From contig NZ_MUNX01000071.1 in assembly GCF_002001005.1 (NCBI RefSeq), positions 1 through 64,000 of the forward strand: 64,000 nt of DNA, in the 5' to 3' direction. Position numbers and translations under genes: made by a program. How positions within the stretch are numbered: position 1 is the stretch's first letter; each line of letters opens with the position of its first letter. This stretch comes from Flavobacterium sp. A45. GTDB lineage: Bacteria; Bacteroidota; Bacteroidia; Flavobacteriales; Flavobacteriaceae. Positions 1-64,000 of this stretch are shown piece after piece. Under the pieces are notes generated by a model. The model had not been told where the DNA came from and searched no databases. It saw only the letters and a program-made list of their open reading frames with translations.

Positions 1-289
1 CTTTAAAAAAAATCATCTAGGGGCAAGAAGAATTTTAAAGAAAACCACATTTTTAATTAAATTCTAAATTTTAACACAAAAAATGAAATTTCTCCTTATT
101 AACACTTAAAAAAGAGGATTCCATTTGTTGTATTTGTGTTTTTTTAATAAAATCGACATTATAAAATATTTCTTAAAAAGTCGATTAAGATTACAAAACA
201 TCGATTAACGCGCTAAAAATAAACATTCTATAAGAATAATAAGCATTTTTTAGAAAAATTTTTAAATCTATAATTCCATCAAAATTATA
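1..289. other. AT-rich non-coding stretch
   Basis: No convincing reading frame on either strand. It lies downstream of the PorP-like gene. It holds three TCGA-containing words at about 152-210 and a small ATTCT/AGAAT hairpin near 224, but no clear terminator or promoter. I assign no function. Confidence 0.5.
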
Positions 290-3200
290 TTATTTCTGAA
301 TTTTTACAATAACCATTTTTCCATTATAAGGCTTCTTCCCTTTCTCGCCTAAAGCCTGTGTAGCTTCATCCAAATTATCGAACATCGCTTCATAAATAAA
401 ATACTTACTAGAACTTGCATCATAGAAGAAATTCACTTCTTTTTGACCGGCAGCCACTGTTTTAGTAACGAATGCATCTCGTTTTTGAGCATCAGTATGT
501 ACCGCCAAAATTACGTAATACCCACTTTCAACATTTTTATTGTTTTTAATAATCTGCATGTTGGACTGACTTTCACCAAAATCAAAATCTTCTGGTTTCA
601 ATGGGGTAGTGCTAACTTTTGTTGTTTCTTTTATACGTTTCAGAGTTGCCAAATCTTGCGTATAACGATCTTGGTCATTCAAGGAAGCTGCACGCTTGAT
701 TCTACGTTTCTTCTCAATCTCGGTTTCCACTTTAATTTGTTCAAGTTTGGCAGCCATCATAGCATTAGATTGCTCCGCTTTTGCCTGTTCTGCTTTTAAA
801 TTCTCAATAGTTTTTAAATAATTCTGATTGATTAAGTCATTTTTCGGAGTCTTTTTAAGTCTTTCAGCATAAAGTCTATTAAACTCATCCAAAGATTCAG
901 CCTGAGCTCTATTTACCTCGGCAATTTGTGCCTTAATAGATTCCAACTCGGCATTTTCACCAGATGTACTTTTGAATTCTACTGTAGTTTTTACAATACC
1001 TTTATCACTTAAATCATTTTCTTCCCTCATTTCTCTCAATGCTTTTTGCTTATTGGCAACAGAAGCATCCAGACGACTTAACAATTGTTGTTGTTTACGC
1101 TTAGAATCTTCAAGTGTTTTGGTCAAATTATCCATTGATTTACCATACTCGTCTTTAGGCATAGCATCGGCCTTGGCTTTGGCAAGTGCCTCAACAGCCA
1201 ATTTAGCGGCGGCGGCGGCTTCAATTTTATCTTGCTCAGCCTGAGCTGCGGCAGCGGCTTCAGCATCAGCTTTCGCTTTAGCATCTGCGGCAAGTTTCGC
1301 AGCGGCAGCATCCGCTTTGGCTTTATTCTCAGCAGCTAATTTAGCAGCAGCCTCGGCATCTGCTTTTGCTTTAGCATCAGCTGCAAGTTTTGCAGCGGCT
1401 GCATCAGCTTTAGCTTTGTTATCAGCAGCCAATTTAGCGGCGGCAGCATCGGCATCAGCTTTAGCTTTGGCATCAGCAGCCAATTTAGCTGTGGCTGCAT
1501 CGGCAGCAGCTTTTGCTTTAGCATCAGCAATTAACTTAGCAGCAGCTTCAGCATCAGCCTTGGCTTTATTCTCTGCGGCCAACTTAGCAGCTTCAGCATC
1601 GGCTTTGGCTTTATTCTCAGCAGCCAACTTAAGAGCAGCAGCTTCGGCATCAGCCTTGGCTTTATTCTCAGCAGCCAACTTAGCAGTAGCAGCTTCAGCA
1701 TCGGCTTTAGCTTTATTCTCAGCGGCCAACTTAGCAGCAGCAGCTTCAGCATCGGATTTAGCTTTATTCTCAGCAGCCAACTTAAGAGCAGAAGCTTCAG
1801 CATCGGCTTTGGATTTATTCTCAGCAGCTAATTTAAGAGCAGCAGCTTCGGCATCAGCCTTAGCTTTATTCTCTGCGGCCAACTTAGCAGCTTCAGCATC
1901 GGCTTTAGCTTTATTCTCAGCAGCTAATTTAGCAGTGGTAGATTCGGCATCGGCTTTGGCTTTATTCTCAGCAGCCAACTTAAGTGCAGCAGCTTCAGCA
2001 TCGGCTTTAGCTTTATTTTCAGCAGCTAATTTAGCAGCGGTAGATTCGGCATCGGCTTTGGCTTTATTCTCAGCAGCCAACTTAAGAGCAGAAGCTTCAG
2101 CATCAGCCTTAGCTTTATTATCAGCGGCCAACTTAGCAGCAGCAGCTTCAGCATCGGCTTTAGCTTTATTATCAGCAGCCAACTTAAGAGCGTCGGCTTT
2201 GGCTTTGTTTTCGGCAGCAAGTTTTGCAGCAGCAGCATCAGCTTTGGCTTTATTGTCAGCAGCTAATTTAGCTTGAGCAGCTTCTTTTGCTTTCATTTCA
2301 GCAAGTACTTTTGCTGAAGCATCAGCATCAGCTTTCGCTTTAGCATCGGCAGCTAATTTAGCTTTGGAAACTGGCTCTGGCTTTTTATTTGCTAAAGCTA
2401 ATGCAGCTGCATCAGCTTTAGCTTTCGCATCAGCAGCAATTTTCACCTTTTTAGCCTCTTCAACAGCATCTGCTTTCGCTTTAGCATCTGCAGCTAATTT
2501 CGCTCTGTTTTCGGCTATTTTTTGTTGTTGAGCTGCCTTAGCATCAGCAGTAACTTTGGCATCTGCCTTTGGTTTAGTCGTCGAAGTTTTTTGTATTGGT
2601 GCTGGCTCAATAAGAGCTCCTTCTTCTTCATCATCCCCATAATCAAAATTACTATTTTTGAACTTATAGGCTAACACAATTATATGTGAGCCACCTAGAT
2701 CTGAGATATCACCCAATCCCATTCCATAAGAATATTCAAGAGCAATCTTTGGAGTAATATTAAGTCCTAAACCGGCGGTCATTCCTAAAACAGAATGATA
2801 CCCCCCTTGCACCCAAATTCCTTTTGGAATGGTAAACATGGCCGAACCCGAGAAAATAGTTTCTTCTTTATTTATTTCAGTTTTGATTAAACCGGAGAAT
2901 TTACTTTTGTCGAAAAACCCATAGGAATCAACGAAGCCAGTATACATGACATGCCCAACTATCCCTTTATTAGGATCATCTTTTAAAATCCCAGAACTAA
3001 AATTATAGGTAACCAGGTTATTGAAAGCTAAACCGAAATCAAAAAAAGCGGTTCCGTAGTTAATACCAGGATTAATAGTCATTACAGTATTTGAAGGTAT
3101 ATTATCCAAGGATGGATCAGGAAAATTTGAAACCACTTTTCCACTATTCACCCCACTTTTATAAGCACTCAAATTGATTCCAAAGGTTAAATTGCTATCT

Positions 3201-3556
3201 TCCTGCAATAAAATATTATGAGCAAAATTGGCAACCAATCCAGTCGTTTGAAGTACCCCTTGCGTTTGTTGAAAAACACCTAACGCTAAACCTTCATTCT
3301 CTTTGAAACGTCCGGAATAGCTTAACAAATAAGTTGTAGGAGCATTTTCAAAACCAGCCCATTGTGTCTTGTTAAACAAAGTGACATAGGCACTTTGCTG
3401 CCTTACAAAACTAAATGTTGGGTTAATTACAAACGAATTAAATTTCAAAGAATTTCCAGGTGGGATAACATAAGATACGACACCGTCTTCTTGTTGAGCA
3501 TAGAAAACATGCAGAGAGCAGCAAAAAAAGAAAACGCTTAATAAAAATTTTTTCAT
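290..3556 (-). CDS. PorP/SprF-family T9SS protein fused to TolA-like helical repeat and SPOR-like domain
   Basis: The N-terminus has a signal peptide ending near FYAQQ. Residues about 22-305 resemble the PorP/SprF outer-membrane barrel family, which assists type IX secretion of particular surface proteins. Residues about 330-790 are an Ala/Lys/Asp/Glu-rich repeat of 14-16 residues (type KLAAENKAKADAEAAA, roughly thirty copies) that should be helical and resembles the middle domain of TolA. A second charged coiled-coil region follows to about 985. The last 76 residues (from YYVILAVH, ending MVIVKIQK) look like a SPOR-type fold, which would place the C-terminus at peptidoglycan in the periplasm. 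At 1088 residues it is about three times the usual PorP/SprF length. The start lies 1 bp after the stop of the type B sorting-domain gene, so the two form one transcription unit, as sprB and sprF do. The barrel assignment is by pattern; the SPOR call is an inference. Confidence 0.85.
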   Translation of the reverse strand: MKKFLLSVFFFCCSLHVFYAQQEDGVVSYVIPPGNSLKFNSFVINPTFSFVRQQSAYVTLFNKTQWAGFENAPTTYLLSYSGRFKENEGLALGVFQQTQGVLQTTGLVANFAHNILLQEDSNLTFGINLSAYKSGVNSGKVVSNFPDPSLDNIPSNTVMTINPGINYGTAFFDFGLAFNNLVTYNFSSGILKDDPNKGIVGHVMYTGFVDSYGFFDKSKFSGLIKTEINKEETIFSGSAMFTIPKGIWVQGGYHSVLGMTAGLGLNITPKIALEYSYGMGLGDISDLGGSHIIVLAYKFKNSNFDYGDDEEEGALIEPAPIQKTSTTKPKADAKVTADAKAAQQQKIAENRAKLAADAKAKADAVEEAKKVKIAADAKAKADAAALALANKKPEPVSKAKLAADAKAKADADASAKVLAEMKAKEAAQAKLAADNKAKADAAAAKLAAENKAKADALKLAADNKAKADAEAAAAKLAADNKAKADAEASALKLAAENKAKADAESTAAKLAAENKAKADAEAAALKLAAENKAKADAESTTAKLAAENKAKADAEAAKLAAENKAKADAEAAALKLAAENKSKADAEASALKLAAENKAKSDAEAAAAKLAAENKAKADAEAATAKLAAENKAKADAEAAALKLAAENKAKADAEAAKLAAENKAKADAEAAAKLIADAKAKAAADAATAKLAADAKAKADADAAAAKLAADNKAKADAAAAKLAADAKAKADAEAAAKLAAENKAKADAAAAKLAADAKAKADAEAAAAAQAEQDKIEAAAAAKLAVEALAKAKADAMPKDEYGKSMDNLTKTLEDSKRKQQQLLSRLDASVANKQKALREMREENDLSDKGIVKTTVEFKSTSGENAELESIKAQIAEVNRAQAESLDEFNRLYAERLKKTPKNDLINQNYLKTIENLKAEQAKAEQSNAMMAAKLEQIKVETEIEKKRRIKRAASLNDQDRYTQDLATLKRIKETTKVSTTPLKPEDFDFGESQSNMQIIKNNKNVESGYYVILAVHTDAQKRDAFVTKTVAAGQKEVNFFYDASSSKYFIYEAMFDNLDEATQALGEKGKKPYNGKMVIVKIQK
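1180..2560 (-). repeat. Tandem coding repeat, 42-48 bp period
   Basis: In-frame degenerate tandem repeat encoding the Ala/Lys-rich helix of the PorP-like protein. Units alternate between AAENKAKADAEA-like and ADAKAKADA-like forms, and neighbouring units are often nearly identical at DNA level, which suggests expansion by slippage or unequal exchange. The repeat also opens long meaningless frames on both strands. Confidence 0.9.
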
Positions 3557-3557
3557 A

Positions 3558-5084
3558 CTATTTCACAAGAGTTATCGAACCCTTTTTGGCAGATCCGCCA
3601 GTTGGAGTAATTATATAATAATAAACGGGATTGAAATTATTAAACTCTATAGCTGTTTGTGGCCAGCCATTATAATTATCATAACTATCAGTTTCAAAAA
3701 CAATTTCCCCCAATGAACTCAAAATCACAATATGGGTATTTGTTCCCGCTAAATAATTGTCAGGTATAACCCATGTATCATTTGCACCATCACCATTTGG
3801 CGTAACAATATTTGGAATTTTCGGAACATTAAAATTCACTTTAAAAGAAACTTCGAAAGGAAACTCATCGGAAATATTACATCCCGTATTTTGTGTGACA
3901 ACCCCCTTATACTTTCCTTGAGCAGTAATATCTATAAAATTTTTATCCGCACCAGGTATAGCTACACCCTCCAGAAACCATTGATAAGAAGGAGCTGTTG
4001 CATTAGAAGTAATGGTTGCATTTATTGTTTCTCCCTCGACAATATTATTAACTTTATCAAGATCTACACCAGATATTGTACTGTTTGTTGTTAACACCTT
4101 TAAGTCTATTGTACCTGTTGACTTACATCCACCAAAATCAACATCACAAGTATACACCCCTGGCAAACTCGTTTGATAATTTTGAGTGATTGCACCCGCA
4201 ATTACTGTATTATCTTTTTTCCAAACATAGGAATTACCGGCAGTTACTGATAAAGTTGTGTTCCCTAAACTGGAACAAAAAGGATTTCCTGCACTGGAAA
4301 CAATTGCTGCAGAAGCCCCACTTGAACTAGTGACAGTTACACCTTGTGAACGAAAATTATCATCAGAACAAAGACCATAATCTAATTTGGCATAATAAAC
4401 CCCTGGTGTACTTACAACCAAAGAACTTGAAGTTTGCCCAGAAATTAAAGCATCATCTTTGTACCAATTATATTGCAATTGAGGATAATTCGCAGGAGAA
4501 GAATTTGGTATGGAAGGTGTTGGATTATATATAGTAAGAGTAACACTCCCTCCAATACAAAAACTAACAGAAGGCAGGTTGTTATTGATTGCAAAAGAAT
4601 CATTATAGGCTTTATAATAAGCCGAGAATGATTTGGTACTGACAGTACCCTTAATAGTAAAAGGTGTACTGGAGACACCAGTAGAACTTGTCACTCTCAA
4701 TCTGTAGGCGTTAGATCCAACCAAATTTGTTGGGATGCCAAAAACCAATGTTTTATCTGTTGCACTATCAGGAGGCGTTGTCGTAAGAGGAGGTAAATTC
4801 GTCGTAGAAATTGGTGTTGTAAACGAACCCGTTGCATCCGAAAGTTCAACTTTGAATGTGACATCTGAAGCAAAACCCGAAATGGAAAATGAAGCTTGAT
4901 ATTCATTAAAAACTTCACCTGGTTTAGTAGGATGCGGCCCGCCAGCACAAATCTGATTGAATTCTAATATTTTAGGATTTATTTGCTGAGAAAATAAGCT
5001 CTGGGTAGAAGATACTACAACAAACAACATCCAAAAAAACATAAATGCGCTAGAAGAAAAAAAGGGAGTAGGTTTGCTTTTCAT
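3558..5084 (-). CDS. Secreted surface protein with T9SS type B (gliding-motility C-terminal) sorting domain
   Basis: This is an extracellular protein exported by the type IX secretion system. The last roughly 90 residues hold the type B signature: IPNIVTPNGDGANDTW, then ILSSLGEIVFE, a Gly-Trp, and a final YYYIITPTGGSAKKGSITLVK-like strand. The middle holds several Ig/PKD-like beta domains with paired cysteines and YxWxK(D) strands (for example around QYNWYKDDALISG and NSYVWKKDNTVIAG). I chose the ATG at 5084 because it gives a compact signal peptide (MKSKPTPFF...SLFSQ). In-frame ATGs at 5129 and 5108 are possible. Its partner PorP-like gene follows after 1 bp. No adhesin or enzyme domain is recognised, so the ligand is unknown. 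Confidence 0.85.
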   Translation of the reverse strand: MKSKPTPFFSSSAFMFFWMLFVVVSSTQSLFSQQINPKILEFNQICAGGPHPTKPGEVFNEYQASFSISGFASDVTFKVELSDATGSFTTPISTTNLPPLTTTPPDSATDKTLVFGIPTNLVGSNAYRLRVTSSTGVSSTPFTIKGTVSTKSFSAYYKAYNDSFAINNNLPSVSFCIGGSVTLTIYNPTPSIPNSSPANYPQLQYNWYKDDALISGQTSSSLVVSTPGVYYAKLDYGLCSDDNFRSQGVTVTSSSGASAAIVSSAGNPFCSSLGNTTLSVTAGNSYVWKKDNTVIAGAITQNYQTSLPGVYTCDVDFGGCKSTGTIDLKVLTTNSTISGVDLDKVNNIVEGETINATITSNATAPSYQWFLEGVAIPGADKNFIDITAQGKYKGVVTQNTGCNISDEFPFEVSFKVNFNVPKIPNIVTPNGDGANDTWVIPDNYLAGTNTHIVILSSLGEIVFETDSYDNYNGWPQTAIEFNNFNPVYYYIITPTGGSAKKGSITLVK

Positions 5085-5277
5085 ATGTTGATATTTATTG
5101 CTATTCATAGGGGCATATGCAATTCGCAAATAATCATTTTACTCTCAACCAATCCAAGGTTAAGGACATTCTTATTAAACTGAATGTAAAACTACTTTAA
5201 TTAATAAAATGAAAGCTAAACCTTCTTATTATTAGGTCCAACTTTCATTTTATAAATTTAAAATATAGTTATAAATT

Positions 5278-6564
5278 TTATTTAGTAGCTGCTGTAAATT
5301 TTGAAAGTGCCAACCTAAAATCTGGTCGTCTTGGATTTGCAAAATCATTAAAGGTTTCTAAATTTGTTGTTTTAGAATACAAATTAAAGAATACACTATT
5401 ACCGTAATAACTCTCTAAATCTTCATTTTCAGTAGAACCTTCGGTAAAAATATTTCCATTACAGAAATTCAAATACATTTCTTCGATTCTAATTTTCTTA
5501 AGATTCTTGTCGTTGATTTCAATTTTATTATCAAATACAACTGCTGGACTAAATCCAGAAATCACACTTTTTCTTAAAACCAAAGAGCAATTCTCAGCCA
5601 CATAGACACCTTCTTTAACTAAACCTGCTTTAATATCCTGATCTATATTATCACTATCATTTGCAAGAGTTAAATTAGTGGCAGTAACAAGAGTTTGTTT
5701 TTTGGTAAAATCTACGTCATCTTTCTTAATATAAGAAGAAACGTCCAAACAGCGTGATCCACTTACACTTGATAAATAAGATGATCTAACTGCTAATGAA
5801 TTATCAATTTTAGCTTGTGCACCTAAAGTAAATTTAAAATCAATTCCGCTAGATTTATAAGAAACCATTTTAGTCATTACTGGCTCACCTCCTAGAACTT
5901 CAAAAGAGTCTCCTAAGGCATAACTTACCATAATATTTTCTAAGATAGTTTTGTTTCCAATTCCTCCAAGTAAAAGAGCATTAAAACTTTCCGAAGAACC
6001 TCTCTCTTTTTTACCCGCATATTCAATTCGAACAAACTTCAAAACACCAGAAGAGCTTGCTGGATTTAAACCTCCATATGTTGTCAAGCTTGGGTCTAAA
6101 TCAAAATTCACTGAAGAATAATTTCCAAACTTATTAATTGGGGCATCACCAAGAATAACAATACCTCCCCAATCACCAGCTTTTTTAGTAGATTTATTAG
6201 ATGTGAAAACGATTGGATCAGTTTCTAAACCTTCTGCAATTATTTGTGCACCTTTAGTAATAATCAAAGTCCCTTTTGATTCACCATCTCCAATAATCAC
6301 TGTACCTGGTTCAATGGTAAGAACTGCATTATTAGTTACATATACATTACCTTGGATAATATACACATCCTTTTTTACAAGTTTAGTATTCTCTGTAATA
6401 TTACCAGCCAGAATTTGTGTTGGTTCACCGTATTCAGCTTTACCAGGTTTAAATTCAGTCCAGTTATTCAACCAATTGCTTGATCCAATTATTCCTTTCT
6501 CTTGTTGTGCATTTACATTGCAAACAGTCAAAAGGAAAACCCATATAATAAATATATTTTTCAT
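5278..6564 (-). CDS. Secreted beta-helix-like protein of unknown function
   Basis: 428 residues with a clear signal peptide (MKNIFIIWVFLLTVCNVNAQ). The body has features typical of right-handed beta-helix or repeat proteins: VYIIQGNVYVTNNAVLTIEPGTVIIGDG, then LIITKGAQIIAEG and IVILGDAPIN, with many Gly/Asn turns. No catalytic motif is visible and there is no recognisable sorting tag at the C-terminus. Similar N-terminal stretches occur in Bacteroidota extracellular proteins whose role is not settled. A -7-like box lies at 6639-6646, leaving a leader of about 70 nt. It stands alone, 148-194 bp from the neighbouring genes. Confidence 0.75.
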   Translation of the reverse strand: MKNIFIIWVFLLTVCNVNAQQEKGIIGSSNWLNNWTEFKPGKAEYGEPTQILAGNITENTKLVKKDVYIIQGNVYVTNNAVLTIEPGTVIIGDGESKGTLIITKGAQIIAEGLETDPIVFTSNKSTKKAGDWGGIVILGDAPINKFGNYSSVNFDLDPSLTTYGGLNPASSSGVLKFVRIEYAGKKERGSSESFNALLLGGIGNKTILENIMVSYALGDSFEVLGGEPVMTKMVSYKSSGIDFKFTLGAQAKIDNSLAVRSSYLSSVSGSRCLDVSSYIKKDDVDFTKKQTLVTATNLTLANDSDNIDQDIKAGLVKEGVYVAENCSLVLRKSVISGFSPAVVFDNKIEINDKNLKKIRIEEMYLNFCNGNIFTEGSTENEDLESYYGNSVFFNLYSKTTNLETFNDFANPRRPDFRLALSKFTAATK

Positions 6565-6638
6565 AGGTTTGGGGTATTAAATTATTATTCGTAATCTCTG
6601 TAGGTCAAGAGTTTATTATCTCATAAAGAGTAAAAGAT

Positions 6639-6646
6639 CAAACTTA
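6639..6646 (-). promoter_or_regulatory. -7 box (TAAGTTTG) upstream of the beta-helix-like gene
   Basis: On the minus strand the sequence reads TAAGTTTG, matching the Bacteroidota -7 consensus TAnnTTTG, about 75 bp before the ATG at 6564. I see no clear -33 element. Confidence 0.4.
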
Positions 6647-6682
6647 GCTTAAGATTGTAACATCTTTTCTAAAAAACATTTT

Positions 6683-7129
6683 TTATTGATGCTCAACTTC
6701 ATGAAGTGATTTCAAAGTTTGCTCATAGAACAAAACCATAGTCACAAGTTGATTTTTATCTGCATAAGGAAGCATTTTTCTTAAGAAATTTACAGTAATT
6801 TCTAAATAGGTTGTTGTTGCTTCAGTTTCTAAATCCAATGCTTTTCTGTTATCAGCATCGTCTGGAATACCTAAATCTGTCATAGTTACTCCTGGTTTAG
6901 TAGCCAACGCAATATTTGGTAATATTTTGACAATTACTTTCATACGCTCAATGTACAATTCTACCAACTCCCCTTTAGACATTGCTCTAAGTTGCTTGTC
7001 ATCATAGTAAGTACGGATTGCAGCACTAGTGCTAATAATACTTTTTGGCATATTTGGTTTTGCTTGCGCGAAGCCTTTCGATGTTAAAGCTAACATAACA
7101 ATACTGAAAAAAATAATTTTCCCTTTCAT
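6683..7129 (-). CDS. Secreted protein of unknown function
   Basis: 148 residues with a signal peptide (MKGKIIFFSIVMLALTSKGFAQ). The mature part is about 125 residues, mostly helical by composition, with no cysteines and no motif that I recognise (STSAAIRTYYDDKQLRAMSKGELVELYIERMKV is the most distinctive region, described here only by its edges STSAAIR and ERMKV). It is probably periplasmic. A good -7 box lies 26 bp upstream. I cannot assign a function. Confidence 0.75.
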   Translation of the reverse strand: MKGKIIFFSIVMLALTSKGFAQAKPNMPKSIISTSAAIRTYYDDKQLRAMSKGELVELYIERMKVIVKILPNIALATKPGVTMTDLGIPDDADNRKALDLETEATTTYLEITVNFLRKMLPYADKNQLVTMVLFYEQTLKSLHEVEHQ

Positions 7130-7154
7130 ATCTTGGATTTATTAATTAATAAAA

Positions 7155-7162
7155 CAAAAATA
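7155..7162 (-). promoter_or_regulatory. -7 box (TATTTTTG) of the 6683-7129 gene
   Basis: The minus strand reads TATTTTTG, a full TAnnTTTG match, about 26 bp before the ATG at 7129. A TTG about 20 bp further upstream (7183-7185) could be the -33 element. Confidence 0.6.
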
Positions 7163-7494
7163 TACAATTAAATTGAATTTGCAAGTCCTGCACAAAAAAT
7201 TAAAGACATTTTAAATTACACTTAACTTAAAAAAACTGTCTTACACCGAGTAAACACATCATTTTATCGAGATAAATTGGATTTAAAAAAAATAAATGTT
7301 AATTAATATTTGGTAATATAAATGCGTTTTTTCTTGTAAATTTTTGTAATAATAAACTTCATAAAACAAAAAGCAGAAAAATAATACAGAAGTTATTAAC
7401 AGTCGTTGGTTAAAAAGAATTCTAATAGTACATCAATTCGTGTTTCATATTACAACTCAAAAAAATTGCAAGAAACAAACTTTCTAAAGGAAAA
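7163..7494. other. AT-rich intergenic region between divergent genes
   Basis: This region separates the minus-strand secreted-protein gene from the plus-strand holB-like gene. I find no reading frame, hairpin terminator or RNA gene in it. The two promoters listed separately sit at its edges. Confidence 0.5.
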
Positions 7495-7525
7495 TTTTTG
7501 AAACTATCATTTTCTCCTATCTTTG
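7495..7525 (+). promoter_or_regulatory. Promoter of the delta' gene, possibly leaderless
   Basis: A TTTTTG at 7495-7500 (-33 element) is followed after 17 bp by TATCTTTG at 7518-7525 (-7 element). The ATG begins at 7530, only 4 bp after the box, so transcription should start at or within a base or two of the start codon. Confidence 0.65.
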
Positions 7526-7529
7526 CTTC

Positions 7530-8666
7530 ATGGAATTTTCAAAAATTTTAGGGCAAGAATATATTAAAAATCACTTAATCCAAAGCGCTAATTTAGGCAG
7601 AATACCCCATGCTCAATTGTTCGTCGGACCTGAAGGCAGTGGAACTCTAGCCATGGCAATTGCTTATACTCATCATATTCTATGCAACAGTAATGGAATT
7701 TTAAACGAATCCTGCAGTCTTAAATTCCAAAAATTATCCCATCCCGATTTACATTTTATCTACCCAACAGTAACTACCGAGGAAGTCAAAGCAAAACCAA
7801 AAAGTATCGATTTTATTGCAGATTGGAGACAGTTTGTTTTAGAAAATCCTTATGGCGGATTATTTGATTGGTATGCCAAATTGGGTGTGCAAAATAAACA
7901 AGGTGAGATTCGTGTAGATGATGCTCAAGAAATTTTAAAATCACTTTCCTTAAAATCATATGAAGGCGGATACAAAATAATGATTATTTGGATGGCCGAC
8001 AAAATGAACATTGCCGCTTCCAATAAACTACTCAAATTACTTGAAGAACCACCCGAAAAAACAGTTTTCATTCTCATCTCCGAAAATGAAGAAGATATCA
8101 TCCAAACCATTCGCTCACGTTGTCAAATCACCCATTTCAGTAGTTTGAGCGAACAAGTTATTGCTGACGGACTCATTGAAAGGGAAAAGATTGAACTTAA
8201 AGAGGCTTTAAAAATTGCTCATCAATCGCAAGGGAATTATAACAAAGCCTTACATCTATTATATGACGACCACGAATCCTTGCCATTTGAACAATGGTTT
8301 GTCACATGGGTACGTGCAGCATTTAAAGCTAAAGGAAACGCAGCGGCCATACAAGATTTAATTGAATGGAGTGAACAAATTGCAACATTAGGAAGAGAAA
8401 CTCAAAAAAAATTCCTTCAGTTTTGTATCGAAATGTTCCGTCAGGCCATGTTGCTTAATTATGAAACCAAAACTCTTGTTTACATAGAACCCAAAGTTGA
8501 GAAATTCAAACTGGAAAATTTTGCCCCTTTTGTAAACGGAAACAACATTACTGAAATATTTAAAGAATTATCAGATGCGATGTATCATATCGAACGCAAT
8601 GGTAACGCAAAAATTATCTTAACCGATTTATCCATAAAATTGACCCGTTTAATTCATAAAAAATAA
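7530..8666 (+). CDS. holB: DNA polymerase III subunit delta' (HolB-like)
   Basis: 378 residues with the AAA+ clamp-loader fold. The start has FSKILGQEYIKNHLIQSANLGRIPHAQLFVGPEGSG, the typical opening of delta'/DnaX proteins. Residues 33-39 (GPEGSGT) are a P-loop whose Lys is replaced, as expected for delta', which does not hydrolyse ATP. KIMIIWMADKMNIAASNKLLKLLEEPPEKTVFILIS forms the Walker B/sensor 1 region, with SRCQ following. The Zn-binding cysteines found in some relatives are not evident. In the clamp loader this subunit helps load the sliding clamp at replication forks. The start codon lies 4 bp after the -7 box. A DoxX-like gene follows after 6 bp. Confidence 0.93.
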   Translation: MEFSKILGQEYIKNHLIQSANLGRIPHAQLFVGPEGSGTLAMAIAYTHHILCNSNGILNESCSLKFQKLSHPDLHFIYPTVTTEEVKAKPKSIDFIADWRQFVLENPYGGLFDWYAKLGVQNKQGEIRVDDAQEILKSLSLKSYEGGYKIMIIWMADKMNIAASNKLLKLLEEPPEKTVFILISENEEDIIQTIRSRCQITHFSSLSEQVIADGLIEREKIELKEALKIAHQSQGNYNKALHLLYDDHESLPFEQWFVTWVRAAFKAKGNAAAIQDLIEWSEQIATLGRETQKKFLQFCIEMFRQAMLLNYETKTLVYIEPKVEKFKLENFAPFVNGNNITEIFKELSDAMYHIERNGNAKIILTDLSIKLTRLIHKK

Positions 8667-8672
8667 AACCCC

Positions 8673-9056
8673 ATGAATAATATTGCCTCCATCTTAATCT
8701 TAGTTTTTTTAGCAATTACCTTTTTACAATCATCTCAGGATAAATTATTTCACTGGAAAGACAATATCGATTGGCTTAAAGAACACTTTGCCGAAACCCC
8801 TTTGCGTAATCAAGTGCCATTGGCTCTGGTAAATGTATTAATCCTAGAATTAATTTCAGGGATCTTGTGCGTGGTTGGTGCCATTGAAATAGCGGTAAAC
8901 AGTGGCAGAATCTACGGTTTATATGGCGCTATTTTTTCTTGCATAACGCTTATCATGCTATTATTTGGACAACGTTTGGCCAAAGACTATGACGGAGCCA
9001 GAACCATTGTATTGTATTTCATTCCTTCGGTGATGGCTGTATATTGGCTTAACTAA
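8673..9056 (+). CDS. DoxX-like small membrane protein
   Basis: 127 residues with four predicted membrane segments (about 5-22, 50-70, 75-100 and 105-125). The LQSSQDKLFHWKDNIDWLKEHF segment between helices 1 and 2 and the closing GARTIVLYFIPSVMAVYW are of the DoxX/DoxD-like type. These proteins sit in the inner membrane and are usually linked to redox or quinone chemistry, but the role here is unknown. The 6 bp gap to the delta' gene suggests shared transcription. Confidence 0.7.
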   Translation: MNNIASILILVFLAITFLQSSQDKLFHWKDNIDWLKEHFAETPLRNQVPLALVNVLILELISGILCVVGAIEIAVNSGRIYGLYGAIFSCITLIMLLFGQRLAKDYDGARTIVLYFIPSVMAVYWLN

Positions 9057-9105
9057 AGAGTCAAATTCAACTTAAATTAAAATTAATAATTCTCATATAA
9101 AAAGT

Positions 9106-9615
9106 ATGACACCTAAACATCCTTCTGAATCCTTAACTATATTGACCGATTTGGTTTTACCGAGCGAAACCAACCCTTTGAATAACTTATTTGGAGGTGA
9201 ATTGTTGGCCAGAATGGATCGTGCGGCAAGTATTGCCGCTGGAAGACATTCACGCCGAATTGGTGTTACAGCATCAGTAAATCATGTGGCTTTCAACAAA
9301 TCAATTCCACTAGGTAGTGTTGTAATTATAGAAGCCAAAGTATCCAGGGCATTTAAAAGTTCTATGGAAATTTATCTGGACGTTTGGGTAGAAGACCGTC
9401 AGTCCGGAAACAGAACCAAGGCCAACGAAGCAATTTACACTTTTGTGGCTGTTGATGATACTGGAAGACCAGTAGATGTTCCACCACTCGAACCCGAAAC
9501 TGAATTGGAAAAACAACGCTACGACGCCGCTCTAAGAAGAAAACAATTAAGCTTGGTTCTAGCTGGTAAAATGAATCCACATGAAGCTACCGAATTGAAA
9601 GCTTTGTTTGCCTAA
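9106..9615 (+). CDS. Acyl-CoA thioesterase, hotdog fold (YciA/ACOT type)
   Basis: 169 residues. It hydrolyses acyl-CoA thioesters to free acid and CoA in the cytoplasm. The single hotdog domain is clear: NPLNNLFGGELLARMDRAASIAAGRHS carries the helix with the catalytic Asp (in MDRAA) and the conserved NxxFGG motif, and VTASVNHVAFNKSIPLGSVV the central strands. The length matches the YciA/ACOT7-like family. Chain-length preference cannot be read from sequence. It is followed by a complex hairpin region shared with the convergent proC gene. Confidence 0.88.
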   Translation: MTPKHPSESLTILTDLVLPSETNPLNNLFGGELLARMDRAASIAAGRHSRRIGVTASVNHVAFNKSIPLGSVVIIEAKVSRAFKSSMEIYLDVWVEDRQSGNRTKANEAIYTFVAVDDTGRPVDVPPLEPETELEKQRYDAALRRKQLSLVLAGKMNPHEATELKALFA

Positions 9616-9654
9616 AAGACAAAAATACCTTAATACCCCTTTAAGATGTGGTGT

Positions 9655-9760
9655 TCCGCGTAAAGGATGGAAGCAAGTTACCGAAGTAACGCGGACAGCC
9701 TGACAGCATAAAGGAAAGGGATCGAATCACCGTAATAGTGAGTTGATCCCTTTTCTTTAT
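9655..9760. repeat. Multi-hairpin intergenic element with bidirectional terminator
   Basis: Two nested hairpins in tandem. First, TCCGCGT (9655-9661) pairs with ACGCGGA (9689-9695) and encloses GTTAC/GTAAC (9677-9681 / 9686-9690, sharing two bases with the outer arm, so the two are alternatives). Second, a 16-bp stem at 9708-9723 / 9745-9760 has one mismatch, with an inner TCAC/GTGA pair in its loop. It sits between the convergent thioesterase and proC genes and probably ends both transcripts. The CGGACAGCCTGACAGC part recalls dispersed Flavobacterium intergenic elements (memory, not checked). Confidence 0.6.
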
Positions 9761-9781
9761 GGTGGCACGCCCAAGAGATTT

Positions 9782-10558
9782 TTATCCCTTAATTTGTTTC
9801 AGAGAGGTTTTAATTCCTTTGATTAAAGAAGAACTGAAACCGTGTAATTCCATTTCGTTTAATCCTGCAATCGTGCAGCCTTGCGGCGTAGTTACACGAT
9901 CGATCAATTGTTCTGGATGTGCTTTTTCCTCAAGAAGCATTTCGGCGGCGCCTTTGACGGTTTGTGCTGATATCGCCAAGGCAGTCTGCCAGTCAAATCC
10001 AATTTCGATTCCAGCCTGCATCGATGCACGGATGTAGCGCAAAGCAAAGGCAGTTCCGCTTGCAGCAAGAACTGTCGCTGCATCCATCAGTTTTTCATCA
10101 ATAATAGGAGCGGTTCCCAATCCTTGAAAAAGAGTTACGGTTGGCTGGGCTTTTTCTTTGTTTTTTTCGTGATAGGCAATACAAGTAGCCGATGCGCCAA
10201 ATTGTGCAGCAATATTTGGCATAATACGCACAGCGCTGTGGGTGTCGCCTATCTTATTCTGTAGATTCTCGATAGAAAGTCCACTTACCGCCGAAGCGAT
10301 TACTTTGTTTGAAATAGTAGGCAGTATCTCAGCCAAAACGGTATCTACCTGATACGGTTTTATGGTCAGAATAATAACATCTGCTTCTTGAATGTTGCTC
10401 GTATTGTCTGTATCAACAGTAATTCCCAATTCTTTTAAATGTGAAATAGGCGCTAGATTGCGTCTGGTTACGGTGACTTGATTATTTTTAGTAAACTTTG
10501 CTATTCCTATTGCGACAGAAGCGCCAAGGTTTCCTCCACCTATGATGTGTACTTTCAT
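9782..10558 (-). CDS. proC: Pyrroline-5-carboxylate reductase
   Basis: 258 residues. It reduces 1-pyrroline-5-carboxylate to L-proline with NAD(P)H, the last step of proline synthesis. The Rossmann motif VHIIGGGNLGASVAIGIAK is at residues 3-21. SAVSGLSIENLQ and VRIMPNIAAQFG are the middle motifs. The C-terminal family signature appears as TTPQGCTIAGLNEMELHGF, with Gln-Gly where Gly-Gly is usual. The length is close to the family norm (about 265). It is the last gene in a minus-strand run with mgtE, separated by about 140 bp that contain an inverted repeat. Confidence 0.93.
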   Translation of the reverse strand: MKVHIIGGGNLGASVAIGIAKFTKNNQVTVTRRNLAPISHLKELGITVDTDNTSNIQEADVIILTIKPYQVDTVLAEILPTISNKVIASAVSGLSIENLQNKIGDTHSAVRIMPNIAAQFGASATCIAYHEKNKEKAQPTVTLFQGLGTAPIIDEKLMDAATVLAASGTAFALRYIRASMQAGIEIGFDWQTALAISAQTVKGAAEMLLEEKAHPEQLIDRVTTPQGCTIAGLNEMELHGFSSSLIKGIKTSLKQIKG

Positions 10559-10619
10559 TCTGGTATATTTTATCTTTGGTTAATATGTTGAATCCTGAAA
10601 AAATTGAACCACAAAGTAC

Positions 10620-10673
10620 ACGAATTATCCCGAATTTATTATTTTTAAATTTAAATAAATTCGGGTAATTTGT
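10620..10673. repeat. Inverted repeat between mgtE and proC
   Basis: The arms ACGAATTATCCCGAATTTATT (10620-10640, 21 bases, key part CCCGAATTTATT) and 10654-10673 form a stem with one bulge and an AT loop. It directly follows CCACAAAGTAC. It may end the mgtE transcript, but there is no good T-run. Confidence 0.6.
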
Positions 10674-10696
10674 TATTTTATAATTATGGGTTTAAG

Positions 10697-12049
10697 TTAA
10701 AATCCTAAGATTAATTTGGCAATAGAAAAATAAATAAGAATGCCGCAAATATCATTACTTGTTGTAATAAACGGGCCTGTTGCCAATGCAGGATCTATAC
10801 CAAATTTATGGAGCAATAAAGGCACAAAAGTACCAATAAGCGAAGCTATAATAATTACCGAAACCAAAGCAATGGTTACAATAACCCCTATAATTATCTC
10901 AACATTGAGCAGAAAATGACTGCCCAGAAATAAAATCAAGGCTAATATGAGTCCGTTTAATAAGCTTAGTGAAACTTCTTTTATCAATCGGTTAAAAAGA
11001 GACCCGCTCAAGGTATCGTTAGCCAAACCCTGAACAATAATTGCCGATGACTGTACCCCAACATTACCTGCCATTGCAGCAATAAGCGGGGTAAAGAAAA
11101 ACAATTTCCCGTGTTCAAGCATTGCACCTTCAAATAAACCAAGAACTTTTACGGTGATGAACCCACCCAAAAGTGCCAAAACCAACCAAGGCAAACGCGC
11201 TTTTGTTAAATCTAAAATACTATCATCCGCTTCTACGTCTTGGGAAATACCAGCTGCTAATTGGTAATCTTGATCCGCTTCATCTTTAATTACATCAATA
11301 ATATCATCAATGGTGATTCTGCCGACCAAACGTCCCAATTCATCTACAACAGGGATCGCTTCCAAATCGTACTTTTGCATAATTCTGGCCACCTCAACAT
11401 CCTCAGTATCGACATTTACAGAATTAAGTTTCCGTATGTAGACATCATTAATATTAGTTCGGGTCGAAGTTGTCAATAAGTCTTTGAGAGACAGTCTCCC
11501 CTTTAATCTGTCTTCATCATCAACCACATATATAGAATGTACTCTGGAGATATTTTCGGCCTGAATACGCATTTCTTTTACACAAGTAAGAACATTCCAA
11601 TTTTCGTTGACTTTAACCAACTCCTTGTGCATGATTCCACCTGCTGTATCCTCGGCATATCGAAGCAGCTCAACAATGTCTTTGGCGTGCTCTACGTCCT
11701 GAAGCTCGGAGATAACCTCAGCTTTCTTCTCTTTGGAAAGTTCCCCGATAATATCGGCAGCATCATTGGTTTCTAATTCATCAAGCTCTTCGGCAATCTC
11801 TTTTGGCGAAAGCCTGCTTAAAATATTTTCTCTTAAATCGTCTTCAAGTTCTAATAATATTTCGGCCGTTTTTTCACTGTCTAAAACCTTGAAAATATAG
11901 GTAGCCTCATCAAAGTCCAGTTCATCCAAGACTTCGGCAATATCAGCATGGTGCATATCATTCAATAAAACTTCCAGTTGCTGGTCGTCCTTATTTAGAA
12001 TGAGCTGCTCTAATTCTTTTATTAATTCTTTGCTGATTTTAAACTCCAT
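10697..12049 (-). CDS. mgtE: Magnesium transporter MgtE
   Basis: 450 residues with the full MgtE layout: an N-terminal superhelical domain (about 1-130, Asp/Glu-rich), two CBS domains (about 135-255, with [25 protein letters not shown]), a connecting helix, and five membrane helices (about 280-450). The pore signatures [14 protein letters not shown] and [18 protein letters not shown] are intact. It imports Mg2+ across the inner membrane, with the N and CBS domains closing the pore when cytosolic Mg2+ is high. Its start overlaps the end of rsmA by 11 bp. I saw no Mg2+ riboswitch structure upstream, which is expected because the gene sits inside an operon. Confidence 0.95.
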
Positions 12050-12818
12050 CGGCTTCTATTTTTTGGGTCAATGCAATAAATTCTTTGTAATCCAATTGTT
12101 CAGGACGAAGATTAAAAACGGTATCTTCTCTCAAACTATCGGACAAATTTAAGGTTTTTAAACTGTTACGCAACGTCTTTCTGCGTTGCTGAAAAGCCGT
12201 TTTCACTACAGTAAAAAACAATTTTTCACCACAAGGCAGACTGAAGTCTTCTTTCCTGCGCAAACGCAAAACGCCCGACTTCACTTTGGGCGGCGGATTG
12301 AACACATTTTCATCTACGGTAAACAGATACTCTGCATCATAAAAAGCCTGGGCCAAAACCGAAAGGATTCCATAAGCCTTGGTTCCCTTTTTTTCACAAA
12401 TGCGTTCTGCCACTTCTTTCTGAAACATTCCTGCAAATTCAGGAATCTGATTACGGTATTCCAATGTTTTGAAAACAATCTGCGTCGAAATATTATACGG
12501 GAAATTACCAATTATCGCGAATTGCTTTCCTGCAAAAACTTCGTTGATATCGTATTTCAGGAAATCCTTTGAAATGATTCGATCTTTCAATTTATCATAA
12601 TGAACACCCAAATATGCAACCGATTCGGTATCAATTTCGATAACGTAGGTATTGATTGGTTTGTCCAATAAGTATTTGGTCAGCACTCCCATTCCTGGAC
12701 CTATTTCCAATACATCTTCATACCCTTCTAAATTCAAAGTATCTGCGATGTCTTTCGCTACGCTTTCGTCTTTTAAGAAATGCTGTCCGAGGTGTTTTTT
12801 TGCTGTTACTTTTTCCAT
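12039..12818 (-). CDS. rsmA: 16S rRNA dimethyladenosine transferase
   Basis: 259 residues. RsmA (KsgA) uses S-adenosylmethionine to dimethylate two adjacent adenosines in the 3' hairpin of 16S rRNA. The opening KKHLGQHFL is diagnostic. SAM motif I is [12 protein letters not shown] (residues 36-47) and the catalytic motif IV is NFPY (105-108). The C-terminal [13 protein letters not shown] is also characteristic. I place the start at the ATG at 12818. An in-frame ATG at 12896 exists, but the 26 residues it would add are translated from an intergenic repeat. The 3' end overlaps mgtE by 11 bp. Confidence 0.95.
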
Positions 12819-12821
12819 ATT

Positions 12822-12897
12822 GTCATTGCGAGGCACGAAGCACTCTCGCCGTATTTTGGGTTTATTTTCTCGCAGTGACGCAAAGGCGCAAAGCAAT
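12822..12897. repeat. GTCATTGCGAG-type intergenic repeat
   Basis: The arms GTCATTGCGAG (12822-12832) and CTCGCAGTGAC (12869-12879) pair with one mismatch. They are followed by GCAAAGGCGCAAAGCAATCT, matching the GGCACGAAGCA-type wording on the other side. This is the kind of dispersed TCATTGCGAGGCACGAAGC element seen in many bacterial genomes (memory). It lies between DUF4286 and rsmA. Confidence 0.6.
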
Positions 12898-12908
12898 CTT
12901 TTTAATCA

Positions 12909-13220
12909 TTAATGCTCTGAAATGACTTGTAATTCGGTTCTAAAAGTCAGCATTTTATCGCCAAACAATTTCAAGCCTTCTTCTCTTAATCCAGGAGCAT
13001 CTTCTTGGTAATATCTTTCTAATGTTTCCTTGCTGTCTGTCGTATATTGAACCGAATAGGTAACTCCTCCCATTTCTTCTTCTACCAAAACACGAACTAA
13101 ACGCGCTGAAATAAATTTCCCGCAAGCCAACATTTCAGGAATGTGTTTGTGTTGCATCCAGATCATCCATTTGTCGTGAACACTTTCGTGTATGTTTGTA
13201 GTAACGTTGTATATTATCAT
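12909..13220 (-). CDS. DUF4286-family protein
   Basis: 103 residues from the ATG at 13220 (MIIYNVTTNIHESVHDKW). An upstream in-frame start at 13277 would add 19 residues read from low-complexity spacer and is rejected. The pattern MIIYNVT...W..WM...HIP.ML and the later YSVQYTT....RYYQEDAP.LR match the ferredoxin-like/dimeric alpha-beta barrel family DUF4286, common in Bacteroidota and without an established activity. It is upstream of rsmA in the same direction, separated by an intergenic repeat. Confidence 0.8.
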   Translation of the reverse strand: MIIYNVTTNIHESVHDKWMIWMQHKHIPEMLACGKFISARLVRVLVEEEMGGVTYSVQYTTDSKETLERYYQEDAPGLREEGLKLFGDKMLTFRTELQVISEH

Positions 13221-13362
13221 TGTTTTAAGTATTAAGATTGGAGAATTAAGTATTAAGACTTTAAAAGAATTTATCAACTCTCATTATTCTCTTTATTCTC
13301 TATGCTTCTGCAATCTGTTTTCTATATTCTATTCTCTATATTCTGCCTTCTGAAATCTAAAA
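13221..13362. repeat. Low-complexity spacer of recurrent words
   Basis: Read on the minus strand, this spacer is built from words such as cagattgcagaa, aatatagaga and tcttaatactta. The same vocabulary returns at 31362-31464, 46600-46660 and 57641-57776. It sits directly before the DUF4286 start. No coding potential. Confidence 0.5.
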
Positions 13363-15141
13363 TCACAAATTCGTGTCTCCTCGCAATTCTCTGAATTTCC
13401 TTCTTGCATCTACAAAATAAATACTATCCTGATGGCTGAAGATGATTTTCTCGTACAATGCCTTGGCCTTATCGGGTTGTTGCAATTGCTTATTGTAAAT
13501 ATCTGCCGAAAAATACAGAGCCTCATCTATGTAAATCCCATCATTATGATGGTCAATTATGTCTTGATATTGTGCCAAAGCTAAAGTAGTATCTCCTAAC
13601 TTTTCATATATTCTTCCCAATCGCAATAAAGTTACTGACTCAATTTCCTGTCCTTTGAAACTTTTTAGAATAGACTGAAACTGAACAATAGCTTCTTGAT
13701 TTCTATTTTGGTACAAAAGATAATCTCCTTTGGCAAATTGCTTCAACGCCGTTTGGGTCGAATCGGCAACGGTATTGTCATTAATCAGCAAAAAATACTC
13801 CAAAGCATCATTAGCAATCAACTGCGTACTGGCCGTTTTTAACTCCTTAAATTGTTTCAAAGCCCATTCAAAATCAGCTTTAAAATAACTTGTTTTAGCC
13901 GATTTCAAACTTGCTTCATGCGACAGCACATTGTTTTGCAGATTTTCTTGAATCTGCGAATAATAGAGCAATGCCTGATTGAATTTTTCTTCGGAAAGTA
14001 AAATGTCAGCCAATTCCATTTTACATTGTGCCTGATCAAACTGATTCAATTGCATTTCCATGGCACGCTTTATAATGGCTTTACCTCCAACAGGATTCTT
14101 CATTATAAAACTAACAAAATGCGCTTGTTTCAGCTGCAAAGATAAAGTAACCGGACTTATGCCGTACTGTTTTAACAAAAGATCAAATTGGGTCTTGATA
14201 GCAACAAAGTCCTTTTCTTGTGCTTTTTCCATTTTCATTTTCAACAAATAAGAATGAGCTTGCACAATCAAATCTACATCGGTAGTATTCTCTAACACAT
14301 AATTCATAACCTCTATAGCGACTTCATTATCTCCCTCTTCGATAGACATTTGTCCTAAATTAAGGATGCCAAATAGTGATTCCGGATTGCGTTTATAGAT
14401 AGCTTTTTCCTGAATAAAGGCTTTTCCAAACTCTTTTTGTTGCATATAAAACCAACTCAAAAACTGATTCCAGAAAATATCTTGGGTTTTTTGAACTCTA
14501 ATAATCAAGGCTTTCCGGAGACTGTCATTAAATTTAGATTCTCCATCGGTGGACATATAACGAGTCAACTGGTTTTGAATCACCATAGCCGACTGTGGAT
14601 TTTCGAACGCTTCATCCAAAAAATTGGCAATCATCTGGTCTGTATTTCCCAATTGCCCATACAACAGAGCGGTTTGATATTTAAAATCAAAAGTTGGCAC
14701 CAATTCACTGGCAACCAAATAGGATTTTAAAGCATATTCCAGCAGTACTTTCTTCTCAAAAGTATTGGCAACACCATAAACATCATTTGGATTTTTTCGG
14801 ATATTGTCTATCGCATCATCGTAATACTTTTTGGCTTTAGTTTCATTTTTCTGTAATTGAAAATTATAACCTAATTCGACCAAAAGTGTAGCTTGCTTGT
14901 ATCTGTCCAATCGTTCCTGAATTGCTTTTTCAGCTGGTGCAAATTGGAGTAATTGTTGCATACAGTCAATTTTCCGTTGAAAATAAAAAGGATTGGTAGG
15001 CAATCCATCTGATAATTCCTGATAACTGACCAATGCTTTATCAAAATCACCTTTGTCATAATAATACTGCGCCAATTGCTCGTTTTGCGAAAAACAAACC
15101 AATGAAAAAAACAGGACAATATATAGAAAGAGTTTTTTCAT
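13363..15141 (-). CDS. Secreted tetratricopeptide-repeat protein
   Basis: 592 residues from the ATG at 15141, which gives a tidy signal peptide (MKKLFLYIVLFFSLVCFSQ). An ATG four codons upstream is possible. The mature protein is all helical, with TPR units along its length. The clearest are near the N-terminus (QLAQYYYDKGDFDKALVSYQEL) and the C-terminus (LLRLGRIYEKLGDTTLALAQYQDII and KALYEKIIF). There is no enzyme domain. It is probably a periplasmic scaffold. It follows serS in the same direction, with a 97 bp gap holding an inverted repeat. Confidence 0.85.
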   Translation of the reverse strand: MKKLFLYIVLFFSLVCFSQNEQLAQYYYDKGDFDKALVSYQELSDGLPTNPFYFQRKIDCMQQLLQFAPAEKAIQERLDRYKQATLLVELGYNFQLQKNETKAKKYYDDAIDNIRKNPNDVYGVANTFEKKVLLEYALKSYLVASELVPTFDFKYQTALLYGQLGNTDQMIANFLDEAFENPQSAMVIQNQLTRYMSTDGESKFNDSLRKALIIRVQKTQDIFWNQFLSWFYMQQKEFGKAFIQEKAIYKRNPESLFGILNLGQMSIEEGDNEVAIEVMNYVLENTTDVDLIVQAHSYLLKMKMEKAQEKDFVAIKTQFDLLLKQYGISPVTLSLQLKQAHFVSFIMKNPVGGKAIIKRAMEMQLNQFDQAQCKMELADILLSEEKFNQALLYYSQIQENLQNNVLSHEASLKSAKTSYFKADFEWALKQFKELKTASTQLIANDALEYFLLINDNTVADSTQTALKQFAKGDYLLYQNRNQEAIVQFQSILKSFKGQEIESVTLLRLGRIYEKLGDTTLALAQYQDIIDHHNDGIYIDEALYFSADIYNKQLQQPDKAKALYEKIIFSHQDSIYFVDARRKFRELRGDTNL

Positions 15142-15182
15142 TTTTAAGTGCAATTCGTTTCGTAAAACATCAATTTTTATGA

Positions 15183-15232
15183 ACCATATAAGTCATCTAA
15201 GATTTGTAACAAACTTAAATAACTTATATGGT
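15183..15232. repeat. Inverted repeat, ACCATATAAGTCAT family (copy 1)
   Basis: The arms ACCATATAAGTCATCTAAG (15183-15201) and its partner (15214-15232) pair with two to three mismatches around a 12-base loop. The left arm differs by one base from the arms of the 20244-20410 element. It lies just after the serS stop and could act as a weak terminator. Confidence 0.75.
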
Positions 15233-15238
15233 AACTTT

Positions 15239-16510
15239 TTAGTCTATAATATCAAACCCACAGTAAGAACGCAATACTTCTGGAATTACGATTCCTTCGG
15301 GAGTTTGGTAATTTTCTAAAATTCCGGCCAGCACTCTTGGCAAAGCCAATGAACTTCCGTTAAGTGTATGTGCCAATTGGTTTTTACCGTCTTTATCTTT
15401 GAAACGCAATTTCAAACGATTCGCTTGAAAAGTCTCAAAATTAGAAACAGATGAAATTTCCAACCAACGCTCCTGAGCAGTAGAATATACTTCAAAATCA
15501 TAAGTCAAAGCCGATGTGAAACCCATATCTCCTCCGCAAAGGCGTAAAATTCGGTATGGCAATTTCAATTCTTGAAGAATTCCTTTTACGTGTTCAACCA
15601 TATTATCAAGTGCTGCATACGAATTATCCGGATGCTCCACACGAACAATCTCCACTTTATCAAATTGGTGCAAACGGTTCAAACCACGTACATGCGCTCC
15701 ATAAGAACCCGCTTCACGACGAAAACAAGGCGTATAACCCGTATATTTAACTGGTAATTCACTTTCATTTAAAATGACGTCTCTAAATATATTGGTTACC
15801 GGAACCTCAGCAGTTGGAATCAAATACAAGTCATCTGTAGCATCATGGTACATTTGACCTTCTTTGTCTGGCAATTGTCCCGTTCCATAAGCAGATGCTT
15901 CGTTTACCAAATGTGGCACTTGCATTTCTTTATACCCAGCTTCTGTGTTTTTATCCAAGAAATAATTGATCAAAGCGCGTTGCAAACGAGCTCCTTTTCC
16001 TTTATAAACAGGGAATCCTGCGCCGGTTATCTTTACTCCCAATTCAAAATCGATTATATCATATTTCTTAACCAATTCCCAGTGTGGTTGCGCACCTTCG
16101 TGTAATACGGGGATTTCACCTTCCTCAAACACGTTTAGATTATCTTCTGGTGTTTTTCCAACAGGAACAATATCGGCAGGAAGATTGGGTAAAGTATATA
16201 ATTTCTCTGTTAATTCATTTGCCAAAACATCAGCGGTTTCGGCCAATGCTTTGCTTTTTTCTTTTAACAGAACCGTTTTTTCTTTAAGAATTGCCGCTTT
16301 AGATTTTTCGCCGGCTTTCATCAATTCGCCTATGTCTTTGGATAATTTATTAGATTCGGATAAAGTATTGTCCAACTCCACTTGTGTCGCGCGACGTTTT
16401 TCATCCAGTTGTACCACTTCTTCAACAATCCCTTTGGCATCCATATTTCTTTTGGCCAAAGCATTGATTACTTTCTCTTGATTCTCTCTAATAAATGCGA
16501 TTTGTAACAT
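15239..16510 (-). CDS. serS: Seryl-tRNA synthetase
   Basis: 423 residues from the ATG at 16510 (MLQIAFIRENQEKVINALAKR). The upstream in-frame ATG at 16567 lies beyond the promoter -7 box and is rejected. Class II synthetase charging tRNA(Ser). The N-terminal long helical hairpin (about 25-105) binds the tRNA long arm. The catalytic core carries the TAEVPVTN serine-binding loop, motif 2 FRREAGSYG and motif 3 (SNFETFQANRL with a following LHTLNGSSLALPR-like stretch, here LAHTLNGSSLALPR). Length is typical (about 425). Confidence 0.96.
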   Translation of the reverse strand: MLQIAFIRENQEKVINALAKRNMDAKGIVEEVVQLDEKRRATQVELDNTLSESNKLSKDIGELMKAGEKSKAAILKEKTVLLKEKSKALAETADVLANELTEKLYTLPNLPADIVPVGKTPEDNLNVFEEGEIPVLHEGAQPHWELVKKYDIIDFELGVKITGAGFPVYKGKGARLQRALINYFLDKNTEAGYKEMQVPHLVNEASAYGTGQLPDKEGQMYHDATDDLYLIPTAEVPVTNIFRDVILNESELPVKYTGYTPCFRREAGSYGAHVRGLNRLHQFDKVEIVRVEHPDNSYAALDNMVEHVKGILQELKLPYRILRLCGGDMGFTSALTYDFEVYSTAQERWLEISSVSNFETFQANRLKLRFKDKDGKNQLAHTLNGSSLALPRVLAGILENYQTPEGIVIPEVLRSYCGFDIID

Positions 16511-16540
16511 ATTTTGATTTTTATAACTAAATAATGACAG

Positions 16541-16567
16541 CAAATTTAAGGAAATGTTTGCTAACAA
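16541..16567 (-). promoter_or_regulatory. serS promoter
   Basis: On the minus strand, TTG (16565-16567) is followed after 16 bp by TAAATTTG (16541-16548), matching the Bacteroidota -33/-7 pattern. The leader to the ATG at 16510 is about 27 nt. Confidence 0.6.
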
Positions 16568-16760
16568 TCAGACAAAGTTTCGGGCGGTTTTATTTTAGTT
16601 TTTGGGCTACTATTTGGAGTCAATCATCTGTTTGAATGACTTTTTACTATTATGTACTAACATTTTAAAGATTCTAAATTAAACCCAACTGTTTCTTTTT
16701 AGGAACAAAACGAACAACATTCAACAATTTTTTTTCTAATTTTACTAAAAACTAAAAATC

Positions 16761-17276
16761 ATGTTACTAAAAAATATTGAATCAGCGCTGAACAAACAAA
16801 TTCGTATAGAAGCAGAATCTTCTCAAACCTATCTATCCATGGCTTGTTGGGCAGAAGTAAATGGTCTTGAGGGAATCGCAAAATTTATGTACGCACAATC
16901 GGATGAGGAGCGTTTACACATGCTCAAATTAATCAAGTATGTGAACGAACGAGGCGGTCATGCTAAAGTTACCGACTTGAAAGCCCCAAAAACCACTTAT
17001 GAAACTTTCAAAGGGATGTTTGAAGAGCTTTACAAACACGAAGTTTTTGTTTCGGAATCTATCAATGAGTTGGTGCATATTACATTTGAAGAAAAAGATT
17101 ATGCTACCCATAATTTCTTGCAATGGTATGTAGCTGAACAAATTGAAGAAGAAGCAACAGCCAAATCAATTCTCGACAAAATCAACTTGATTGGTGATGA
17201 CAAAGGCGGACTGTATCTTTTTGATCGTGACATTCAGCAAGTGGCCGCTGCCAATGCTGCCGCTCCAGTCAAATAA
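16761..17276 (+). CDS. ftnA: Ferritin (non-haem)
   Basis: 171 residues. Ferritin oxidises Fe2+ at a di-iron site in each four-helix subunit and stores Fe3+ in the 24-mer cage. The ferroxidase residues fall in the usual places: E17 (IRIEAESS), E50 and H53 (SDEERLHMLKL), and E94-region in FVSESINELVHITFEEKDY. WYVAEQIEEEATAKSILDKI carries the later conserved Gln/Glu. There is no haem-binding Met of the bacterioferritin type. A weak -7-like TAATTTTA at 16737-16744 precedes it, and a strong terminator follows. Confidence 0.95.
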   Translation: MLLKNIESALNKQIRIEAESSQTYLSMACWAEVNGLEGIAKFMYAQSDEERLHMLKLIKYVNERGGHAKVTDLKAPKTTYETFKGMFEELYKHEVFVSESINELVHITFEEKDYATHNFLQWYVAEQIEEEATAKSILDKINLIGDDKGGLYLFDRDIQQVAAANAAAPVK

Positions 17277-17302
17277 TTAAGATACCTCTTACTAAATACT
17301 AT

Positions 17303-17339
17303 TCCCAAAATGTTTGAATTGCATTTTGGGATTTTTTTT
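17303..17339 (+). terminator. Intrinsic terminator after ferritin
   Basis: The stem TCCCAAAATG / CATTTTGGGA (17303-17312 / 17322-17331) is followed by eight T. Confidence 0.9.
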
Positions 17340-17384
17340 GCTTGAAAAAATGTTAAAATTTATTTAGAACAGATAAAAATAATA

Positions 17385-17392
17385 TACTTTTG
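17385..17392 (+). promoter_or_regulatory. -7 box (TACTTTTG) of the Cys-rich small gene
   Basis: A full TAnnTTTG match placed 23 bp before the proposed TTG start at 17416. It supports independent transcription of the small gene, since the ferritin terminator lies just upstream. Confidence 0.6.
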
Positions 17393-17415
17393 CTTCAGTT
17401 TTAATTCTTTACACA

Positions 17416-17589
17416 TTGAGCAAGAAAGAAAAAGAGAAGAAAAAGAAAAAGGATAAAAAAACGGATATCCTTAAAAAGATAAAAGTGGCCGAAAACTGCA
17501 AGTCTAGTTGTTGCGAAAAATACATGAAAAGTGAGAAAAAACGTTGCAGCCGTTGCCCTATGTTTGACTTGCTAAAAAAAACAGCTTAG
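17416..17589 (+). CDS. 57-residue Lys- and Cys-rich small protein
   Basis: Found by reading between ferritin and ssb; too short for usual gene calls. It starts at a TTG (17416). The first 23 residues are strongly basic (KKEKEKKKKKDKK). The second half has five cysteines in the order CKSSCC, then CSRC, with KYMKSEKKR between and a hydrophobic PMFDLL near the end. The spacing C-x3-CC-x10-C-x2-C is suited to one metal site. It has its own -7 box and lies between two terminators, so it is a separate transcription unit. I do not know a function. I have a memory of similar small proteins in other Flavobacteria that I cannot verify. Confidence 0.7.
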   Translation: MSKKEKEKKKKKDKKTDILKKIKVAENCKSSCCEKYMKSEKKRCSRCPMFDLLKKTA

Positions 17590-17684
17590 TTCTATATAGC
17601 AGATAGAATTGCATAAATAAACATTTTTTAATTGCCTGTTGGTTTAAAATGAACCCTCGTAATAGTTAATTTATATGTATTGAA

Positions 17685-17719
17685 AAAGAGTTCCGTTTTC
17701 ACGGAGCTCTTTTTTTTTT
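17685..17719 (+). terminator. Intrinsic terminator after the Cys-rich small gene
   Basis: The 12-bp stem AAAGAGTTCCGT / ACGGAGCTCTTT (17685-17696 / 17701-17712, one G-U pair) has a TTTC loop and is followed by a long T-run. Read on the minus strand it could also end ssb. Confidence 0.9.
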
Positions 17720-17787
17720 GTGGTAACCGATAGCTCAAAGACAGCATTTGGTATTTAAGAAATTATCTGCTATCTCAATTCTGAAAC

Positions 17788-18111
17788 CTACTTCCCAAGT
17801 AACATAATTTCGCTTACGACCACTTCGGTGATATATCGTTTTTCTCCGTTCTTGTCGTCGTAACTTCTGTGTGTTAATTTGCCGTCTATGGCAATTTGTT
17901 TGCCTTTGGTTACGAATTTTTCTATGATTTCTGCTGTTTTACCCCAGGCTACTACGGTATGCCATTCGGTTTGGTCTACTCGTTCTCCTTTGTCGTTTTT
18001 GTAGCTGTCATTGGTAGCGATGGTCAAATTGGCTAATTTTTTTCCTCCTTCAAAAGATTTGATGATTGGGTCATTTCCTGCGTTTCCGATTAATTGAACT
18101 CTGTTTTTCAT
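17788..18111 (-). CDS. ssb: Single-stranded DNA-binding protein, short form
   Basis: 107 residues. One OB-fold: MKNRVQLIGNAGNDPIIKSFEGGKKLANLTIATND at the start, WHTVVAWGKTAEIIEKFVTKGKQIAIDGKL in the middle, RYITEVVVSEIMLLGK at the end. It binds single-stranded DNA. It stops directly after the OB-fold and lacks the flexible linker and acidic DDxxPF tail by which housekeeping SSB recruits replication and repair proteins. This may therefore be an accessory paralogue rather than the main SSB. It stands alone with a long non-coding region upstream. Confidence 0.9.
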   Translation of the reverse strand: MKNRVQLIGNAGNDPIIKSFEGGKKLANLTIATNDSYKNDKGERVDQTEWHTVVAWGKTAEIIEKFVTKGKQIAIDGKLTHRSYDDKNGEKRYITEVVVSEIMLLGK

Positions 18112-18363
18112 GGCGTGTAAAATTTAAATGTTAGTGTGTATATGATTTTTTATTGAAATTGACATTTGCTATTGTTATTGATATTGCATTTGTTTCATTT
18201 CGACATGGCAAAGATGCGATGACTTCCAAAAGTTATTCGGTTGCTAACTACTTACTTTCGGTTGTAATTATTTGTAACCGTTTGTAAATGGGATTTTTTG
18301 ATTATATTTGAGAATCGGCAAATAATAAAGATTGTATTGCTCCTGATTCAGCAACTGATATTA

Positions 18364-18492
18364 GGCCACGGATGACACAGATTAAACGGATTCTACACGG
18401 ATAAAAATTAGTGCACATATTAAGATTTATCTTTTGATAGTTTGAAATTAAAAAATCTGTGACAATCAGTTTAATCCGTGTCATCTGTGGCC
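18364..18492. repeat. Long inverted repeat with 29-bp arms
   Basis: The arms at 18364-18392 (starts GGCCACGGATGACACAG) and 18464-18492 (ends GTGTCATCTGTGGCC) match in 26 of 29 positions, and weaker pairing continues inward for about 20 more bases. There is no reading frame with protein character. The theme 'gatgacacagattaaacggatt' recurs in many bacterial genomes (memory). Confidence 0.8.
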
Positions 18493-18540
18493 AATTTTAA
18501 AAGTGTTAATCACAAACAAACACAAAACCATAAATCCTAA

Positions 18541-18605
18541 TTAGCCCTGATAGAGCCGATATCCTCGTAACGCAGTGAAGAGATAAAGGCGAAAGCAGGA
18601 ATCCA
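18541..18605. repeat. Candidate dispersed Flavobacterium intergenic element
   Basis: Begins TTAGCCCTGATAGAGCCGAT and ends AAAGGCGAAAGCAGGAAT, with ACGCAGTGA in the middle. The order resembles an element that I recall between genes across Flavobacterium (TAGCCC-GATAG ... GCGGATAGCGGGA). This copy looks degenerate. Confidence 0.4.
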
Positions 18606-18690
18606 TGCCAAAAAATAAAACCTATTCTTTCGCTCCAAAAAATTGAAATAATGTTTCTTTAAAATAACTATTCATATAAAATTCTCCATT

Positions 18691-20220
18691 ATGCAGGCCA
18701 AAATAAAAAAAGTAGAATTGCGGAATTTAGCTTTTGAGGATTACAAACAGCTCAAAAACTCGATGGTGGAATCGTATCCTGAAATGGCGGATTCCTATTG
18801 GCGTGCCGATGATATAGAGAGATTATTAGGTATTTTCCCCGAGGGACAATTGGTTATTCTCGTCGATGGAAAAGTGGTGGGCTCTGCCCTATCCTTGATC
18901 GTAGACGAAAGACTTGTTGACAAAAAGCATAATTACCTGCAAATAATAGGTGATTATACGTTTTCGACCCACAATCCAAATGGGGAAATATTGTACGGAA
19001 TCGATGTTTTTATTCATCCTAATTATCGCGGTCTGCGTTTAGGCAGGCGTTTGTATGATGCCCGAAAAGAATTGTGCGAAAAATTAAACCTCAAGTCAAT
19101 TGTTTTCGCGGGGCGCATTCCGAGTTATGGCCAGTATTCCGATAAAATGACTCCCAAAAAATACATTGAAAAAGTAAAAAGCAAACAATTGCACGACCCT
19201 GTGCTTTCGTTTCAGCTGAGTAATGACTTTCACGTACTACGAATCATAAAGAACTATTTGGCGGGCGATGAAGATTCCAAAGAATTTGCAGTTTTACTGG
19301 AATGGAACAACATCTATTTTGACGAAAGTCCGAGATTAATAAACACGGAGAAAAATGTAATTCGGCTAGGCTTAATTCAATGGCAAATGCGATCACTGGG
19401 TAATCTCGAAGCTTTATTCGAGCAATCAGAGTTTTTTATCGATGTGGTTTCGGGCTACAGTTGCGATTTTGCGGTTTTCCCCGAATTGTTCATAGCGCCC
19501 TTAATGGCCGATTACAATCACATGACCGAGGCCGAAGCGATTCGAGAACTGGCTAAGCATTCTGAACCTATTCGGAAACGGTTTCAAGAATTGGCCATTT
19601 CGTATAATATCAATATCATTTCGGGCAGTATGCCGTATCTGGAAAATGGCAATTTGTACAATGTGGGATTTCTGTGCAAAAGAGACGGAACTTCGGAGAT
19701 GTATACCAAAATTCATATAACGCCCAATGAAAAGCAACATTGGGGAATGAAAGGCGGATCGGAAATTAAGACTTTTGATACCGATTGCGGCAAAATTGGA
19801 ATTATGATTTGTTATGATGTGGAGTTTCCGGAAGTCTCGAGAATCATGGCGGATGAAGGAATGAATATACTATTTGTTCCCTTCCTGACCGATACTCAAA
19901 ACGCCTACATCAGAGTAAAACACTGTGCCCAAGCTAGAGCGATTGAAAACGAGTGCTATGTTGCCATTGCGGGTTGTGTGGGGAATTTACCAAAAGTAAA
20001 TAATATGGACATTCAATATGCGCAAGCGGCAGTTTTTACGCCTTCGGATTTTGCTTTTCCAAGTAATGGTATCAAAGCCGAAGCCACTCCGAATACAGAA
20101 ATGACTTTGATTGTCGATGTCGATTTGCGCTTGCTAAAAGAATTACACGAACATGGAAGTGTGCGAATTTTGAAAGACAGACGAACCGATTTGTATGAAA
20201 TAAAAAAGATTGAAAATTGA
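18691..20220 (+). CDS. GNAT acetyltransferase - carbon-nitrogen hydrolase fusion
   Basis: 509 residues with two catalytic domains. Residues about 5-200 are a GNAT fold: VFIHPNYRGLRLGRRLYDARK carries the acetyl-CoA loop (R/Q-x-x-G-x-G/A type, here RGLRLGRR). Residues about 223-500 are a nitrilase-superfamily amidase with the triad E265 (FPELF), K340 (YTKIHI) and C374 (MICYDVEFPE). The reaction of each half cannot be told from sequence. The pairing suggests acyl transfer and C-N hydrolysis on one metabolite. Bifunctional proteins of this type are known only by annotation, to my knowledge. The gene stands alone, with inverted repeats on both sides. Confidence 0.88.
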   Translation: MQAKIKKVELRNLAFEDYKQLKNSMVESYPEMADSYWRADDIERLLGIFPEGQLVILVDGKVVGSALSLIVDERLVDKKHNYLQIIGDYTFSTHNPNGEILYGIDVFIHPNYRGLRLGRRLYDARKELCEKLNLKSIVFAGRIPSYGQYSDKMTPKKYIEKVKSKQLHDPVLSFQLSNDFHVLRIIKNYLAGDEDSKEFAVLLEWNNIYFDESPRLINTEKNVIRLGLIQWQMRSLGNLEALFEQSEFFIDVVSGYSCDFAVFPELFIAPLMADYNHMTEAEAIRELAKHSEPIRKRFQELAISYNINIISGSMPYLENGNLYNVGFLCKRDGTSEMYTKIHITPNEKQHWGMKGGSEIKTFDTDCGKIGIMICYDVEFPEVSRIMADEGMNILFVPFLTDTQNAYIRVKHCAQARAIENECYVAIAGCVGNLPKVNNMDIQYAQAAVFTPSDFAFPSNGIKAEATPNTEMTLIVDVDLRLLKELHEHGSVRILKDRRTDLYEIKKIEN

Positions 20221-20243
20221 GATTATATTCGAAATCGATTATA

Positions 20244-20410
20244 ACCATATAAGTCATATAAGCTCTTAATTTATGTATAAACAAAGTAAAATTAAAAGTT
20301 CATTTAAGGATAAGAACGGAACCTAACAGAGATGGTTTTCTACTTATATTCTCTTTTCCCAATCTATTAACGAGCTTATTTTTTATTCAAACTTATATGA
20401 CTTATATGGT
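20244..20410. repeat. 167-bp element with perfect 19-bp inverted ends (copy 2 of ACCATATAAGTCAT family)
   Basis: The ends ACCATATAAGTCATATAAG (20244-20262) and its exact reverse complement (20392-20410) enclose 129 bp with no gene. The pairing continues imperfectly inward (ATAAGCTC / GAGCTTAT). The layout is that of a small non-autonomous element or a long hairpin. Confidence 0.8.
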
Positions 20411-20462
20411 AAGCATTTTTTCCGGATTGATTTAAAAATAACAGCCTTAAAAAAGTAAAAAT

Positions 20463-20816
20463 ATGAAAACCTGCCTTGAATGTGGAGATCCCATTGTAGG
20501 TCGCGAAGACAAGAAATTCTGCAGCGATGGTTGCCGAAATGCCTACAACAACAAAATAAATAAGGATAGCACGAATTATATGCGCAATATCAATAACAAA
20601 TTGCGCAAAAATTACCGAATTTTGTCGGAGCTGAATGTGAATGCCGATGGAAAATCCAAAACAACTCGAGCCAAATTGATGAGCAAGGGTTTTGATTTTG
20701 AGTTTTTTACCAATGTTTTGAATACCAAATCGGGTAATACCTACTATTTCCTGTACGACCAAGGCTATATGGTTTTGGATAATGATTTTTATATGCTAGT
20801 TAAAAAAGATATTTAA
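20463..20816 (+). CDS. Small zinc-ribbon-like protein of unknown function
   Basis: 117 residues. The first 25 hold a four-cysteine site (CLECGDPIVGREDKKFCSDGC, i.e. C-x2-C-x12-C-x3-C), like the treble-clef or zinc-ribbon of the DUF2116 type. RNAYNNKINKDSTNYMRNINNKLRKNYRIL is a basic helix that could bind nucleic acid. The C-terminal part has aromatic strands (TYYFLYDQGYMVLDNDFYMLV). Cytoplasmic. The M28 peptidase gene follows after 11 bp, so they are probably co-transcribed. Confidence 0.75.
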   Translation: MKTCLECGDPIVGREDKKFCSDGCRNAYNNKINKDSTNYMRNINNKLRKNYRILSELNVNADGKSKTTRAKLMSKGFDFEFFTNVLNTKSGNTYYFLYDQGYMVLDNDFYMLVKKDI

Positions 20817-20827
20817 TACCCCCAATT

Positions 20828-23215
20828 ATGAAAAAGAATTACTCATCCATAATAACTGTTGTCATCATCCTCGGGATTTTGGGTTTTTTATTTGGATTCC
20901 TAATGCCTTCGTGGTCACCTAATGAAGAGAATAAAGTAACGGAGTTTTCTACTAGCCGAGCTTTGGAACATGTTAGTGCGATTGCCAAACAACCGCATTA
21001 TGTGGGCACCAAAAACCACGAAGTAGTGGCCAATTATATCATAAAAGAACTGCAAAAACTGGGCTTGGAAACTACTGTTCAGGAAGGTTTTACGCTGAGT
21101 GATTGGGGGAATCTTGTAAAATCCAAAAATATCATGTGCCGTATTGAAGGAAGTGCAAACGGTAAAGCTTTACTCCTACTATCACACTATGATAGTGCAC
21201 CACATTCGTTTTCTCATGGTGCGAGTGATGATGCATCAGGTGTGGCGACAATTCTAGAGGGAGTTCGGGCTTTTTTGAATGCTAAAACAAAAAACAAAAA
21301 CGACATCATAATTTTGTTTACCGATGCGGAAGAATTGGGATTGAACGGTGCTGCACTTTTTGTAACCGAACATCAATGGGCTAAGGAAGTAGGATTGGTA
21401 TTGAATTTTGAGGCACGCGGTTCTTCTGGACCAAGTTATATGTTGATGGAAACCAACAAAGGAAATGGTGGCTTGGTAAAGGAATTTGCCAAAGCGGGCG
21501 CAACTTATCCAGTATCAAATTCACTGATGTACAGTATTTACAAAATGCTGCCGAATGATACTGACTTAACAGTCTTTAGAGAACAAGGCGATATTCAGGG
21601 GTTTAATTTTGCTTTTATCGACGATCATTTTAATTACCATACCCAACAGGATGATGTGGCTCATTTGGACAAAAATACTTTGAAACATCAGGGTTCTTAT
21701 TTGATGCCACTGTTGAATTATTTCTCAAATGCCGATTTGAATGCTACGGTTTCTACAACCGATGATGTTTATTTCACGATTCCGTTTACGTTTATCAGTT
21801 ATCCTTTTGACTGGGTATTTCCGATGACACTGATTGCGGCTGGTCTTCTCATTATACTAGTGTTTTTGGGTAAAGTCAAAAGAATGCTGAAACTGAATGA
21901 TATCATGAAAGGCTTTTTCCCTTTTTTGGGCGCTTTGATTTTCACTGGATTGATTACATATTACGGCTGGAAAGGATTACTGCTATTGAATCCGCAGTAC
22001 AATGATTTGCTCAACGGATTTACATACAATGGACACGATTATATTACTGCCTTCATATTACTGAGTCTTTCGATTTGTTTTTTCTTTTATCAGATAGCCT
22101 CAAAGCCAAAAGTGACGATGAACCATTATGTGATTCCGCTTATATTTTGGATTGTACTGAATGGGTTCCTTGCCAATAGTTTGCGTGGTGCAGGATTCTT
22201 GATTATCCCAGTATATTTTGGACTGATATCTTTTGCCGTTTTTATATTTAGTCAAAGATCCAATTGGATTGTCAACCTTATTTGCGGTATTCCGGCCCTG
22301 TTGATTATTGCTCCGTTTATCCAAATGTTCCCTGTAGGTTTGGGATTAAAAGTATTATTCGGAAGTGCAATTTTAACTGTTTTGGCATTTGCATTACTAT
22401 TGCCGGTTTTTGGGGCTTTCACCAAAAAAGGCAGCTGGTCATTATTCTTCTTTTTAACGGCTGTACTATTTTTAGCGAAAGCGCAATATCACTCAGGTTA
22501 TGAATTGGGCGAAGCCAAATCCAACAGTTTAATTTATCTCTACAATGCTGATAACCAAAAAGCCTATTGGTTAACATACGACACCAACCTAGATTCTTGG
22601 ACGAAAGGTTATCTAGGCGAAAAACCAAAAGGCGCAAAAATATTCAATGATTTAAAGCTGTTCAGCAAATACGATTCGGAGTTCACTCATGCCGCCGAAG
22701 CACCAAACAAAGGAATTGCAAAACCAACAATTACTTTTCTTAAAGACAGCACAGTAGGCTTTAAAAGATATCTAAAAATACAAATCACTCCAAATCGAAA
22801 AGTCAATCGCTATGATGTTTTTGCAAATGAAATCATGACTTTTTACAATTTCAAAGCCAATGGAGTTAGTACATTGGGGCAAAAAGGAACAGAGTTAGAA
22901 CGAAAAGGTAAAAAACTGTTGAGTTATTATGTGGTCAATAACGAACCTTTGGTATTGCAATTTAGCATCAACAGAGCCACTGTTCTTGATATGAATGTGA
23001 TGGAAAGTTCATTTGATTTGATGGTCAATCCAATGTTTGGGATGACTCCAAGAGAAAACTGGATGATGCCGATGCCTTTTGTGTTGAATGATGCAATAAT
23101 CATTACCCAAAAAATAAAACGAACTCCAAAATTCATTGCGCCTGTTGTAAATCCTAGATTAGTACAACCGGAATTAACAGATAGTTTGAAGGTGGCGAAA
23201 GATAGTCTGCGATAG
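20828..23215 (+). CDS. Membrane-bound M28-family metallopeptidase
   Basis: 795 residues. A membrane anchor (about 7-27) is followed by an M28 aminopeptidase-type domain (about 40-310) with its di-zinc ligands in order: H120 and D134/D135 (SHYDSAPHSFSHGASDDASG), E168-E169 (FTDAEELGLNG), the NFEARG strand, and a final His in DDHFNYHTQQDD. Residues about 330-580 hold eight or so membrane helices, and the last 200 form a soluble domain. This matches the large M28 membrane peptidases that resemble yeast Pff1. The active domain should face the periplasm. The substrate is unknown. A strong terminator follows. Confidence 0.9.
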   Translation: MKKNYSSIITVVIILGILGFLFGFLMPSWSPNEENKVTEFSTSRALEHVSAIAKQPHYVGTKNHEVVANYIIKELQKLGLETTVQEGFTLSDWGNLVKSKNIMCRIEGSANGKALLLLSHYDSAPHSFSHGASDDASGVATILEGVRAFLNAKTKNKNDIIILFTDAEELGLNGAALFVTEHQWAKEVGLVLNFEARGSSGPSYMLMETNKGNGGLVKEFAKAGATYPVSNSLMYSIYKMLPNDTDLTVFREQGDIQGFNFAFIDDHFNYHTQQDDVAHLDKNTLKHQGSYLMPLLNYFSNADLNATVSTTDDVYFTIPFTFISYPFDWVFPMTLIAAGLLIILVFLGKVKRMLKLNDIMKGFFPFLGALIFTGLITYYGWKGLLLLNPQYNDLLNGFTYNGHDYITAFILLSLSICFFFYQIASKPKVTMNHYVIPLIFWIVLNGFLANSLRGAGFLIIPVYFGLISFAVFIFSQRSNWIVNLICGIPALLIIAPFIQMFPVGLGLKVLFGSAILTVLAFALLLPVFGAFTKKGSWSLFFFLTAVLFLAKAQYHSGYELGEAKSNSLIYLYNADNQKAYWLTYDTNLDSWTKGYLGEKPKGAKIFNDLKLFSKYDSEFTHAAEAPNKGIAKPTITFLKDSTVGFKRYLKIQITPNRKVNRYDVFANEIMTFYNFKANGVSTLGQKGTELERKGKKLLSYYVVNNEPLVLQFSINRATVLDMNVMESSFDLMVNPMFGMTPRENWMMPMPFVLNDAIIITQKIKRTPKFIAPVVNPRLVQPELTDSLKVAKDSLR

Positions 23216-23234
23216 TCGTTATAATAAAAAAAGC

Positions 23235-23269
23235 AAAAGAGGCTTTTCACTAGTTGAAAAGCCTCTTTT
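23235..23269. terminator. Bidirectional terminator between convergent genes
   Basis: A perfect 15-bp stem (AAAAGAGGCTTTTCA / TGAAAAGCCTCTTTT) with a 5-base loop. An A-run before it and T-run after it serve both the M28 gene and the convergent lipoprotein gene. Confidence 0.92.
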
Positions 23270-23292
23270 CTGTAAATGAAATTGACGTGTTA

Positions 23293-23775
23293 TTAGTTTG
23301 GTAAATCAGAGGTGCTCATGTCTCTAAGGCAAACATACTTACCATCTCTTTTTACAAATAAACTCATGTAGTTTCCTGAATTCACAACTGCTTCCGTAGA
23401 ATCAACCACTTTATAAGTGCCAACTTCCACAACCTGGTTTGCGTCATTTGAAACAAACACCTCTTCGGTTTTAAAGGAGATTTTTCTACCTTTCGAAATG
23501 GTATCCCTGTGTGTTTTTAAAAACTCAACTATTGCAGTTTTACCTACTATTGGTTCACTATTTTGCGGATACGTTATGGCATCATCAGCATGATATCCAA
23601 TGTCTTTGACTATTCCAGCATTATAAGTATCTGCAAATTCATTTTCCTTGGCTTGGATTTCTTCTTTGATTTGGTTCGTGTCAATTACAGCTGCAACTGG
23701 TTCTTCTTTTTTACAGGAAATTAATAATAACAATGCACTTGATACAACTAATCCTTTAATAAACGTTTTTTTCAT
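23293..23775 (-). CDS. Lipoprotein with NTF2/SnoaL-like (DUF4440-type) domain
   Basis: 160 residues. The lipobox LLLISC places the modified cysteine at C21, followed by KKEEP. Residues about 35-158 look like the DUF4440 branch of the NTF2-like fold: a helix (IKEEIQAKENEFADTYNAG), then YHADDAITYPQNSEPIVGKTAIVEFL, then strands ending VCLRDMST. Ligand or enzymatic role unknown. It would be anchored to a cell-envelope membrane. Convergent with the M28 peptidase gene. Confidence 0.82.
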   Translation of the reverse strand: MKKTFIKGLVVSSALLLLISCKKEEPVAAVIDTNQIKEEIQAKENEFADTYNAGIVKDIGYHADDAITYPQNSEPIVGKTAIVEFLKTHRDTISKGRKISFKTEEVFVSNDANQVVEVGTYKVVDSTEAVVNSGNYMSLFVKRDGKYVCLRDMSTSDLPN

Positions 23776-24055
23776 AATAGTAAGTTTTTTTAAATAAATG
23801 CATTAAGCAATTGATAATTAATGACATAAATTTAAGATAAAAAATGATATGAAATGCTTTTTATATCAGAAATTCGGGCGTTTTTACATTGTTTTGCTTT
23901 AGAATACATACTACTCATATCTTTTTTTAACAAAAAAAGTAGTTTAAATATAGCATGAAGTAAATGCTTCTAAGATTTGTATAAAAGTATTTGATTGACA
24001 AGGAATACGTTCCTTTTGCAAAAAATTGAAAGTTTTTTATGAATTTAAAATTCAG

Positions 24056-24178
24056 TTAACTGCAGCCACAATCGCCATTCCCGCAATTTTTATTCGATTT
24101 TTTTTTGAAGAAAAATTTTCGAATCAAAAAAGCAAGTGCGATTCCAAGTACGGCAAAAGCTATTATTTCCTGAATCAT
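24056..24178 (-). CDS. FeoB-associated Cys-rich membrane protein
   Basis: 40 residues, found 6 bp after the feoB stop and too short for standard cut-offs. It starts MIQEIIAFAVLGIALAFLIRKFFF (one membrane helix), followed by KKKSNKNCGNGDCGCS with three cysteines. This is the form of the FeoB-associated Cys-rich proteins (FeoC-like position) found after feoB in Bacteroidota. Those proteins are of uncertain function and are proposed to assist Fe2+ transport. The ATG at 24178 and stop at 24056 were read directly. Confidence 0.88.
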   Translation of the reverse strand: MIQEIIAFAVLGIALAFLIRKFFFKKKSNKNCGNGDCGCS

Positions 24179-24184
24179 AATGCT

Positions 24185-26284
24185 TTATTTTAGGATTTGA
24201 AAAGCGATTAATGCAACGACATATGCCAAAGCACTCATAAAAATAAGCTGACCTGCAGGCCATTTCCAGGAGTTAGTTTCTTTTTTGGTTATCGCAAGTG
24301 TGCTGGCACATTGCATGGCAAAAGCATAAAACATTAGCAGCGATATCCCAGAGGCAAAATTAAATACTTTTTCGCCATTTACCGGATTCACTTCTGCGGC
24401 CATTTTGTTTTTTATAGTGTTTTCGTTATCACTTCCGCCAACACTATAAATAGTTGCCAAAGTACCCACAAACACTTCTCTGGCTGCAAATGAACTGATG
24501 ATGGCAATACCTATTTTCCAATCATAACCCAAAGGAGAAATGACAGGCTCAATGGTTTTTCCCATTAATCCAATATAAGAATTTTCCAGTTTTTGCGAAG
24601 CGACAGCATTGTTGAATTCAGCTTCAGATAATGGCTGTGTTTTGGTATTCTCCATTATTATCTTTTCGGCATTTTTAAACTCTTTTCCCGGGCCGTAAGA
24701 AGCCAAAAACCACAAGATGATCGATATTGCCAAAATGATTTTTCCCGCGCCAAAAACAAACGCTTTTGTTTTCTCGATTACATTGATGGCTACATTTTTG
24801 AACATAGGCAATTTATAATTGGGCATTTCTACCACAAAGAAGGTTTTGCCTTTTACCTTTAGAATACTATTCAAGATATAAGCTGATAAGATCGCCATTC
24901 CAAAACCAATAACATACAAAAGCATTAGAGTCAATCCTTGCACATTCAACACGCCCAAAACATAAGTATCCGGAATAACCAAGCCAATGATAATGGCGTA
25001 AACAGGAAGCCGGGCCGAACAAGTGGTAAAAGGAGTTACCAGAATTGTAATTAAACGTTCCTTCCAATTTTCGATGTTTCGGGTTGCCATAATTGCTGGA
25101 ATAGCACAAGCCGTTCCTGAAATCAGTGGCACTACGCTTTTACCGGATAATCCAAATCGGCGCATGATTTTATCCATCAGGAAAACCACGCGACTCATAT
25201 AGCCACTTTCCTCAAGTATGGAGATAAATAAAAACAAAAAGGCTATCTGGGGAATAAAAATTAATATCCCGCCAATTCCAGGGATTATTCCTTGCGAAAT
25301 CAAATCGGTCAGCATTCCCGAAGGCAAATGTTCGCTAGCCAATGCACTTAAAGTGGCAAAAGTACTGTCAATAAAATCCATCGGAATTTCGGACCATTGA
25401 AAAATAGACTGAAAAATCACAAACAAAATGATGAAAAATATTGCGTAGCCCCATATTTTGTGAGTAAGTACGCGGTCGAGCTTGCTTCGAAAATCTTTAG
25501 CAACGCTGGAATCAACTTTTAAGCCTTCTTTCAAAACATCATTGATGAACTGATATCTCTTGATGGTTTCTTTTTGCTGCAGTCGTTTCAAATCCGAATG
25601 TGATTTTGTAAAAGAGCTACGAATTTCATTTCGCTCCAAATTCAAAAAGTTGACATCCTGCGTAATCACCAGCCACAATTTATACAACAATTGATTTGGA
25701 AAAGCTTGGCGAAGGCTGTTGAAGTATTCCACGTCAATTACCGATGCATTCAAGCAAGGTTCCGAAGAAATGGTTTTGTAACTTACGATTAAGTTCTTTA
25801 ATTCCTCGATTCCATGTCCTTTTCTGGAGCTAATCAGTGCAATTTTTGTCTTTAAGTGCTCTTCGAGATAAGGTATGTCAAGAGTAATGCCTTTGTGTTC
25901 CATTCTGTCGGCCATGTTAATGACCAAAATGGTTGGAATTTCGAGGTCTTTTATTTGGGTATAAAGAAGTAAATTTCGTTTTAGATTCTCAACATCGGTA
26001 ACCACAAGAGCTACGTCTGGATAGAGACGGTCGTTTTTGTTAAGCAAAAGTTCAATAACGACGCTTTCATCAATGGAACTGGCATTTAAACTATAGGTTC
26101 CTGGTAAATCAAGAATATTGGCTTTGATATTGTTGGGTAGTTTGCAAAAACCCATTTTTTTCTCGACAGTAATTCCTGGATAGTTTCCCACCTGTTGGTT
26201 CAAGCCTGTAAGCTGATTGAAAACTGAAGTTTTCCCTACGTTTGGGTTTCCAATTAAAGCGACGTTGATATTTTTTAAACTCAT
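24185..26284 (-). CDS. feoB: Ferrous iron transporter FeoB
   Basis: 699 residues. The N-terminal GTPase has G1 GNPNVGKT (12-19), the switch region GNYPGITVEKK, G3 DLPG and G4 NMAD. The membrane part (from about 275) has the two Gate regions, with the conserved cysteine in TTCSARLPVYAI and in the C-terminal half YAFAMQCASTLA. It imports Fe2+ across the inner membrane in a GTP-dependent manner. Its ATG overlaps the feoA stop by 4 bp (ATGA), so the two are translationally coupled, and the 40-residue Cys-rich gene follows. Confidence 0.96.
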   Translation of the reverse strand: MSLKNINVALIGNPNVGKTSVFNQLTGLNQQVGNYPGITVEKKMGFCKLPNNIKANILDLPGTYSLNASSIDESVVIELLLNKNDRLYPDVALVVTDVENLKRNLLLYTQIKDLEIPTILVINMADRMEHKGITLDIPYLEEHLKTKIALISSRKGHGIEELKNLIVSYKTISSEPCLNASVIDVEYFNSLRQAFPNQLLYKLWLVITQDVNFLNLERNEIRSSFTKSHSDLKRLQQKETIKRYQFINDVLKEGLKVDSSVAKDFRSKLDRVLTHKIWGYAIFFIILFVIFQSIFQWSEIPMDFIDSTFATLSALASEHLPSGMLTDLISQGIIPGIGGILIFIPQIAFLFLFISILEESGYMSRVVFLMDKIMRRFGLSGKSVVPLISGTACAIPAIMATRNIENWKERLITILVTPFTTCSARLPVYAIIIGLVIPDTYVLGVLNVQGLTLMLLYVIGFGMAILSAYILNSILKVKGKTFFVVEMPNYKLPMFKNVAINVIEKTKAFVFGAGKIILAISIILWFLASYGPGKEFKNAEKIIMENTKTQPLSEAEFNNAVASQKLENSYIGLMGKTIEPVISPLGYDWKIGIAIISSFAAREVFVGTLATIYSVGGSDNENTIKNKMAAEVNPVNGEKVFNFASGISLLMFYAFAMQCASTLAITKKETNSWKWPAGQLIFMSALAYVVALIAFQILK

Positions 26285-26523
26285 TTGTCAGTGTTGTTAA
26301 TGAGTTCTACTTCAATAAGTTTGGCGGTTTCAACACGAATGGCAAGGTGTGAGCCATTTATATCCAAATACAAAGGATCTCCAAACGGAGCTACTTGGAG
26401 CAATTCGACATCATTACCAGGCAAACAGCCCATTTCCAGAAGTTTTAACGGGATTAAATCGATATCAAAATCTAGGATAGTGGCTTTTTGGCCTTTTTTG
26501 AGAGAATGTATCGTTGTTTGCAA
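26281..26523 (-). CDS. feoA: FeoA, SH3-like accessory protein of ferrous iron uptake
   Basis: 80 residues, single SH3-like FeoA domain (LKLLEMGCLPGNDVELLQVAPFGDPLYLDINGSHLAIR carries the MG-x-x-PG and the GDP motifs; described by its key parts). It regulates or supports FeoB at the cytoplasmic face. First gene of feoA-feoB-small Cys-rich protein. The promoter and a palindrome in the -33 region are listed separately. Confidence 0.95.
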   Translation of the reverse strand: MQTTIHSLKKGQKATILDFDIDLIPLKLLEMGCLPGNDVELLQVAPFGDPLYLDINGSHLAIRVETAKLIEVELINNTDK

Positions 26524-26549
26524 AGCTTATTTAGATTGAATTTAGATTG

Positions 26550-26557
26550 CAAAAATA
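26550..26557 (-). promoter_or_regulatory. -7 box (TATTTTTG) of the feo operon
   Basis: The minus strand reads TATTTTTG about 27 bp before the feoA ATG at 26523. A 12-bp palindrome lies where the -33 element would be. Confidence 0.6.
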
Positions 26558-26579
26558 CATTTTTTATTATAATTACAGT

Positions 26580-26591
26580 TGATAATTATCA
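26580..26591. promoter_or_regulatory. Candidate iron operator (TGATAATTATCA)
   Basis: A perfect 12-bp palindrome, 22 bp upstream of the feo -7 box, so it would cover the -33 region. It contains GATAAT halves like those of Fur boxes. Its binding protein is unknown: Fur-like or DtxR-like are both possible. Confidence 0.45.
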
Positions 26592-26594
26592 GTT

Positions 26595-27272
26595 TTACTC
26601 GTTTTTTTCATTGGCGCAAAGCCAATTAATATCCTCTATTAATTTTTGTATCTCTTCTTTCTTTGTACCGTCATAAAAACCGCGAACCCTTCTTTTTTGA
26701 TCTACCAGAACAAAATTTTCAGTATGCACCATATCATACAATTGTTCGGGTTTTCCAATTTTTACGGCCAAATAGGATTTTCTGGCCATCGTATAAATTT
26801 CTTTTTTGTCGCCAGTAACCAGATTCCACTTTCCGTCAATGACACCATACTTTTTGGCATAAGCCTTTAATGCGGGAACACTGTCAGTTTCTGGGAAAAC
26901 AGTATGGGAAAGCAACATTACATTTGGATTGTTCTTAATGGCCTTTTGCACATCGACCATATTACTAGTCATTTTTGGACAAATTGAACCACAAGTTGTA
27001 AAGAAAAAATCGGCTACATATACTTTTCCTTCATACTCTTTCTGGGTAATAGTTTTTCCGTTTTGATTGGTAAAGGAAAAATCAGCAATTGTGTGGTATT
27101 TACTGATGTATTGTACGGTACTGTCCACCAATTCAGGATTTACATCCGAAGGATTATAGATTGGTAATGATTTACCAGGCTTCAAAGCGCCATAAAACAA
27201 GTAAAGTGTTACGATGGAGAAAATCAATACGACTCCAATATAGATTCTGTACTTTTTTAGAATAGATAGCAT
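26595..27272 (-). CDS. SCO1/SenC-family protein
   Basis: 225 residues from the ATG at 27272. The upstream ATG at 27308 lies beyond the -7 box. A membrane anchor (about 9-29) is followed by a thioredoxin-like SCO domain. The copper/redox motif is C94-x3-C98 (TCGSICPKM) and the distal ligand is H183 (DMVHTENF). SCO proteins deliver copper to cytochrome c oxidase CuA or act as thiol reductants for it, facing the periplasm. It lies upstream of feo but the feo operon has its own promoter. Confidence 0.92.
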   Translation of the reverse strand: MLSILKKYRIYIGVVLIFSIVTLYLFYGALKPGKSLPIYNPSDVNPELVDSTVQYISKYHTIADFSFTNQNGKTITQKEYEGKVYVADFFFTTCGSICPKMTSNMVDVQKAIKNNPNVMLLSHTVFPETDSVPALKAYAKKYGVIDGKWNLVTGDKKEIYTMARKSYLAVKIGKPEQLYDMVHTENFVLVDQKRRVRGFYDGTKKEEIQKLIEDINWLCANEKNE

Positions 27273-27287
27273 AAAAATAATTTGGTG

Positions 27288-27295
27288 CAAAAATA
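27288..27295 (-). promoter_or_regulatory. -7 box (TATTTTTG) of the SCO gene
   Basis: Full TAnnTTTG match on the minus strand, 15 bp before the chosen ATG at 27272. It supports that start over the longer one. Confidence 0.55.
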
Positions 27296-27404
27296 AAGAA
27301 AAATACAACTATTTAAGTAATATGAGATTTAGTTATTCTAAATGAGTTTAGACCGCATTAAAACCTTACAATTGTTTGATTTTTAATCTTTCTGTTTAAT
27401 TGAC

Positions 27405-28400
27405 CTAGATTATGGCTTCATTACTGTTTTTCTTTTTCCGCATTGCATAGTTTATCAGATACAATCCTATTAAAGTTATGCTTCCGCCAAAGATGATTGC
27501 CGTTGTTAACGGTTCTCCAAAAATAAAGGCTCCCAATATCACCGCAACTATTGGATTTACATAAGCATAGACACTGCTTAATTCGGTTGGAAGCTTTTGC
27601 AAAGCATAAATAAAAGCGACAAAGGTCAAAACGGAACCAATAATCACCAAATAGGCAATTGAAAACCATGAATTAATATGAATTTCAGAAAGTGGAATAC
27701 TAGCTCCTGTAGCCCCTACAAAGGCAAACAGCAAAATACTCGAAATAAACATCTGCAATCCTAAGCTAAAATAGGGATTGAAACTGGCGGCTTTTTTCTT
27801 GGTATACAAAGTTCCAAAAGCCCAAGTAATCGTTGCAGCTATCGAAAGAATGATTCCAAATTGAAAATCAGGCTGTAAAAAATCAAGCAAATGTTCATAA
27901 AAAATAACACAAACTCCGCCGAAACAAACCAAAATCCCCAAAATAGCCAGTCTGGTAACTCTTTCACCTTTAAAAATACTGATGAACACAATCCATAAAG
28001 GAACCATTGCACCAATGATAGCACCCAATCCACTACTGATATATTTCACACCCCAAGTGCTGAGTCCGTTGCTTAAAACAAAATTGAGCAGACTCAGAAT
28101 TATGATGGTTTTCCATTGTTTTCCTTTTGGCCAGGGCGTTTTCTTGAACAAAAAAAAGGCAAGATATAAAGAACCCGCTATAAATTGTCGAATGCCGGCG
28201 AGTTGCAAAGCGGGCATGTATTTGACTCCTTCTTTTGAAGCCAACCAAGTAGTTCCCCAAAAAAAACTCACCCAACACAATGCCAAAATGGGCAACCCAA
28301 TAGCATTGATTCTAGACTTAAAAGCCGCTTGTATTTTTGTTCTCAACTTATAAATTGTTTTTGATGAAAGAATAACCCAAAACTTTTTCCACTTTCTCAC
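27405..28400 (-). CDS. EamA/DMT-family transporter
   Basis: Up to 331 residues, ten membrane helices arranged as two EamA repeats (about 34-165 and 185-315). LCWVSFFWGTTWLASKEGVKYMPALQLAGIRQ is the usual entry of the first repeat, and SSVYAYVNPIVAVILGAFIFGEPLT that of the second. Drug/metabolite transporter superfamily, inner membrane, substrate unknown. The ATG at 28400 lies 53 bp inside the preceding gene. A TTG at 28346, 1 bp after that gene's stop, would give 313 residues and start just before the first helix, and is an equally credible start. Confidence 0.87.
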   Translation of the reverse strand: MRKWKKFWVILSSKTIYKLRTKIQAAFKSRINAIGLPILALCWVSFFWGTTWLASKEGVKYMPALQLAGIRQFIAGSLYLAFFLFKKTPWPKGKQWKTIIILSLLNFVLSNGLSTWGVKYISSGLGAIIGAMVPLWIVFISIFKGERVTRLAILGILVCFGGVCVIFYEHLLDFLQPDFQFGIILSIAATITWAFGTLYTKKKAASFNPYFSLGLQMFISSILLFAFVGATGASIPLSEIHINSWFSIAYLVIIGSVLTFVAFIYALQKLPTELSSVYAYVNPIVAVILGAFIFGEPLTTAIIFGGSITLIGLYLINYAMRKKKNSNEAII

Positions 28401-29193
28401 TCAAGACAACTTTTCCTTTAGAAGGTTTGGAGTGGTCAAAATGAGGCAAAGGCAAAGCTAATTCGACTGCTCTTTGAGTATAATAGGCTTCTCTTGTGGG
28501 ATGAAACGGACTAACACCATTGTAAATTTTACCCCAAGAGTCTATAAATATTATTTTTAAGATAATTCCAATACAATCCATTTGATGAATAAAATTGATG
28601 GGAGTTTCTGGATTTTCTAGATTAAATTTTCCTGCCAAAAACCGAACTGGATTTCGGTCTTCACCAATGAGGCCACCAAAACGCAGGATCGTGGTTTTGA
28701 AGTTGGGGTTATTCTGCAGAAGAATTTCAACTTCCAGTAATTGTTTACCACTTTCGGTATCTGGTTTTGGGATGGTTTCTTCTGTTATCGATCCATCGAC
28801 TTCGCCATAAACGGAAGTTGAACTTACAAAAAGCACATTCTCTACAGTCGATTTTTCCAGATACGGAATCAAGTTTTTTATTTTTTCGACAAATATCTTT
28901 TCACCCGCAGCTGAAGAATCGCTGTTTTTTCCTCTTAACTGGGGCGGAATATCAATAACCAAAGTCTGACTTCCGCTAAGAAAATCTTCAATAGAACCTG
29001 TTCCATTTTTGCTATCAAGCGCACTTTCAACGGCACTTAGGGTGATTAAAAAGGGATTAATACCAAATGCTTCTAATGTAGAAAATTTGCTTTGGGTTGT
29101 AGTTGAGCCTTTCACGGAAAATCCATTTACTTTCAAGGCTTTCGCCAAAGGCAAACCTAACCAACCACAGCCCAAAATGCTTATTTGTTTCAT
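28348..29193 (-). CDS. SDR-like NAD(P)-binding protein (YeeZ type)
   Basis: 281 residues. It starts with a Rossmann motif ISILGCGWLGLPLAKAL (G-x2-G-W-L-G, as in the atypical YeeZ-like SDR branch). VLFVSSTSVYGEVDG marks the S/Y region, and a Pro-rich VIDIPPQLRGKNSD loop precedes it. A canonical YxxxK is not evident, as in other members of this branch. Nucleotide-sugar or other epimerase roles have been suggested; none is shown here. The EamA transporter gene overlaps or abuts its 3' end. Confidence 0.82.
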   Translation of the reverse strand: MKQISILGCGWLGLPLAKALKVNGFSVKGSTTTQSKFSTLEAFGINPFLITLSAVESALDSKNGTGSIEDFLSGSQTLVIDIPPQLRGKNSDSSAAGEKIFVEKIKNLIPYLEKSTVENVLFVSSTSVYGEVDGSITEETIPKPDTESGKQLLEVEILLQNNPNFKTTILRFGGLIGEDRNPVRFLAGKFNLENPETPINFIHQMDCIGIILKIIFIDSWGKIYNGVSPFHPTREAYYTQRAVELALPLPHFDHSKPSKGKVVLSEKVEKVLGYSFIKNNL

Positions 29194-29210
29194 TTATAAA
29201 AATCCTTAGT

Positions 29211-29218
29211 CAAACTTA
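29211..29218 (-). promoter_or_regulatory. -7 box (TAAGTTTG) of the SDR-EamA unit
   Basis: Minus strand TAAGTTTG, 17 bp before the ATG at 29193. Confidence 0.5.
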
Positions 29219-29290
29219 TATCTCCGATTCCCGTTTTTTTTTTGAGAATTTCATTTACAAAGGAACAAAATTTATACTTGGATTTAGACG

Positions 29291-29320
29291 AAAAAAAAAC
29301 CTGATAAAAATATCAGGTTT
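29291..29320 (-). terminator. Intrinsic terminator of the 29352-30434 gene
   Basis: The 10-bp stem AAACCTGATA / TATCAGGTTT (29297-29306 / 29311-29320) with an AAAA loop is followed on the minus strand by nine T. Confidence 0.88.
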
Positions 29321-29351
29321 CTTTGTATTCATAGTATTTTGAAACAATAAA

Positions 29352-30434
29352 TTAACGTCTTCTTCCGCCGCCGCCGCTAAATCCGCCGCCGCCTCTGTAA
29401 CCGCCGCCGCCGCCGCCGGATCTATAGCCACCACCACTACTTCCTCTGTTTAAACTTGAATTACTTGAACGAGAACTCATGGAGTTGCTAGCCGATGGTC
29501 TAGATGATGACGATCTATTTGAAGCAGAAGCCTTGCTTTTGTCACGGGTGGAAGCCGATGCCTTATTGCCGTCACGTGTAGTAGCAGAATTTCTACCAGA
29601 CTCTCTGGTTGAAGCAGAATTTCTGTTACCATTATTTATATTGTTTCTGTTATTGCTGTTTATATTATTATGAGAAATCCTATTCGAAGTGTTTCTACTA
29701 TTATTATTATAATTATTAAAACTATTATGATTAACATAAACATTCGTATTGTGATATCCATAACCTCCGCCATGATAATGATAATGATTTGAACGATAAA
29801 TCCCCACAGCCATAACAGTTGCGAATCCAAACCATGGAGGGTAATAACCATAATAATACGGAGGATAATAAGGCACATAAGCAGGTGAATACACATACTG
29901 TACAATTGGCGCCTGTTCCACAACAACCGTAGTCGTAGATGCAGGAACATTCACAGTTACTGGATTCGTACCCGTATAAGCTGGATTAGCGGTAACTCCC
30001 GCATTTCCAGATGCACTTGGCTCAACAATATAATCCTTACCATACAAATCTTTGTCGCCAACAATTTGAAGTGATATTTTTTTATTTTTGTCTTTTGACA
30101 CCATAATAACAGCCACGTCTTGAGTTTCTGTTTTGCTTATAGGGTCACGAAGTATAAATGTAAAATCTTCTCCGTCTTTCTTGGTTTCCACTTTGATAAA
30201 ATCGATTTTTTTATCATCGTTTAAATCCAAATTATTGATTTTGTTTTTTTCATCATTCAATGATTTTTCAAAGTCTTCAATGGTCTTTGATTTTTGAAAA
30301 AGATCCAAAACCGCATATAGATCTAAGTTATCTCCAGGCAAACCCAATTCTCCTGTATCACTTGTTTGTGAAAAAGCTGTCAAACCTGACAAACTCATTG
30401 CTATTACTAAAATTGATAAAAATCTTATTTTCAT
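29352..30434 (-). CDS. Secreted protein with Asn-, Ser- and Gly-rich tail
   Basis: 360 residues with a signal peptide (MKIRFLSILVIAMSLSGLTAFSQ). Residues about 30-145 form a folded domain (LNDDKKIDFIKVETKKDGEDFTFILRDP region), without a match that I know. Then comes a Tyr/Pro-rich hydrophobic stretch (YVPYYPPYYYGYYPPWFGF), an Asn-rich segment (about 235-275), a repeated Ser/Arg/Ala segment and a closing Gly-rich stretch ending in three Arg. The layout suggests a surface- or envelope-associated protein with a flexible basic end. Function unknown. Confidence 0.75.
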   Translation of the reverse strand: MKIRFLSILVIAMSLSGLTAFSQTSDTGELGLPGDNLDLYAVLDLFQKSKTIEDFEKSLNDEKNKINNLDLNDDKKIDFIKVETKKDGEDFTFILRDPISKTETQDVAVIMVSKDKNKKISLQIVGDKDLYGKDYIVEPSASGNAGVTANPAYTGTNPVTVNVPASTTTVVVEQAPIVQYVYSPAYVPYYPPYYYGYYPPWFGFATVMAVGIYRSNHYHYHGGGYGYHNTNVYVNHNSFNNYNNNSRNTSNRISHNNINSNNRNNINNGNRNSASTRESGRNSATTRDGNKASASTRDKSKASASNRSSSSRPSASNSMSSRSSNSSLNRGSSGGGYRSGGGGGGYRGGGGFSGGGGRRR

Positions 30435-30524
30435 ATCTATATGATTTTAAAATAAACAATTTGATGTGTGCAAAAAAAATTAAGCTAAAAATTTTTATTG
30501 CTTCGTAATGTAAATATAGCAAAC

Positions 30525-30532
30525 AAACCTAA
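30525..30532 (-). promoter_or_regulatory. -7 box (TAGGTTTG) upstream of the Asn/Gly-rich protein gene
   Basis: Minus strand TAGGTTTG, about 90 bp before the ATG at 30434. The rest of 30435-30707 is AT-rich and shows no gene. Confidence 0.4.
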
Positions 30533-30707
30533 ATAATTCATAGCTCTGCTAAAATACTTACAGTTAACAATTCAAAAATTATGCCCAAAATTCTAAATTA
30601 AATAAAGATTAACAGCTCTTTAAGTTAAAACAAAGAATAAATTAAAACTATTTGGGACAATTAAACCCGTATACAATTGAAAACCAACAAAAAAACAAAC
30701 AACAAAT

Positions 30708-31361
30708 CTAAAGTACTTTTACAAATAAATTACTTGCAATTTTATTGGAAATAGTAAATTCTGTTCCATTTACTTTTATTTTTAGCGATAAGTCAAAGGT
30801 TTCTTTTGTCACCACTTCGATTTTTGTTCCCAACCCGATTTGCTGTTTATCAAGATATTTCAGGAAATCCGAAGAATTGTCTTTTACCCCAACACATATC
30901 CCAAATTGATTTGCCGATAACTCAGCCAATAATTGCTTTTCTACAGTAATCATTCTCCCTTGCGCATCTGGTATGGGGTCGCCATGAGGATCCTCAGTAG
31001 GATTCCCAAGAAAATCATCGAGTTTATTGATAAGTTTTTCAGATTTGATATGCTCAAGTTGTTCGGCAATATCGTGAACTTCATCCCAAGAAAAATCAAG
31101 TTTTTCCACTAAAAACACTTCCCATAAACGATGCTTTCTCACAATCATTTTGGCAGCATGTTTTCCGTTTTCAGTTAATGAAACTCCTTGGTATTTTTTA
31201 TAATGAACCAAATCTTTATCGGCCAGTTTTTTCAGCATATCCGTTACAGAGGAAGCTTTGGTTTCCATCATTTCGGCAATAGCATTGGTACTTACTTCAC
31301 TATCGAGACTAGCTGTAAGGTGATATATAGATTTAAGGTAATTTTCTTCAGAGAAAGTCAT
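30708..31361 (-). CDS. mntR: DtxR/MntR-family metal-dependent repressor
   Basis: 217 residues. Winged helix at 1-65 (SEENYLKSIYHLTA...STNAIAEMMETKASSVTDMLKKLADKDLVHYKKYQGVSLTENG), metal-binding dimerisation domain at about 66-130 (KHRLWEVFLVEKLDFSWDEVHDIAEQLEH, with the usual His/Glu ligands) and a C-terminal SH3/FeoA-like domain (about 145-217). Such proteins bind Mn2+ or Fe2+ and then repress uptake genes. It lies 103 bp downstream of mntH on the same strand, and a palindromic operator candidate lies at the mntH promoter, so control of mntH and the divergent receptor is likely. Confidence 0.9.
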   Translation of the reverse strand: MTFSEENYLKSIYHLTASLDSEVSTNAIAEMMETKASSVTDMLKKLADKDLVHYKKYQGVSLTENGKHAAKMIVRKHRLWEVFLVEKLDFSWDEVHDIAEQLEHIKSEKLINKLDDFLGNPTEDPHGDPIPDAQGRMITVEKQLLAELSANQFGICVGVKDNSSDFLKYLDKQQIGLGTKIEVVTKETFDLSLKIKVNGTEFTISNKIASNLFVKVL

Positions 31362-31464
31362 TTGATTGCAGATTTTAGATTGCAGATTAACGATTTTTGA
31401 TTGTAGCTTTTAAAAACTTATCATTCAAAATCTTAATACTTGATACTTTTTACTTAATACTTTT
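31362..31464. repeat. Low-complexity spacer between mntH and mntR
   Basis: On the plus strand it reads attgcagattttagattgca and then aatcttaatacttgatac. It shares exact words with the spacers at 13221-13362 and 57641-57776, and a 16-base word (31387-31402) with 46614-46629. No gene. Confidence 0.5.
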
Positions 31465-33336
31465 TTAATTTTTCACAATCAGCAAAGGTATGGAAATCTT
31501 GTGTCTCAAACGATCGACGGTAGTACCAAAGAGCAAATCTTTCATACCTGTATGGCCATGAGTTCCCATAATTAAAATATCAAAATCACCTTTGTTCACT
31601 AATTTCGGGATAACTTTATTTGGTTTGCCAAATCCTAACAATGTATTGACTTGAAATCCTTTTTCCTGAAACATCGTTTTATATTCCAGTAACAAGGTCT
31701 CATCAATTGTCGTTTCATGATCGTCAATCTGCTTCCCGTATATCATGGCTCCAACCGATTCAACCACATGAATTAAAGTATATTTTGCATCCTTACCTCC
31801 CATTTTAAAGGCGTAGTTAATTGCATTTTCGTCTGCAAATGAAAAATCGACAGTAATGGCAATGTTCTTGTTATCCTGAACGGAAGTTTCTGCAAATTTC
31901 AAATTCATATCATGTGGAGAGTGATTCTCAATATTCAATCTTGCTTTAGAAAAGAAAGGTTTTATAACAATATAGAGCAATAAAACCAAAAAGCTGATAG
32001 CCAGTGGCACAACCGTTAACCAAAGAATCATTGGATTTTCTGAAGTTTCGAGCCAACCTTGAATTTCTGAATAAACCAGTTTGGCATTTAGCGAAACAAT
32101 TATCACAGCAATTAACCACGCTGCGATTTGAGTCACTTTACCAATATGATAACCCTTCATTTTGGATTTATCACTTACAAAATGAATCAGCGGTATAATT
32201 GCAAAACCCAACTGCAAACTCAAAACAACTTGGCTAAGCACCAAAAGTTTCCCAGTAACACTTTCGCCATAAATAAGTATGACTATGACGGCTGGCACTA
32301 TGGCAATCAAACGGGTAACTATACGACGCACCCATGGCTGAATACGTAAATTCAAATATCCCTCCATTACAATTTGACCCGCCAATGTTCCCGTTATAGT
32401 AGAGCTTTGTCCAGCGGCAATCAAAGCCACCGCAAATAAAATAGAAGCCCATTTGGTACCCAGCAAAGGCTGCAGAAAACGATAAGCATCTTGGATTTCG
32501 GCAACTTCATGCATCCCGTTTTTATAAAATGTAGCTGCCGCCAAAATTAAAATAGCTGCATTTACAAAAAAAGCCAGATTTAAAGCTATTGTAGAATCAA
32601 TGAAATTATATTTTAAAGCCTGTTTAATTCCTGCATCGCTACGGCTGAATTTTCGGGTTTGTACCAATGACGAATGCAAATACAAATTATGAGGCATTAC
32701 GGTAGCTCCAATAATTCCGATTGCAATATAAAGAGCAGATTCAGTAGGCAAAGATGGAATTAAACCATAAAGGACTTTATCCATTTCAGGCTGGGCAAAT
32801 ATCATTTCAAAAACAAAGGACAGACCAACAATCATTACCAAAACGATAATAAAAGCTTCCATCTTTCGTATTCCTTTGTTAATCAAAAAGAGTAATAGAA
32901 AAGTATCCAAAACAGTAATCATAACAGCTTCAATCAACGGAATTCCAAACAATAAATTGATTCCTATGGCCATCCCTAAAACTTCGGCAAGATCACAAGC
33001 CGCAATGGCAATTTCGGCAAGAAAATAAAGGATATAATTAATGAACTTCGAATAAGTCTCTCGTGAAGCTTGCGCCAAATCGCGCTGAGTAACGATTCCA
33101 AGTCTTGCGCTCAAACTTTGCAACAACAAGGCCATTAAATTGCTCATTAATAATACCCACAACAAGGCATATCCAAACTGGCTTCCGCCCGCAATATCTG
33201 TCGCCCAATTACCTGGATCCATATACCCGACACTAACTAAATAAGCTGGGCCAAAAAAGGCTAATATTCTTTTGAAAACTGTTTTTTTATTTTGGGTTGC
33301 CACCGATTGGTGAACTTCTTCAAGCGATTTGGACAT
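31465..33336 (-). CDS. mntH: Nramp-family Mn2+/metal transporter fused to a universal stress protein domain
   Basis: 623 residues from the ATG at 33336 (MSKSLEEVHQ); a GTG/ATG-like start 7 codons upstream is possible. Residues about 20-460 are an Nramp transporter with eleven or so helices: the metal-site helix 1 motif D40-P-G-N43 (YMDPGNWATDIAGGSQ) and the helix 6 motif MPHNLYLHSS are intact. Residues about 485-623 are a UspA domain with the nucleotide-loop motif GTHGHTGMKDLLFGTT and a closing IPLLIVKN. The carrier imports Mn2+ (or Fe2+) with protons. The USP part may sense ATP or stress in the cytosol. This is an inference from the fusion. Confidence 0.93.
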   Translation of the reverse strand: MSKSLEEVHQSVATQNKKTVFKRILAFFGPAYLVSVGYMDPGNWATDIAGGSQFGYALLWVLLMSNLMALLLQSLSARLGIVTQRDLAQASRETYSKFINYILYFLAEIAIAACDLAEVLGMAIGINLLFGIPLIEAVMITVLDTFLLLFLINKGIRKMEAFIIVLVMIVGLSFVFEMIFAQPEMDKVLYGLIPSLPTESALYIAIGIIGATVMPHNLYLHSSLVQTRKFSRSDAGIKQALKYNFIDSTIALNLAFFVNAAILILAAATFYKNGMHEVAEIQDAYRFLQPLLGTKWASILFAVALIAAGQSSTITGTLAGQIVMEGYLNLRIQPWVRRIVTRLIAIVPAVIVILIYGESVTGKLLVLSQVVLSLQLGFAIIPLIHFVSDKSKMKGYHIGKVTQIAAWLIAVIIVSLNAKLVYSEIQGWLETSENPMILWLTVVPLAISFLVLLLYIVIKPFFSKARLNIENHSPHDMNLKFAETSVQDNKNIAITVDFSFADENAINYAFKMGGKDAKYTLIHVVESVGAMIYGKQIDDHETTIDETLLLEYKTMFQEKGFQVNTLLGFGKPNKVIPKLVNKGDFDILIMGTHGHTGMKDLLFGTTVDRLRHKISIPLLIVKN

Positions 33337-33354
33337 TTTTAATAGTTTAAAAAA

Positions 33355-33362
33355 CAAATATA
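33355..33362 (-). promoter_or_regulatory. -7 box (TATATTTG) of mntH
   Basis: Full TAnnTTTG match on the minus strand, 19 bp before the mntH ATG. Confidence 0.65.
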
Positions 33363-33363
33363 T

Positions 33364-33393
33364 AAAATAACTTTATGTTAATGAAATTATTTT
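33364..33393. promoter_or_regulatory. Candidate MntR operator, 30-bp palindrome between divergent promoters
   Basis: The arms AAAATAACTTTAT (33364-33376) and ATGAAATTATTTT (33381-33393) are reverse complements at 11 of 13 positions. The centre (33378.5) is within a base of the midpoint between the two -7 boxes (33355-33362 and 33396-33403), so a bound dimer would block both promoters. Confidence 0.55.
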
Positions 33394-33395
33394 TT

Positions 33396-33403
33396 TAGCT
33401 TTG
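33396..33403 (+). promoter_or_regulatory. -7 box (TAGCTTTG) of the TonB receptor gene
   Basis: Full TAnnTTTG match with the ATG at 33425, a leader of about 18-20 nt. A TTG codon at 33401 lies inside this box and is not the start. Confidence 0.65.
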
Positions 33404-33424
33404 TCTAAAATTTTATTTATAAAA

Positions 33425-35701
33425 ATGAAACATTTATTTTCAGTAATTACACTATTTACAATTCTGCTGACGTACGCACAAGAAAACATAGCTATAAGAG
33501 GAACTATTATGCACAAATCAACCCCCATTGAAAATGCAACAGTTGAGATAATAGGCACCAATTATAGCACACAAACGGACAGCAAAGGAATTTACTCCTT
33601 TCAAAATATTCCTAAAGGCAATTATAAAATACTAGTAACCGCCGTTGGTTACAAAACCCAACGAAAAAATATAGCTATACAGACATCAGCACAAACCCAA
33701 TTGGACTATGAACTACAAACAGACGAAAATGAACTTAATGAAGTGGTGGTTTCTGGAACTTTAAAAGCAGTAAAACGTCTGGAAAGCGCAGTCCCTGTTG
33801 AAGTATATACACCTGTATTTTTCAAGAAAAACCCAACACCAAGTATTTATGAAGCGTTACAAAATGTAAATGGAGTAAGGCCACAGCTCAACTGTGGAGT
33901 TTGCAATACTGGAGACATTCATATCAATGGGCTGGAAGGTCCGTATACATCTGTAATGATTGACGGAATGCCAATTGTCAGTAGTCTATCGACCGTTTAT
34001 GGATTGTCCGGGATTCCGAACTCATTGGTAGAACGAATCGAAATTGTAAAAGGTCCAGCCTCCTCTTTATATGGAAGTGAAGCCGTAGGTGGCTTAATCA
34101 ACATTATTACAAAAAATCCAATTAATGCACCAATATTTTCAGCTGATGTATTTACAACCACTTGGCTTGAAACCAATGTCGATTTGGGCATGAAATTTAA
34201 CATCAATAAAAAAGCATCTTCACTATTAGGACTAAATTATTACCTCTACGATCAAACAATTGACAATGACAATGATGCATTTACGGATGTTACGGCACAA
34301 AACAGGATTTCTCTTTTTAATAAATGGAATTTCAATCGTGCTCAAAACCGATTATTCACTGTGGCAGTCCGAGGCATGTACGAAGACCGTTGGGGTGGTG
34401 ATATCCGTTGGGAGAAAAAATACCGTGGAGGGGATGAAATCTACGGAGAGAGCATTTATACCAAAAGAGCGGAACTTATAGGAAGCTATCAATTGCCAAC
34501 AACCGAGAAACTTATGCTTTCCTTCTCTGGAACAATGCATTTTCAAGACAGCCGTTATGGAACAACCTCTTATATAGCCAATCAAAAAATTGGATTCCTG
34601 CAACTAACTTGGGACAAAAAAATTGGAAAAAACGATTTGCTTACAGGAATTGCGTCTCGTTACACGTATTATGATGACAACACAACATCTACTGCTATTT
34701 TAAACGAAAACAATCCCGAAAAAACATGGCTTCCAGGGATTTTTGCTCAAGATGAAATTTCTTTTAGCGAAAAGCACAAAATGTTATTCGGCTTACGCTA
34801 CGATTACAATTCCATCCACGGGAATATTTTTACGCCAAGATTTGCCTATAAATTAAAAATCAATGACGATAACATTCTCCGCTTTAATGCCGGAACCGGC
34901 TTTAGAGTTGTCAATTTATTCACAGAAGATCATGCGGCTTTAACAGGATCACGCCAAGTAGAGATTACCGAGAATTTAGACCCAGAAAAATCTGTAAATG
35001 CCAATTTGAATTATATCAAAAAAATCTATTTCTCAAATGGAACCTTTTTAGGCATTGAAACCACGGCTTTTTATACTCGTTTCAGCAACAAAATTGTATC
35101 AGATTATGAAACCGATCCTAACAAAATCATTTATAACAACATTAATGGTTATGCATTGAGCCAAGGGATAAGTTGTAATACAGACATCAATTTTACAAAT
35201 GGTTTAAAATTCATACTAGGTGCAACTTATATGGATGTCTCCAATGTAGAAAACGGCATAAAAACAAGACCGTATTTAACCGAGAATTTCACTGGAACTT
35301 GGAGTGCTTCCTATAAAATTAATTCGATAGATTTAGCAATTGACTACACCGGAAATGTTTACAGTCCAATGAAATTGCCATTGTTGAGCGAGACAGATCC
35401 CCGCAATCCTTACTCTCCTTGGTACAGTTTGCAAAACATACAATTTACTTATACAGGCTGGAAAAATTTTGAATTGTATGCCGGTATCAAAAACCTGCTT
35501 AACTTTACTCCAAAACAAAATAATCCTTTCTTGATTTCCAGAATCGAAGATCCGTTTGACAAAAATGTACAATATGATACAAATGGAAAAGTGTTGGTAA
35601 CTCCAGACAATCCTTATGGCTTGACTTTTGACACCACTTATGTTTATGGCCCAAATCAGGGAATCAGGGGATTCTTTGGACTGCGTTATAATTTATTTTA
35701 A
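33425..35701 (+). CDS. TonB-dependent outer-membrane receptor
   Basis: 758 residues from the ATG at 33425. Signal peptide (MKHLFSVITLFTILLTYAQ), a carboxypeptidase-like beta domain (about 20-105, IRGTIMHKSTPIENATVEI), a plug (about 115-230) with INGLEGPYTSVMIDGMPIV and VEIVKGPASSLYGSEAVGGLINIITK, then a 22-strand barrel ending in GLRYNLF. The plug carries a C157-G-V-C160 pair just before the INGL motif. Imports a ligand with TonB energy. Its divergent pairing with mntH and a possible shared operator point to manganese or another metal. A haem or siderophore ligand cannot be excluded. The thioredoxin gene starts 1 bp after its stop. Confidence 0.93.
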   Translation: MKHLFSVITLFTILLTYAQENIAIRGTIMHKSTPIENATVEIIGTNYSTQTDSKGIYSFQNIPKGNYKILVTAVGYKTQRKNIAIQTSAQTQLDYELQTDENELNEVVVSGTLKAVKRLESAVPVEVYTPVFFKKNPTPSIYEALQNVNGVRPQLNCGVCNTGDIHINGLEGPYTSVMIDGMPIVSSLSTVYGLSGIPNSLVERIEIVKGPASSLYGSEAVGGLINIITKNPINAPIFSADVFTTTWLETNVDLGMKFNINKKASSLLGLNYYLYDQTIDNDNDAFTDVTAQNRISLFNKWNFNRAQNRLFTVAVRGMYEDRWGGDIRWEKKYRGGDEIYGESIYTKRAELIGSYQLPTTEKLMLSFSGTMHFQDSRYGTTSYIANQKIGFLQLTWDKKIGKNDLLTGIASRYTYYDDNTTSTAILNENNPEKTWLPGIFAQDEISFSEKHKMLFGLRYDYNSIHGNIFTPRFAYKLKINDDNILRFNAGTGFRVVNLFTEDHAALTGSRQVEITENLDPEKSVNANLNYIKKIYFSNGTFLGIETTAFYTRFSNKIVSDYETDPNKIIYNNINGYALSQGISCNTDINFTNGLKFILGATYMDVSNVENGIKTRPYLTENFTGTWSASYKINSIDLAIDYTGNVYSPMKLPLLSETDPRNPYSPWYSLQNIQFTYTGWKNFELYAGIKNLLNFTPKQNNPFLISRIEDPFDKNVQYDTNGKVLVTPDNPYGLTFDTTYVYGPNQGIRGFFGLRYNLF

Positions 35702-35702
35702 A

Positions 35703-36167
35703 ATGAAAAAAAGGCTTTACATACTATTGATTTTCTTTTGGGTGATTCCATCTGGTTTTGCCCAATTGAAAACCTATTCTTTTGTAGAAGCAGAAAAATT
35801 ATCCAAAGAAAATCCGAAACCATTTGTCGTTTTTATACATACGACTTGGTGCAATTACTGCAAAATGATGGAGAATTCGACTTTCAAAAACCCTGAAATC
35901 ATTACCCTTTTAAACGATAATTACTACTTCATTTCATTGGATGCCGAAAACAAAGAAGACATTTATTTCAATAATCATAAGTTCTCATTTAAGCCAAATG
36001 GGCAAAACACTGGAATTCATGAACTGGCAACGGCATTGGCAACCATTAATTCCCAAGTGGTTTATCCAACGATTACTATTCTACAATCTGATCTTTCAAT
36101 CGTATTCCAAAAGCATTCTTTTCTAAACAGCAAGCAGTTACTAACTATTCTTGAAAAGAGAAAATAA
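35703..36167 (+). CDS. Secreted thioredoxin-like protein
   Basis: 154 residues from the ATG at 35703 (MKKRLYILLIFFWVIPSGFAQ, a signal peptide). An earlier in-frame ATG lies inside the receptor gene. The thioredoxin motif is W49-C50-N-Y-C53 (FIHTTWCNYCKMMENSTF). The cis-Pro is in VVYPTITIL. Periplasmic thiol-disulphide exchange is likely, perhaps on the Cys pair of the receptor plug, which is translated just before. It shares a transcript with the receptor (stop and start are separated by one base). Confidence 0.9.
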   Translation: MKKRLYILLIFFWVIPSGFAQLKTYSFVEAEKLSKENPKPFVVFIHTTWCNYCKMMENSTFKNPEIITLLNDNYYFISLDAENKEDIYFNNHKFSFKPNGQNTGIHELATALATINSQVVYPTITILQSDLSIVFQKHSFLNSKQLLTILEKRK

Positions 36168-36242
36168 GTCAGTTAGTTGTTGAAACATTCCCCTAAAACA
36201 ACAATCAAACTATAACAAAACTTTATAATTCAAATTAAGTTC

Positions 36243-36266
36243 TTGCAACTAAACTTTGTAACTTTG
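36243..36266 (+). promoter_or_regulatory. Promoter of the bacilliredoxin gene
   Basis: TTG at 36243-36245 and TAACTTTG at 36259-36266. The leader to the ATG at 36299 is about 29 nt. Confidence 0.55.
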
Positions 36267-36298
36267 CAGTTCTAAAAGTTGAACTTAAAATAAAAAAT

Positions 36299-36709
36299 AT
36301 GTATCCAGAAGAAATGGTAAAACCAATGCAAGCTGAATTAACATCTGCTGGTTTTCAAGAATTACATACTGCCGATGCTGTAGAAAGCGCAATAAAATCT
36401 GCAGGAACAACACTTGTAGTAGTAAACTCTGTTTGTGGTTGCGCTGCAAGAAATGCACGGCCGGGAGCCAAAATGAGTTTGGACAATGCAAAAAAACCAT
36501 CTAATCTAGTAACTGTTTTTGCAGGTGTAGATCGCGAAGCGGTAGAAGCTGCAAGAGGATTTATGTTTCCATTCCCTCCATCTTCTCCAAGTATTGCCTT
36601 GTTCAAAGACGGTGAATTGGTTCACATGTTAGAGCGTCACCACATTGAAGGACGTCCAGCAGAAACTATTGCAGAAAACTTAAAAGATGCTTTCAACGAG
36701 TATTGTTAA
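36299..36709 (+). CDS. BrxA/BrxB-family bacilliredoxin
   Basis: 136 residues. Thioredoxin-fold protein of the YphP/YqiW family with the characteristic C46-G-C48 motif (VNSVCGCAARNARPGA) in place of CxxC. In Firmicutes, family members remove bacillithiol from oxidised protein cysteines. Whether this organism makes bacillithiol is not shown in this window. It has its own promoter and terminator and is a single-gene unit next to the thioredoxin gene. Confidence 0.9.
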   Translation: MYPEEMVKPMQAELTSAGFQELHTADAVESAIKSAGTTLVVVNSVCGCAARNARPGAKMSLDNAKKPSNLVTVFAGVDREAVEAARGFMFPFPPSSPSIALFKDGELVHMLERHHIEGRPAETIAENLKDAFNEYC

Positions 36710-36731
36710 GCTTTAAAACGCATTAAAAATA

Positions 36732-36767
36732 GAAAACCATTCGCCTAGTGAATGGTTTTCTGTTTTT
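36732..36767 (+). terminator. Intrinsic terminator after bacilliredoxin
   Basis: The 11-bp stem GAAAACCATTC / GAATGGTTTTC (36732-36742 / 36750-36760) is followed by TGTTTTT. Confidence 0.9.
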
Positions 36768-36794
36768 AATTCAGATTCAACAATAGGAATAAAT

Positions 36795-36905
36795 TACACG
36801 AAGATTCCCAAAGAAGACGCTAAGGTTCGCAAAGAAGAAAATCTTTTATTTGAGCTTAAAAATCTTCGTGAACCTTAGCGTCTTCTTCGCGTTTCTCTGT
36901 GAAAT
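36795..36905. repeat. Inverted repeat with 16-bp perfect arms
   Basis: GAAGACGCTAAGGTTC (36813-36828) and its exact reverse complement (36870-36885), with pairing extending outward through CACGAAGA-like words. It lies between two convergent genes. The wording is like a dispersed 'cgcaaagacgctaagg' repeat type (memory). Confidence 0.8.
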
Positions 36906-36946
36906 AAAGACTAAAGCTTATGCCAAAAAAGCTGTCTTGTTCAACT

Positions 36947-37747
36947 TCATTTTTCGTGGAATTGTTTATAAAGCGTAATTATCGGTGTTTGATTCAATCG
37001 AATAAAGCCTTGTTCCGGTCGGTCAAGAGCCAGAATCAGCCACATCAGTGAGGCAAATATTATCGAAATGATAACTGCGATAATGTTATTTTTTTTGCCC
37101 GAAATTCCAAACTGATAGCCCAATAAAAACATTGAAAATAAAGTAATAATGCCCAAAATACATAAAATTGCGAATGGAATACGGTACTCAAAAGTATAAG
37201 TAATCCTTTGATTGTATATTTCATTCAAATCGTTTGTTGATCCTGTATAAAGCGAGAATGCTTCAGAACTTCGATCCATCTCTGCCAATGCTTCCGAATA
37301 ATGCCAAAGCGAATCCAAAATTGCTTGAGAACGAATTTTTAAATGTTCAATTTTTTTGGGTGATAAATCATTAACGATAGCCGCACGCAAATCAGTATAT
37401 TCGATCAAAAGCTTTCTCGTGCTCGTTTTATAAGGTTCCGGAATCAATCCGGCGCGTAAATAAGTAGTGCGGATAGTTGTTACCTCATCCAGTAAAAGTT
37501 TCTTGCGTTCGTTATAACGGTTGTCAACAATTTGGAAGGTAAAAGCCAACATAAAAGCCAACAAACCAAGCGCTGCACCTACAACAGATCCCACTGGAGC
37601 ATCGCTGACTTTAACTGCCTTTTTCTTTAGATAAAAGCCATACTGCTGTCCCAAAAGTATTGGAACCAAAACACACAAAAACGGAATTAAATACATTGTC
37701 AAATTTAGAAGCACACTATTTCCCATCATACAAATAATTAAATTCAA
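36947..37747 (-). CDS. Bestrophin-like (DUF4239) membrane protein
   Basis: 266 residues, four membrane helices in two pairs (about 12-32 and 50-70; then about 190-212 and 220-242). A soluble helical region lies between them. VGSVVGAALGLLAFMLAFTFQIVDNRYNERKKLLLDE is the distinctive DUF4239 start: a Gly-rich helix followed by an NRYxxRKxLL helix. Members of this family resemble bestrophin channels, but transport has not been shown. Its context, between bacilliredoxin and an efflux operon, gives no clue. Confidence 0.75.
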   Translation of the reverse strand: MNLIICMMGNSVLLNLTMYLIPFLCVLVPILLGQQYGFYLKKKAVKVSDAPVGSVVGAALGLLAFMLAFTFQIVDNRYNERKKLLLDEVTTIRTTYLRAGLIPEPYKTSTRKLLIEYTDLRAAIVNDLSPKKIEHLKIRSQAILDSLWHYSEALAEMDRSSEAFSLYTGSTNDLNEIYNQRITYTFEYRIPFAILCILGIITLFSMFLLGYQFGISGKKNNIIAVIISIIFASLMWLILALDRPEQGFIRLNQTPIITLYKQFHEK

Positions 37748-37870
37748 AACCCCTTAAATAAAATTTTCACAACATATTGTTTGACATAAAGTTACAACTA
37801 TATTTTATTCAAAAGCACACTAAGTATATTCTATTTCGGCACAACTACAACTAAACATAATAGCACTATA

Positions 37871-37905
37871 AACAAAAAACCACGCAAATTGCGTGGTTTT
37901 TTGTT
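37871..37905 (-). terminator. Terminator of the RND efflux operon
   Basis: A perfect 17-bp palindrome (37871-37887 / 37889-37905, core CCACGCAA) with a T-rich end on either strand, 15 bp beyond the efflux outer-membrane gene. Confidence 0.9.
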
Positions 37906-37919
37906 TATAAAGAGAATGA

Positions 37920-39287
37920 CTAATTCCAGCCACCACCCAAAGCCCTGTATAATTGGATAGTTGAACTCAATTGGTTTTGTGTCAACTCTGAAAGGCTTAA
38001 TTCTGCATCAAACAAAGCTATTTCTACTTGTATAACTTCCAAGTAAGAAACGTAACCATTATAATACCTTGCATTCGATAATTCCAAGTTTTTTCTGGCT
38101 GCAATAACTTGCTTGTTTCTAGCTGCCCATTCTTCTTTATACGTTTTCACGTTTTGCAAAGATTGTTCTACTTCGGCAACGGCAACAAGACAAGTTTTTT
38201 GGTAATTAAGTCTCGATTCTTCAGCAATTTGACGGTATATTTCTACTCTCCTTCTATTTTTTCCAAAATTAAAAATTGGCCCAACAACAGAAGCGCTTGC
38301 GTTTTGCAGATACGAAGATCCATCAAACAAAGCACTCACATCATTGTTTGCAAATCCTGCCAATGCTGCAATATTAAACGAAGGAAAACGCATCGCTTGT
38401 GCAACACCGATTCTTTCATTAGCTGCCATATAATTCCTTTCGGCTTGATTCACATCGGGTCTATTTCTCAATAAAATAGAAGGAATAGAAACAGGTAAAT
38501 TATTTGCAACTTGAAGCTCTGTATTGGTCTTCCCACGTTCTATTGGAGTTGGAGCTTGGCCTATCAATATTGAAATAATATTTTCTTGAATGGTAATCTG
38601 CCTTTTAAAAGCAGGAATAGCTGCTTCTGCAATTGCTACTTGTTGTTCGATTTGAACCTTATCAACTTCGGAAACGTAACCAGCCAAAAACCTTTGATTT
38701 ATAATATCAAAACCTTTTTGTCTAGATTCCAAAGTCTTTTGTGCCACAAGTAATCGATTGTCAAAATCACGTAACTGAAAATAAGCAACTGCAATATCAC
38801 TCACCAAGTTAGAAAGAATCACTTTTCGTCCTTCTTCACTAGCAATTAATTCATTTTGAACGGCTCTGTTTTCGTGTCGAACTTTACCCCAGAAATCCAA
38901 TTCCCAAGATAAAGTAGCCGCTGCATTAGAAGGCAAAAAGGTTTTCTCATTACTGTTTACCGTTCCACTGTATCCAATTGCAGGCAATAAGTCTGCTTTG
39001 GTATATCCTAATTCTGCTCTGGTGCGCTCAATACGAGCCATTGCAATTCTCAAATCATAATTATTTTCAAGTCCCTTAGTGATAAGCCCTTTTAAGACAT
39101 CATCATTAAAAAGGTCAAACCATTTAACATTGACTACAGATGCTAATGTATCAGCATTAGCAGGACCATAATGAAAACTTTCTTTATTTTGATCTTCTGG
39201 TTTTTCATATTTAGGACCAACCAAACAACCTACTGGAAGTACTGCAAGAACTACAATAACAACAATTATTTTAAATCTATTCTTCAT
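37920..39287 (-). CDS. RND efflux outer-membrane lipoprotein (OprM/NodT type)
   Basis: 455 residues. Lipobox VLPVGC with the cysteine at C21. Two outer-membrane efflux-protein repeats: the first contains NYDLRIAMARIERTRAELGYTKADLLPAIGYSG, the second NYMAANERIGVAQAMRFPSFNIAALAGF. LLRNRPDVNQAERN is the family signature. As a trimer it would form the channel through the outer membrane for the pump encoded just upstream. Its start overlaps the permease stop by 11 bp. Confidence 0.94.
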   Translation of the reverse strand: MKNRFKIIVVIVVLAVLPVGCLVGPKYEKPEDQNKESFHYGPANADTLASVVNVKWFDLFNDDVLKGLITKGLENNYDLRIAMARIERTRAELGYTKADLLPAIGYSGTVNSNEKTFLPSNAAATLSWELDFWGKVRHENRAVQNELIASEEGRKVILSNLVSDIAVAYFQLRDFDNRLLVAQKTLESRQKGFDIINQRFLAGYVSEVDKVQIEQQVAIAEAAIPAFKRQITIQENIISILIGQAPTPIERGKTNTELQVANNLPVSIPSILLRNRPDVNQAERNYMAANERIGVAQAMRFPSFNIAALAGFANNDVSALFDGSSYLQNASASVVGPIFNFGKNRRRVEIYRQIAEESRLNYQKTCLVAVAEVEQSLQNVKTYKEEWAARNKQVIAARKNLELSNARYYNGYVSYLEVIQVEIALFDAELSLSELTQNQLSSTIQLYRALGGGWN

Positions 39288-42200
39288 GATCTGTAGTTTT
39301 TGAATCCGTACTAATTTCAGTTGCTACAACCTCATCTTTCTTTTTACCAATGTTTTCAATCATTACAAATAAACCTGGAACAATTAATACCCCAAGAATT
39401 GTAGCAATAAGCATCCCACTGAATACCGCCATTCCCATTACGATACGAGCCTGTGAACCTGCCCCTGTAGCAGTAAGCAAAGGCACAACACCAAGTATAA
39501 AGGCAAAAGCAGTCATCAAAATCGGACGGAAACGAAGCTTAGCCGAAACCATTGCCGCTTCATATAATGGTGTCCCTTTTTCATATTCTTCTTTGGCAAA
39601 TTCTACAATAAGAATCGCGTTTTTGGCTACCAGTCCAATTAATAAAACCAGTCCAATTTGAGCAAATACATTATTCACATAAGCATCACTTCCAATTCTT
39701 GCCAAAAACAACCCTAGAAACGCTCCAAATACTGCTAGAGGCGCTCCTAACAATACACTAAACGGTAATTTCCAACTTTCGTATTGTGCTGCCAAAATTA
39801 AAAACACAAATATCAATGCCATCAAAAACACTGTTCCTCCGCCTGGCGAATGCTTCTCTTGATAAGATAAATTTATATAATCATAACTCATATCAGCAGG
39901 CAAAGTTTCTGCAGCTACTTCTTCCAAAGCAGTCAAAGCTTGTGCACTACTATACCCATCATTTGGACTACCACCGATTTCTGCCGATCTAAATAAATTC
40001 AAACGATTGGTAAAATCAGGCCCTGTCACTTTTGAAGCTGTAACGATAGTCGATATTGGCAACATATCGCCTTTGTTATTTTTTACATAAATCAGATTTA
40101 AGTTTTCTGGTTTCACACGATCAACAGCTTCTCCTTGCAGATACACTTTATACTGACGACCAAAACGGTTAAAGTCATTTACATAAGTCCCTCCTAAAAA
40201 GGCTCCTAATGCTTCGGTAACTTTTGAAACTGGCACTCCCAATTTCATCGCTTTATCGTTATCAATTTCTAATTTAACCTGAGGTGTTCCCGCGTTGAAA
40301 GTGGTATAAATCCTTTTTATCTCAGGACGTTTCTGTGCCGCAGCAATAAAGTTCTGCGTTTGTTGTGCCAAATATTGTGGTGTATTTCCACCTCTGTCTT
40401 GCAACATCAAGCTAAAACCTGCTGACGCTCCTAAACCTTGAATCGCTGGAGGACCAAATGAAAAAGCAGTAGCATTAGTAATTTGAGTTGCCAATTTTTT
40501 ATTCAATCGATCCACGAATTGTTTAGCCGTTTCTGTTCTTTCTTCCCAAGGTTTTAAAGAGATGAAAACAAAAGCATTGTTCGGTTGATACGAATTGGTA
40601 AGCATACTAAATCCGTTAATTACGGTATAAGACAAGATAGATTCTTCTTCTTTCAAAAAGCCATCTACTTTTTTAGAGATTTCATCGGTACGCTGAAGAG
40701 AGGAGGCTGGAGGTAATGCGATATTCACCAGCACATATCCTTGATCTTCTTCAGGAATAAATCCAGATGGAATTTTTTTCCCTAAAAACACAACTGCTAA
40801 TAAAATCACCGCTAATAAAGCGACAATACGCATTGATTTTTTAGCAAAATAAGTAGCTCCTTTTAGATAACCGCCTGTTACTTTTTCAAAAATACGGTTG
40901 AAACCAGTGAAAAATTTAGCCAACCATCCTGTTTGTTCACTAACGGGTTTTGTGGGTTTTAACAGCATGGCACACAATGCAGGACTTAATGACAAAGCAC
41001 TAAAAGCCGAGAAAGCCACCGAGACCGCAATGGTTATGGCAAACTGCTGATAAAAACGACCTGTTATACCTGGAGTCATTGCCACAGGAATAAATACAGC
41101 ACACAGAATCAATGCAATTGCAATTACTGGCCCAGAAACTTCTTTCATTGCTTGAATAGTAGCTTCTTTTGGTGTTTTTCCGTGCTCAATATGGTGAATT
41201 ACGGCTTCTACCACCACAATGGCATCATCTACGACAATACCAATGGCTAGCACCAATCCTAAAAGTGAAAGTGTATTTATGGAGAATCCTAACATTGGAA
41301 AAACAGCAATTGTACCAATTAAAGATACAGGAACTGTAATCAATGGGATTAATGTCGCTCTCCAGTTTTGAAGAAAGATAAATACCACAAGGATAACCAA
41401 AATGATTGCTTCAATAAGGGTGTGAACAATGTCATCAACCCCAGCGGTGATAGCAAGTGTAGTATCTAATGATTCTTGATAAACAATGTCCTGAGGAAAC
41501 TTTTCAGACATTTCTTTCATTGCTTTCTTTGCTGTTTCAGCCACCTCAAGTGCATTACTTCCAGGCATTTGATACAAAGCAATTACAGCACTTGGAGAAC
41601 CATTTCTTCGGGCTGTAGAACTATAGTTTTCTGTTCCTAATTCAATACGAGAGATGTCGCTAAGCAAAACTTGTGCACCATCATCTTTACTTCTAACAAC
41701 GATTTTACCAAATTGTTCTTCTGTAACTAAACGATCTTGTAGTGTAACTCCGTAGGTAAACTCGGTTCCCATTGGCGCAGGTTCCGCTCCAAATTTACCA
41801 CCGGGACTAATCATGTTTTGGGCGTTCAGTGCATTTTTCACTTCATCAACTGTAACCCCCAATTTAGTCATTACATCGGCCTTCAACCAAATACGCATAG
41901 AGTAATCGCTACCTCCAAAAAGGGCAACTTCTCCAACTCCTTTAATACGTGCCAATTGATCAACAATATTGATACTGGCATAATTATTTAAAAATTTAGC
42001 ATCATATTTTGGATTAGTTGATGTCACTGTAAATAACATCATTGGAAACGATAGTGATTTTTTTACCACTACCCCTTGTTGTTTTACACTTGAAGGCATA
42101 AAAGGGGCTGCTTGATTCTGCCTGTTTTGGGTAAGCATATTGGCGTTATCCAAATTAGTCCCTACGTCAAAAGTTACTTCAATAGTCATTGCACCGTCAG

Positions 42201-42450
42201 AAGTATTGGTAGACTTCATGTACAACATATTTTCTACCCCATTTACTTTTTGCTCAATAGGAGTAGCAACAGCTTGTTCCACATTTAAAGCATTTGCCCC
42301 AGTAAAACTAGTCGTGATTTTTACAACTGGCGGGTTAATATCTGGGTATTGAGATACAGGTGTTTTTTGTAATGCCAATAATCCAAGTATCACCGTAATG
42401 ATACTGATTACGATAGCCACAATAGGTCTTCGAACGAAAAATTCTCCCAT
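39277..42450 (-). CDS. RND efflux permease (HAE1 / AcrB-MexB type)
   Basis: 1057 residues, twelve membrane helices and two large periplasmic loops. The first helix motif MGEFFVRRPIVAIVISIITVILGLLAL is typical. The proton-relay Asp pair lies in helix 4 (GLVLAIGIVVDDAIVVVEAV), and the second repeat has the matching helix 10-11 Gly- and Lys-rich segment (GLVAKNAILIVEFAKEEYEKG). Hydrophobic-amphiphilic efflux family, exporting drugs, dyes, bile acids or similar with proton import. The substrate cannot be told. Flanked by the adaptor (21 bp upstream) and the channel gene. Confidence 0.96.
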   Translation of the reverse strand: MGEFFVRRPIVAIVISIITVILGLLALQKTPVSQYPDINPPVVKITTSFTGANALNVEQAVATPIEQKVNGVENMLYMKSTNTSDGAMTIEVTFDVGTNLDNANMLTQNRQNQAAPFMPSSVKQQGVVVKKSLSFPMMLFTVTSTNPKYDAKFLNNYASINIVDQLARIKGVGEVALFGGSDYSMRIWLKADVMTKLGVTVDEVKNALNAQNMISPGGKFGAEPAPMGTEFTYGVTLQDRLVTEEQFGKIVVRSKDDGAQVLLSDISRIELGTENYSSTARRNGSPSAVIALYQMPGSNALEVAETAKKAMKEMSEKFPQDIVYQESLDTTLAITAGVDDIVHTLIEAIILVILVVFIFLQNWRATLIPLITVPVSLIGTIAVFPMLGFSINTLSLLGLVLAIGIVVDDAIVVVEAVIHHIEHGKTPKEATIQAMKEVSGPVIAIALILCAVFIPVAMTPGITGRFYQQFAITIAVSVAFSAFSALSLSPALCAMLLKPTKPVSEQTGWLAKFFTGFNRIFEKVTGGYLKGATYFAKKSMRIVALLAVILLAVVFLGKKIPSGFIPEEDQGYVLVNIALPPASSLQRTDEISKKVDGFLKEEESILSYTVINGFSMLTNSYQPNNAFVFISLKPWEERTETAKQFVDRLNKKLATQITNATAFSFGPPAIQGLGASAGFSLMLQDRGGNTPQYLAQQTQNFIAAAQKRPEIKRIYTTFNAGTPQVKLEIDNDKAMKLGVPVSKVTEALGAFLGGTYVNDFNRFGRQYKVYLQGEAVDRVKPENLNLIYVKNNKGDMLPISTIVTASKVTGPDFTNRLNLFRSAEIGGSPNDGYSSAQALTALEEVAAETLPADMSYDYINLSYQEKHSPGGGTVFLMALIFVFLILAAQYESWKLPFSVLLGAPLAVFGAFLGLFLARIGSDAYVNNVFAQIGLVLLIGLVAKNAILIVEFAKEEYEKGTPLYEAAMVSAKLRFRPILMTAFAFILGVVPLLTATGAGSQARIVMGMAVFSGMLIATILGVLIVPGLFVMIENIGKKKDEVVATEISTDSKTTDHEE

Positions 42451-42471
42451 AATACTTTATGTTATCTAAAT

Positions 42472-43632
42472 TTATTTAGTTGGTACAATTTCTTCTTGAC
42501 CTGGTGTCCATTCGATTTCTTTTGGAGTAATAACACTTCCGTTTTTCAATAATGAAGTGCCCCCCATAACAACTTTATCACCAGACTTTAAACCTTCTTC
42601 AACAACATAACCATTTTTATAAGCTGGTCCTGTTTTGATAATTTGCATTTTTACCTTACTACTGTCTCCTAAAACAAAAACTTGATAAATTCCTTGCATT
42701 TCAATTACAGAACGTTGCGGAATAACTAATGAATTTTTACGAATATCGGTAACAACACCAACCTTTACATATTGACCTGGGCGTAGTAATTTATCTGGAT
42801 TTGTGAATGCAGCTTCAAATGTTATAGCTCCTGTTGATGGATCTATTTGTCTGTCTGCAAAACTTATTTTCCCTGTTTGAGGATAAACCGAACCATCTGA
42901 TAATTTTAAAGTAATGTTTTGTCCCGTTCCTTTAAGTGAAGAATCTTCTTTATTTATTTCTCTGAACAAACGTAAAAATTCTTGCTCGCTAATTGTAAAA
43001 CGCACTCTTATATCTCCCATATCCGAAATAGTATTCAAAACTGAAGCTGTACCCGGACGTACATAATCACCAACTCTTACTTTTGAAATTCCAATCAAAC
43101 CTGATATTGGAGCGACAATTCTGCAATATCCTAATTCTATTTTAGCGTTTTCTAGCTTAGCTGTAGCTGCTTTTATGGCGGCTGAAGCTGCATTATATGA
43201 TGATTTTGCTGCTATTAACTCTCTTTGGCTGACTGCATTCATCTTGGCTAAAGGGACCATCATATCGTAATCTGATTTAGTTTTGGCTAATCTGGCCTCT
43301 ACTTCTGCCAAATCCGCTTGCGCTTGATTCACTTTTTCCTGAAAAGGCATCGGATCAATGGTATATAACAATTGTCCTTTGGATATGACACTTCCTTCTC
43401 TGAAATTAAGACTTTCGATAACTCCATCAACACGAGGATTAATTTGTATATCCGATTGCCCGAAAGTTTGCCCAGTATATTCTGACTCTAAACTTACATC
43501 TTGCTCTAACACTTTTGTAACAGCAACTTCTAAGGGTTTTGCTTGTGGCGCGACTTCTTTTTTGCAAGAAATCCAAAAAGCAGAAACAGTTATAAGAAAA
43601 AATAATATTTTAATCTTTTTCGGCGCATTCAT
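42472..43632 (-). CDS. RND efflux periplasmic adaptor (membrane fusion protein)
   Basis: 386 residues. Lipobox ISC, C23, then KKEVAPQAKPLEV. The lipoyl and helical-hairpin region (about 45-185) has INPRVDGVIESLNFREGSVISKGQLLY and the second lipoyl half GYCRIVAPISGLIGISKVRVGDYV. A beta-barrel and membrane-proximal domain follow. It links the inner-membrane pump to the outer-membrane channel. First gene of adaptor-permease-channel. No regulator gene adjoins it, so control is likely elsewhere. Confidence 0.95.
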   Translation of the reverse strand: MNAPKKIKILFFLITVSAFWISCKKEVAPQAKPLEVAVTKVLEQDVSLESEYTGQTFGQSDIQINPRVDGVIESLNFREGSVISKGQLLYTIDPMPFQEKVNQAQADLAEVEARLAKTKSDYDMMVPLAKMNAVSQRELIAAKSSYNAASAAIKAATAKLENAKIELGYCRIVAPISGLIGISKVRVGDYVRPGTASVLNTISDMGDIRVRFTISEQEFLRLFREINKEDSSLKGTGQNITLKLSDGSVYPQTGKISFADRQIDPSTGAITFEAAFTNPDKLLRPGQYVKVGVVTDIRKNSLVIPQRSVIEMQGIYQVFVLGDSSKVKMQIIKTGPAYKNGYVVEEGLKSGDKVVMGGTSLLKNGSVITPKEIEWTPGQEEIVPTK

Positions 43633-43658
43633 AAAATGATTATTAAAATTAGTTAAAA

Positions 43659-43666
43659 CAAAAATA
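43659..43666 (-). promoter_or_regulatory. -7 box (TATTTTTG) of the efflux operon
   Basis: Full TAnnTTTG match on the minus strand, 27 bp before the adaptor ATG at 43632. The following 250 bp to the PPK2 gene are AT-rich and hold no gene. Confidence 0.55.
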
Positions 43667-43919
43667 CAGATTTATATTTATTGATAAGATTAAATTACAA
43701 AAAACAAACGAATAATTCGCAATGATTAATAAAAAAATCAATTGTTGAGTATTGTTTTATATTATATATCCGAATTCCATAATCATTCTTCGTTAAAAAA
43801 ATGTCAGTAATTGTTTTTTTACTAAATTAGTAGATTGTATCCTGTAATTCCCCCTATAGGAAAAACATTAATTGTTTTTTAATCTGCGTCACCTTTTACT
43901 AACATTAAATTTCAAGATT

Positions 43920-44891
43920 ATGTCTAAGTCAAATAAAAAAGACCTAAATGAATTTGAGGAAAAACTAATTGACCTTACTTCTTTAAGCAAAAAAGAACTG
44001 GTACAACGTGCCAAAAAATTCTCAAAACAATATTGTGTAGGAGATGGCGATGGTTTTAAGCTTAAAGATTACGAGACCAAAGCCAGTTTCAATTTGGGTG
44101 ATGAAGGAAAACCATTGGTGAATCAAACCCTGCAAATGGGTGTCGATGCCTTGGCAACTATGCAAGATGTATTATATGCACAGGACAAATGGTCACTGCT
44201 TCTTGTTTTTCAGGCGATGGATGCTGCCGGCAAAGATGGTGCTATCAAGCATGTGATGTCGGGTGTAAACCCACAAGGATGTCAGGTTTCTTCTTTCAAA
44301 GCCCCCAGTTCCGAGGACTTGGATCATGATTTTTTATGGCGATGTCAAAAGCATTTACCCGAGCGTGGACGCATTGGCATATTCAACCGTTCCTATTATG
44401 AAGAAGTTTTAGTTGTTCGTGTTCATGAAGCTATTTTAAAAAGCCAAAAACTTCCGAAAGAATTAATTACCAAAGACATTTGGGAAGAACGTTTTCAAGA
44501 CATTCGAAACTTCGAAAAATACCTGAACAGAAACGGAACTATAGTAATCAAATTTTTCCTAAACGTTTCCAAAAAAGAACAAAAAAAACGATTCATTGAG
44601 CGCGTAGACGATCCGGACAAAAACTGGAAATTCAGCGCTACTGACGCCAAAGAAAGAGGCTATTGGGACGACTACATGCATGCCTATCAGGAATTGATAA
44701 AAAACACCTCAACCAAAAAATCCCCTTGGTATGTGATTCCCGCCGACAATAAATCCTATGCCCGTATTGCCATTGCATCGGCAATCATAACCGCACTAGA
44801 TGAAATGGATTTGGAATACCCAAAAGTAAGCGCAGAAAAAATTGCAGAATTAAACGCTGTCAAACAAGCTTTATTGGACGAGGAAGACTAA
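43920..44891 (+). CDS. ppk2: Polyphosphate kinase 2 family protein
   Basis: 323 residues from the ATG at 43920 (MSKSNKKDLNEFEE). The P-loop MDAAGKDGAIKHVMSGVNPQG is at 100-120, with the PPK2 Walker B/lid motif GRIGIFNRSYYEEVLVVRVH at about 149-168. It transfers phosphate between polyphosphate and nucleotides (mono- or diphosphates) in the cytosol. The class within PPK2 cannot be fixed without alignment. The SulP transporter gene follows after 23 bp, so they are probably co-transcribed. Confidence 0.93.
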   Translation: MSKSNKKDLNEFEEKLIDLTSLSKKELVQRAKKFSKQYCVGDGDGFKLKDYETKASFNLGDEGKPLVNQTLQMGVDALATMQDVLYAQDKWSLLLVFQAMDAAGKDGAIKHVMSGVNPQGCQVSSFKAPSSEDLDHDFLWRCQKHLPERGRIGIFNRSYYEEVLVVRVHEAILKSQKLPKELITKDIWEERFQDIRNFEKYLNRNGTIVIKFFLNVSKKEQKKRFIERVDDPDKNWKFSATDAKERGYWDDYMHAYQELIKNTSTKKSPWYVIPADNKSYARIAIASAIITALDEMDLEYPKVSAEKIAELNAVKQALLDEED

Positions 44892-44914
44892 TGCACTTTA
44901 TTTAAATTTGAACT

Positions 44915-46597
44915 ATGATTTCCAAACTTTTTCCACCTGCGGAATGGATTGCAACATACAACACTAAAATCTTAAAAAGCGACTTTGTAGCTGGAATAAC
45001 TTTGGCTGCCTACGGGATTCCTGTTTCGTTGGCCTATGCCACACTTGCTGGATTACCTCCGGAATACGGAATCTATGGTTATCTCATTGGCGGGTTATTT
45101 TATGCCCTGTTAGGAACCAGCAAGCAACTTGCCATAGGTCCAACATCAGCAATTTCTTTATTGATTGGAACCACAATAGCTGATATGGCAAACGGCGATG
45201 TTCAACGCTGGGCAGATATTGCCTCACTCACAGCCCTTGTATTTGCAGGAATGGCAATACTCGCCTATCTCTTACGATTGAGTAGCATCATCAATTTTAT
45301 CAGCGAAACCGTTTTGGTAGGATTCAAGGCCGGTGCTGCCATAACCATCGGTTTAACCCAACTACCCAAATTATTTGGCGTAAAAGGTGGAGGTAATAAC
45401 TTTTTGGAACGCATCATTACCCTTTTTCAACAACTGCCCGAGATGAATACCACAGTGTTTGTTTTTGGCATAGTCGCCATTATCATCCTGATTGTTGGCG
45501 AAAAAAAAGCGCCGGGACGACCTGTTGCAATCTTTATAGTGATTTTATCAATTGTCCTTATTTCGGCAACATCATTGGGACTTCATGGTTTCAACACAGT
45601 TGGTGTCATACCGACAGGCTTGCCAGAATTTCATTTGCCCTCACTGCGAATTAGTGATGTCGATGGAGTGCTCCCACTGGCTATGGCCTGTTTTTTATTA
45701 TCTTATATCGAAAGTGTTTCGGCGGGAAGAACATTGGCACAAAAAAACGGATACCTCATTGACCCGCGTCAGGAACTGCTGGCACTTGGAGTGGCCAATG
45801 CAGCTGTTGCGCTTGGACAGGGCTATCCCGTTGCAGGCGGCTTGTCGCAGTCTGCTGTAAATGATACCGCTGGGGCAAAAACACCGTTATCCTTGGTATT
45901 TGCCTCGGTTACAATTGCGGTCTGTCTATTGTTTTTAACAGGACATCTTCAAAATTTGCCTACGGTAATTTTGGCATCCATTGTGCTGGTTGCCATCAGA
46001 GGACTTTTTGACCTAAAGGAACTCAAGCATCTCTATAAAATAAACAAACAGGAATTTGGAGTTGCCATGATTGCGCTTGTCTCAGTACTTATCTGGGGAA
46101 TACTGACTGGCGTTTTGCTCGCCGCCATAGTAACTTTGCTTTTATTGATAAAAGCAACCTCAACCCCAAATGTCGCTTTCTTGGGAAGAATTCCAGGAAC
46201 CAATCGCTATACGGACATAGAAAGGCATCCTGACAATGAAAGGATTGAAGGACTATTAATCGTTCGTATAGAATCGGCTATTTTGTATTTCAATGTTGAA
46301 TACATCAAAGAACAGCTTTGGGAAAAAATCAACAACGAACCCGATCCCATAAAAACAGTAATATTTGATTTAAATTCCTCTCCCCGCATCGATATTGCAG
46401 GAGCGCGTTTTTTAAAACAACTTTTCAACGATTTGGAAGCCAAAAACATCTCCCTAAAAATTGCCGAAGCGCGTGCTGAAGTTCGTGACAGTCTCCGTGC
46501 CGAAGGGCTCGAAATGCTTTTGGGTCACATCAGCCGATCAGTATCGGTCGATGATTTGGTGGTTGAAGCGACTAAGAGATTTATGAATGCGGAATAG
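44915..46597 (+). CDS. SulP-family anion transporter with STAS domain
   Basis: 560 residues. About twelve to fourteen membrane helices (30-430), starting with DFVAGITLAAYGIPVSLAYATLAGLPPEYGIYG, which is the SLC26/SulP signature, and containing TSAISLLIGTTIAD. A cytosolic STAS domain (about 445-550) contains TVIFDLNSSPRIDIAGARFLKQLFNDLE. It moves sulfate, bicarbonate or another anion across the inner membrane. The close pairing with PPK2 is unexplained. A TTTGATTT/AAATCAAA hairpin without T-run follows (46603-46620). Confidence 0.92.
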   Translation: MISKLFPPAEWIATYNTKILKSDFVAGITLAAYGIPVSLAYATLAGLPPEYGIYGYLIGGLFYALLGTSKQLAIGPTSAISLLIGTTIADMANGDVQRWADIASLTALVFAGMAILAYLLRLSSIINFISETVLVGFKAGAAITIGLTQLPKLFGVKGGGNNFLERIITLFQQLPEMNTTVFVFGIVAIIILIVGEKKAPGRPVAIFIVILSIVLISATSLGLHGFNTVGVIPTGLPEFHLPSLRISDVDGVLPLAMACFLLSYIESVSAGRTLAQKNGYLIDPRQELLALGVANAAVALGQGYPVAGGLSQSAVNDTAGAKTPLSLVFASVTIAVCLLFLTGHLQNLPTVILASIVLVAIRGLFDLKELKHLYKINKQEFGVAMIALVSVLIWGILTGVLLAAIVTLLLLIKATSTPNVAFLGRIPGTNRYTDIERHPDNERIEGLLIVRIESAILYFNVEYIKEQLWEKINNEPDPIKTVIFDLNSSPRIDIAGARFLKQLFNDLEAKNISLKIAEARAEVRDSLRAEGLEMLLGHISRSVSVDDLVVEATKRFMNAE

Positions 46598-46599
46598 CA

Positions 46600-46660
46600 A
46601 TATTTGATTTCAAAATCAAAAATCGTTAACCCTAAATCTTACATCATTATTTTTAAATCA
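46600..46660. repeat. Recurrent low-complexity words after the SulP gene
   Basis: Contains AATCAAAAATCGTTAA (46614-46629), a 16-base exact match (reverse complement) to the mntH-mntR spacer at 31387-31402. No gene. Confidence 0.4.
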
Positions 46661-46703
46661 CAAAATTCCGCTAATTATCCTCTGAAAAACTGTAAAAATT
46701 CAC

Positions 46704-46711
46704 TACTTTTG
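46704..46711 (+). promoter_or_regulatory. -7 box (TACTTTTG) of the trhO operon
   Basis: Full TAnnTTTG match, followed by GC. The leader to the ATG at 46789 would be about 72 nt. It contains a small TACGT/ACGTA stem at about 46727-46743. Confidence 0.55.
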
Positions 46712-46788
46712 CGCCCGATTTCAAATACGTTAATTGTACGTAAATAAAAAATCAACATATATTTTTCTCAACTTAAACTGTTTATAGC

Positions 46789-48144
46789 ATGCAACTGTAC
46801 AACACCTTAAGCGCAGAAGAAAGAGCCATCATGATTGATGATGCCGGTAAACAACGTCTTACGTTGTCTTTCTATGCGTATGCCAAAATTCAAGATCCCA
46901 AACAATTTCGCGACGATTTATTTATTGCCTGGAATAAGCTCGATGCTTTAGGCCGAATTTATGTTGCAACCGAAGGAATTAATGCTCAAATGAGTATTCC
47001 AGAAGAAAATTTGGAAGCTTTTAGAACAACTCTTGAAGTTTATGATTTCATGAAAGGCATCCGTTTAAATGAAGCGGTAGAACATGATGACCATTCATTT
47101 TTGAAACTTACTATCAAAGTGCGTCACAAAATTGTTGCTGACGGTCTGAACGACGAAACATTTGATGTAACCAATATAGGTGTCCACTTGAAAGCCAAGG
47201 AATTCAATGAAATTCTGGATGATCCAAACACGATTGTAGTCGATTTTAGAAACCACTACGAAAGTGAAGTCGGCTATTTTAAAGACGCTATCACTCCGGA
47301 TGTCGAAACTTTCAGAGAAAGTTTACCGATAATCAATAAACAGCTTCAAAACCATAAGGAAGATAAAAATCTGGTTATGTATTGCACCGGAGGAATTCGT
47401 TGTGAAAAAGCAAGTGCTTATTTTAAGCATCAGGGTTTTAAAAATGTTTTTCAATTGGAAGGTGGAATCATCAATTACGCGAAGCAAATCAAGGAAGAAG
47501 GCTTGGAAAGCAAGTTTATCGGAAAGAATTTTGTTTTCGATAATCGTCTTGGCGAAAGAATTACGGATGATATAGTTTCGCAATGCCACCAATGCGGAAA
47601 ACCCTGTGACAACCATACCAATTGTGAGAATGACGGATGCCATTTATTATTCATTCAATGTGATGAATGTAAAAGCGCAATGGAAAACTGCTGTTCTACT
47701 GAATGTCTTGACATTATTCACCTGCCTTTGGTGGATCAGGTGCGATTAAGAACGGGACAACAAGTTGGGAACAAAGTTTTTAGAAAAGGAAAATCTGAAA
47801 ACTTGAAATTCAAACATTCCGGTGACCTGAGCGTAAACGAACATGCGAAACAAAAACCTGCCGATATTCGCCAAAAAGTAAAAGTAAAAAAAGTACTTCT
47901 TGGAAAAGCGGAACATTATTATGTAAAAGCTCAAGTGGGACAATTTACTGTTGAAAATCAAGAAATAAATAGTGGTGATAAAATCTTAATTTCTGGACCA
48001 ACAACGGGTAATCAGGAATTGGTTTTAGAAAAAATGATTGTTGACGGAGCCGAAACTGCAACAGCTAAGATTGGTGATAAAGTTACTTTTGAAGTTCCCT
48101 TTAGAATCAGATTGTCTGATAAAATATATAAGATTTTAGAATAA
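46789..48144 (+). CDS. trhO: TrhO (rhodanese-type tRNA U34 hydroxylase) with extra U32-like C-terminal domain
   Basis: 451 residues against about 350 for the E. coli protein YceA/TrhO. The N-terminal acylphosphatase-like domain (about 20-115) is followed by a rhodanese domain (about 135-235) with the loop C199-T-G-G-I-R-C205 (VMYCTGGIRCEKASAYFK). A Cys-rich region at 266-306 (CHQCGKPC ... CDECKSAMENCCSTEC) should bind metal. Residues 367-451 are a further domain that matches the C-terminus of the next gene at 43 of 85 positions without gaps by hand count. TrhO is known to form 5-hydroxyuridine at tRNA position 34 using O2. The added domain is discussed as a finding. trhP follows after 6 bp. 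Confidence 0.92.
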   Translation: MQLYNTLSAEERAIMIDDAGKQRLTLSFYAYAKIQDPKQFRDDLFIAWNKLDALGRIYVATEGINAQMSIPEENLEAFRTTLEVYDFMKGIRLNEAVEHDDHSFLKLTIKVRHKIVADGLNDETFDVTNIGVHLKAKEFNEILDDPNTIVVDFRNHYESEVGYFKDAITPDVETFRESLPIINKQLQNHKEDKNLVMYCTGGIRCEKASAYFKHQGFKNVFQLEGGIINYAKQIKEEGLESKFIGKNFVFDNRLGERITDDIVSQCHQCGKPCDNHTNCENDGCHLLFIQCDECKSAMENCCSTECLDIIHLPLVDQVRLRTGQQVGNKVFRKGKSENLKFKHSGDLSVNEHAKQKPADIRQKVKVKKVLLGKAEHYYVKAQVGQFTVENQEINSGDKILISGPTTGNQELVLEKMIVDGAETATAKIGDKVTFEVPFRIRLSDKIYKILE

Positions 48145-48150
48145 TTTATC

Positions 48151-49392
48151 ATGACAAAAAACAACAAAATCGAACTTATGGCTCCCGCAGGGAACTTTGA
48201 GTCGCTTCAGGCTGGGCTTGATAATGGTGCCGATTCAGTATATTTTGGCGTAGAGCAATTGAATATGCGCGCCCGTGCCACGGTAAATTTCACGATGGAT
48301 GATTTACCGGAAATCGCCCGTCGCTGCGAAGCCAAAAACGTTAGAAGTTATTTGACATTAAACACCATCATTTACGACCACGACTTATCGGTTGTAAAAA
48401 CATTGTTGAACAAAGCCAAAGAAGCCAACATCACCGCAGTTATCGCTTCCGATCAAGCTGTAATTTCGATGGCGAGAGGAATTGGAATGGAAGTTCATAT
48501 TTCGACCCAGCTTAACGTTACCAATATCGAAACCATCAAATTCTACAGTTTATTTGCGGACACTATGGTTTTGAGCCGTGAATTGAGCTTACGTCAAGTA
48601 AAAAAAATCACCGAACAGATTGAAAAAGAACAAATCAAGGGGCCAAACGGTAAATTGGTAGAAATCGAAATCTTTGGTCACGGCGCATTGTGCATGGCGG
48701 TTTCGGGAAAATGCTATTTGAGTCTGCATTCGAATAATTCCTCGGCTAATCGTGGTGCGTGCAAACAAAATTGTCGCAAAAAATACACCGTTATCGACCA
48801 AGAAACTGGTTTTGAAATCGAATTAGACAACGAATACATGATGTCCCCAAAAGATTTATGCACGCTTGATTTTCTGGATCAAGTGATTGATTCTGGTATT
48901 CAAGTTTTGAAAATTGAAGGCCGAGGACGCGCACCGGAATATGTTGCCACTGTAATAAAAACGTATCGTGAAGCGATTGACAGTTATTACGAAGGCACTT
49001 TCACCAAAGAAAAAATCACCGTTTGGATGGAAACCTTAAATACCGTTTACAACCGCGGGTTTTGGTCAGGTTATTATCTTGGTCAGGAATTGGGAGAATG
49101 GAGCGATGTTTCGGGATCGATGGCGACGCAGAAAAAAGTCTATGTGGGGAAAGGAACCCATTTTTTCCCAAAAGCCGAAATTGGTCAATTCAAAATCGAA
49201 GCTTACGACATTAAAGTTGGTGACAAAATATTAGTGACCGGACCAAGCACAGGAGCGCAGGAAATGATTATCGAACAAATGTACGTGAATGATGTAGCCT
49301 CTGAAAAAGCCACAAAAGGTGACGATTGCACTTTGAAACTGCCTTTCAGAATTCGCATGTCCGACAAATTATATAAAATAGTGGAAACCTGA
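48151..49392 (+). CDS. trhP: Peptidase U32-family protein, TrhP-like tRNA hydroxylase
   Basis: 413 residues. Opening ELMAPAGNFESLQAGLDNGADSVYFG and the family signature EIFGHGALCMAVSGKCYLS are those of U32 proteins YegQ/TrhP. C181, C188, C204 and C208 are placed to bind an iron-sulphur cluster. The C-terminal beta-barrel domain spans 328-412. TrhP in E. coli makes 5-hydroxyuridine in tRNA from prephenate, not by proteolysis. Its stop overlaps the ferredoxin start (TGATG). Confidence 0.9.
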   Translation: MTKNNKIELMAPAGNFESLQAGLDNGADSVYFGVEQLNMRARATVNFTMDDLPEIARRCEAKNVRSYLTLNTIIYDHDLSVVKTLLNKAKEANITAVIASDQAVISMARGIGMEVHISTQLNVTNIETIKFYSLFADTMVLSRELSLRQVKKITEQIEKEQIKGPNGKLVEIEIFGHGALCMAVSGKCYLSLHSNNSSANRGACKQNCRKKYTVIDQETGFEIELDNEYMMSPKDLCTLDFLDQVIDSGIQVLKIEGRGRAPEYVATVIKTYREAIDSYYEGTFTKEKITVWMETLNTVYNRGFWSGYYLGQELGEWSDVSGSMATQKKVYVGKGTHFFPKAEIGQFKIEAYDIKVGDKILVTGPSTGAQEMIIEQMYVNDVASEKATKGDDCTLKLPFRIRMSDKLYKIVET

Positions 49393-49622
49393 TGGTTATT
49401 GTAACGCTGCAGAGAGACAAATGCATTGGCTGCAACTATTGTGTGGAAATGGCACCCGTTCATTTTCAGATGTCCAAAAAAGACGGAAAATCGGTATTGA
49501 TCAAAAGTGTAAACGCCAAAGGTTTTTACACTTTGAAATCACCCGACCACACCATAGCCGAAAGCTGTGAACTGGCGGCAAAAGCCTGTCCGGTGAAAAT
49601 TATTACGGTGAAGGAAACTTAG
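49392..49622 (+). CDS. One-cluster [4Fe-4S] ferredoxin
   Basis: 76 residues. C11-x2-C14-x2-C17 (DKCIGCNYCVEMAP) and C66-P67 near the end (AKACPVKI) give one [4Fe-4S] cluster. C59 is an additional cysteine. A second cluster motif is absent, so it is a short, single-cluster ferredoxin. Its start codon overlaps the trhP stop, so translation is probably coupled. A ferredoxin-like protein, YfhL, supports the corresponding reaction in E. coli (established for YegQ-dependent hydroxylation, from memory), which makes it a candidate electron donor here. Confidence 0.9.
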   Translation: MVIVTLQRDKCIGCNYCVEMAPVHFQMSKKDGKSVLIKSVNAKGFYTLKSPDHTIAESCELAAKACPVKIITVKET

Positions 49623-49648
49623 AAATTGTTTCATTTCACTTTATAAAC

Positions 49649-49686
49649 AAAAAACCTATCCAGCATTGCAACTGAATAGGTTTTTT
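49649..49686. terminator. Terminator between the trhO operon and arylsulfatase gene
   Basis: A 15-bp stem (49649-49663 / 49672-49686, one mismatch) with A-run and T-run on the two sides, serving the ferredoxin gene and the convergent sulfatase gene. Confidence 0.9.
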
Positions 49687-49705
49687 AAATTATAAAAGAT
49701 TTACT

Positions 49706-52099
49706 TTATTCCTTACTGAAAGCTCTAGCAGCTTCTCTTTCCAAATCAAGATATTGTTCTTTTCCTGTATTCACCGTCACAAAAGAAATAGTTCCTCCTT
49801 CGAATTCACTTGTTGATGATGTATATTGTTTACTTACTGGATCTCCACTATCATAACCTACACAAAGACCATCTCCCACAAGAGTAAATTTACCTACCTG
49901 AGCTTTCATTGAACCTGTTGAAATCTGCTTGTCATTGATATACAATTTTGCAGTTCCAATTGATTCGTGGTGTTCACCGGCTTTTTCTTTGGTAAATTCC
50001 ATTCCAAAAATATATTTTCCTGGTTTTAAAGGCTCAGCAGAAACCAATTGTTGTTCTGAAATACCAAGAAAATTATAAACATAATACAATTTATGATCTT
50101 TGATAAATAAACTGTGACCTCCAAAACGGGAACCATGAGCAAAAATTACTCCCGCAGCATTGGTATCAGTTATTTCGACATTAGCTACAATTTTATATGA
50201 TTTCCCTCTAATATTAACAGCTACTGCTTCTGGAACCTGACTTGTATGAGGATAATAGGTGTAACTATCTTTTTTGGCTTCTTCCTCAGGGCGCTCAATA
50301 GTCAAAATTTGTGTTGCAGTACGGTCATCTAATGGGTAAGCATTATTTTTCTTAGCTTCTTCATCATATAATTTCTTTAAAGATTCTAATTTTTCAGGAT
50401 TTTTCTTTGCCAAATCCACAGATTCCGAACGATCTGCATCTACGTGATACAATTCCCATCTATCTTGATCAAATTTTCCTTTGTCTGTAAGTGGGGCGTG
50501 TACAGCAACTGCTTTCCAACCATCCTGCCAAATGGCTCGGGTTCCTAACATGGTAAAATACTGTACATGTTTTTGAGTAGGGTCATTTGGTTTTGCATCA
50601 AATGAATATTTCATAGAAACTCCAGATAAAGGATATTGTTCAACTCCTTTGTAAACCTTTGGCATTTCAAGTCCACAAATTTCAAGAATAGTTGGAACAA
50701 TATCTACCGCATGGTGGTACTGATTACGAACTTCTCCACGAGCTTTAATTCCTTTCGGCCAAGTGATGGTCAATGGACAATCCGTACCACCCGCATAATT
50801 TGAATAACGCTTGAACATTTTAAAAGGGGTAGAAAGAGCTGCAGCCCATCCTGTTGGATAATGCTCATAAGTATTTGGACCACCCAACTCATCTATCAAC
50901 TTCATGTTTTCGGCTAAATCATCAGGGAAACCATTGAAGAATTTATTTTCATTTACCGAACCGTTTGGCGTTCCTTCTCCTGAAGCCCCGTTATCGGAAG
51001 CGTACATAATTACGGTATTTTCATATTGGCCTGTTTTTTTCAGATAATCAACTACACGTCCAATTTCAACATCGGTATATTCAGAGAATGCGGCATATAC
51101 TTCGCACAAACGGGAGAATAATTTCTTTTCGTCGGCACTGAGTGATTCCCAAGGGCGCACTGCATCTGCTGGGTTTGCCTGATCTGCAGGCATTGGGTTC
51201 CATTCTGTAAGTTTTGTACCTTTTGGCATAATGCCTTTTTCAATCATACGAGGCAACACCCATTTGCGATACGCATCATACCCATCATCAAATTTACCTT
51301 TGTATTTAGCAATATACTCTTTTGGTGCTTGATGCGGTGCGTGATTGGCTCCAGGACAATACCACATAAACCAAGGTTTAGACGGATTAGCCGATTTTTG
51401 ATCACCAATCATTTTGATGGCTTGATCCGCCAAATCTTTAGACAAATGGTATCCTTTTTCTGGACCATAAGGCGCTTCAATCGCGTGATTGTCTTCGGTT
51501 AAATCAGGGTAAAACTGGTTGGTTTCACCACCAATAAAACCATAAAAACGGTCATAACCCTGTTGCAGCGGCCATTGGCTTTTATTCGCTCCTGCCGAAA
51601 GATCGGTTTCTGGAACATTATGGTCTTTTCCTAACCAAAAGGTACTCCAACCGTTATCATTTAATATTTGGGCCATAGTAGCAGCTTGTGCAGGCAACTG
51701 ACAACTGTAACCCGGAAATCCATTCGCCCCTTCTGTAATTGCTCCCATACCGTTAAGGTTATGATTACGTCCAGTATTAATACAAGAACGAGTTGGCGAA
51801 CAAAGCGCAACAGTTTGCCATTGGGTATAGGTCAATCCGTCCGCGGCTAGTTTGTCCATTGTAGGCATATTTATTCTTCCTCCATAGGGAGACCAAGCAG
51901 CCAGACCCGTATCATCATAAAGAATGAATAGGATATTGGGTGAACCTTCAGGCGCTTTTTTACGAATGTAAGGAGCCCAATCTGCTTTGGAGTCCCGAAC
52001 ATCCAATTTGACATCGCCTTTAAAAGTGGGTTGCTGTCCATAACCATAGTATGAAAGTAACACTGTCACCAGAGATGATAAAACGATTTTTTTAATCAT
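49706..52099 (-). CDS. Secreted arylsulfatase
   Basis: 797 residues from the ATG at 52099 (MIKKIVLSSLVTVLLSYYGYGQ, signal peptide); an upstream ATG at 52135 is less likely. The sulfatase motif is C100-S-P-T-R104 with SCINTGR following, so the cysteine should be converted to formylglycine (by an enzyme encoded elsewhere). Metal ligands include D62-D63 (FILYDDTG) and the ASDNGAS motif at roughly 375-385. NHAPHQAPKEY is the His/Lys stretch. The last 150 residues form a C-terminal beta domain. It hydrolyses sulfate esters outside the cytoplasm. The substrate is unknown; no polysaccharide locus is next to it. No promoter box is clear. Confidence 0.93.
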   Translation of the reverse strand: MIKKIVLSSLVTVLLSYYGYGQQPTFKGDVKLDVRDSKADWAPYIRKKAPEGSPNILFILYDDTGLAAWSPYGGRINMPTMDKLAADGLTYTQWQTVALCSPTRSCINTGRNHNLNGMGAITEGANGFPGYSCQLPAQAATMAQILNDNGWSTFWLGKDHNVPETDLSAGANKSQWPLQQGYDRFYGFIGGETNQFYPDLTEDNHAIEAPYGPEKGYHLSKDLADQAIKMIGDQKSANPSKPWFMWYCPGANHAPHQAPKEYIAKYKGKFDDGYDAYRKWVLPRMIEKGIMPKGTKLTEWNPMPADQANPADAVRPWESLSADEKKLFSRLCEVYAAFSEYTDVEIGRVVDYLKKTGQYENTVIMYASDNGASGEGTPNGSVNENKFFNGFPDDLAENMKLIDELGGPNTYEHYPTGWAAALSTPFKMFKRYSNYAGGTDCPLTITWPKGIKARGEVRNQYHHAVDIVPTILEICGLEMPKVYKGVEQYPLSGVSMKYSFDAKPNDPTQKHVQYFTMLGTRAIWQDGWKAVAVHAPLTDKGKFDQDRWELYHVDADRSESVDLAKKNPEKLESLKKLYDEEAKKNNAYPLDDRTATQILTIERPEEEAKKDSYTYYPHTSQVPEAVAVNIRGKSYKIVANVEITDTNAAGVIFAHGSRFGGHSLFIKDHKLYYVYNFLGISEQQLVSAEPLKPGKYIFGMEFTKEKAGEHHESIGTAKLYINDKQISTGSMKAQVGKFTLVGDGLCVGYDSGDPVSKQYTSSTSEFEGGTISFVTVNTGKEQYLDLEREAARAFSKE

Positions 52100-52507
52100 A
52101 ACTAAATTTATTAATTTATAAAAGAGGATAACCACCTCGAAAAGAATACTATAAAGATAATTTTTTAAGTGTTAAATTATAAAATACATTGTGCTTTTTA
52201 TCGTCATAAATAGCTTATTATCGGTTATTTAGAATATAAATGAACAACTTATCCTTCAAAAATCAAAAACTAAACTTTTATAACTAATTATTACAAATTC
52301 TTTCAATTTTGACCCATCAACCTTATAAAAACATCTACATAAAAACCGTATTTTTTTTCATATTATAATCATTGCATAGCTTTAGTATAACTTTATGATT
52401 TTTTGCCTTTTTTACCCCTTGTAACATAAACCAAAAAAATAGTATCTTTACCCATTAAACGTAATACGAACTTAAATTGCTTTTATAGCAATACTACATA
52501 TAGCATT
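52100..52507. other. 408-bp AT-rich divergent intergenic region
   Basis: No gene or strong hairpin. TATCTTTA at 52443-52450 (one base from the -7 consensus) may be the promoter of the RicT-like gene, with a leader of about 55 nt. I see no clear box for the sulfatase gene. Confidence 0.5.
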
Positions 52508-53887
52508 ATGGCATGTACAAGTTGTTCAACTTCAGACGGTGGTGCACCAAAGGGTTGTAAAAATAATGGGACTTGCGGCACCGATAGCTGCAATAAATTA
52601 ACGGTTTTTGATTGGCTTTCAAACATGAGTTTGCCCAATGGTGAAGCTCCTTTTGACTGTGTGGAAGTCCGTTTTAAAAACGGTAGAAAAGAATTTTACC
52701 GCAATACCGAGAATTTAACTTTGAGTATGGGTGATATAGTGGCTACTGTCGCTTCGCCAGGACATGATATTGGAATTGTGACACTTACAGGAGAATTGGT
52801 AAAAATTCAAATGAAGAAAAAAGGGGTCAATCCAACAAGCAATGAAGTGCCAAAAGTGTACAGAAAAGCTACCCAAAAAGATATCGATATTTGGACTACA
52901 GCCCGAAACAAAGAAGAACCTATGAAAGTTCGTGCACGTGAATTGGCGATTGCACAAAAACTGGAAATGAAAATTTCGGACATTGAATTTCAAGGTGACG
53001 GTTCCAAAGCCACTTTCTATTACACAGCCAATGACAGAGTCGATTTTAGACTTTTAATCAAAGACTTTGCTAAAGAATTTAGCACAAGAGTTGAGATGAA
53101 ACAAGTTGGTTTCCGTCAAGAAGCTGCTCGTTTGGGAGGAATTGGATCTTGCGGTAGAGAATTGTGTTGTTCTACTTGGCTAACGGATTTTAGAAGTGTA
53201 AACACTTCGGCAGCTCGTTACCAACAACTGTCTTTAAATCCACAAAAACTGGCTGGTCAATGCGGAAAACTAAAGTGCTGTTTGAATTACGAACTGGACA
53301 CTTACATGGATGCCTTAAAAGATTTTCCTGAGTTTGACACCAAGTTGGTTACAGAAAAAGGAGATGCTATTTGTCAAAAACAAGATATTTTCAAAGGATT
53401 GATGTGGTTTGCCTACACCAATAATTTTGCCAACTGGCATATCCTAAAAATTGACCAGGTCAAAGAAATTATTGCCGAAAACAAACTAAAAAATAAAGTT
53501 TCTTCATTGGAAGATTATGCTGTTGAAGTAGTTGCAGAACCAGAACAAAATTTCAACAATGCAATGGGGCAAGAAAGTTTAACGCGATTTGACCAACCTA
53601 AAAGAAAGAAAAAACCAAACAAAAAACCTAGAGTTGCCGGTGAAAATGTGATTGTACCTAACAATGCCAACAAACCAGCAGCTATTCAAAAAAATAATCC
53701 GCCAAGTAACGCAAACCCAAACGTTGCTAACAAAGAAAATCCAACTAAGGAAAACCCTAACGGAAATAGAAATCGCAAGAAAAACAATCGTAAGAAACCC
53801 AACACCAATCGACCTGCTTCTGCCGAAAACACCCCAGAACAGCCGAGAAAACCAATAATTATTAAAAAAAATGAGAATAAAGAATAG
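52508..53887 (+). CDS. ricT: PSP1-domain protein, RicT/YaaT homologue
   Basis: 459 residues. PSP1 domain at about 45-200 (FDCVEVRFKNGRKEFYRN ... LEMKISDIEFQGDGSKATFYY), then GGIGSCGRELCCSTWLTDF and AGQCGKLKCCLNYELDTY, the conserved cysteine motifs of RicT proteins, which in Bacillus bind a [4Fe-4S] cluster with RicA and RicF. The last 85 residues are a Lys/Asn/Pro-rich tail of low complexity. The N-terminus (ACTSCSTSDGGAPKGC) adds more cysteines. gldH overlaps its end by 17 bp. Confidence 0.92.
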   Translation: MACTSCSTSDGGAPKGCKNNGTCGTDSCNKLTVFDWLSNMSLPNGEAPFDCVEVRFKNGRKEFYRNTENLTLSMGDIVATVASPGHDIGIVTLTGELVKIQMKKKGVNPTSNEVPKVYRKATQKDIDIWTTARNKEEPMKVRARELAIAQKLEMKISDIEFQGDGSKATFYYTANDRVDFRLLIKDFAKEFSTRVEMKQVGFRQEAARLGGIGSCGRELCCSTWLTDFRSVNTSAARYQQLSLNPQKLAGQCGKLKCCLNYELDTYMDALKDFPEFDTKLVTEKGDAICQKQDIFKGLMWFAYTNNFANWHILKIDQVKEIIAENKLKNKVSSLEDYAVEVVAEPEQNFNNAMGQESLTRFDQPKRKKKPNKKPRVAGENVIVPNNANKPAAIQKNNPPSNANPNVANKENPTKENPNGNRNRKKNNRKKPNTNRPASAENTPEQPRKPIIIKKNENKE

Positions 53888-54350
53888 TCTTTTACTGTTT
53901 TTTGCAGCAGTACTCTTTTTTTCATGTGATAAAAAAAGGGTTTTTGATGAGTATAAATCCGTGGGAAGCGCTTGGCACAAAGACAGCATCGTCACTTTTG
54001 ACTTACCTGTTTTGGATTCCACAAAAAGATATAATTTGTTCGTAAATTTAAGAGACAACGACAATTACAAATACAATAATCTCTTTCTGATTGTGTCTTT
54101 GGAAAGCCCAAATGGCTATACCAAAGTTGATACTTTGGAATACCAGATGGCGGAACCTGACGGAACATTATTGGGTGATGGCTTTACGGATATCAAAGAA
54201 AGTAAACTCTATTACAAGGAAAATGTCCGTTTTAGAGGAAAATACAAAGTACATATCAAACAAGCAGTAAGAGAAAACGGAAAAGTACCTGGCGTTACTT
54301 TTTTGGATGGAATTACCGAAGTGGGTTTTAGAATAGAAAACAAAGAATAG
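53871..54350 (+). CDS. gldH: Gliding motility lipoprotein GldH
   Basis: 159 residues. Lipobox FFSC, C19, followed by DKKRVFDEYKSVGSAWHKDSIVTF, the typical GldH start. It is required for gliding in Flavobacterium johnsoniae and for type IX secretion-dependent surface functions (established in that species). The location between a RicT-like and a PBP1A-like gene matches my recollection of the gldH locus. Its start lies 17 bp inside ricT, and PBP1A starts 9 bp after its stop. Confidence 0.93.
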   Translation: MRIKNSLLLFFAAVLFFSCDKKRVFDEYKSVGSAWHKDSIVTFDLPVLDSTKRYNLFVNLRDNDNYKYNNLFLIVSLESPNGYTKVDTLEYQMAEPDGTLLGDGFTDIKESKLYYKENVRFRGKYKVHIKQAVRENGKVPGVTFLDGITEVGFRIENKE

Positions 54351-54359
54351 AATACGATT

Positions 54360-56678
54360 ATGGCTATTAAAAAAAGTAACACTCAGGCAAAAGGCGTCGT
54401 TAAAGATGTTAAATATTATTCCAAACAATTTTGGAAATTTTACTTTTATGGATTGGGAATCATTGCTTTATTTTTCCTGTTTGCCTCATGGGGTTTATTT
54501 GGATCCATGCCTTCCTTTGAAGATCTTGAAAATCCGGACTCCAATCTCGCGACCGAAATTATCTCCTCTGACGGCGTAGTTATAGGTAAATATTTTAAAG
54601 AAAACCGATCTGCATTAAAATATTCAGATTTGCCAAAGAATCTTGTACAAGCCTTGATAGCTACCGAAGATGCCCGTTTTTACGAGCATTCCGGAATCGA
54701 CGGTAGAGGAACCCTGAGAGCCATTGCCAGTTTGGGAACCAGCGGAGGAGCCAGTACATTGACCCAACAACTTGCCAAACAATTATTTCACGGAGAAGGT
54801 TCGAAATTTTTGCCTTTCCGTATAGTGCAAAAAATGAAAGAATGGATTATCGCCATTCGTTTGGAAAGACAATATACCAAAAACGAAATCATTGCAATGT
54901 ACTGCAATGTGTATGACTTTGGTAATTATTCTGTGGGGGTTAGTTCTGCTGCAAAAACTTATTTCTCTAAAGAACCAAAAGATTTAACCATTGACGAGTC
55001 TGCTATTTTAGTAGGGATGTTCAAAAACTCCGGACTTTATAATCCTGTTAAAAATCCAGTTGGAGTAAAAAATCGAAGAAATGTGGTGCTTTTGCAAATG
55101 GAAAAAGCAAATCTCATTACTGAAGACCAAAAAACACACTTACAAAGTTTGCCTATTACTCTTAATTTCAAATTGGAAAGTCATAGAGAAGGAACTGCCA
55201 CTTATTTTAGAGAATACCTCCGTGATTACATGAAGAAATGGGTGGAAGAAAACAAAAAGCCCGATGGTTCCGATTATGACATTTACAAAGATGGTCTTAA
55301 AATCTACACCACAATTGATTCAAGAATGCAGGCTTATGCCGAGGAAGCTGTAGCTGCCCACATGGCCAATATGCAAGAAGAGTTTTTTATTCAAAACAAA
55401 GACAATAAAAATGCTCCTTTCATAAACATTTCAGAAGCAGAAACGCAACGTATTATCAATCAGGCCATGAAATCGTCCAGTAGATGGGCTATTTTGAAAG
55501 ATCAGGACAAAAGTGACGAAGAGATCATAAAATCCTTTAATGAAAAAACAAAAATGACGGTTTTCACCTGGAAAGGAGAAAGAGACACCATCATGACACC
55601 AATGGATTCCATCCGTTATTACAAACACTTTTTACAAGCGGGAGTGATGTCCATGGAACCTCAAACGGGTAATATAAAAGTTTGGGTTGGTGGTATCAAT
55701 TACAAATATTTCCAGTACGATCACGTAGGACAAGGAGCCAGACAGGTCGGTTCTACCTTCAAGCCTTTTGTGTATGCAACAGCGATAGAACAATTAAATA
55801 TGTCTCCTTGTGATTCCATATTAGACGGCCCGTTTATTATTCGCAAAGGACGTCATCACGTAACCGAAGATTGGGAACCTAGAAATTCAGACAATAACTA
55901 CCGCGGAATGGTAACTTTAAAACAGGCATTGGCCTATTCCATCAATACGGTATCAGCTAAATTAATCGACAAGGTAAGCCCGGAAGCAGTAATTGAACTG
56001 ACTCATAAATTGGGTGTAAAATCCGAAATCGTTACTCAACCTTCCATCGCTTTGGGAGCTGTGGAAATTACCGTAGAAGATATGGTAGCTGCTTTCAGCA
56101 CATTTGCTAATCAAGGCGTATATACCAAACCACAGTTCTTGTCCAAAATCGAAAACAAAAGTGGTGAAGTAATCTACGAACCGATTCCGGAGTCCCATGA
56201 TGTTTTGAACAAAGACATCGCATTTGCCATCATTAAATTGTTGGAAGGAGTAACCGAAAGTGGTTCTGGAGCCAGATTGAGAACTCAAGGTGGCGGTAAT
56301 GGAGACAAGCGCTGGACAGGATATCCATATATGTTTACCAATCCGATTGCCGGAAAAACGGGAACTTCACAAAATCAATCCGATGGTTGGTTTATGGGAA
56401 TGGTACCCAACCTAGTAACGGGTGTTTGGGTAGGATGCGAGGATCGTTCGGCGCATTTCAAAAGCCTTACGTATGGACAGGGAGCTGCAATGGCATTACC
56501 TATCTGGGGGTATTTTATGAATAAATGTTATGACGACAAAGCCTTAACCATATCCAAAGAATCCTTCGAAAGACCAAAAAACCTTTCCATCAAAGTGGAT
56601 TGTTATGTTCCAAGGGCAGCAGTTGTACAAGACACCACTGCAACTCCGGAACAAGATACCGAAGAATTTTCATTGTAA
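54360..56678 (+). CDS. mrcA: Penicillin-binding protein 1A, bifunctional
   Basis: 772 residues. Short cytosolic tail, membrane helix 29-48, glycosyltransferase domain (GT51) with the catalytic E103 (EDARFYEHSGIDGRG) and GGASTLTQQLAKQLF, and a transpeptidase domain with SxxK in GSTFKPF, SxN in SINTV and KTG in GKTGTSQ. It polymerises and cross-links peptidoglycan in the periplasm. The C-terminus ends soon after the transpeptidase domain (DTTATPEQDTEEFSL). Terminator follows. Confidence 0.95.
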   Translation: MAIKKSNTQAKGVVKDVKYYSKQFWKFYFYGLGIIALFFLFASWGLFGSMPSFEDLENPDSNLATEIISSDGVVIGKYFKENRSALKYSDLPKNLVQALIATEDARFYEHSGIDGRGTLRAIASLGTSGGASTLTQQLAKQLFHGEGSKFLPFRIVQKMKEWIIAIRLERQYTKNEIIAMYCNVYDFGNYSVGVSSAAKTYFSKEPKDLTIDESAILVGMFKNSGLYNPVKNPVGVKNRRNVVLLQMEKANLITEDQKTHLQSLPITLNFKLESHREGTATYFREYLRDYMKKWVEENKKPDGSDYDIYKDGLKIYTTIDSRMQAYAEEAVAAHMANMQEEFFIQNKDNKNAPFINISEAETQRIINQAMKSSSRWAILKDQDKSDEEIIKSFNEKTKMTVFTWKGERDTIMTPMDSIRYYKHFLQAGVMSMEPQTGNIKVWVGGINYKYFQYDHVGQGARQVGSTFKPFVYATAIEQLNMSPCDSILDGPFIIRKGRHHVTEDWEPRNSDNNYRGMVTLKQALAYSINTVSAKLIDKVSPEAVIELTHKLGVKSEIVTQPSIALGAVEITVEDMVAAFSTFANQGVYTKPQFLSKIENKSGEVIYEPIPESHDVLNKDIAFAIIKLLEGVTESGSGARLRTQGGGNGDKRWTGYPYMFTNPIAGKTGTSQNQSDGWFMGMVPNLVTGVWVGCEDRSAHFKSLTYGQGAAMALPIWGYFMNKCYDDKALTISKESFERPKNLSIKVDCYVPRAAVVQDTTATPEQDTEEFSL

Positions 56679-56709
56679 AAAGAAGCATAACAGACACATA
56701 ATACTGTTC

Positions 56710-56747
56710 AAAGAACCATTTTAGACAATCTAAAATGGTTCTTTTTG
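56710..56747 (+). terminator. Intrinsic terminator after PBP1A
   Basis: A perfect 16-bp stem AAAGAACCATTTTAGA / TCTAAAATGGTTCTTT (56710-56725 / 56729-56744), CAA loop, T-run. Confidence 0.93.
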
Positions 56748-56799
56748 TTTATCCATATTATATAAAATTTTTGAAACCAAATTAATGCGATTATTTTAT

Positions 56800-56807
56800 T
56801 AGATTTG
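56800..56807 (+). promoter_or_regulatory. -7 box (TAGATTTG) upstream of the CoA-transferase genes
   Basis: Full TAnnTTTG match, 132 bp before the ATG at 56939. The long leader makes it only a candidate. Confidence 0.4.
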
Positions 56808-56938
56808 CTTTATAAATTCGTTTTCTTCAATTGAGGTTCATTTTTTAATCCATTAAATAATAATACTTCACAGAAAACCGAAATGTTGTAATTTTAAAAA
56901 ATAAAAAACGAAATCGATATAGTTATAAAAGAATTATT

Positions 56939-57640
56939 ATGATTAACAAAAAAGTAAATACCGTTCAAGAAGCACTGCAAGGAATAGAAAACGGAATGAC
57001 CCTTATGCTTGGTGGTTTCGGATTGTGTGGCATACCCGAAAACTCTATTGCCGAATTGGTTCAAAAAGAAACAACAAACCTAACCTGCATTTCGAATAAT
57101 GCGGGAGTAGATGATTTTGGACTTGGTTTGCTTTTGCAAAAAAAACAAATCAAAAAGATGATTTCTTCCTACGTGGGTGAAAATGCCGAATTCGAGCGTC
57201 AAATGCTTTCCGGTGAATTGGAGGTAGACCTCATCCCACAAGGAACTTTGGCAGAAAGATGTCGCGCGGCACAAGCTGGTATTCCAGCCTTTTTTACACC
57301 CGCCGGTTATGGAACCGAAGTAGCCGAAGGAAAAGAAGTTCGTGAATTCAATGGTAAAATGCACATTATGGAACACGCCTTCAAAGCCGATTTTGCGATC
57401 GTTAAAGCTTGGAAAGGCGATACTGCTGGAAACCTAATCTTCAAAGGAACAGCCAGAAACTTCAACCCGTGCATGTGCGGTGCTGCCAAAATCACCGTAG
57501 CCGAAGTAGAAGAATTGGTCGAAGCCGGAACATTAGACCCCAACCAAATTCATATTTCAGGGATTTTAGTGCAACGAATTTTTCAAGGAGAAAAGTACGA
57601 GAAAAGAATTGAGCAACGTACAACCAGAAAAAGAGAATAG
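56939..57640 (+). CDS. scoA: 3-oxoacid CoA-transferase subunit A
   Basis: 233 residues. [35 protein letters not shown] is the subunit A start with the GGFGLCGIP loop (about 22-30). It moves CoA between succinyl-CoA and acetoacetate (or a similar pair), with subunit B, in the cytosol. The C-terminus ends with a basic stretch (RTTRKRE). Subunit B follows after a 136-bp spacer, longer than usual. Confidence 0.92.
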
Positions 57641-57776
57641 ATCTTAGATTGCAAAACGCAGATTGCAGAAATTAGAAAATAGAGTAAAGAATATAGAATC
57701 TTTAGAGAGCAGATAATACTTGAATATTAATTTTTTAGATTATTTCGCTTTTTAGATTTTAAAACATAAAAAACAC
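57641..57776. repeat. Low-complexity spacer inside the CoA-transferase gene pair
   Basis: Built from agattgcaaaacgcagattgca and agaatatagaatc words shared with the spacers at 13221-13362 and 31362-31464. No gene, no terminator. Confidence 0.55.
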
Positions 57777-58436
57777 ATGGCATTAGATAAAATAGGAATT
57801 GCAAAACGAATTGCACAAGAATTAAAAGACCGTTATTTCGTCAATCTAGGCATCGGAATTCCCACTTTGGTGGCCAACTATATTCCAAAAGGAATTGACG
57901 TCGAATTTCAAAGCGAAAATGGCGTTCTAGGCATGGGTCCCTTCCCTTTTGAAGGCGATGAAGATGCCGATATCATCAATGCGGGAAAACAAACCATCAC
58001 CACTTTGCCGGGAGCCTCATTTTTTGACTCCGCCACCAGCTTCGGAATGATTCGCGGACAGCATGTCGATTTGACCATTCTGGGCGCGATGGAAGTTTCG
58101 GAAAATGGAGATATTGCCAACTGGAAAATCCCCGGAAAAATGGTCAAAGGTATGGGTGGCGCGATGGATCTTGTGGCATCTGCCGAGAATATTATCGTGG
58201 CAATGATGCACGTCAATAAGGCTGGAGAATCCAAAATATTAAAAAAATGCACCTTGCCATTAACTGGTGTCGGTTGCGTGAAAAAAGTAGTCACTGAATT
58301 GGCAGTCTTAGAAATCACACCAAAAGGTTTTAAACTGCTGGAAAGAGCACCTGGAGTTACGGTAGAACACATCATAGCCTCCACAGAAGCCAATTTAATC
58401 ATCGACGGTGAAATTCCAGAAATGATAATCGATTAA
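57777..58436 (+). CDS. scoB: 3-oxoacid CoA-transferase subunit B
   Basis: 219 residues. FVNLGIGIPTLVANYIPK and the catalytic segment FQSENGVLGMGPFP with the nucleophilic Glu at E47. AMDLVASAENIIVAMMH and LTGVGCVKKVVTELAVLEI complete the family pattern. Works with subunit A in ketone-body or acetoacetate metabolism. No terminator is seen after it. Confidence 0.94.
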   Translation: MALDKIGIAKRIAQELKDRYFVNLGIGIPTLVANYIPKGIDVEFQSENGVLGMGPFPFEGDEDADIINAGKQTITTLPGASFFDSATSFGMIRGQHVDLTILGAMEVSENGDIANWKIPGKMVKGMGGAMDLVASAENIIVAMMHVNKAGESKILKKCTLPLTGVGCVKKVVTELAVLEITPKGFKLLERAPGVTVEHIIASTEANLIIDGEIPEMIID

Positions 58437-58566
58437 TTATTCATCTGATTAAAAAAATTCTTACGAGTTATTTTTTATTCCTAAAATTTAAAAACTTCAA
58501 ATCGATTATAACTATCTACCAGATGAAAGAATTTCTTTATTTAGTTACAATTGATTTAACACTTAA

Positions 58567-58599
58567 TTTGTAATATTTTTGATTTTTTATTTATATTTG
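58567..58599 (+). promoter_or_regulatory. Promoter of the outer-membrane barrel gene
   Basis: TTTG at 58567-58570 and TATATTTG at 58592-58599 with a 21-bp spacing. The ATG at 58625 leaves a short leader of about 22 nt. Confidence 0.6.
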
Positions 58600-58624
58600 T
58601 TAAAAACAAACAAAACAAAAAATT

Positions 58625-59233
58625 ATGAAAAATTACAGATTATTATTAATAGCTCTTTTATTTTCAGCAGGTATGATGGCTCAAGATAGAGGAGATATTG
58701 TACTAGATGTTCACGGAAGTTATACATTTTCAAACAACGTTAACTTTGATTATGGAGACATTAAAATTGGAGATGGTATTACGTATGGTGCCGGCTTGGA
58801 ATTTTTTCCTCAAAAATCATCGTCTATAGAACTTAAATATCTAAGGCTTGACACTTCAATGAAAATTGATGTTCCTCTTGCTGGAGGTGATGTAGATGGA
58901 GATGGTGCATTCAATTATATCTTAATTGGGGGTAATCATTATTTTGACAATGGTAATAATGCAGTTCCTTATTTAGGAGGAGGTCTTGGTATGGCTATTA
59001 CCGAAGGTCCTTCTGGCGGAAGCGACACCAACTTCGCATGGGAAATCAAAGGAGGTGTAAAAATCAAAACAGCTTCTATACTTTCTATTAGTCTTCAAGC
59101 AAATCTTATATCAACGGTTGCTCCTGCTGGAACAGATACATATTGGGGATATTGGGGACCAGTTGCCGTACAGGATTATGCCTATTCTTATCAATTTGGT
59201 CTAGGTGCTATCTTTGGTTTCAATTTTAAATAA
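58625..59233 (+). CDS. Small outer-membrane beta-barrel protein
   Basis: 202 residues with a signal peptide (MKNYRLLLIALLFSAGMMAQ). The mature part has regular alternation of strands with Gly/aromatic residues (GAGLEFFPQKSSSIELKYLRLDT, YLGGGLGMAI) and ends with aromatic YSYQFGLGAIFGFNFK, the usual closing strand of OmpW- or OmpA-like barrels. No partner or ligand evident. Terminator follows. Confidence 0.85.
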   Translation: MKNYRLLLIALLFSAGMMAQDRGDIVLDVHGSYTFSNNVNFDYGDIKIGDGITYGAGLEFFPQKSSSIELKYLRLDTSMKIDVPLAGGDVDGDGAFNYILIGGNHYFDNGNNAVPYLGGGLGMAITEGPSGGSDTNFAWEIKGGVKIKTASILSISLQANLISTVAPAGTDTYWGYWGPVAVQDYAYSYQFGLGAIFGFNFK

Positions 59234-59252
59234 AAGAATGAAACATATTTAT

Positions 59253-59280
59253 AAAAGCAACTCAATCGAGTTGCTTTTTT
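59253..59280 (+). terminator. Intrinsic terminator after the barrel gene
   Basis: The 11-bp stem AAAAGCAACTC / GAGTTGCTTTT (59253-59263 / 59268-59278) is followed by T-run. Confidence 0.9.
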
Positions 59281-59388
59281 TATGCCAAAAAAACACAAAT
59301 CAGAAGTAAAAGACTACGTTAATTTACGTAAATAACTAATATTTAATGAAATAACTAAAAACATTCCTTCAAATTTCAAAAATATAGT

Positions 59389-59396
59389 TAAATTTG
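59389..59396 (+). promoter_or_regulatory. -7 box (TAAATTTG) of the M4 protease gene
   Basis: Full TAnnTTTG match, about 50 bp before the ATG at 59446. Confidence 0.55.
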
Positions 59397-59445
59397 ATTA
59401 CCCCATTTTTCACAACGGATTATTCATTATTTAATAATAAATTCC

Positions 59446-62400
59446 ATGAAAAATACATTACTTCAAAAGGCTTTCTGCTTAATCATTTTTTCTTTTTCAA
59501 CATTCACATTATTAGCTCAAGAAGGAGATAAAAATGTATTAAAAAAAATCACAAACGAAAAAGGAATTCCCACCTTGATAACATTTACGAGTAAATCAAC
59601 TTATAAAATAAGTGATTACCAACAACTCTTCAAAGATCAATTGGGAATAAAAGGCAATTCAAATTTTGCAAAAATCAAAACTGAAATTGACAAATTAGGT
59701 ATTTCCCATGAAAAATTTCAATTATTCCATAACGGTATCAAAGTAGAATTTGCCACTTACACGTTGCATTCTTCTGCAGGAAAACTGAACTCAATGAACG
59801 GAGAATTCTACAAAACCGATATGTTGAATTCCATTCCCACTTTATCGCAAGATCAAGCTTTCGCAAAAGCATTACAGCAAATAGGAGCTCAAAAATACCT
59901 TTGGGAAGTACCGGAAGATGCCAAAATGTTTAGCTATAAAAAACCAATTGGTGAGTTAGTTTGGCTTCCAATTTTGGATGGGGACAATTCTAATACAAAG
60001 GACACTCCTTTGCGTTTAGCTTATAAATTTGATATTTATGCCACAAAACCAGTAAGTCGAGGCGACATTTACATAGATGCCATTACAGGAGAAACGCTGT
60101 TTTATAACGCTACTATTAAACATCTTGGGGAATACAGCCATGGGAAAGGAGAAGCAACTTCCAGAAACCAAAACAGAATGGTCGTTGCAGCCAATGCCGA
60201 TACTCGTTATACTGGTTCACAAACCATACAAACAACCTTAAGCGGAGCCAACTATATATTGGCCGATGCCACAAGAGGAAACGGAATAAACACTTTCAAT
60301 ATGAAAAAAGGCACCAATTACAGCAACGCCGTAAACTTCACTGATGCCGATAACAACTGGACCGCAACCGAATATAACAATACCAACAAAGACAACGGAG
60401 CTCTAGATGCGCATTGGGGAGCCGAAAAGACTTATGATTATTGGTCAACTGTACATGGGCGAAATAGTTACGATAATGCCGGAGCGACTATCAAAAGTTA
60501 TGTGCATTATGATAATGCCTATGATAATGCATTTTGGGATGGATCCGTAATGACGTACGGAGACGGAAGCGGAACCAATTTTGATATCTTAACCTCATTG
60601 GATGTGGCAGCACATGAAATTGGTCATGCTATTTGCGAAAAAACAGCCAATTTAGCTTATCAAAAAGAATCTGGCGCCATGAACGAAGCTTTATCGGATA
60701 TTTGGGGTGCCTGTATAGAATACTATGCTGCTCCTTCCAAATCAACATGGTTAATAGGTGAAGATATCGAAAGAAGAGCTGGGCATTTATCATTACGATC
60801 CATGAGTAATCCAAAAGCAGAAGGCCAACCCGATACTTATGGTGGAACCAATTGGAAAAATCCCAATTGTGGTTTCCCTTTCAGCTTCAATGATTATTGT
60901 GGTGTTCACACCAATAGTGGAGTCTTGAATCACTGGTTTTACATCTTGTCAGTGGGAAAATCAGGAACAAATGACAAAGGCAATAGCTATGCTGTAACTG
61001 GAATTACTATCGAAAAAGCAGCAAAAATAACCTATCGGTTGGAAAGCATTTATCTAACGGCCAATTCAACTTATGCCAATGCCAGAACCTACGGGATTCA
61101 AGCAGCAACCGATTTATATGGAGCAGGATCAGCAGAGGTAATTGCTACAACAAATGCTTTTTATGCAGTGGGTGTTGGCGATGCTTATACTGGCCCAACA
61201 GACACTACCGCACCTACGACACCACTAAATTTAGTGGCATCGGGAACTACAGATACCACCACTAATTTGTCATGGACTGCTTCAACCGATAATGTAGCCG
61301 TAACAGGTTACAATGTGTACAATGGAGCTAACTTAATAACCACTGTTGCAGGAACGACTTACAATGTTACAGGTTTAATCGCATCAACTGCCTACACTTT
61401 TACAGTAAAAACAAAAGATGCTGCTGGCAATTTATCTGCTGTTAGCAATGATGCATCCATAACCACCTTACCAACTCCAGTAGACACAACAGCTCCAACT
61501 GCACCAACCAGTTTAACAGCTTCTGGAACTACGGACATTTCCACCAATTTATCTTGGACTGCTTCCACCGATAATGTAGGAGTTACGGGTTACAATGTGT
61601 ATAATGGAGCTACCCTTGTTACGACCGTTTCTGGAACAACTTATGCAGTAACCGGACTAAATCCAAGTACATCCTACACCTTCACGGTTAGAGCCAAAGA
61701 TGCAGCGACTAATTTATCGGATTCAAGTAATGAAGCCAATATTACCACATTAGCAACCGACACAACTCCTCCATCCGCACCAACGGCATTGACTGCCAGT
61801 GGCACTACAGCCACAAGCACCAATTTGTCTTGGACCGCATCAACCGATAATGTTTCCGTAACAGGTTATAATGTTTATAATGGTGCTATTTTGGTAAACA
61901 CCGTAACTGGCACTACCTATACTGTAACTGGATTAAGCCCAAATACAGCCTATACCTTTACGATCAAAGCAAAGGATGCGAAAGACAACTTATCAGGTGA
62001 CAGCAATTCAGTTACAGTAACCACTTCAGCAAATAATCTTACATATTGCACTTCCAAAGCAACAAATTCTACTTATGAATACATTGATTATGTGGGCATA
62101 GGAGGAATTGTCAACACAACAGCTGCCAACAGCGGTTATGGTAATTTCACCAACCTAACAGGGAATCTGCCTTATGGGTCGAATACAATTGTTTTGAGTA
62201 TCGGTTATAGATCAGCTTCATATAAAGAATTTTGGGGAGTATGGATCGATTTTAATCAAAATGGCACTTTTGAAAATTCAGAAAAAGTAGTTTCGACATC
62301 AATAAAAAGCAGTACCAATAATTCATACTCCTTTACTGTTCCAGCAACGGCTTTAACCGGCACTACAAGAATGAGAGTAGCGATGAAGAGAAATTCAGCA

Positions 62401-62748
62401 TCAACTGCTTGTGAATCTTTTTATTTTGGAGAAGTAGAAGATTACACCGTGAACATTGGGGCAAGCAACCTAATTACTTTTGCGTCTCCAATTGAAAATA
62501 CTTCCGAAAGTAATACCAATACCAATTTTTATTCTATTTTTCCGAACCCGACCAATTCAATCTTAAACATTACCAATCCCGAAAACAAAGGATTATCGTT
62601 TAGAATTATAACATCATCCGGAATACAAATTGCTACAGGAAAAACAGTTGAAAACAGTATCAATACGGGCAATTTGAACCCAGGAGTTTATATTTTGGAA
62701 CTAAATGACGGCAATCAAAAAATCACCAAAACCTTCATTAAAAAGTAA
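59446..62748 (+). CDS. Secreted M4 (thermolysin-like) metalloprotease with three FN3 domains and T9SS type A tag
   Basis: 1100 residues. Signal peptide (1-24), FTP propeptide and PepSY-like region (about 45-230), and M4 catalytic domain with the zinc site H390-E391-x2-H394 (DVAAHEIGHAICEK) and E414 (AMNEALSD). The catalytic domain continues to about 585. Then come three fibronectin III domains (about 590-680, 685-775 and 780-865), a GEVED-type beta domain (about 870-1010, ending FGEVEDYTVNI) and a C-terminal sorting domain (FYSIFPNPTNSILNITN, then GVYILELNDG and FIKK) for type IX secretion. The enzyme should be exported and cleave extracellular protein. Confidence 0.95.
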   Translation: MKNTLLQKAFCLIIFSFSTFTLLAQEGDKNVLKKITNEKGIPTLITFTSKSTYKISDYQQLFKDQLGIKGNSNFAKIKTEIDKLGISHEKFQLFHNGIKVEFATYTLHSSAGKLNSMNGEFYKTDMLNSIPTLSQDQAFAKALQQIGAQKYLWEVPEDAKMFSYKKPIGELVWLPILDGDNSNTKDTPLRLAYKFDIYATKPVSRGDIYIDAITGETLFYNATIKHLGEYSHGKGEATSRNQNRMVVAANADTRYTGSQTIQTTLSGANYILADATRGNGINTFNMKKGTNYSNAVNFTDADNNWTATEYNNTNKDNGALDAHWGAEKTYDYWSTVHGRNSYDNAGATIKSYVHYDNAYDNAFWDGSVMTYGDGSGTNFDILTSLDVAAHEIGHAICEKTANLAYQKESGAMNEALSDIWGACIEYYAAPSKSTWLIGEDIERRAGHLSLRSMSNPKAEGQPDTYGGTNWKNPNCGFPFSFNDYCGVHTNSGVLNHWFYILSVGKSGTNDKGNSYAVTGITIEKAAKITYRLESIYLTANSTYANARTYGIQAATDLYGAGSAEVIATTNAFYAVGVGDAYTGPTDTTAPTTPLNLVASGTTDTTTNLSWTASTDNVAVTGYNVYNGANLITTVAGTTYNVTGLIASTAYTFTVKTKDAAGNLSAVSNDASITTLPTPVDTTAPTAPTSLTASGTTDISTNLSWTASTDNVGVTGYNVYNGATLVTTVSGTTYAVTGLNPSTSYTFTVRAKDAATNLSDSSNEANITTLATDTTPPSAPTALTASGTTATSTNLSWTASTDNVSVTGYNVYNGAILVNTVTGTTYTVTGLSPNTAYTFTIKAKDAKDNLSGDSNSVTVTTSANNLTYCTSKATNSTYEYIDYVGIGGIVNTTAANSGYGNFTNLTGNLPYGSNTIVLSIGYRSASYKEFWGVWIDFNQNGTFENSEKVVSTSIKSSTNNSYSFTVPATALTGTTRMRVAMKRNSASTACESFYFGEVEDYTVNIGASNLITFASPIENTSESNTNTNFYSIFPNPTNSILNITNPENKGLSFRIITSSGIQIATGKTVENSINTGNLNPGVYILELNDGNQKITKTFIKK
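61198..62040 (+). repeat. Three tandem fibronectin type III coding repeats
   Basis: Each unit is about 90-93 codons, with the shared core TNLSWTASTDN, TGYNVYNGA and YTFTVKAKDA-like strands. The near identity at protein level suggests recent duplication. Confidence 0.9.
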
Positions 62749-62767
62749 AAGTTAACATTAAATCAAG

Positions 62768-62804
62768 AAAGCCACAATTTCAATCCAAATGAAATTGTGG
62801 CTTT
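62768..62804. terminator. Terminator between the M4 protease and the convergent fumarase gene
   Basis: A perfect 15-bp stem AAAGCCACAATTTCA / TGAAATTGTGGCTTT (62768-62782 / 62790-62804). The T-runs are short on both sides. Confidence 0.8.
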
Positions 62805-62829
62805 ATAACATAATAAAAATTGTGTTTAT

Positions 62830-64000
62830 CTAAAGATTCTCAAAGAAATCATTCCCTTTATCATCAGTGATAATAAAAGCAGGGAAATCCTTGATAGTGA
62901 TTTTACGAACGGCTTCCATGCCTAACTCTTCAAAATCAACTACCTCAACCGAAAGGATATTTTCTTTAGCTAAGATTGCTGCTGGCCCTCCGATAGAACC
63001 CAAATAGAATCCGCCGTAAGTTTTACATGCATTCATCACATCTTTGGTTCTGTTTCCTTTGGCAAGCATTACCATGCTTCCGCCATTCTTTTGGAACTCT
63101 TCTACATAAACGTCCATTCTTCCTGCTGTTGTTGGTCCAAAACTTCCTGAAGCCATTCCTTCCGGAGTTTTTGCAGGACCAGCGTAATAGATTGGGTGAT
63201 TTTTAAAGTATTCCGGCATTGGTTTGCCTGCATCCAATAATTCTTTGATTTTAGCGTGAGCAATATCACGAGCCACAATCAAGGTTCCGTTTAATTTCAA
63301 ACGCGTTTTGATTGGATATTGAGACAATTTTTTAAGAATATCAGCCATTGGTTGATTCAAATCAATCTCAACTGCTGCTTCCAAATGTGGTGGTGTTTCA
63401 GGCAATAAACGTTTTGGATTTACTTCCAATTGTTCTACAAAAATACCGTCTTTGGTAATTTTACCTTTTATGTTTCTATCGGCAGAACAGGAAACTCCCA
63501 ATCCAACAGGACAAGAAGCAGCATGACGTGGCAACCGAATCACACGAACATCATGAGTGAAATATTTACCTCCAAATTGCGCTCCAATAGCACTCTGCTG
63601 ACAAATTAACTGCACTCTTTTTTCCCACTCTAAGTCTCGAAATGCTTGACCTGCCATGTTTCCAGTTGTTGGCAAATGGTCAAAATATCCTGCAGACGCT
63701 TTTTTAACGGCGGCTAAATTCGCTTCAGCTGAAGTTCCTCCAATCACTAAAGCCAAGTGATACGGCGGACAAGCAGAAGTTCCTAAGTCCATTATTTTGG
63801 CACGAATGAAAGCATCCAAAGATTTTTCATTCAGCAATGATTTTGTTTGTTGGTATAAATAGGTTTTGTTCGCAGAACCTCCTCCTTTTGCTAAAAACAA
63901 AAACTCATACGAAGCTCCTTTTTTGGCATAAATATCTATTTGGGCTGGAAGATTTGATCCCGAGTTTTTCTCCTCAAACATACTGATTGGCACAATTTGG
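62830..64000 (-). CDS. fumA: Class I fumarate hydratase, 5' end cut by the window
   Basis: The reading frame is open to the window end (it runs ...[10 protein letters not shown] at its edge), so about 150 N-terminal residues lie outside; the GTG at 63993 is not the true start. What is present includes the cluster-binding region [40 protein letters not shown], and the beta domain with [27 protein letters not shown] and the closing FFENL. It converts fumarate to malate in the TCA cycle using a [4Fe-4S] cluster. Other members of the class (tartrate dehydratase) are less likely because of the single-chain layout. Confidence 0.93.

What the first reader, a model, noticed from the sequence alone, without database searches (positions are those of the whole stretch)
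33337..33424. Palindrome centred between the divergent mntH and TonB-receptor promoters
Two -7 boxes face away from each other (33355-33362 and 33396-33403). Between them lies a 30-bp imperfect palindrome with 11 of 13 paired positions, whose centre coincides within a base with the midpoint of the two boxes. A DtxR/MntR-type gene is in the same cluster. This is what a shared operator for a metal regulon looks like.
Basis: partly seen in the sequence, partly recalled or inferred. Interest (0 to 1): 0.75.

Follow-up and report, generated by a model that had tools for sequence, protein, structure and literature searches.

The report
Shared MntR operator beside the palindrome
Between a manganese-importer gene and an outer-membrane receptor gene of a Flavobacterium lies a short, widely conserved DNA sign that the metal sensor MntR probably reads to switch both genes; it sits about 23 bases away from the palindrome first pointed out, which is not conserved.

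Summary
The conserved element is TTAG-N6-CTAA at 33395-33408. It overlaps the -7 box of the TonB-dependent receptor (TBDR) gene and lies upstream of the mntH promoter. It precedes the TBDR in 78 of 78 assessable loci, among them 49 where mntH is more than 300 bp away. It precedes mntR in 28 of 29 family loci (0.27 expected). Of 30 fetched sites of a family-wide scan, all 14 outside ORFs adjoin mntR, a TBDR or a third target; none of the 16 inside ORFs does. Two genomes without a found mntR keep mntH but lack the site. The third target is a di-haem oxidoreductase/Rieske operon (12 of 12 orthologues). The geometry equals a DtxR/IdeR half-site. Best reading: Mn(II)-loaded MntR binds here, represses the TBDR by covering its -7 box and restrains mntH from beside its -33 region. 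No binding data exist; ten paper searches showed no earlier description.

The parts
33395..33408 (.). Predicted MntR operator TTAGCTTTGTCTAA (TTAG-N6-CTAA; 16-mer TTTAG-N6-CTAAA at 33394-33409), overlapping the TBDR -7 box
   Evidence: Present in 16 of 16 distinct divergent loci, upstream of the TBDR in 78 of 78 assessable loci, of mntH in 72 of 73 distinct upstreams where mntR is not in front, of mntR in 28 of 29 family loci
33396..33403 (+). -7 box TAGCTTTG (TANNTTTG) of the TBDR promoter, embedded in the operator; predicted start of transcription about 33408
   Evidence: Sequence; in register inside the site in 75 of 84 distinct TBDR upstreams and 3 of 15; box position -12 to -5 from a passage of PMC9723704
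33355..33362 (-). -7 box TATATTTG of the mntH promoter; predicted start about 33350, so the operator lies at about -45 to -58
   Evidence: A TANNTTTG box 20-33 bp from the site in 72 of 73 distinct mntH upstreams chosen by protein, 28-33 bp in 70; CAAAT[AG]TA plus the site in 88 of 95 before merging
33364..33393 (.).
   Evidence: 11/13 paired but near chance and not conserved
31465..33336 (-). mntH: Nramp Mn(II)/Fe(II) importer with a C-terminal universal-stress domain
   Evidence: NF001923 600 bits (cut-off 430), PF01566, PF00582
30708..31361 (-). mntR: DtxR-family metalloregulator with a FeoA domain, downstream of mntH
   Evidence: PF01325, PF02742, PF04023; NCBIfam MntR models match below their cut-offs; PDB relatives ScaR, SloR, IdeR, MntR
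33425..35701 (+). TonB-dependent receptor with a CGVC motif in the plug
   Evidence: PF07715, PF00593, PF13715; both cysteines kept in 124 of 124 aligned tblastn hits among the loci held then, duplicates not merged
35703..36167 (+). Thioredoxin-like protein with WCNYC and, by eye, a signal-like N-terminus, next to the TBDR
   Evidence: PF03190, PF13899, PF13098; a homologue follows the TBDR within 1.5 kb in 70 of 80 loci

Best explanation
33395-33408 is the operator of the MntR-type regulator encoded by mntR (30708-31361). When cytoplasmic Mn(II) is sufficient, a metal-loaded MntR dimer binds TTAG-N6-CTAA. Towards the TBDR it covers the -7 box (about -13 to +1) and shuts the promoter. Towards mntH(-mntR) it sits just upstream of the -33 region (about -45 to -58) and probably hinders sigma or alpha contacts, giving weaker repression and autoregulation. 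When Mn(II) falls, both promoters open and the cell makes the outer-membrane receptor with its thioredoxin-like partner and the inner-membrane importer together. The same operator controls a di-haem oxidoreductase/Rieske/porin-like operon elsewhere in the genome. Shown by comparison: the site, its targets, its link to mntR. Inferred: binding, metal, sign of regulation, number of dimers, and co-transcription of mntH with mntR.
For: It precedes the TBDR in 78 of 78 assessable loci of the 80 fetched (the best 80 of 190 relatives) in every gene context: mntH adjacent 10, mntH more than 300 bp away 49, mntR adjacent 11, other 8. It precedes mntH in 17 of 17 distinct upstreams next to a TBDR and 55 of 56 not next to one; the exception, L023, has no mntR hit in its genome; the 8 loci with mntR in front of mntH have none before mntH. 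It precedes mntR in 28 of 29 family loci (the best 29 besides the own of 134 mntR hits) against 0.265 expected from dinucleotide shuffles; background 3 sites in 75,750 bp. Pattern scans: TTTTTAGNTTTGNCTAAA hits 47 of 61 Flavobacterium genomes, 52 sites against 5 for the reversed control; 29 of 30 fetched loci are at mntH, mntR or a TBDR relative. In 199 family genomes TTTAGNTTTGNCTAAA gives 104 sites against 62 for the reversed control, by my sum of the table; 34 of the 104 lie within 250 bp of an mntR start, roughly 0.009 expected. Of 30 fetched loci all 14 outside ORFs carry a regulon gene and none of the 16 inside ORFs does. Link to MntR: the 18-mer and mntR co-occur in the genus (46 both, 1 site only, 9 mntR only, 5 neither; p=0.002). 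In the family, sites with a pyrimidine before CTAAA co-occur with mntR (p=5e-4) and those with a purine do not, p=0.51; kinship was not corrected for. Two genomes without an mntR hit keep mntH but lack the site, and none of six such genomes has a TBDR match at 1e-60. [quoted passage not shown] Metal: Glu100-Glu103-His104 as in MntR, not Cys as in DtxR (ligands from passages of PMC4805248).
Against: No binding or expression data. For mntH and mntR the site lies upstream of the -33 region, where an activator or a neutral site is also conceivable; a TTG at -33 spacing is seen in 52 of 72 mntH promoters but in only 7 of 26 mntR promoters. Asn7 replaces the usual Asp ligand in 74 of 81 aligned MntR hits. 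The window's own site pairs only 4 of 7 positions, and the bare 16-mer TTTAG-N6-CTAAA occurs 21 times in this genome, so the case rests on comparison. The embedded -7 box is a rule-10 loci (75 of 84) but not in the loci of other genera (3 of 15). One genome has the site between mntH and an unrelated gene (L150). One of 47 genus genomes with the 18-mer (G043, purine type) and 12 of 67 family genomes with the pyrimidine-type site have no mntR hit at 1e-60; 9 of 55 genus genomes with mntR lack the 18-mer.
Confidence: 0.88

Rival explanations
1. The reader's 30-bp palindrome (33364-33393) is the operator, or a second operator beside TTAG-N6-CTAA.
For: Centred between the boxes; 11/13; 2.2% chance if confined to the spacer. 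Two relatives also reach 11/13 and one 10/13; the mean register score over 16 loci is above that of shuffled spacers.
Against: 38% chance over the 88 bp; 6-9 of 13 in 12 of 16 distinct divergent loci. That A-rich left and T-rich right sides feign symmetry is my inference.
Confidence: 0.04
2. Another metal regulator (Fur, Zur) or an Fe(II)-type DtxR protein reads TTAG-N6-CTAA; mntR is only a neighbour.
For: The half-site is that of IdeR/DtxR; a Fur-family gene, read by eye from the sequence, lies next to mntH in L052.
Against: Site and mntR co-occur in genus and family; two genomes without an mntR hit lack the site before mntH; the site precedes mntR itself in 28 of 29 loci; Glu100 rather than Cys.
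Confidence: 0.06
3. The conserved stretch is only the TBDR's -7 box with flanking A/T tracts, not an operator.
For: TAGNTTTG is in register in 75 of 84 distinct TBDR sites.
Against: In loci chosen by protein only, mntH upstreams not next to the TBDR keep the site (55 of 56), mostly without the box (4 of 55 embedded), and it is more symmetric there (mean 5.4 of 7 pairs) than next to the TBDR (4.3). The CTAA half lies outside the box and is present throughout.
Confidence: 0.02

Closest known systems
[quoted passage not shown]
   Same: TTAG...CTAA ends, 14-bp length, overlap of the -10-type element at a presumably repressed promoter
   Different: Only one half-site (room for one dimer, inferred); positions 5 and 10 are loose; Mn-type ligands; Bacteroidota promoter with TANNTTTG
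Stenotrophomonas maltophilia MntR module: mntH, mntP, CQNC-type TBDR plus periplasmic thioredoxin-fold protein (PMC13217887; passages and section 3.7 seen)
   Same: Predicted MntR boxes at mntH and at a TBDR with CXXC in the plug, followed by a thioredoxin-like gene
   Different: Here CGVC and WCNYC rather than CQNC and CAPC; TBDR divergent from mntH on one shared site; a different phylum. Some Flavobacteriaceae TBDR relatives at the site do carry CQNC (L138, L205, L212, L220)
Porphyromonas gingivalis PgMntR (PMC4805248; start of abstract and passages seen)
   Same: Bacteroidota MntR with FeoA domain; binds the promoter region of its Mn transporter operon
   Different: PgMntR has Cys108 and two FeoA domains and its transporter is FB2; the passages seen define no operator sequence

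Membership tests
MntR (Mn-responsive DtxR family) | DtxR-type DNA-binding and dimerisation domains | tested here: met
   PF01325 55.9 bits, PF02742 111.2 bits, both above cut-off
MntR (Mn-responsive DtxR family) | Glu at the site that is Cys in DtxR, with Glu-His of the primary site | tested here: met
   E100, E103, H104, invariant in 79-80 aligned hits; ligand roles
MntR (Mn-responsive DtxR family) | Asp ligand near the N-terminus (Asp8 of B. subtilis MntR) | tested here: not met
   Asn7 in the window and in 74 of 81 aligned hits; Asp in 7
MntR (Mn-responsive DtxR family) | Score above an NCBIfam MntR equivalog cut-off | tested here: not met
   NF047407 155.9 (cut-off 350), NF003025 64.6 (138), NF008273 49.9 (153): so called MntR-type here, not filed as an equivalog
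MntR (Mn-responsive DtxR family) | Mn(II)-dependent binding at the Mn importer promoter | not testable with these tools
   Needs a binding assay
DtxR-family half-site operator | TTAGG-N4-CCTAA geometry (14 bp) | tested here: met
   TTAG-N6-CTAA, 14 bp; the outer four bases of each half are fixed by my search pattern, positions 5 and 10 vary
DtxR-family half-site operator | Conserved at orthologous targets and enriched over chance | tested here: met
CQNC-TBDR/pTFP module of S. maltophilia | CQNC in the TBDR plug | tested here: not met
   The window has CGVC; CQNC only in other receptors at the same site
CQNC-TBDR/pTFP module of S. maltophilia | CAPC thioredoxin-fold protein next to the TBDR | tested here: not met
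   WCNYC; WCxxC in 70 of 70 aligned hits: works alike, not filed as a member

The most novel reading that the evidence does not exclude
The operator marks a three-part, redox-assisted metal uptake regulon of Flavobacteriaceae: a CXXC-plug TonB receptor with a thioredoxin-like partner, a di-haem/Rieske/porin-like operon, and Nramp import. One single-dimer MntR site serves two divergent promoters by two mechanisms, covering the -7 box on one side and acting from next to the -33 region on the other, perhaps with opposite sign.
Probability: 0.3. Interest if true: 0.7.

Novelty: new member of a known kind. Interest (0 to 1): 0.5.

Why it matters
It gives a sharp, testable operator and a small regulon for manganese control across Flavobacteriaceae; the passages I saw on the characterised Bacteroidota MntR defined no site. 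It points to a TonB receptor with a conserved plug CXXC as a likely outer-membrane manganese (or Mn/Fe) route and to an unexpected di-haem/Rieske operon as a third target. It also shows that a near-chance palindrome in A+T-rich DNA can stand beside the real site.

Tried and rejected
A conserved 21-codon ORF that I seemed to see downstream of the site in the F. johnsoniae group: I read it by eye in L052 as the antisense of the 3' end of a Fur-family gene; no tool was run on it. Bare TTTAG-N6-CTAAA over the own genome: 21 sites, fewer than its reversed control with 53, so the bare pattern alone carries no information. Four of those sites were looked at more closely: C116 is the di-haem operon, C89 and C43 lie inside ORFs, C154 lies behind an ORF with no target that I could tie in. 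For 15 others only ORF lists were printed and not followed up. The symmetric pattern TTTTAGNCNNGNCTAAA in 61 genomes: 18 of 22 distinct fetched places are at mntH or mntR, four are not; its reversed control has more matches (62, by my sum of the table) than the pattern (33), so that scan alone proves nothing. Sites with a purine before CTAAA look mostly like chance (1 of 30 near mntR). Literature: ten searches listed no paper that I could recognise as describing a Flavobacteriaceae or Bacteroidota MntR operator; of PMC4805248 I saw passages only; subscription journals are mostly not held.

Counting notes: one search's 95 mntH upstreams leave out L025 (contig end) and are not merged for identity; of the 7 without box or site, L023 has no mntR hit in its genome and six (L096, L098, L101, L103, L106, L110) have mntR in front of mntH. 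One search leaves out L045 and L091 (no gene start in the match). One search mixed in loci that had been chosen by the pattern itself, so its counts are not used; one search repeats them on loci chosen by protein only. G028 and G035 (no mntR hit, mntH present) could not be judged because the contig ends. The six genomes without mntR are 83-93% complete, so absence may be partly a gap. One search's script did not read L165 and L168; one search did, and both have the site. The gene opposite mntH in L150 was not identified (one search failed).

Full report
What is in the sequence. The window is from a Flavobacterium genome (nearest relatives; G000, 4.35 Mb). mntH (31465-33336, -) and a TonB-dependent receptor gene (TBDR, 33425-35701, +) diverge from an 88-bp intergenic region. 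Downstream of mntH lies a DtxR/MntR-type gene (30708-31361, -), downstream of the TBDR a thioredoxin-like gene. The palindrome is not remarkable for such A+T-rich DNA: 38% of dinucleotide shuffles of the region reach it; 2.2% if the search is confined to the 33 bases between the boxes.

What is conserved. I fetched 80 loci by the TBDR protein from genome contigs (the best 80 of 190 relatives) and 30 by mntH from the genus (the best 30 of 40). Reading the mntH upstreams side by side shows that the palindrome changes freely while TTAG-N6-CTAA stays. In 16 distinct regions with the same divergent order the site is present 16 times and the palindrome register scores 6-11 of 13, mean 8.9 against 6.7 for shuffled spacers. 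The site is found before the TBDR in 78 of 78 assessable loci: where mntH is adjacent (10), where mntH is more than 300 bp away (49), where mntR is the divergent neighbour (11), and in other contexts (8). mntH has the site in 17 of 17 distinct upstreams next to a TBDR and in 55 of 56 not next to one; the exception is L023, whose genome has no mntR hit. In 8 further loci mntR stands in front of mntH and mntH has no site; for five of these (L096, L098, L103, L106, L110) one search shows the site before mntR, for L234 and L238 one search does; L101 is cut off.

Chance and specificity. TTTTTAGNTTTGNCTAAA matches 47 of 61 Flavobacterium genomes with 52 sites, against 5 for the reversed pattern. Of 30 fetched loci 27 show a TBDR relative and two more mntH; one shows none (L142). 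Across 199 genomes of the family (198 genera) the 16-mer gives 104 sites, against 62 for the reversed pattern by my sum, so more than half may be chance; 34 of the 104 lie within 250 bp of an mntR start, roughly 0.009 expected. Of 30 fetched loci, the 14 sites outside ORFs of 100 aa or more all adjoin mntR, a TBDR relative or the di-haem gene, and none of the 16 inside ORFs does. Chosen by the mntR protein instead (the best 29 besides the own, of 134 hits), 28 of 29 family loci have TTAG-N6-CTAA within 250 bp of mntR; 0.265 were expected from shuffles and the background is 3 sites in 75,750 bp. The exception, L221, is a Flavobacterium with mntR behind mntH.

Link to the regulator. In the genus the 18-mer and mntR go together: 46 genomes with both, 1 with the site only, 9 with mntR only, 5 with neither (p=0.002). 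Across the family site and mntR co-occur when the base before CTAAA is a pyrimidine (55 both, 12 site only, 76 mntR only, 56 neither; p=5e-4) and not when it is a purine (15, 10, 116, 58; p=0.51). Kinship and genome size were not corrected for. Six of 61 genus genomes have no mntR hit. Of the four of these with mntH, two can be judged and both lack the site (G014, G026). None of the six has a TBDR match at 1e-60, while three of four control genomes do; the fourth control, G010, has mntR and the site but another gene opposite mntH (L150). The six are 83-93% complete, so this is supportive rather than proof.

Anatomy. The 14-bp site equals the spacing of the IdeR half-site, two CCTAA repeats around 4 bp, which binds one dimer; boxes of repressed IdeR genes overlap the start site or -10 region (passages of PMC10317159). 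With the flavobacterial -7 box at -12 to -5 (passage of PMC9723704), the site spans about -13 to +1 of the TBDR and -45 to -58 of mntH. In loci chosen by protein, a -7 box follows the site at 28-33 bp in 70 of 73 distinct mntH upstreams (20 bp in two more) and at 25-32 bp in 26 of 29 family mntR upstreams; a TTG at -33 spacing is seen in 52 of the 72 mntH promoters but only 7 of the 26 mntR promoters. So the site stands just upstream of the -33 position. TBDR sites embed TANNTTTG in register in 75 of 84 distinct upstreams but in only 3 of 15. mntH sites away from the TBDR rarely do (4 of 55) and are more symmetric, 5.4 of 7 pairs against 4.3 next to the TBDR. So in Flavobacterium the operator core appears to have been drawn towards the receptor's promoter: an inference from these counts.

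Regulon. In this genome a second site, TTTAGTTTTGTCTAAA, lies before a di-haem oxidoreductase gene (PF06537); its 14-mer begins 31 bp before the ATG. A Rieske protein (PF00355) and a porin-like gene follow (contig C116; the porin call is mine, Pfam gives nothing). The site precedes 12 of 12 orthologues at 65% identity or more (11 genomes of 150 searched) and 0 of 18 paralogues at 42-46%, and also a homologue in another genus (L201). The TBDR has CXXC in its plug in 124 of 124 aligned hits and a thioredoxin-like gene follows within 1.5 kb in 70 of 80 loci. This resembles the MntR-controlled CQNC-TBDR/pTFP pair of Stenotrophomonas maltophilia (PMC13217887; passages and section 3.7). Some family TBDR relatives at the site carry CQNC itself.

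The regulator. Glu100, Glu103 and His104 follow MntR rather than DtxR, but Asp8 of B. subtilis MntR is Asn here (74 of 81 aligned hits) and no NCBIfam MntR cut-off is reached. I call it MntR-type; Mn(II) as ligand is likely, not shown.

Verdict. A shared MntR operator very probably exists, but at 33395-33408. Binding, metal and sign of regulation remain to be tested.

Noticed in passing
L127 4516-7416 (G000:C116:20515-23415): Second predicted MntR site in the same genome, before a di-haem oxidoreductase, Rieske and porin-like operon; 12 of 12 orthologues have it, 18 of 18 paralogues lack it.
   Followed up: yes
window 33425-35701, CGVC at codons 157-160: CXXC in the TBDR plug in 124 of 124 aligned hits; some receptors at the same operator have CQNC as in Stenotrophomonas (L138, L205, L212, L220).
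   Followed up: partly
window 30708-31361, codon 7: The MntR-type protein has Asn where SloR and ScaR have Asp in the alignments; Asp occurs in 7 of 81 relatives (five Aquimarina loci and L198, L211).
   Followed up: partly
window 36299-36709: Bacilliredoxin (BrxA/BrxB family, TIGR04191) gene just beyond the thioredoxin-like gene.
   Followed up: no
L052 600-4020: In this locus (F. chilense) genes lie between mntH and the TBDR, read by eye as a Fur-family regulator, a small membrane protein, a GTPase of the metal-chaperone kind and a thioredoxin-reductase-like gene; each flank keeps its own MntR site.
   Followed up: partly
L091: A contig labelled Klebsiella pneumoniae MAG carries a Flavobacterium-like TBDR (87% identity): probably a mislabelled bin.
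   Followed up: no
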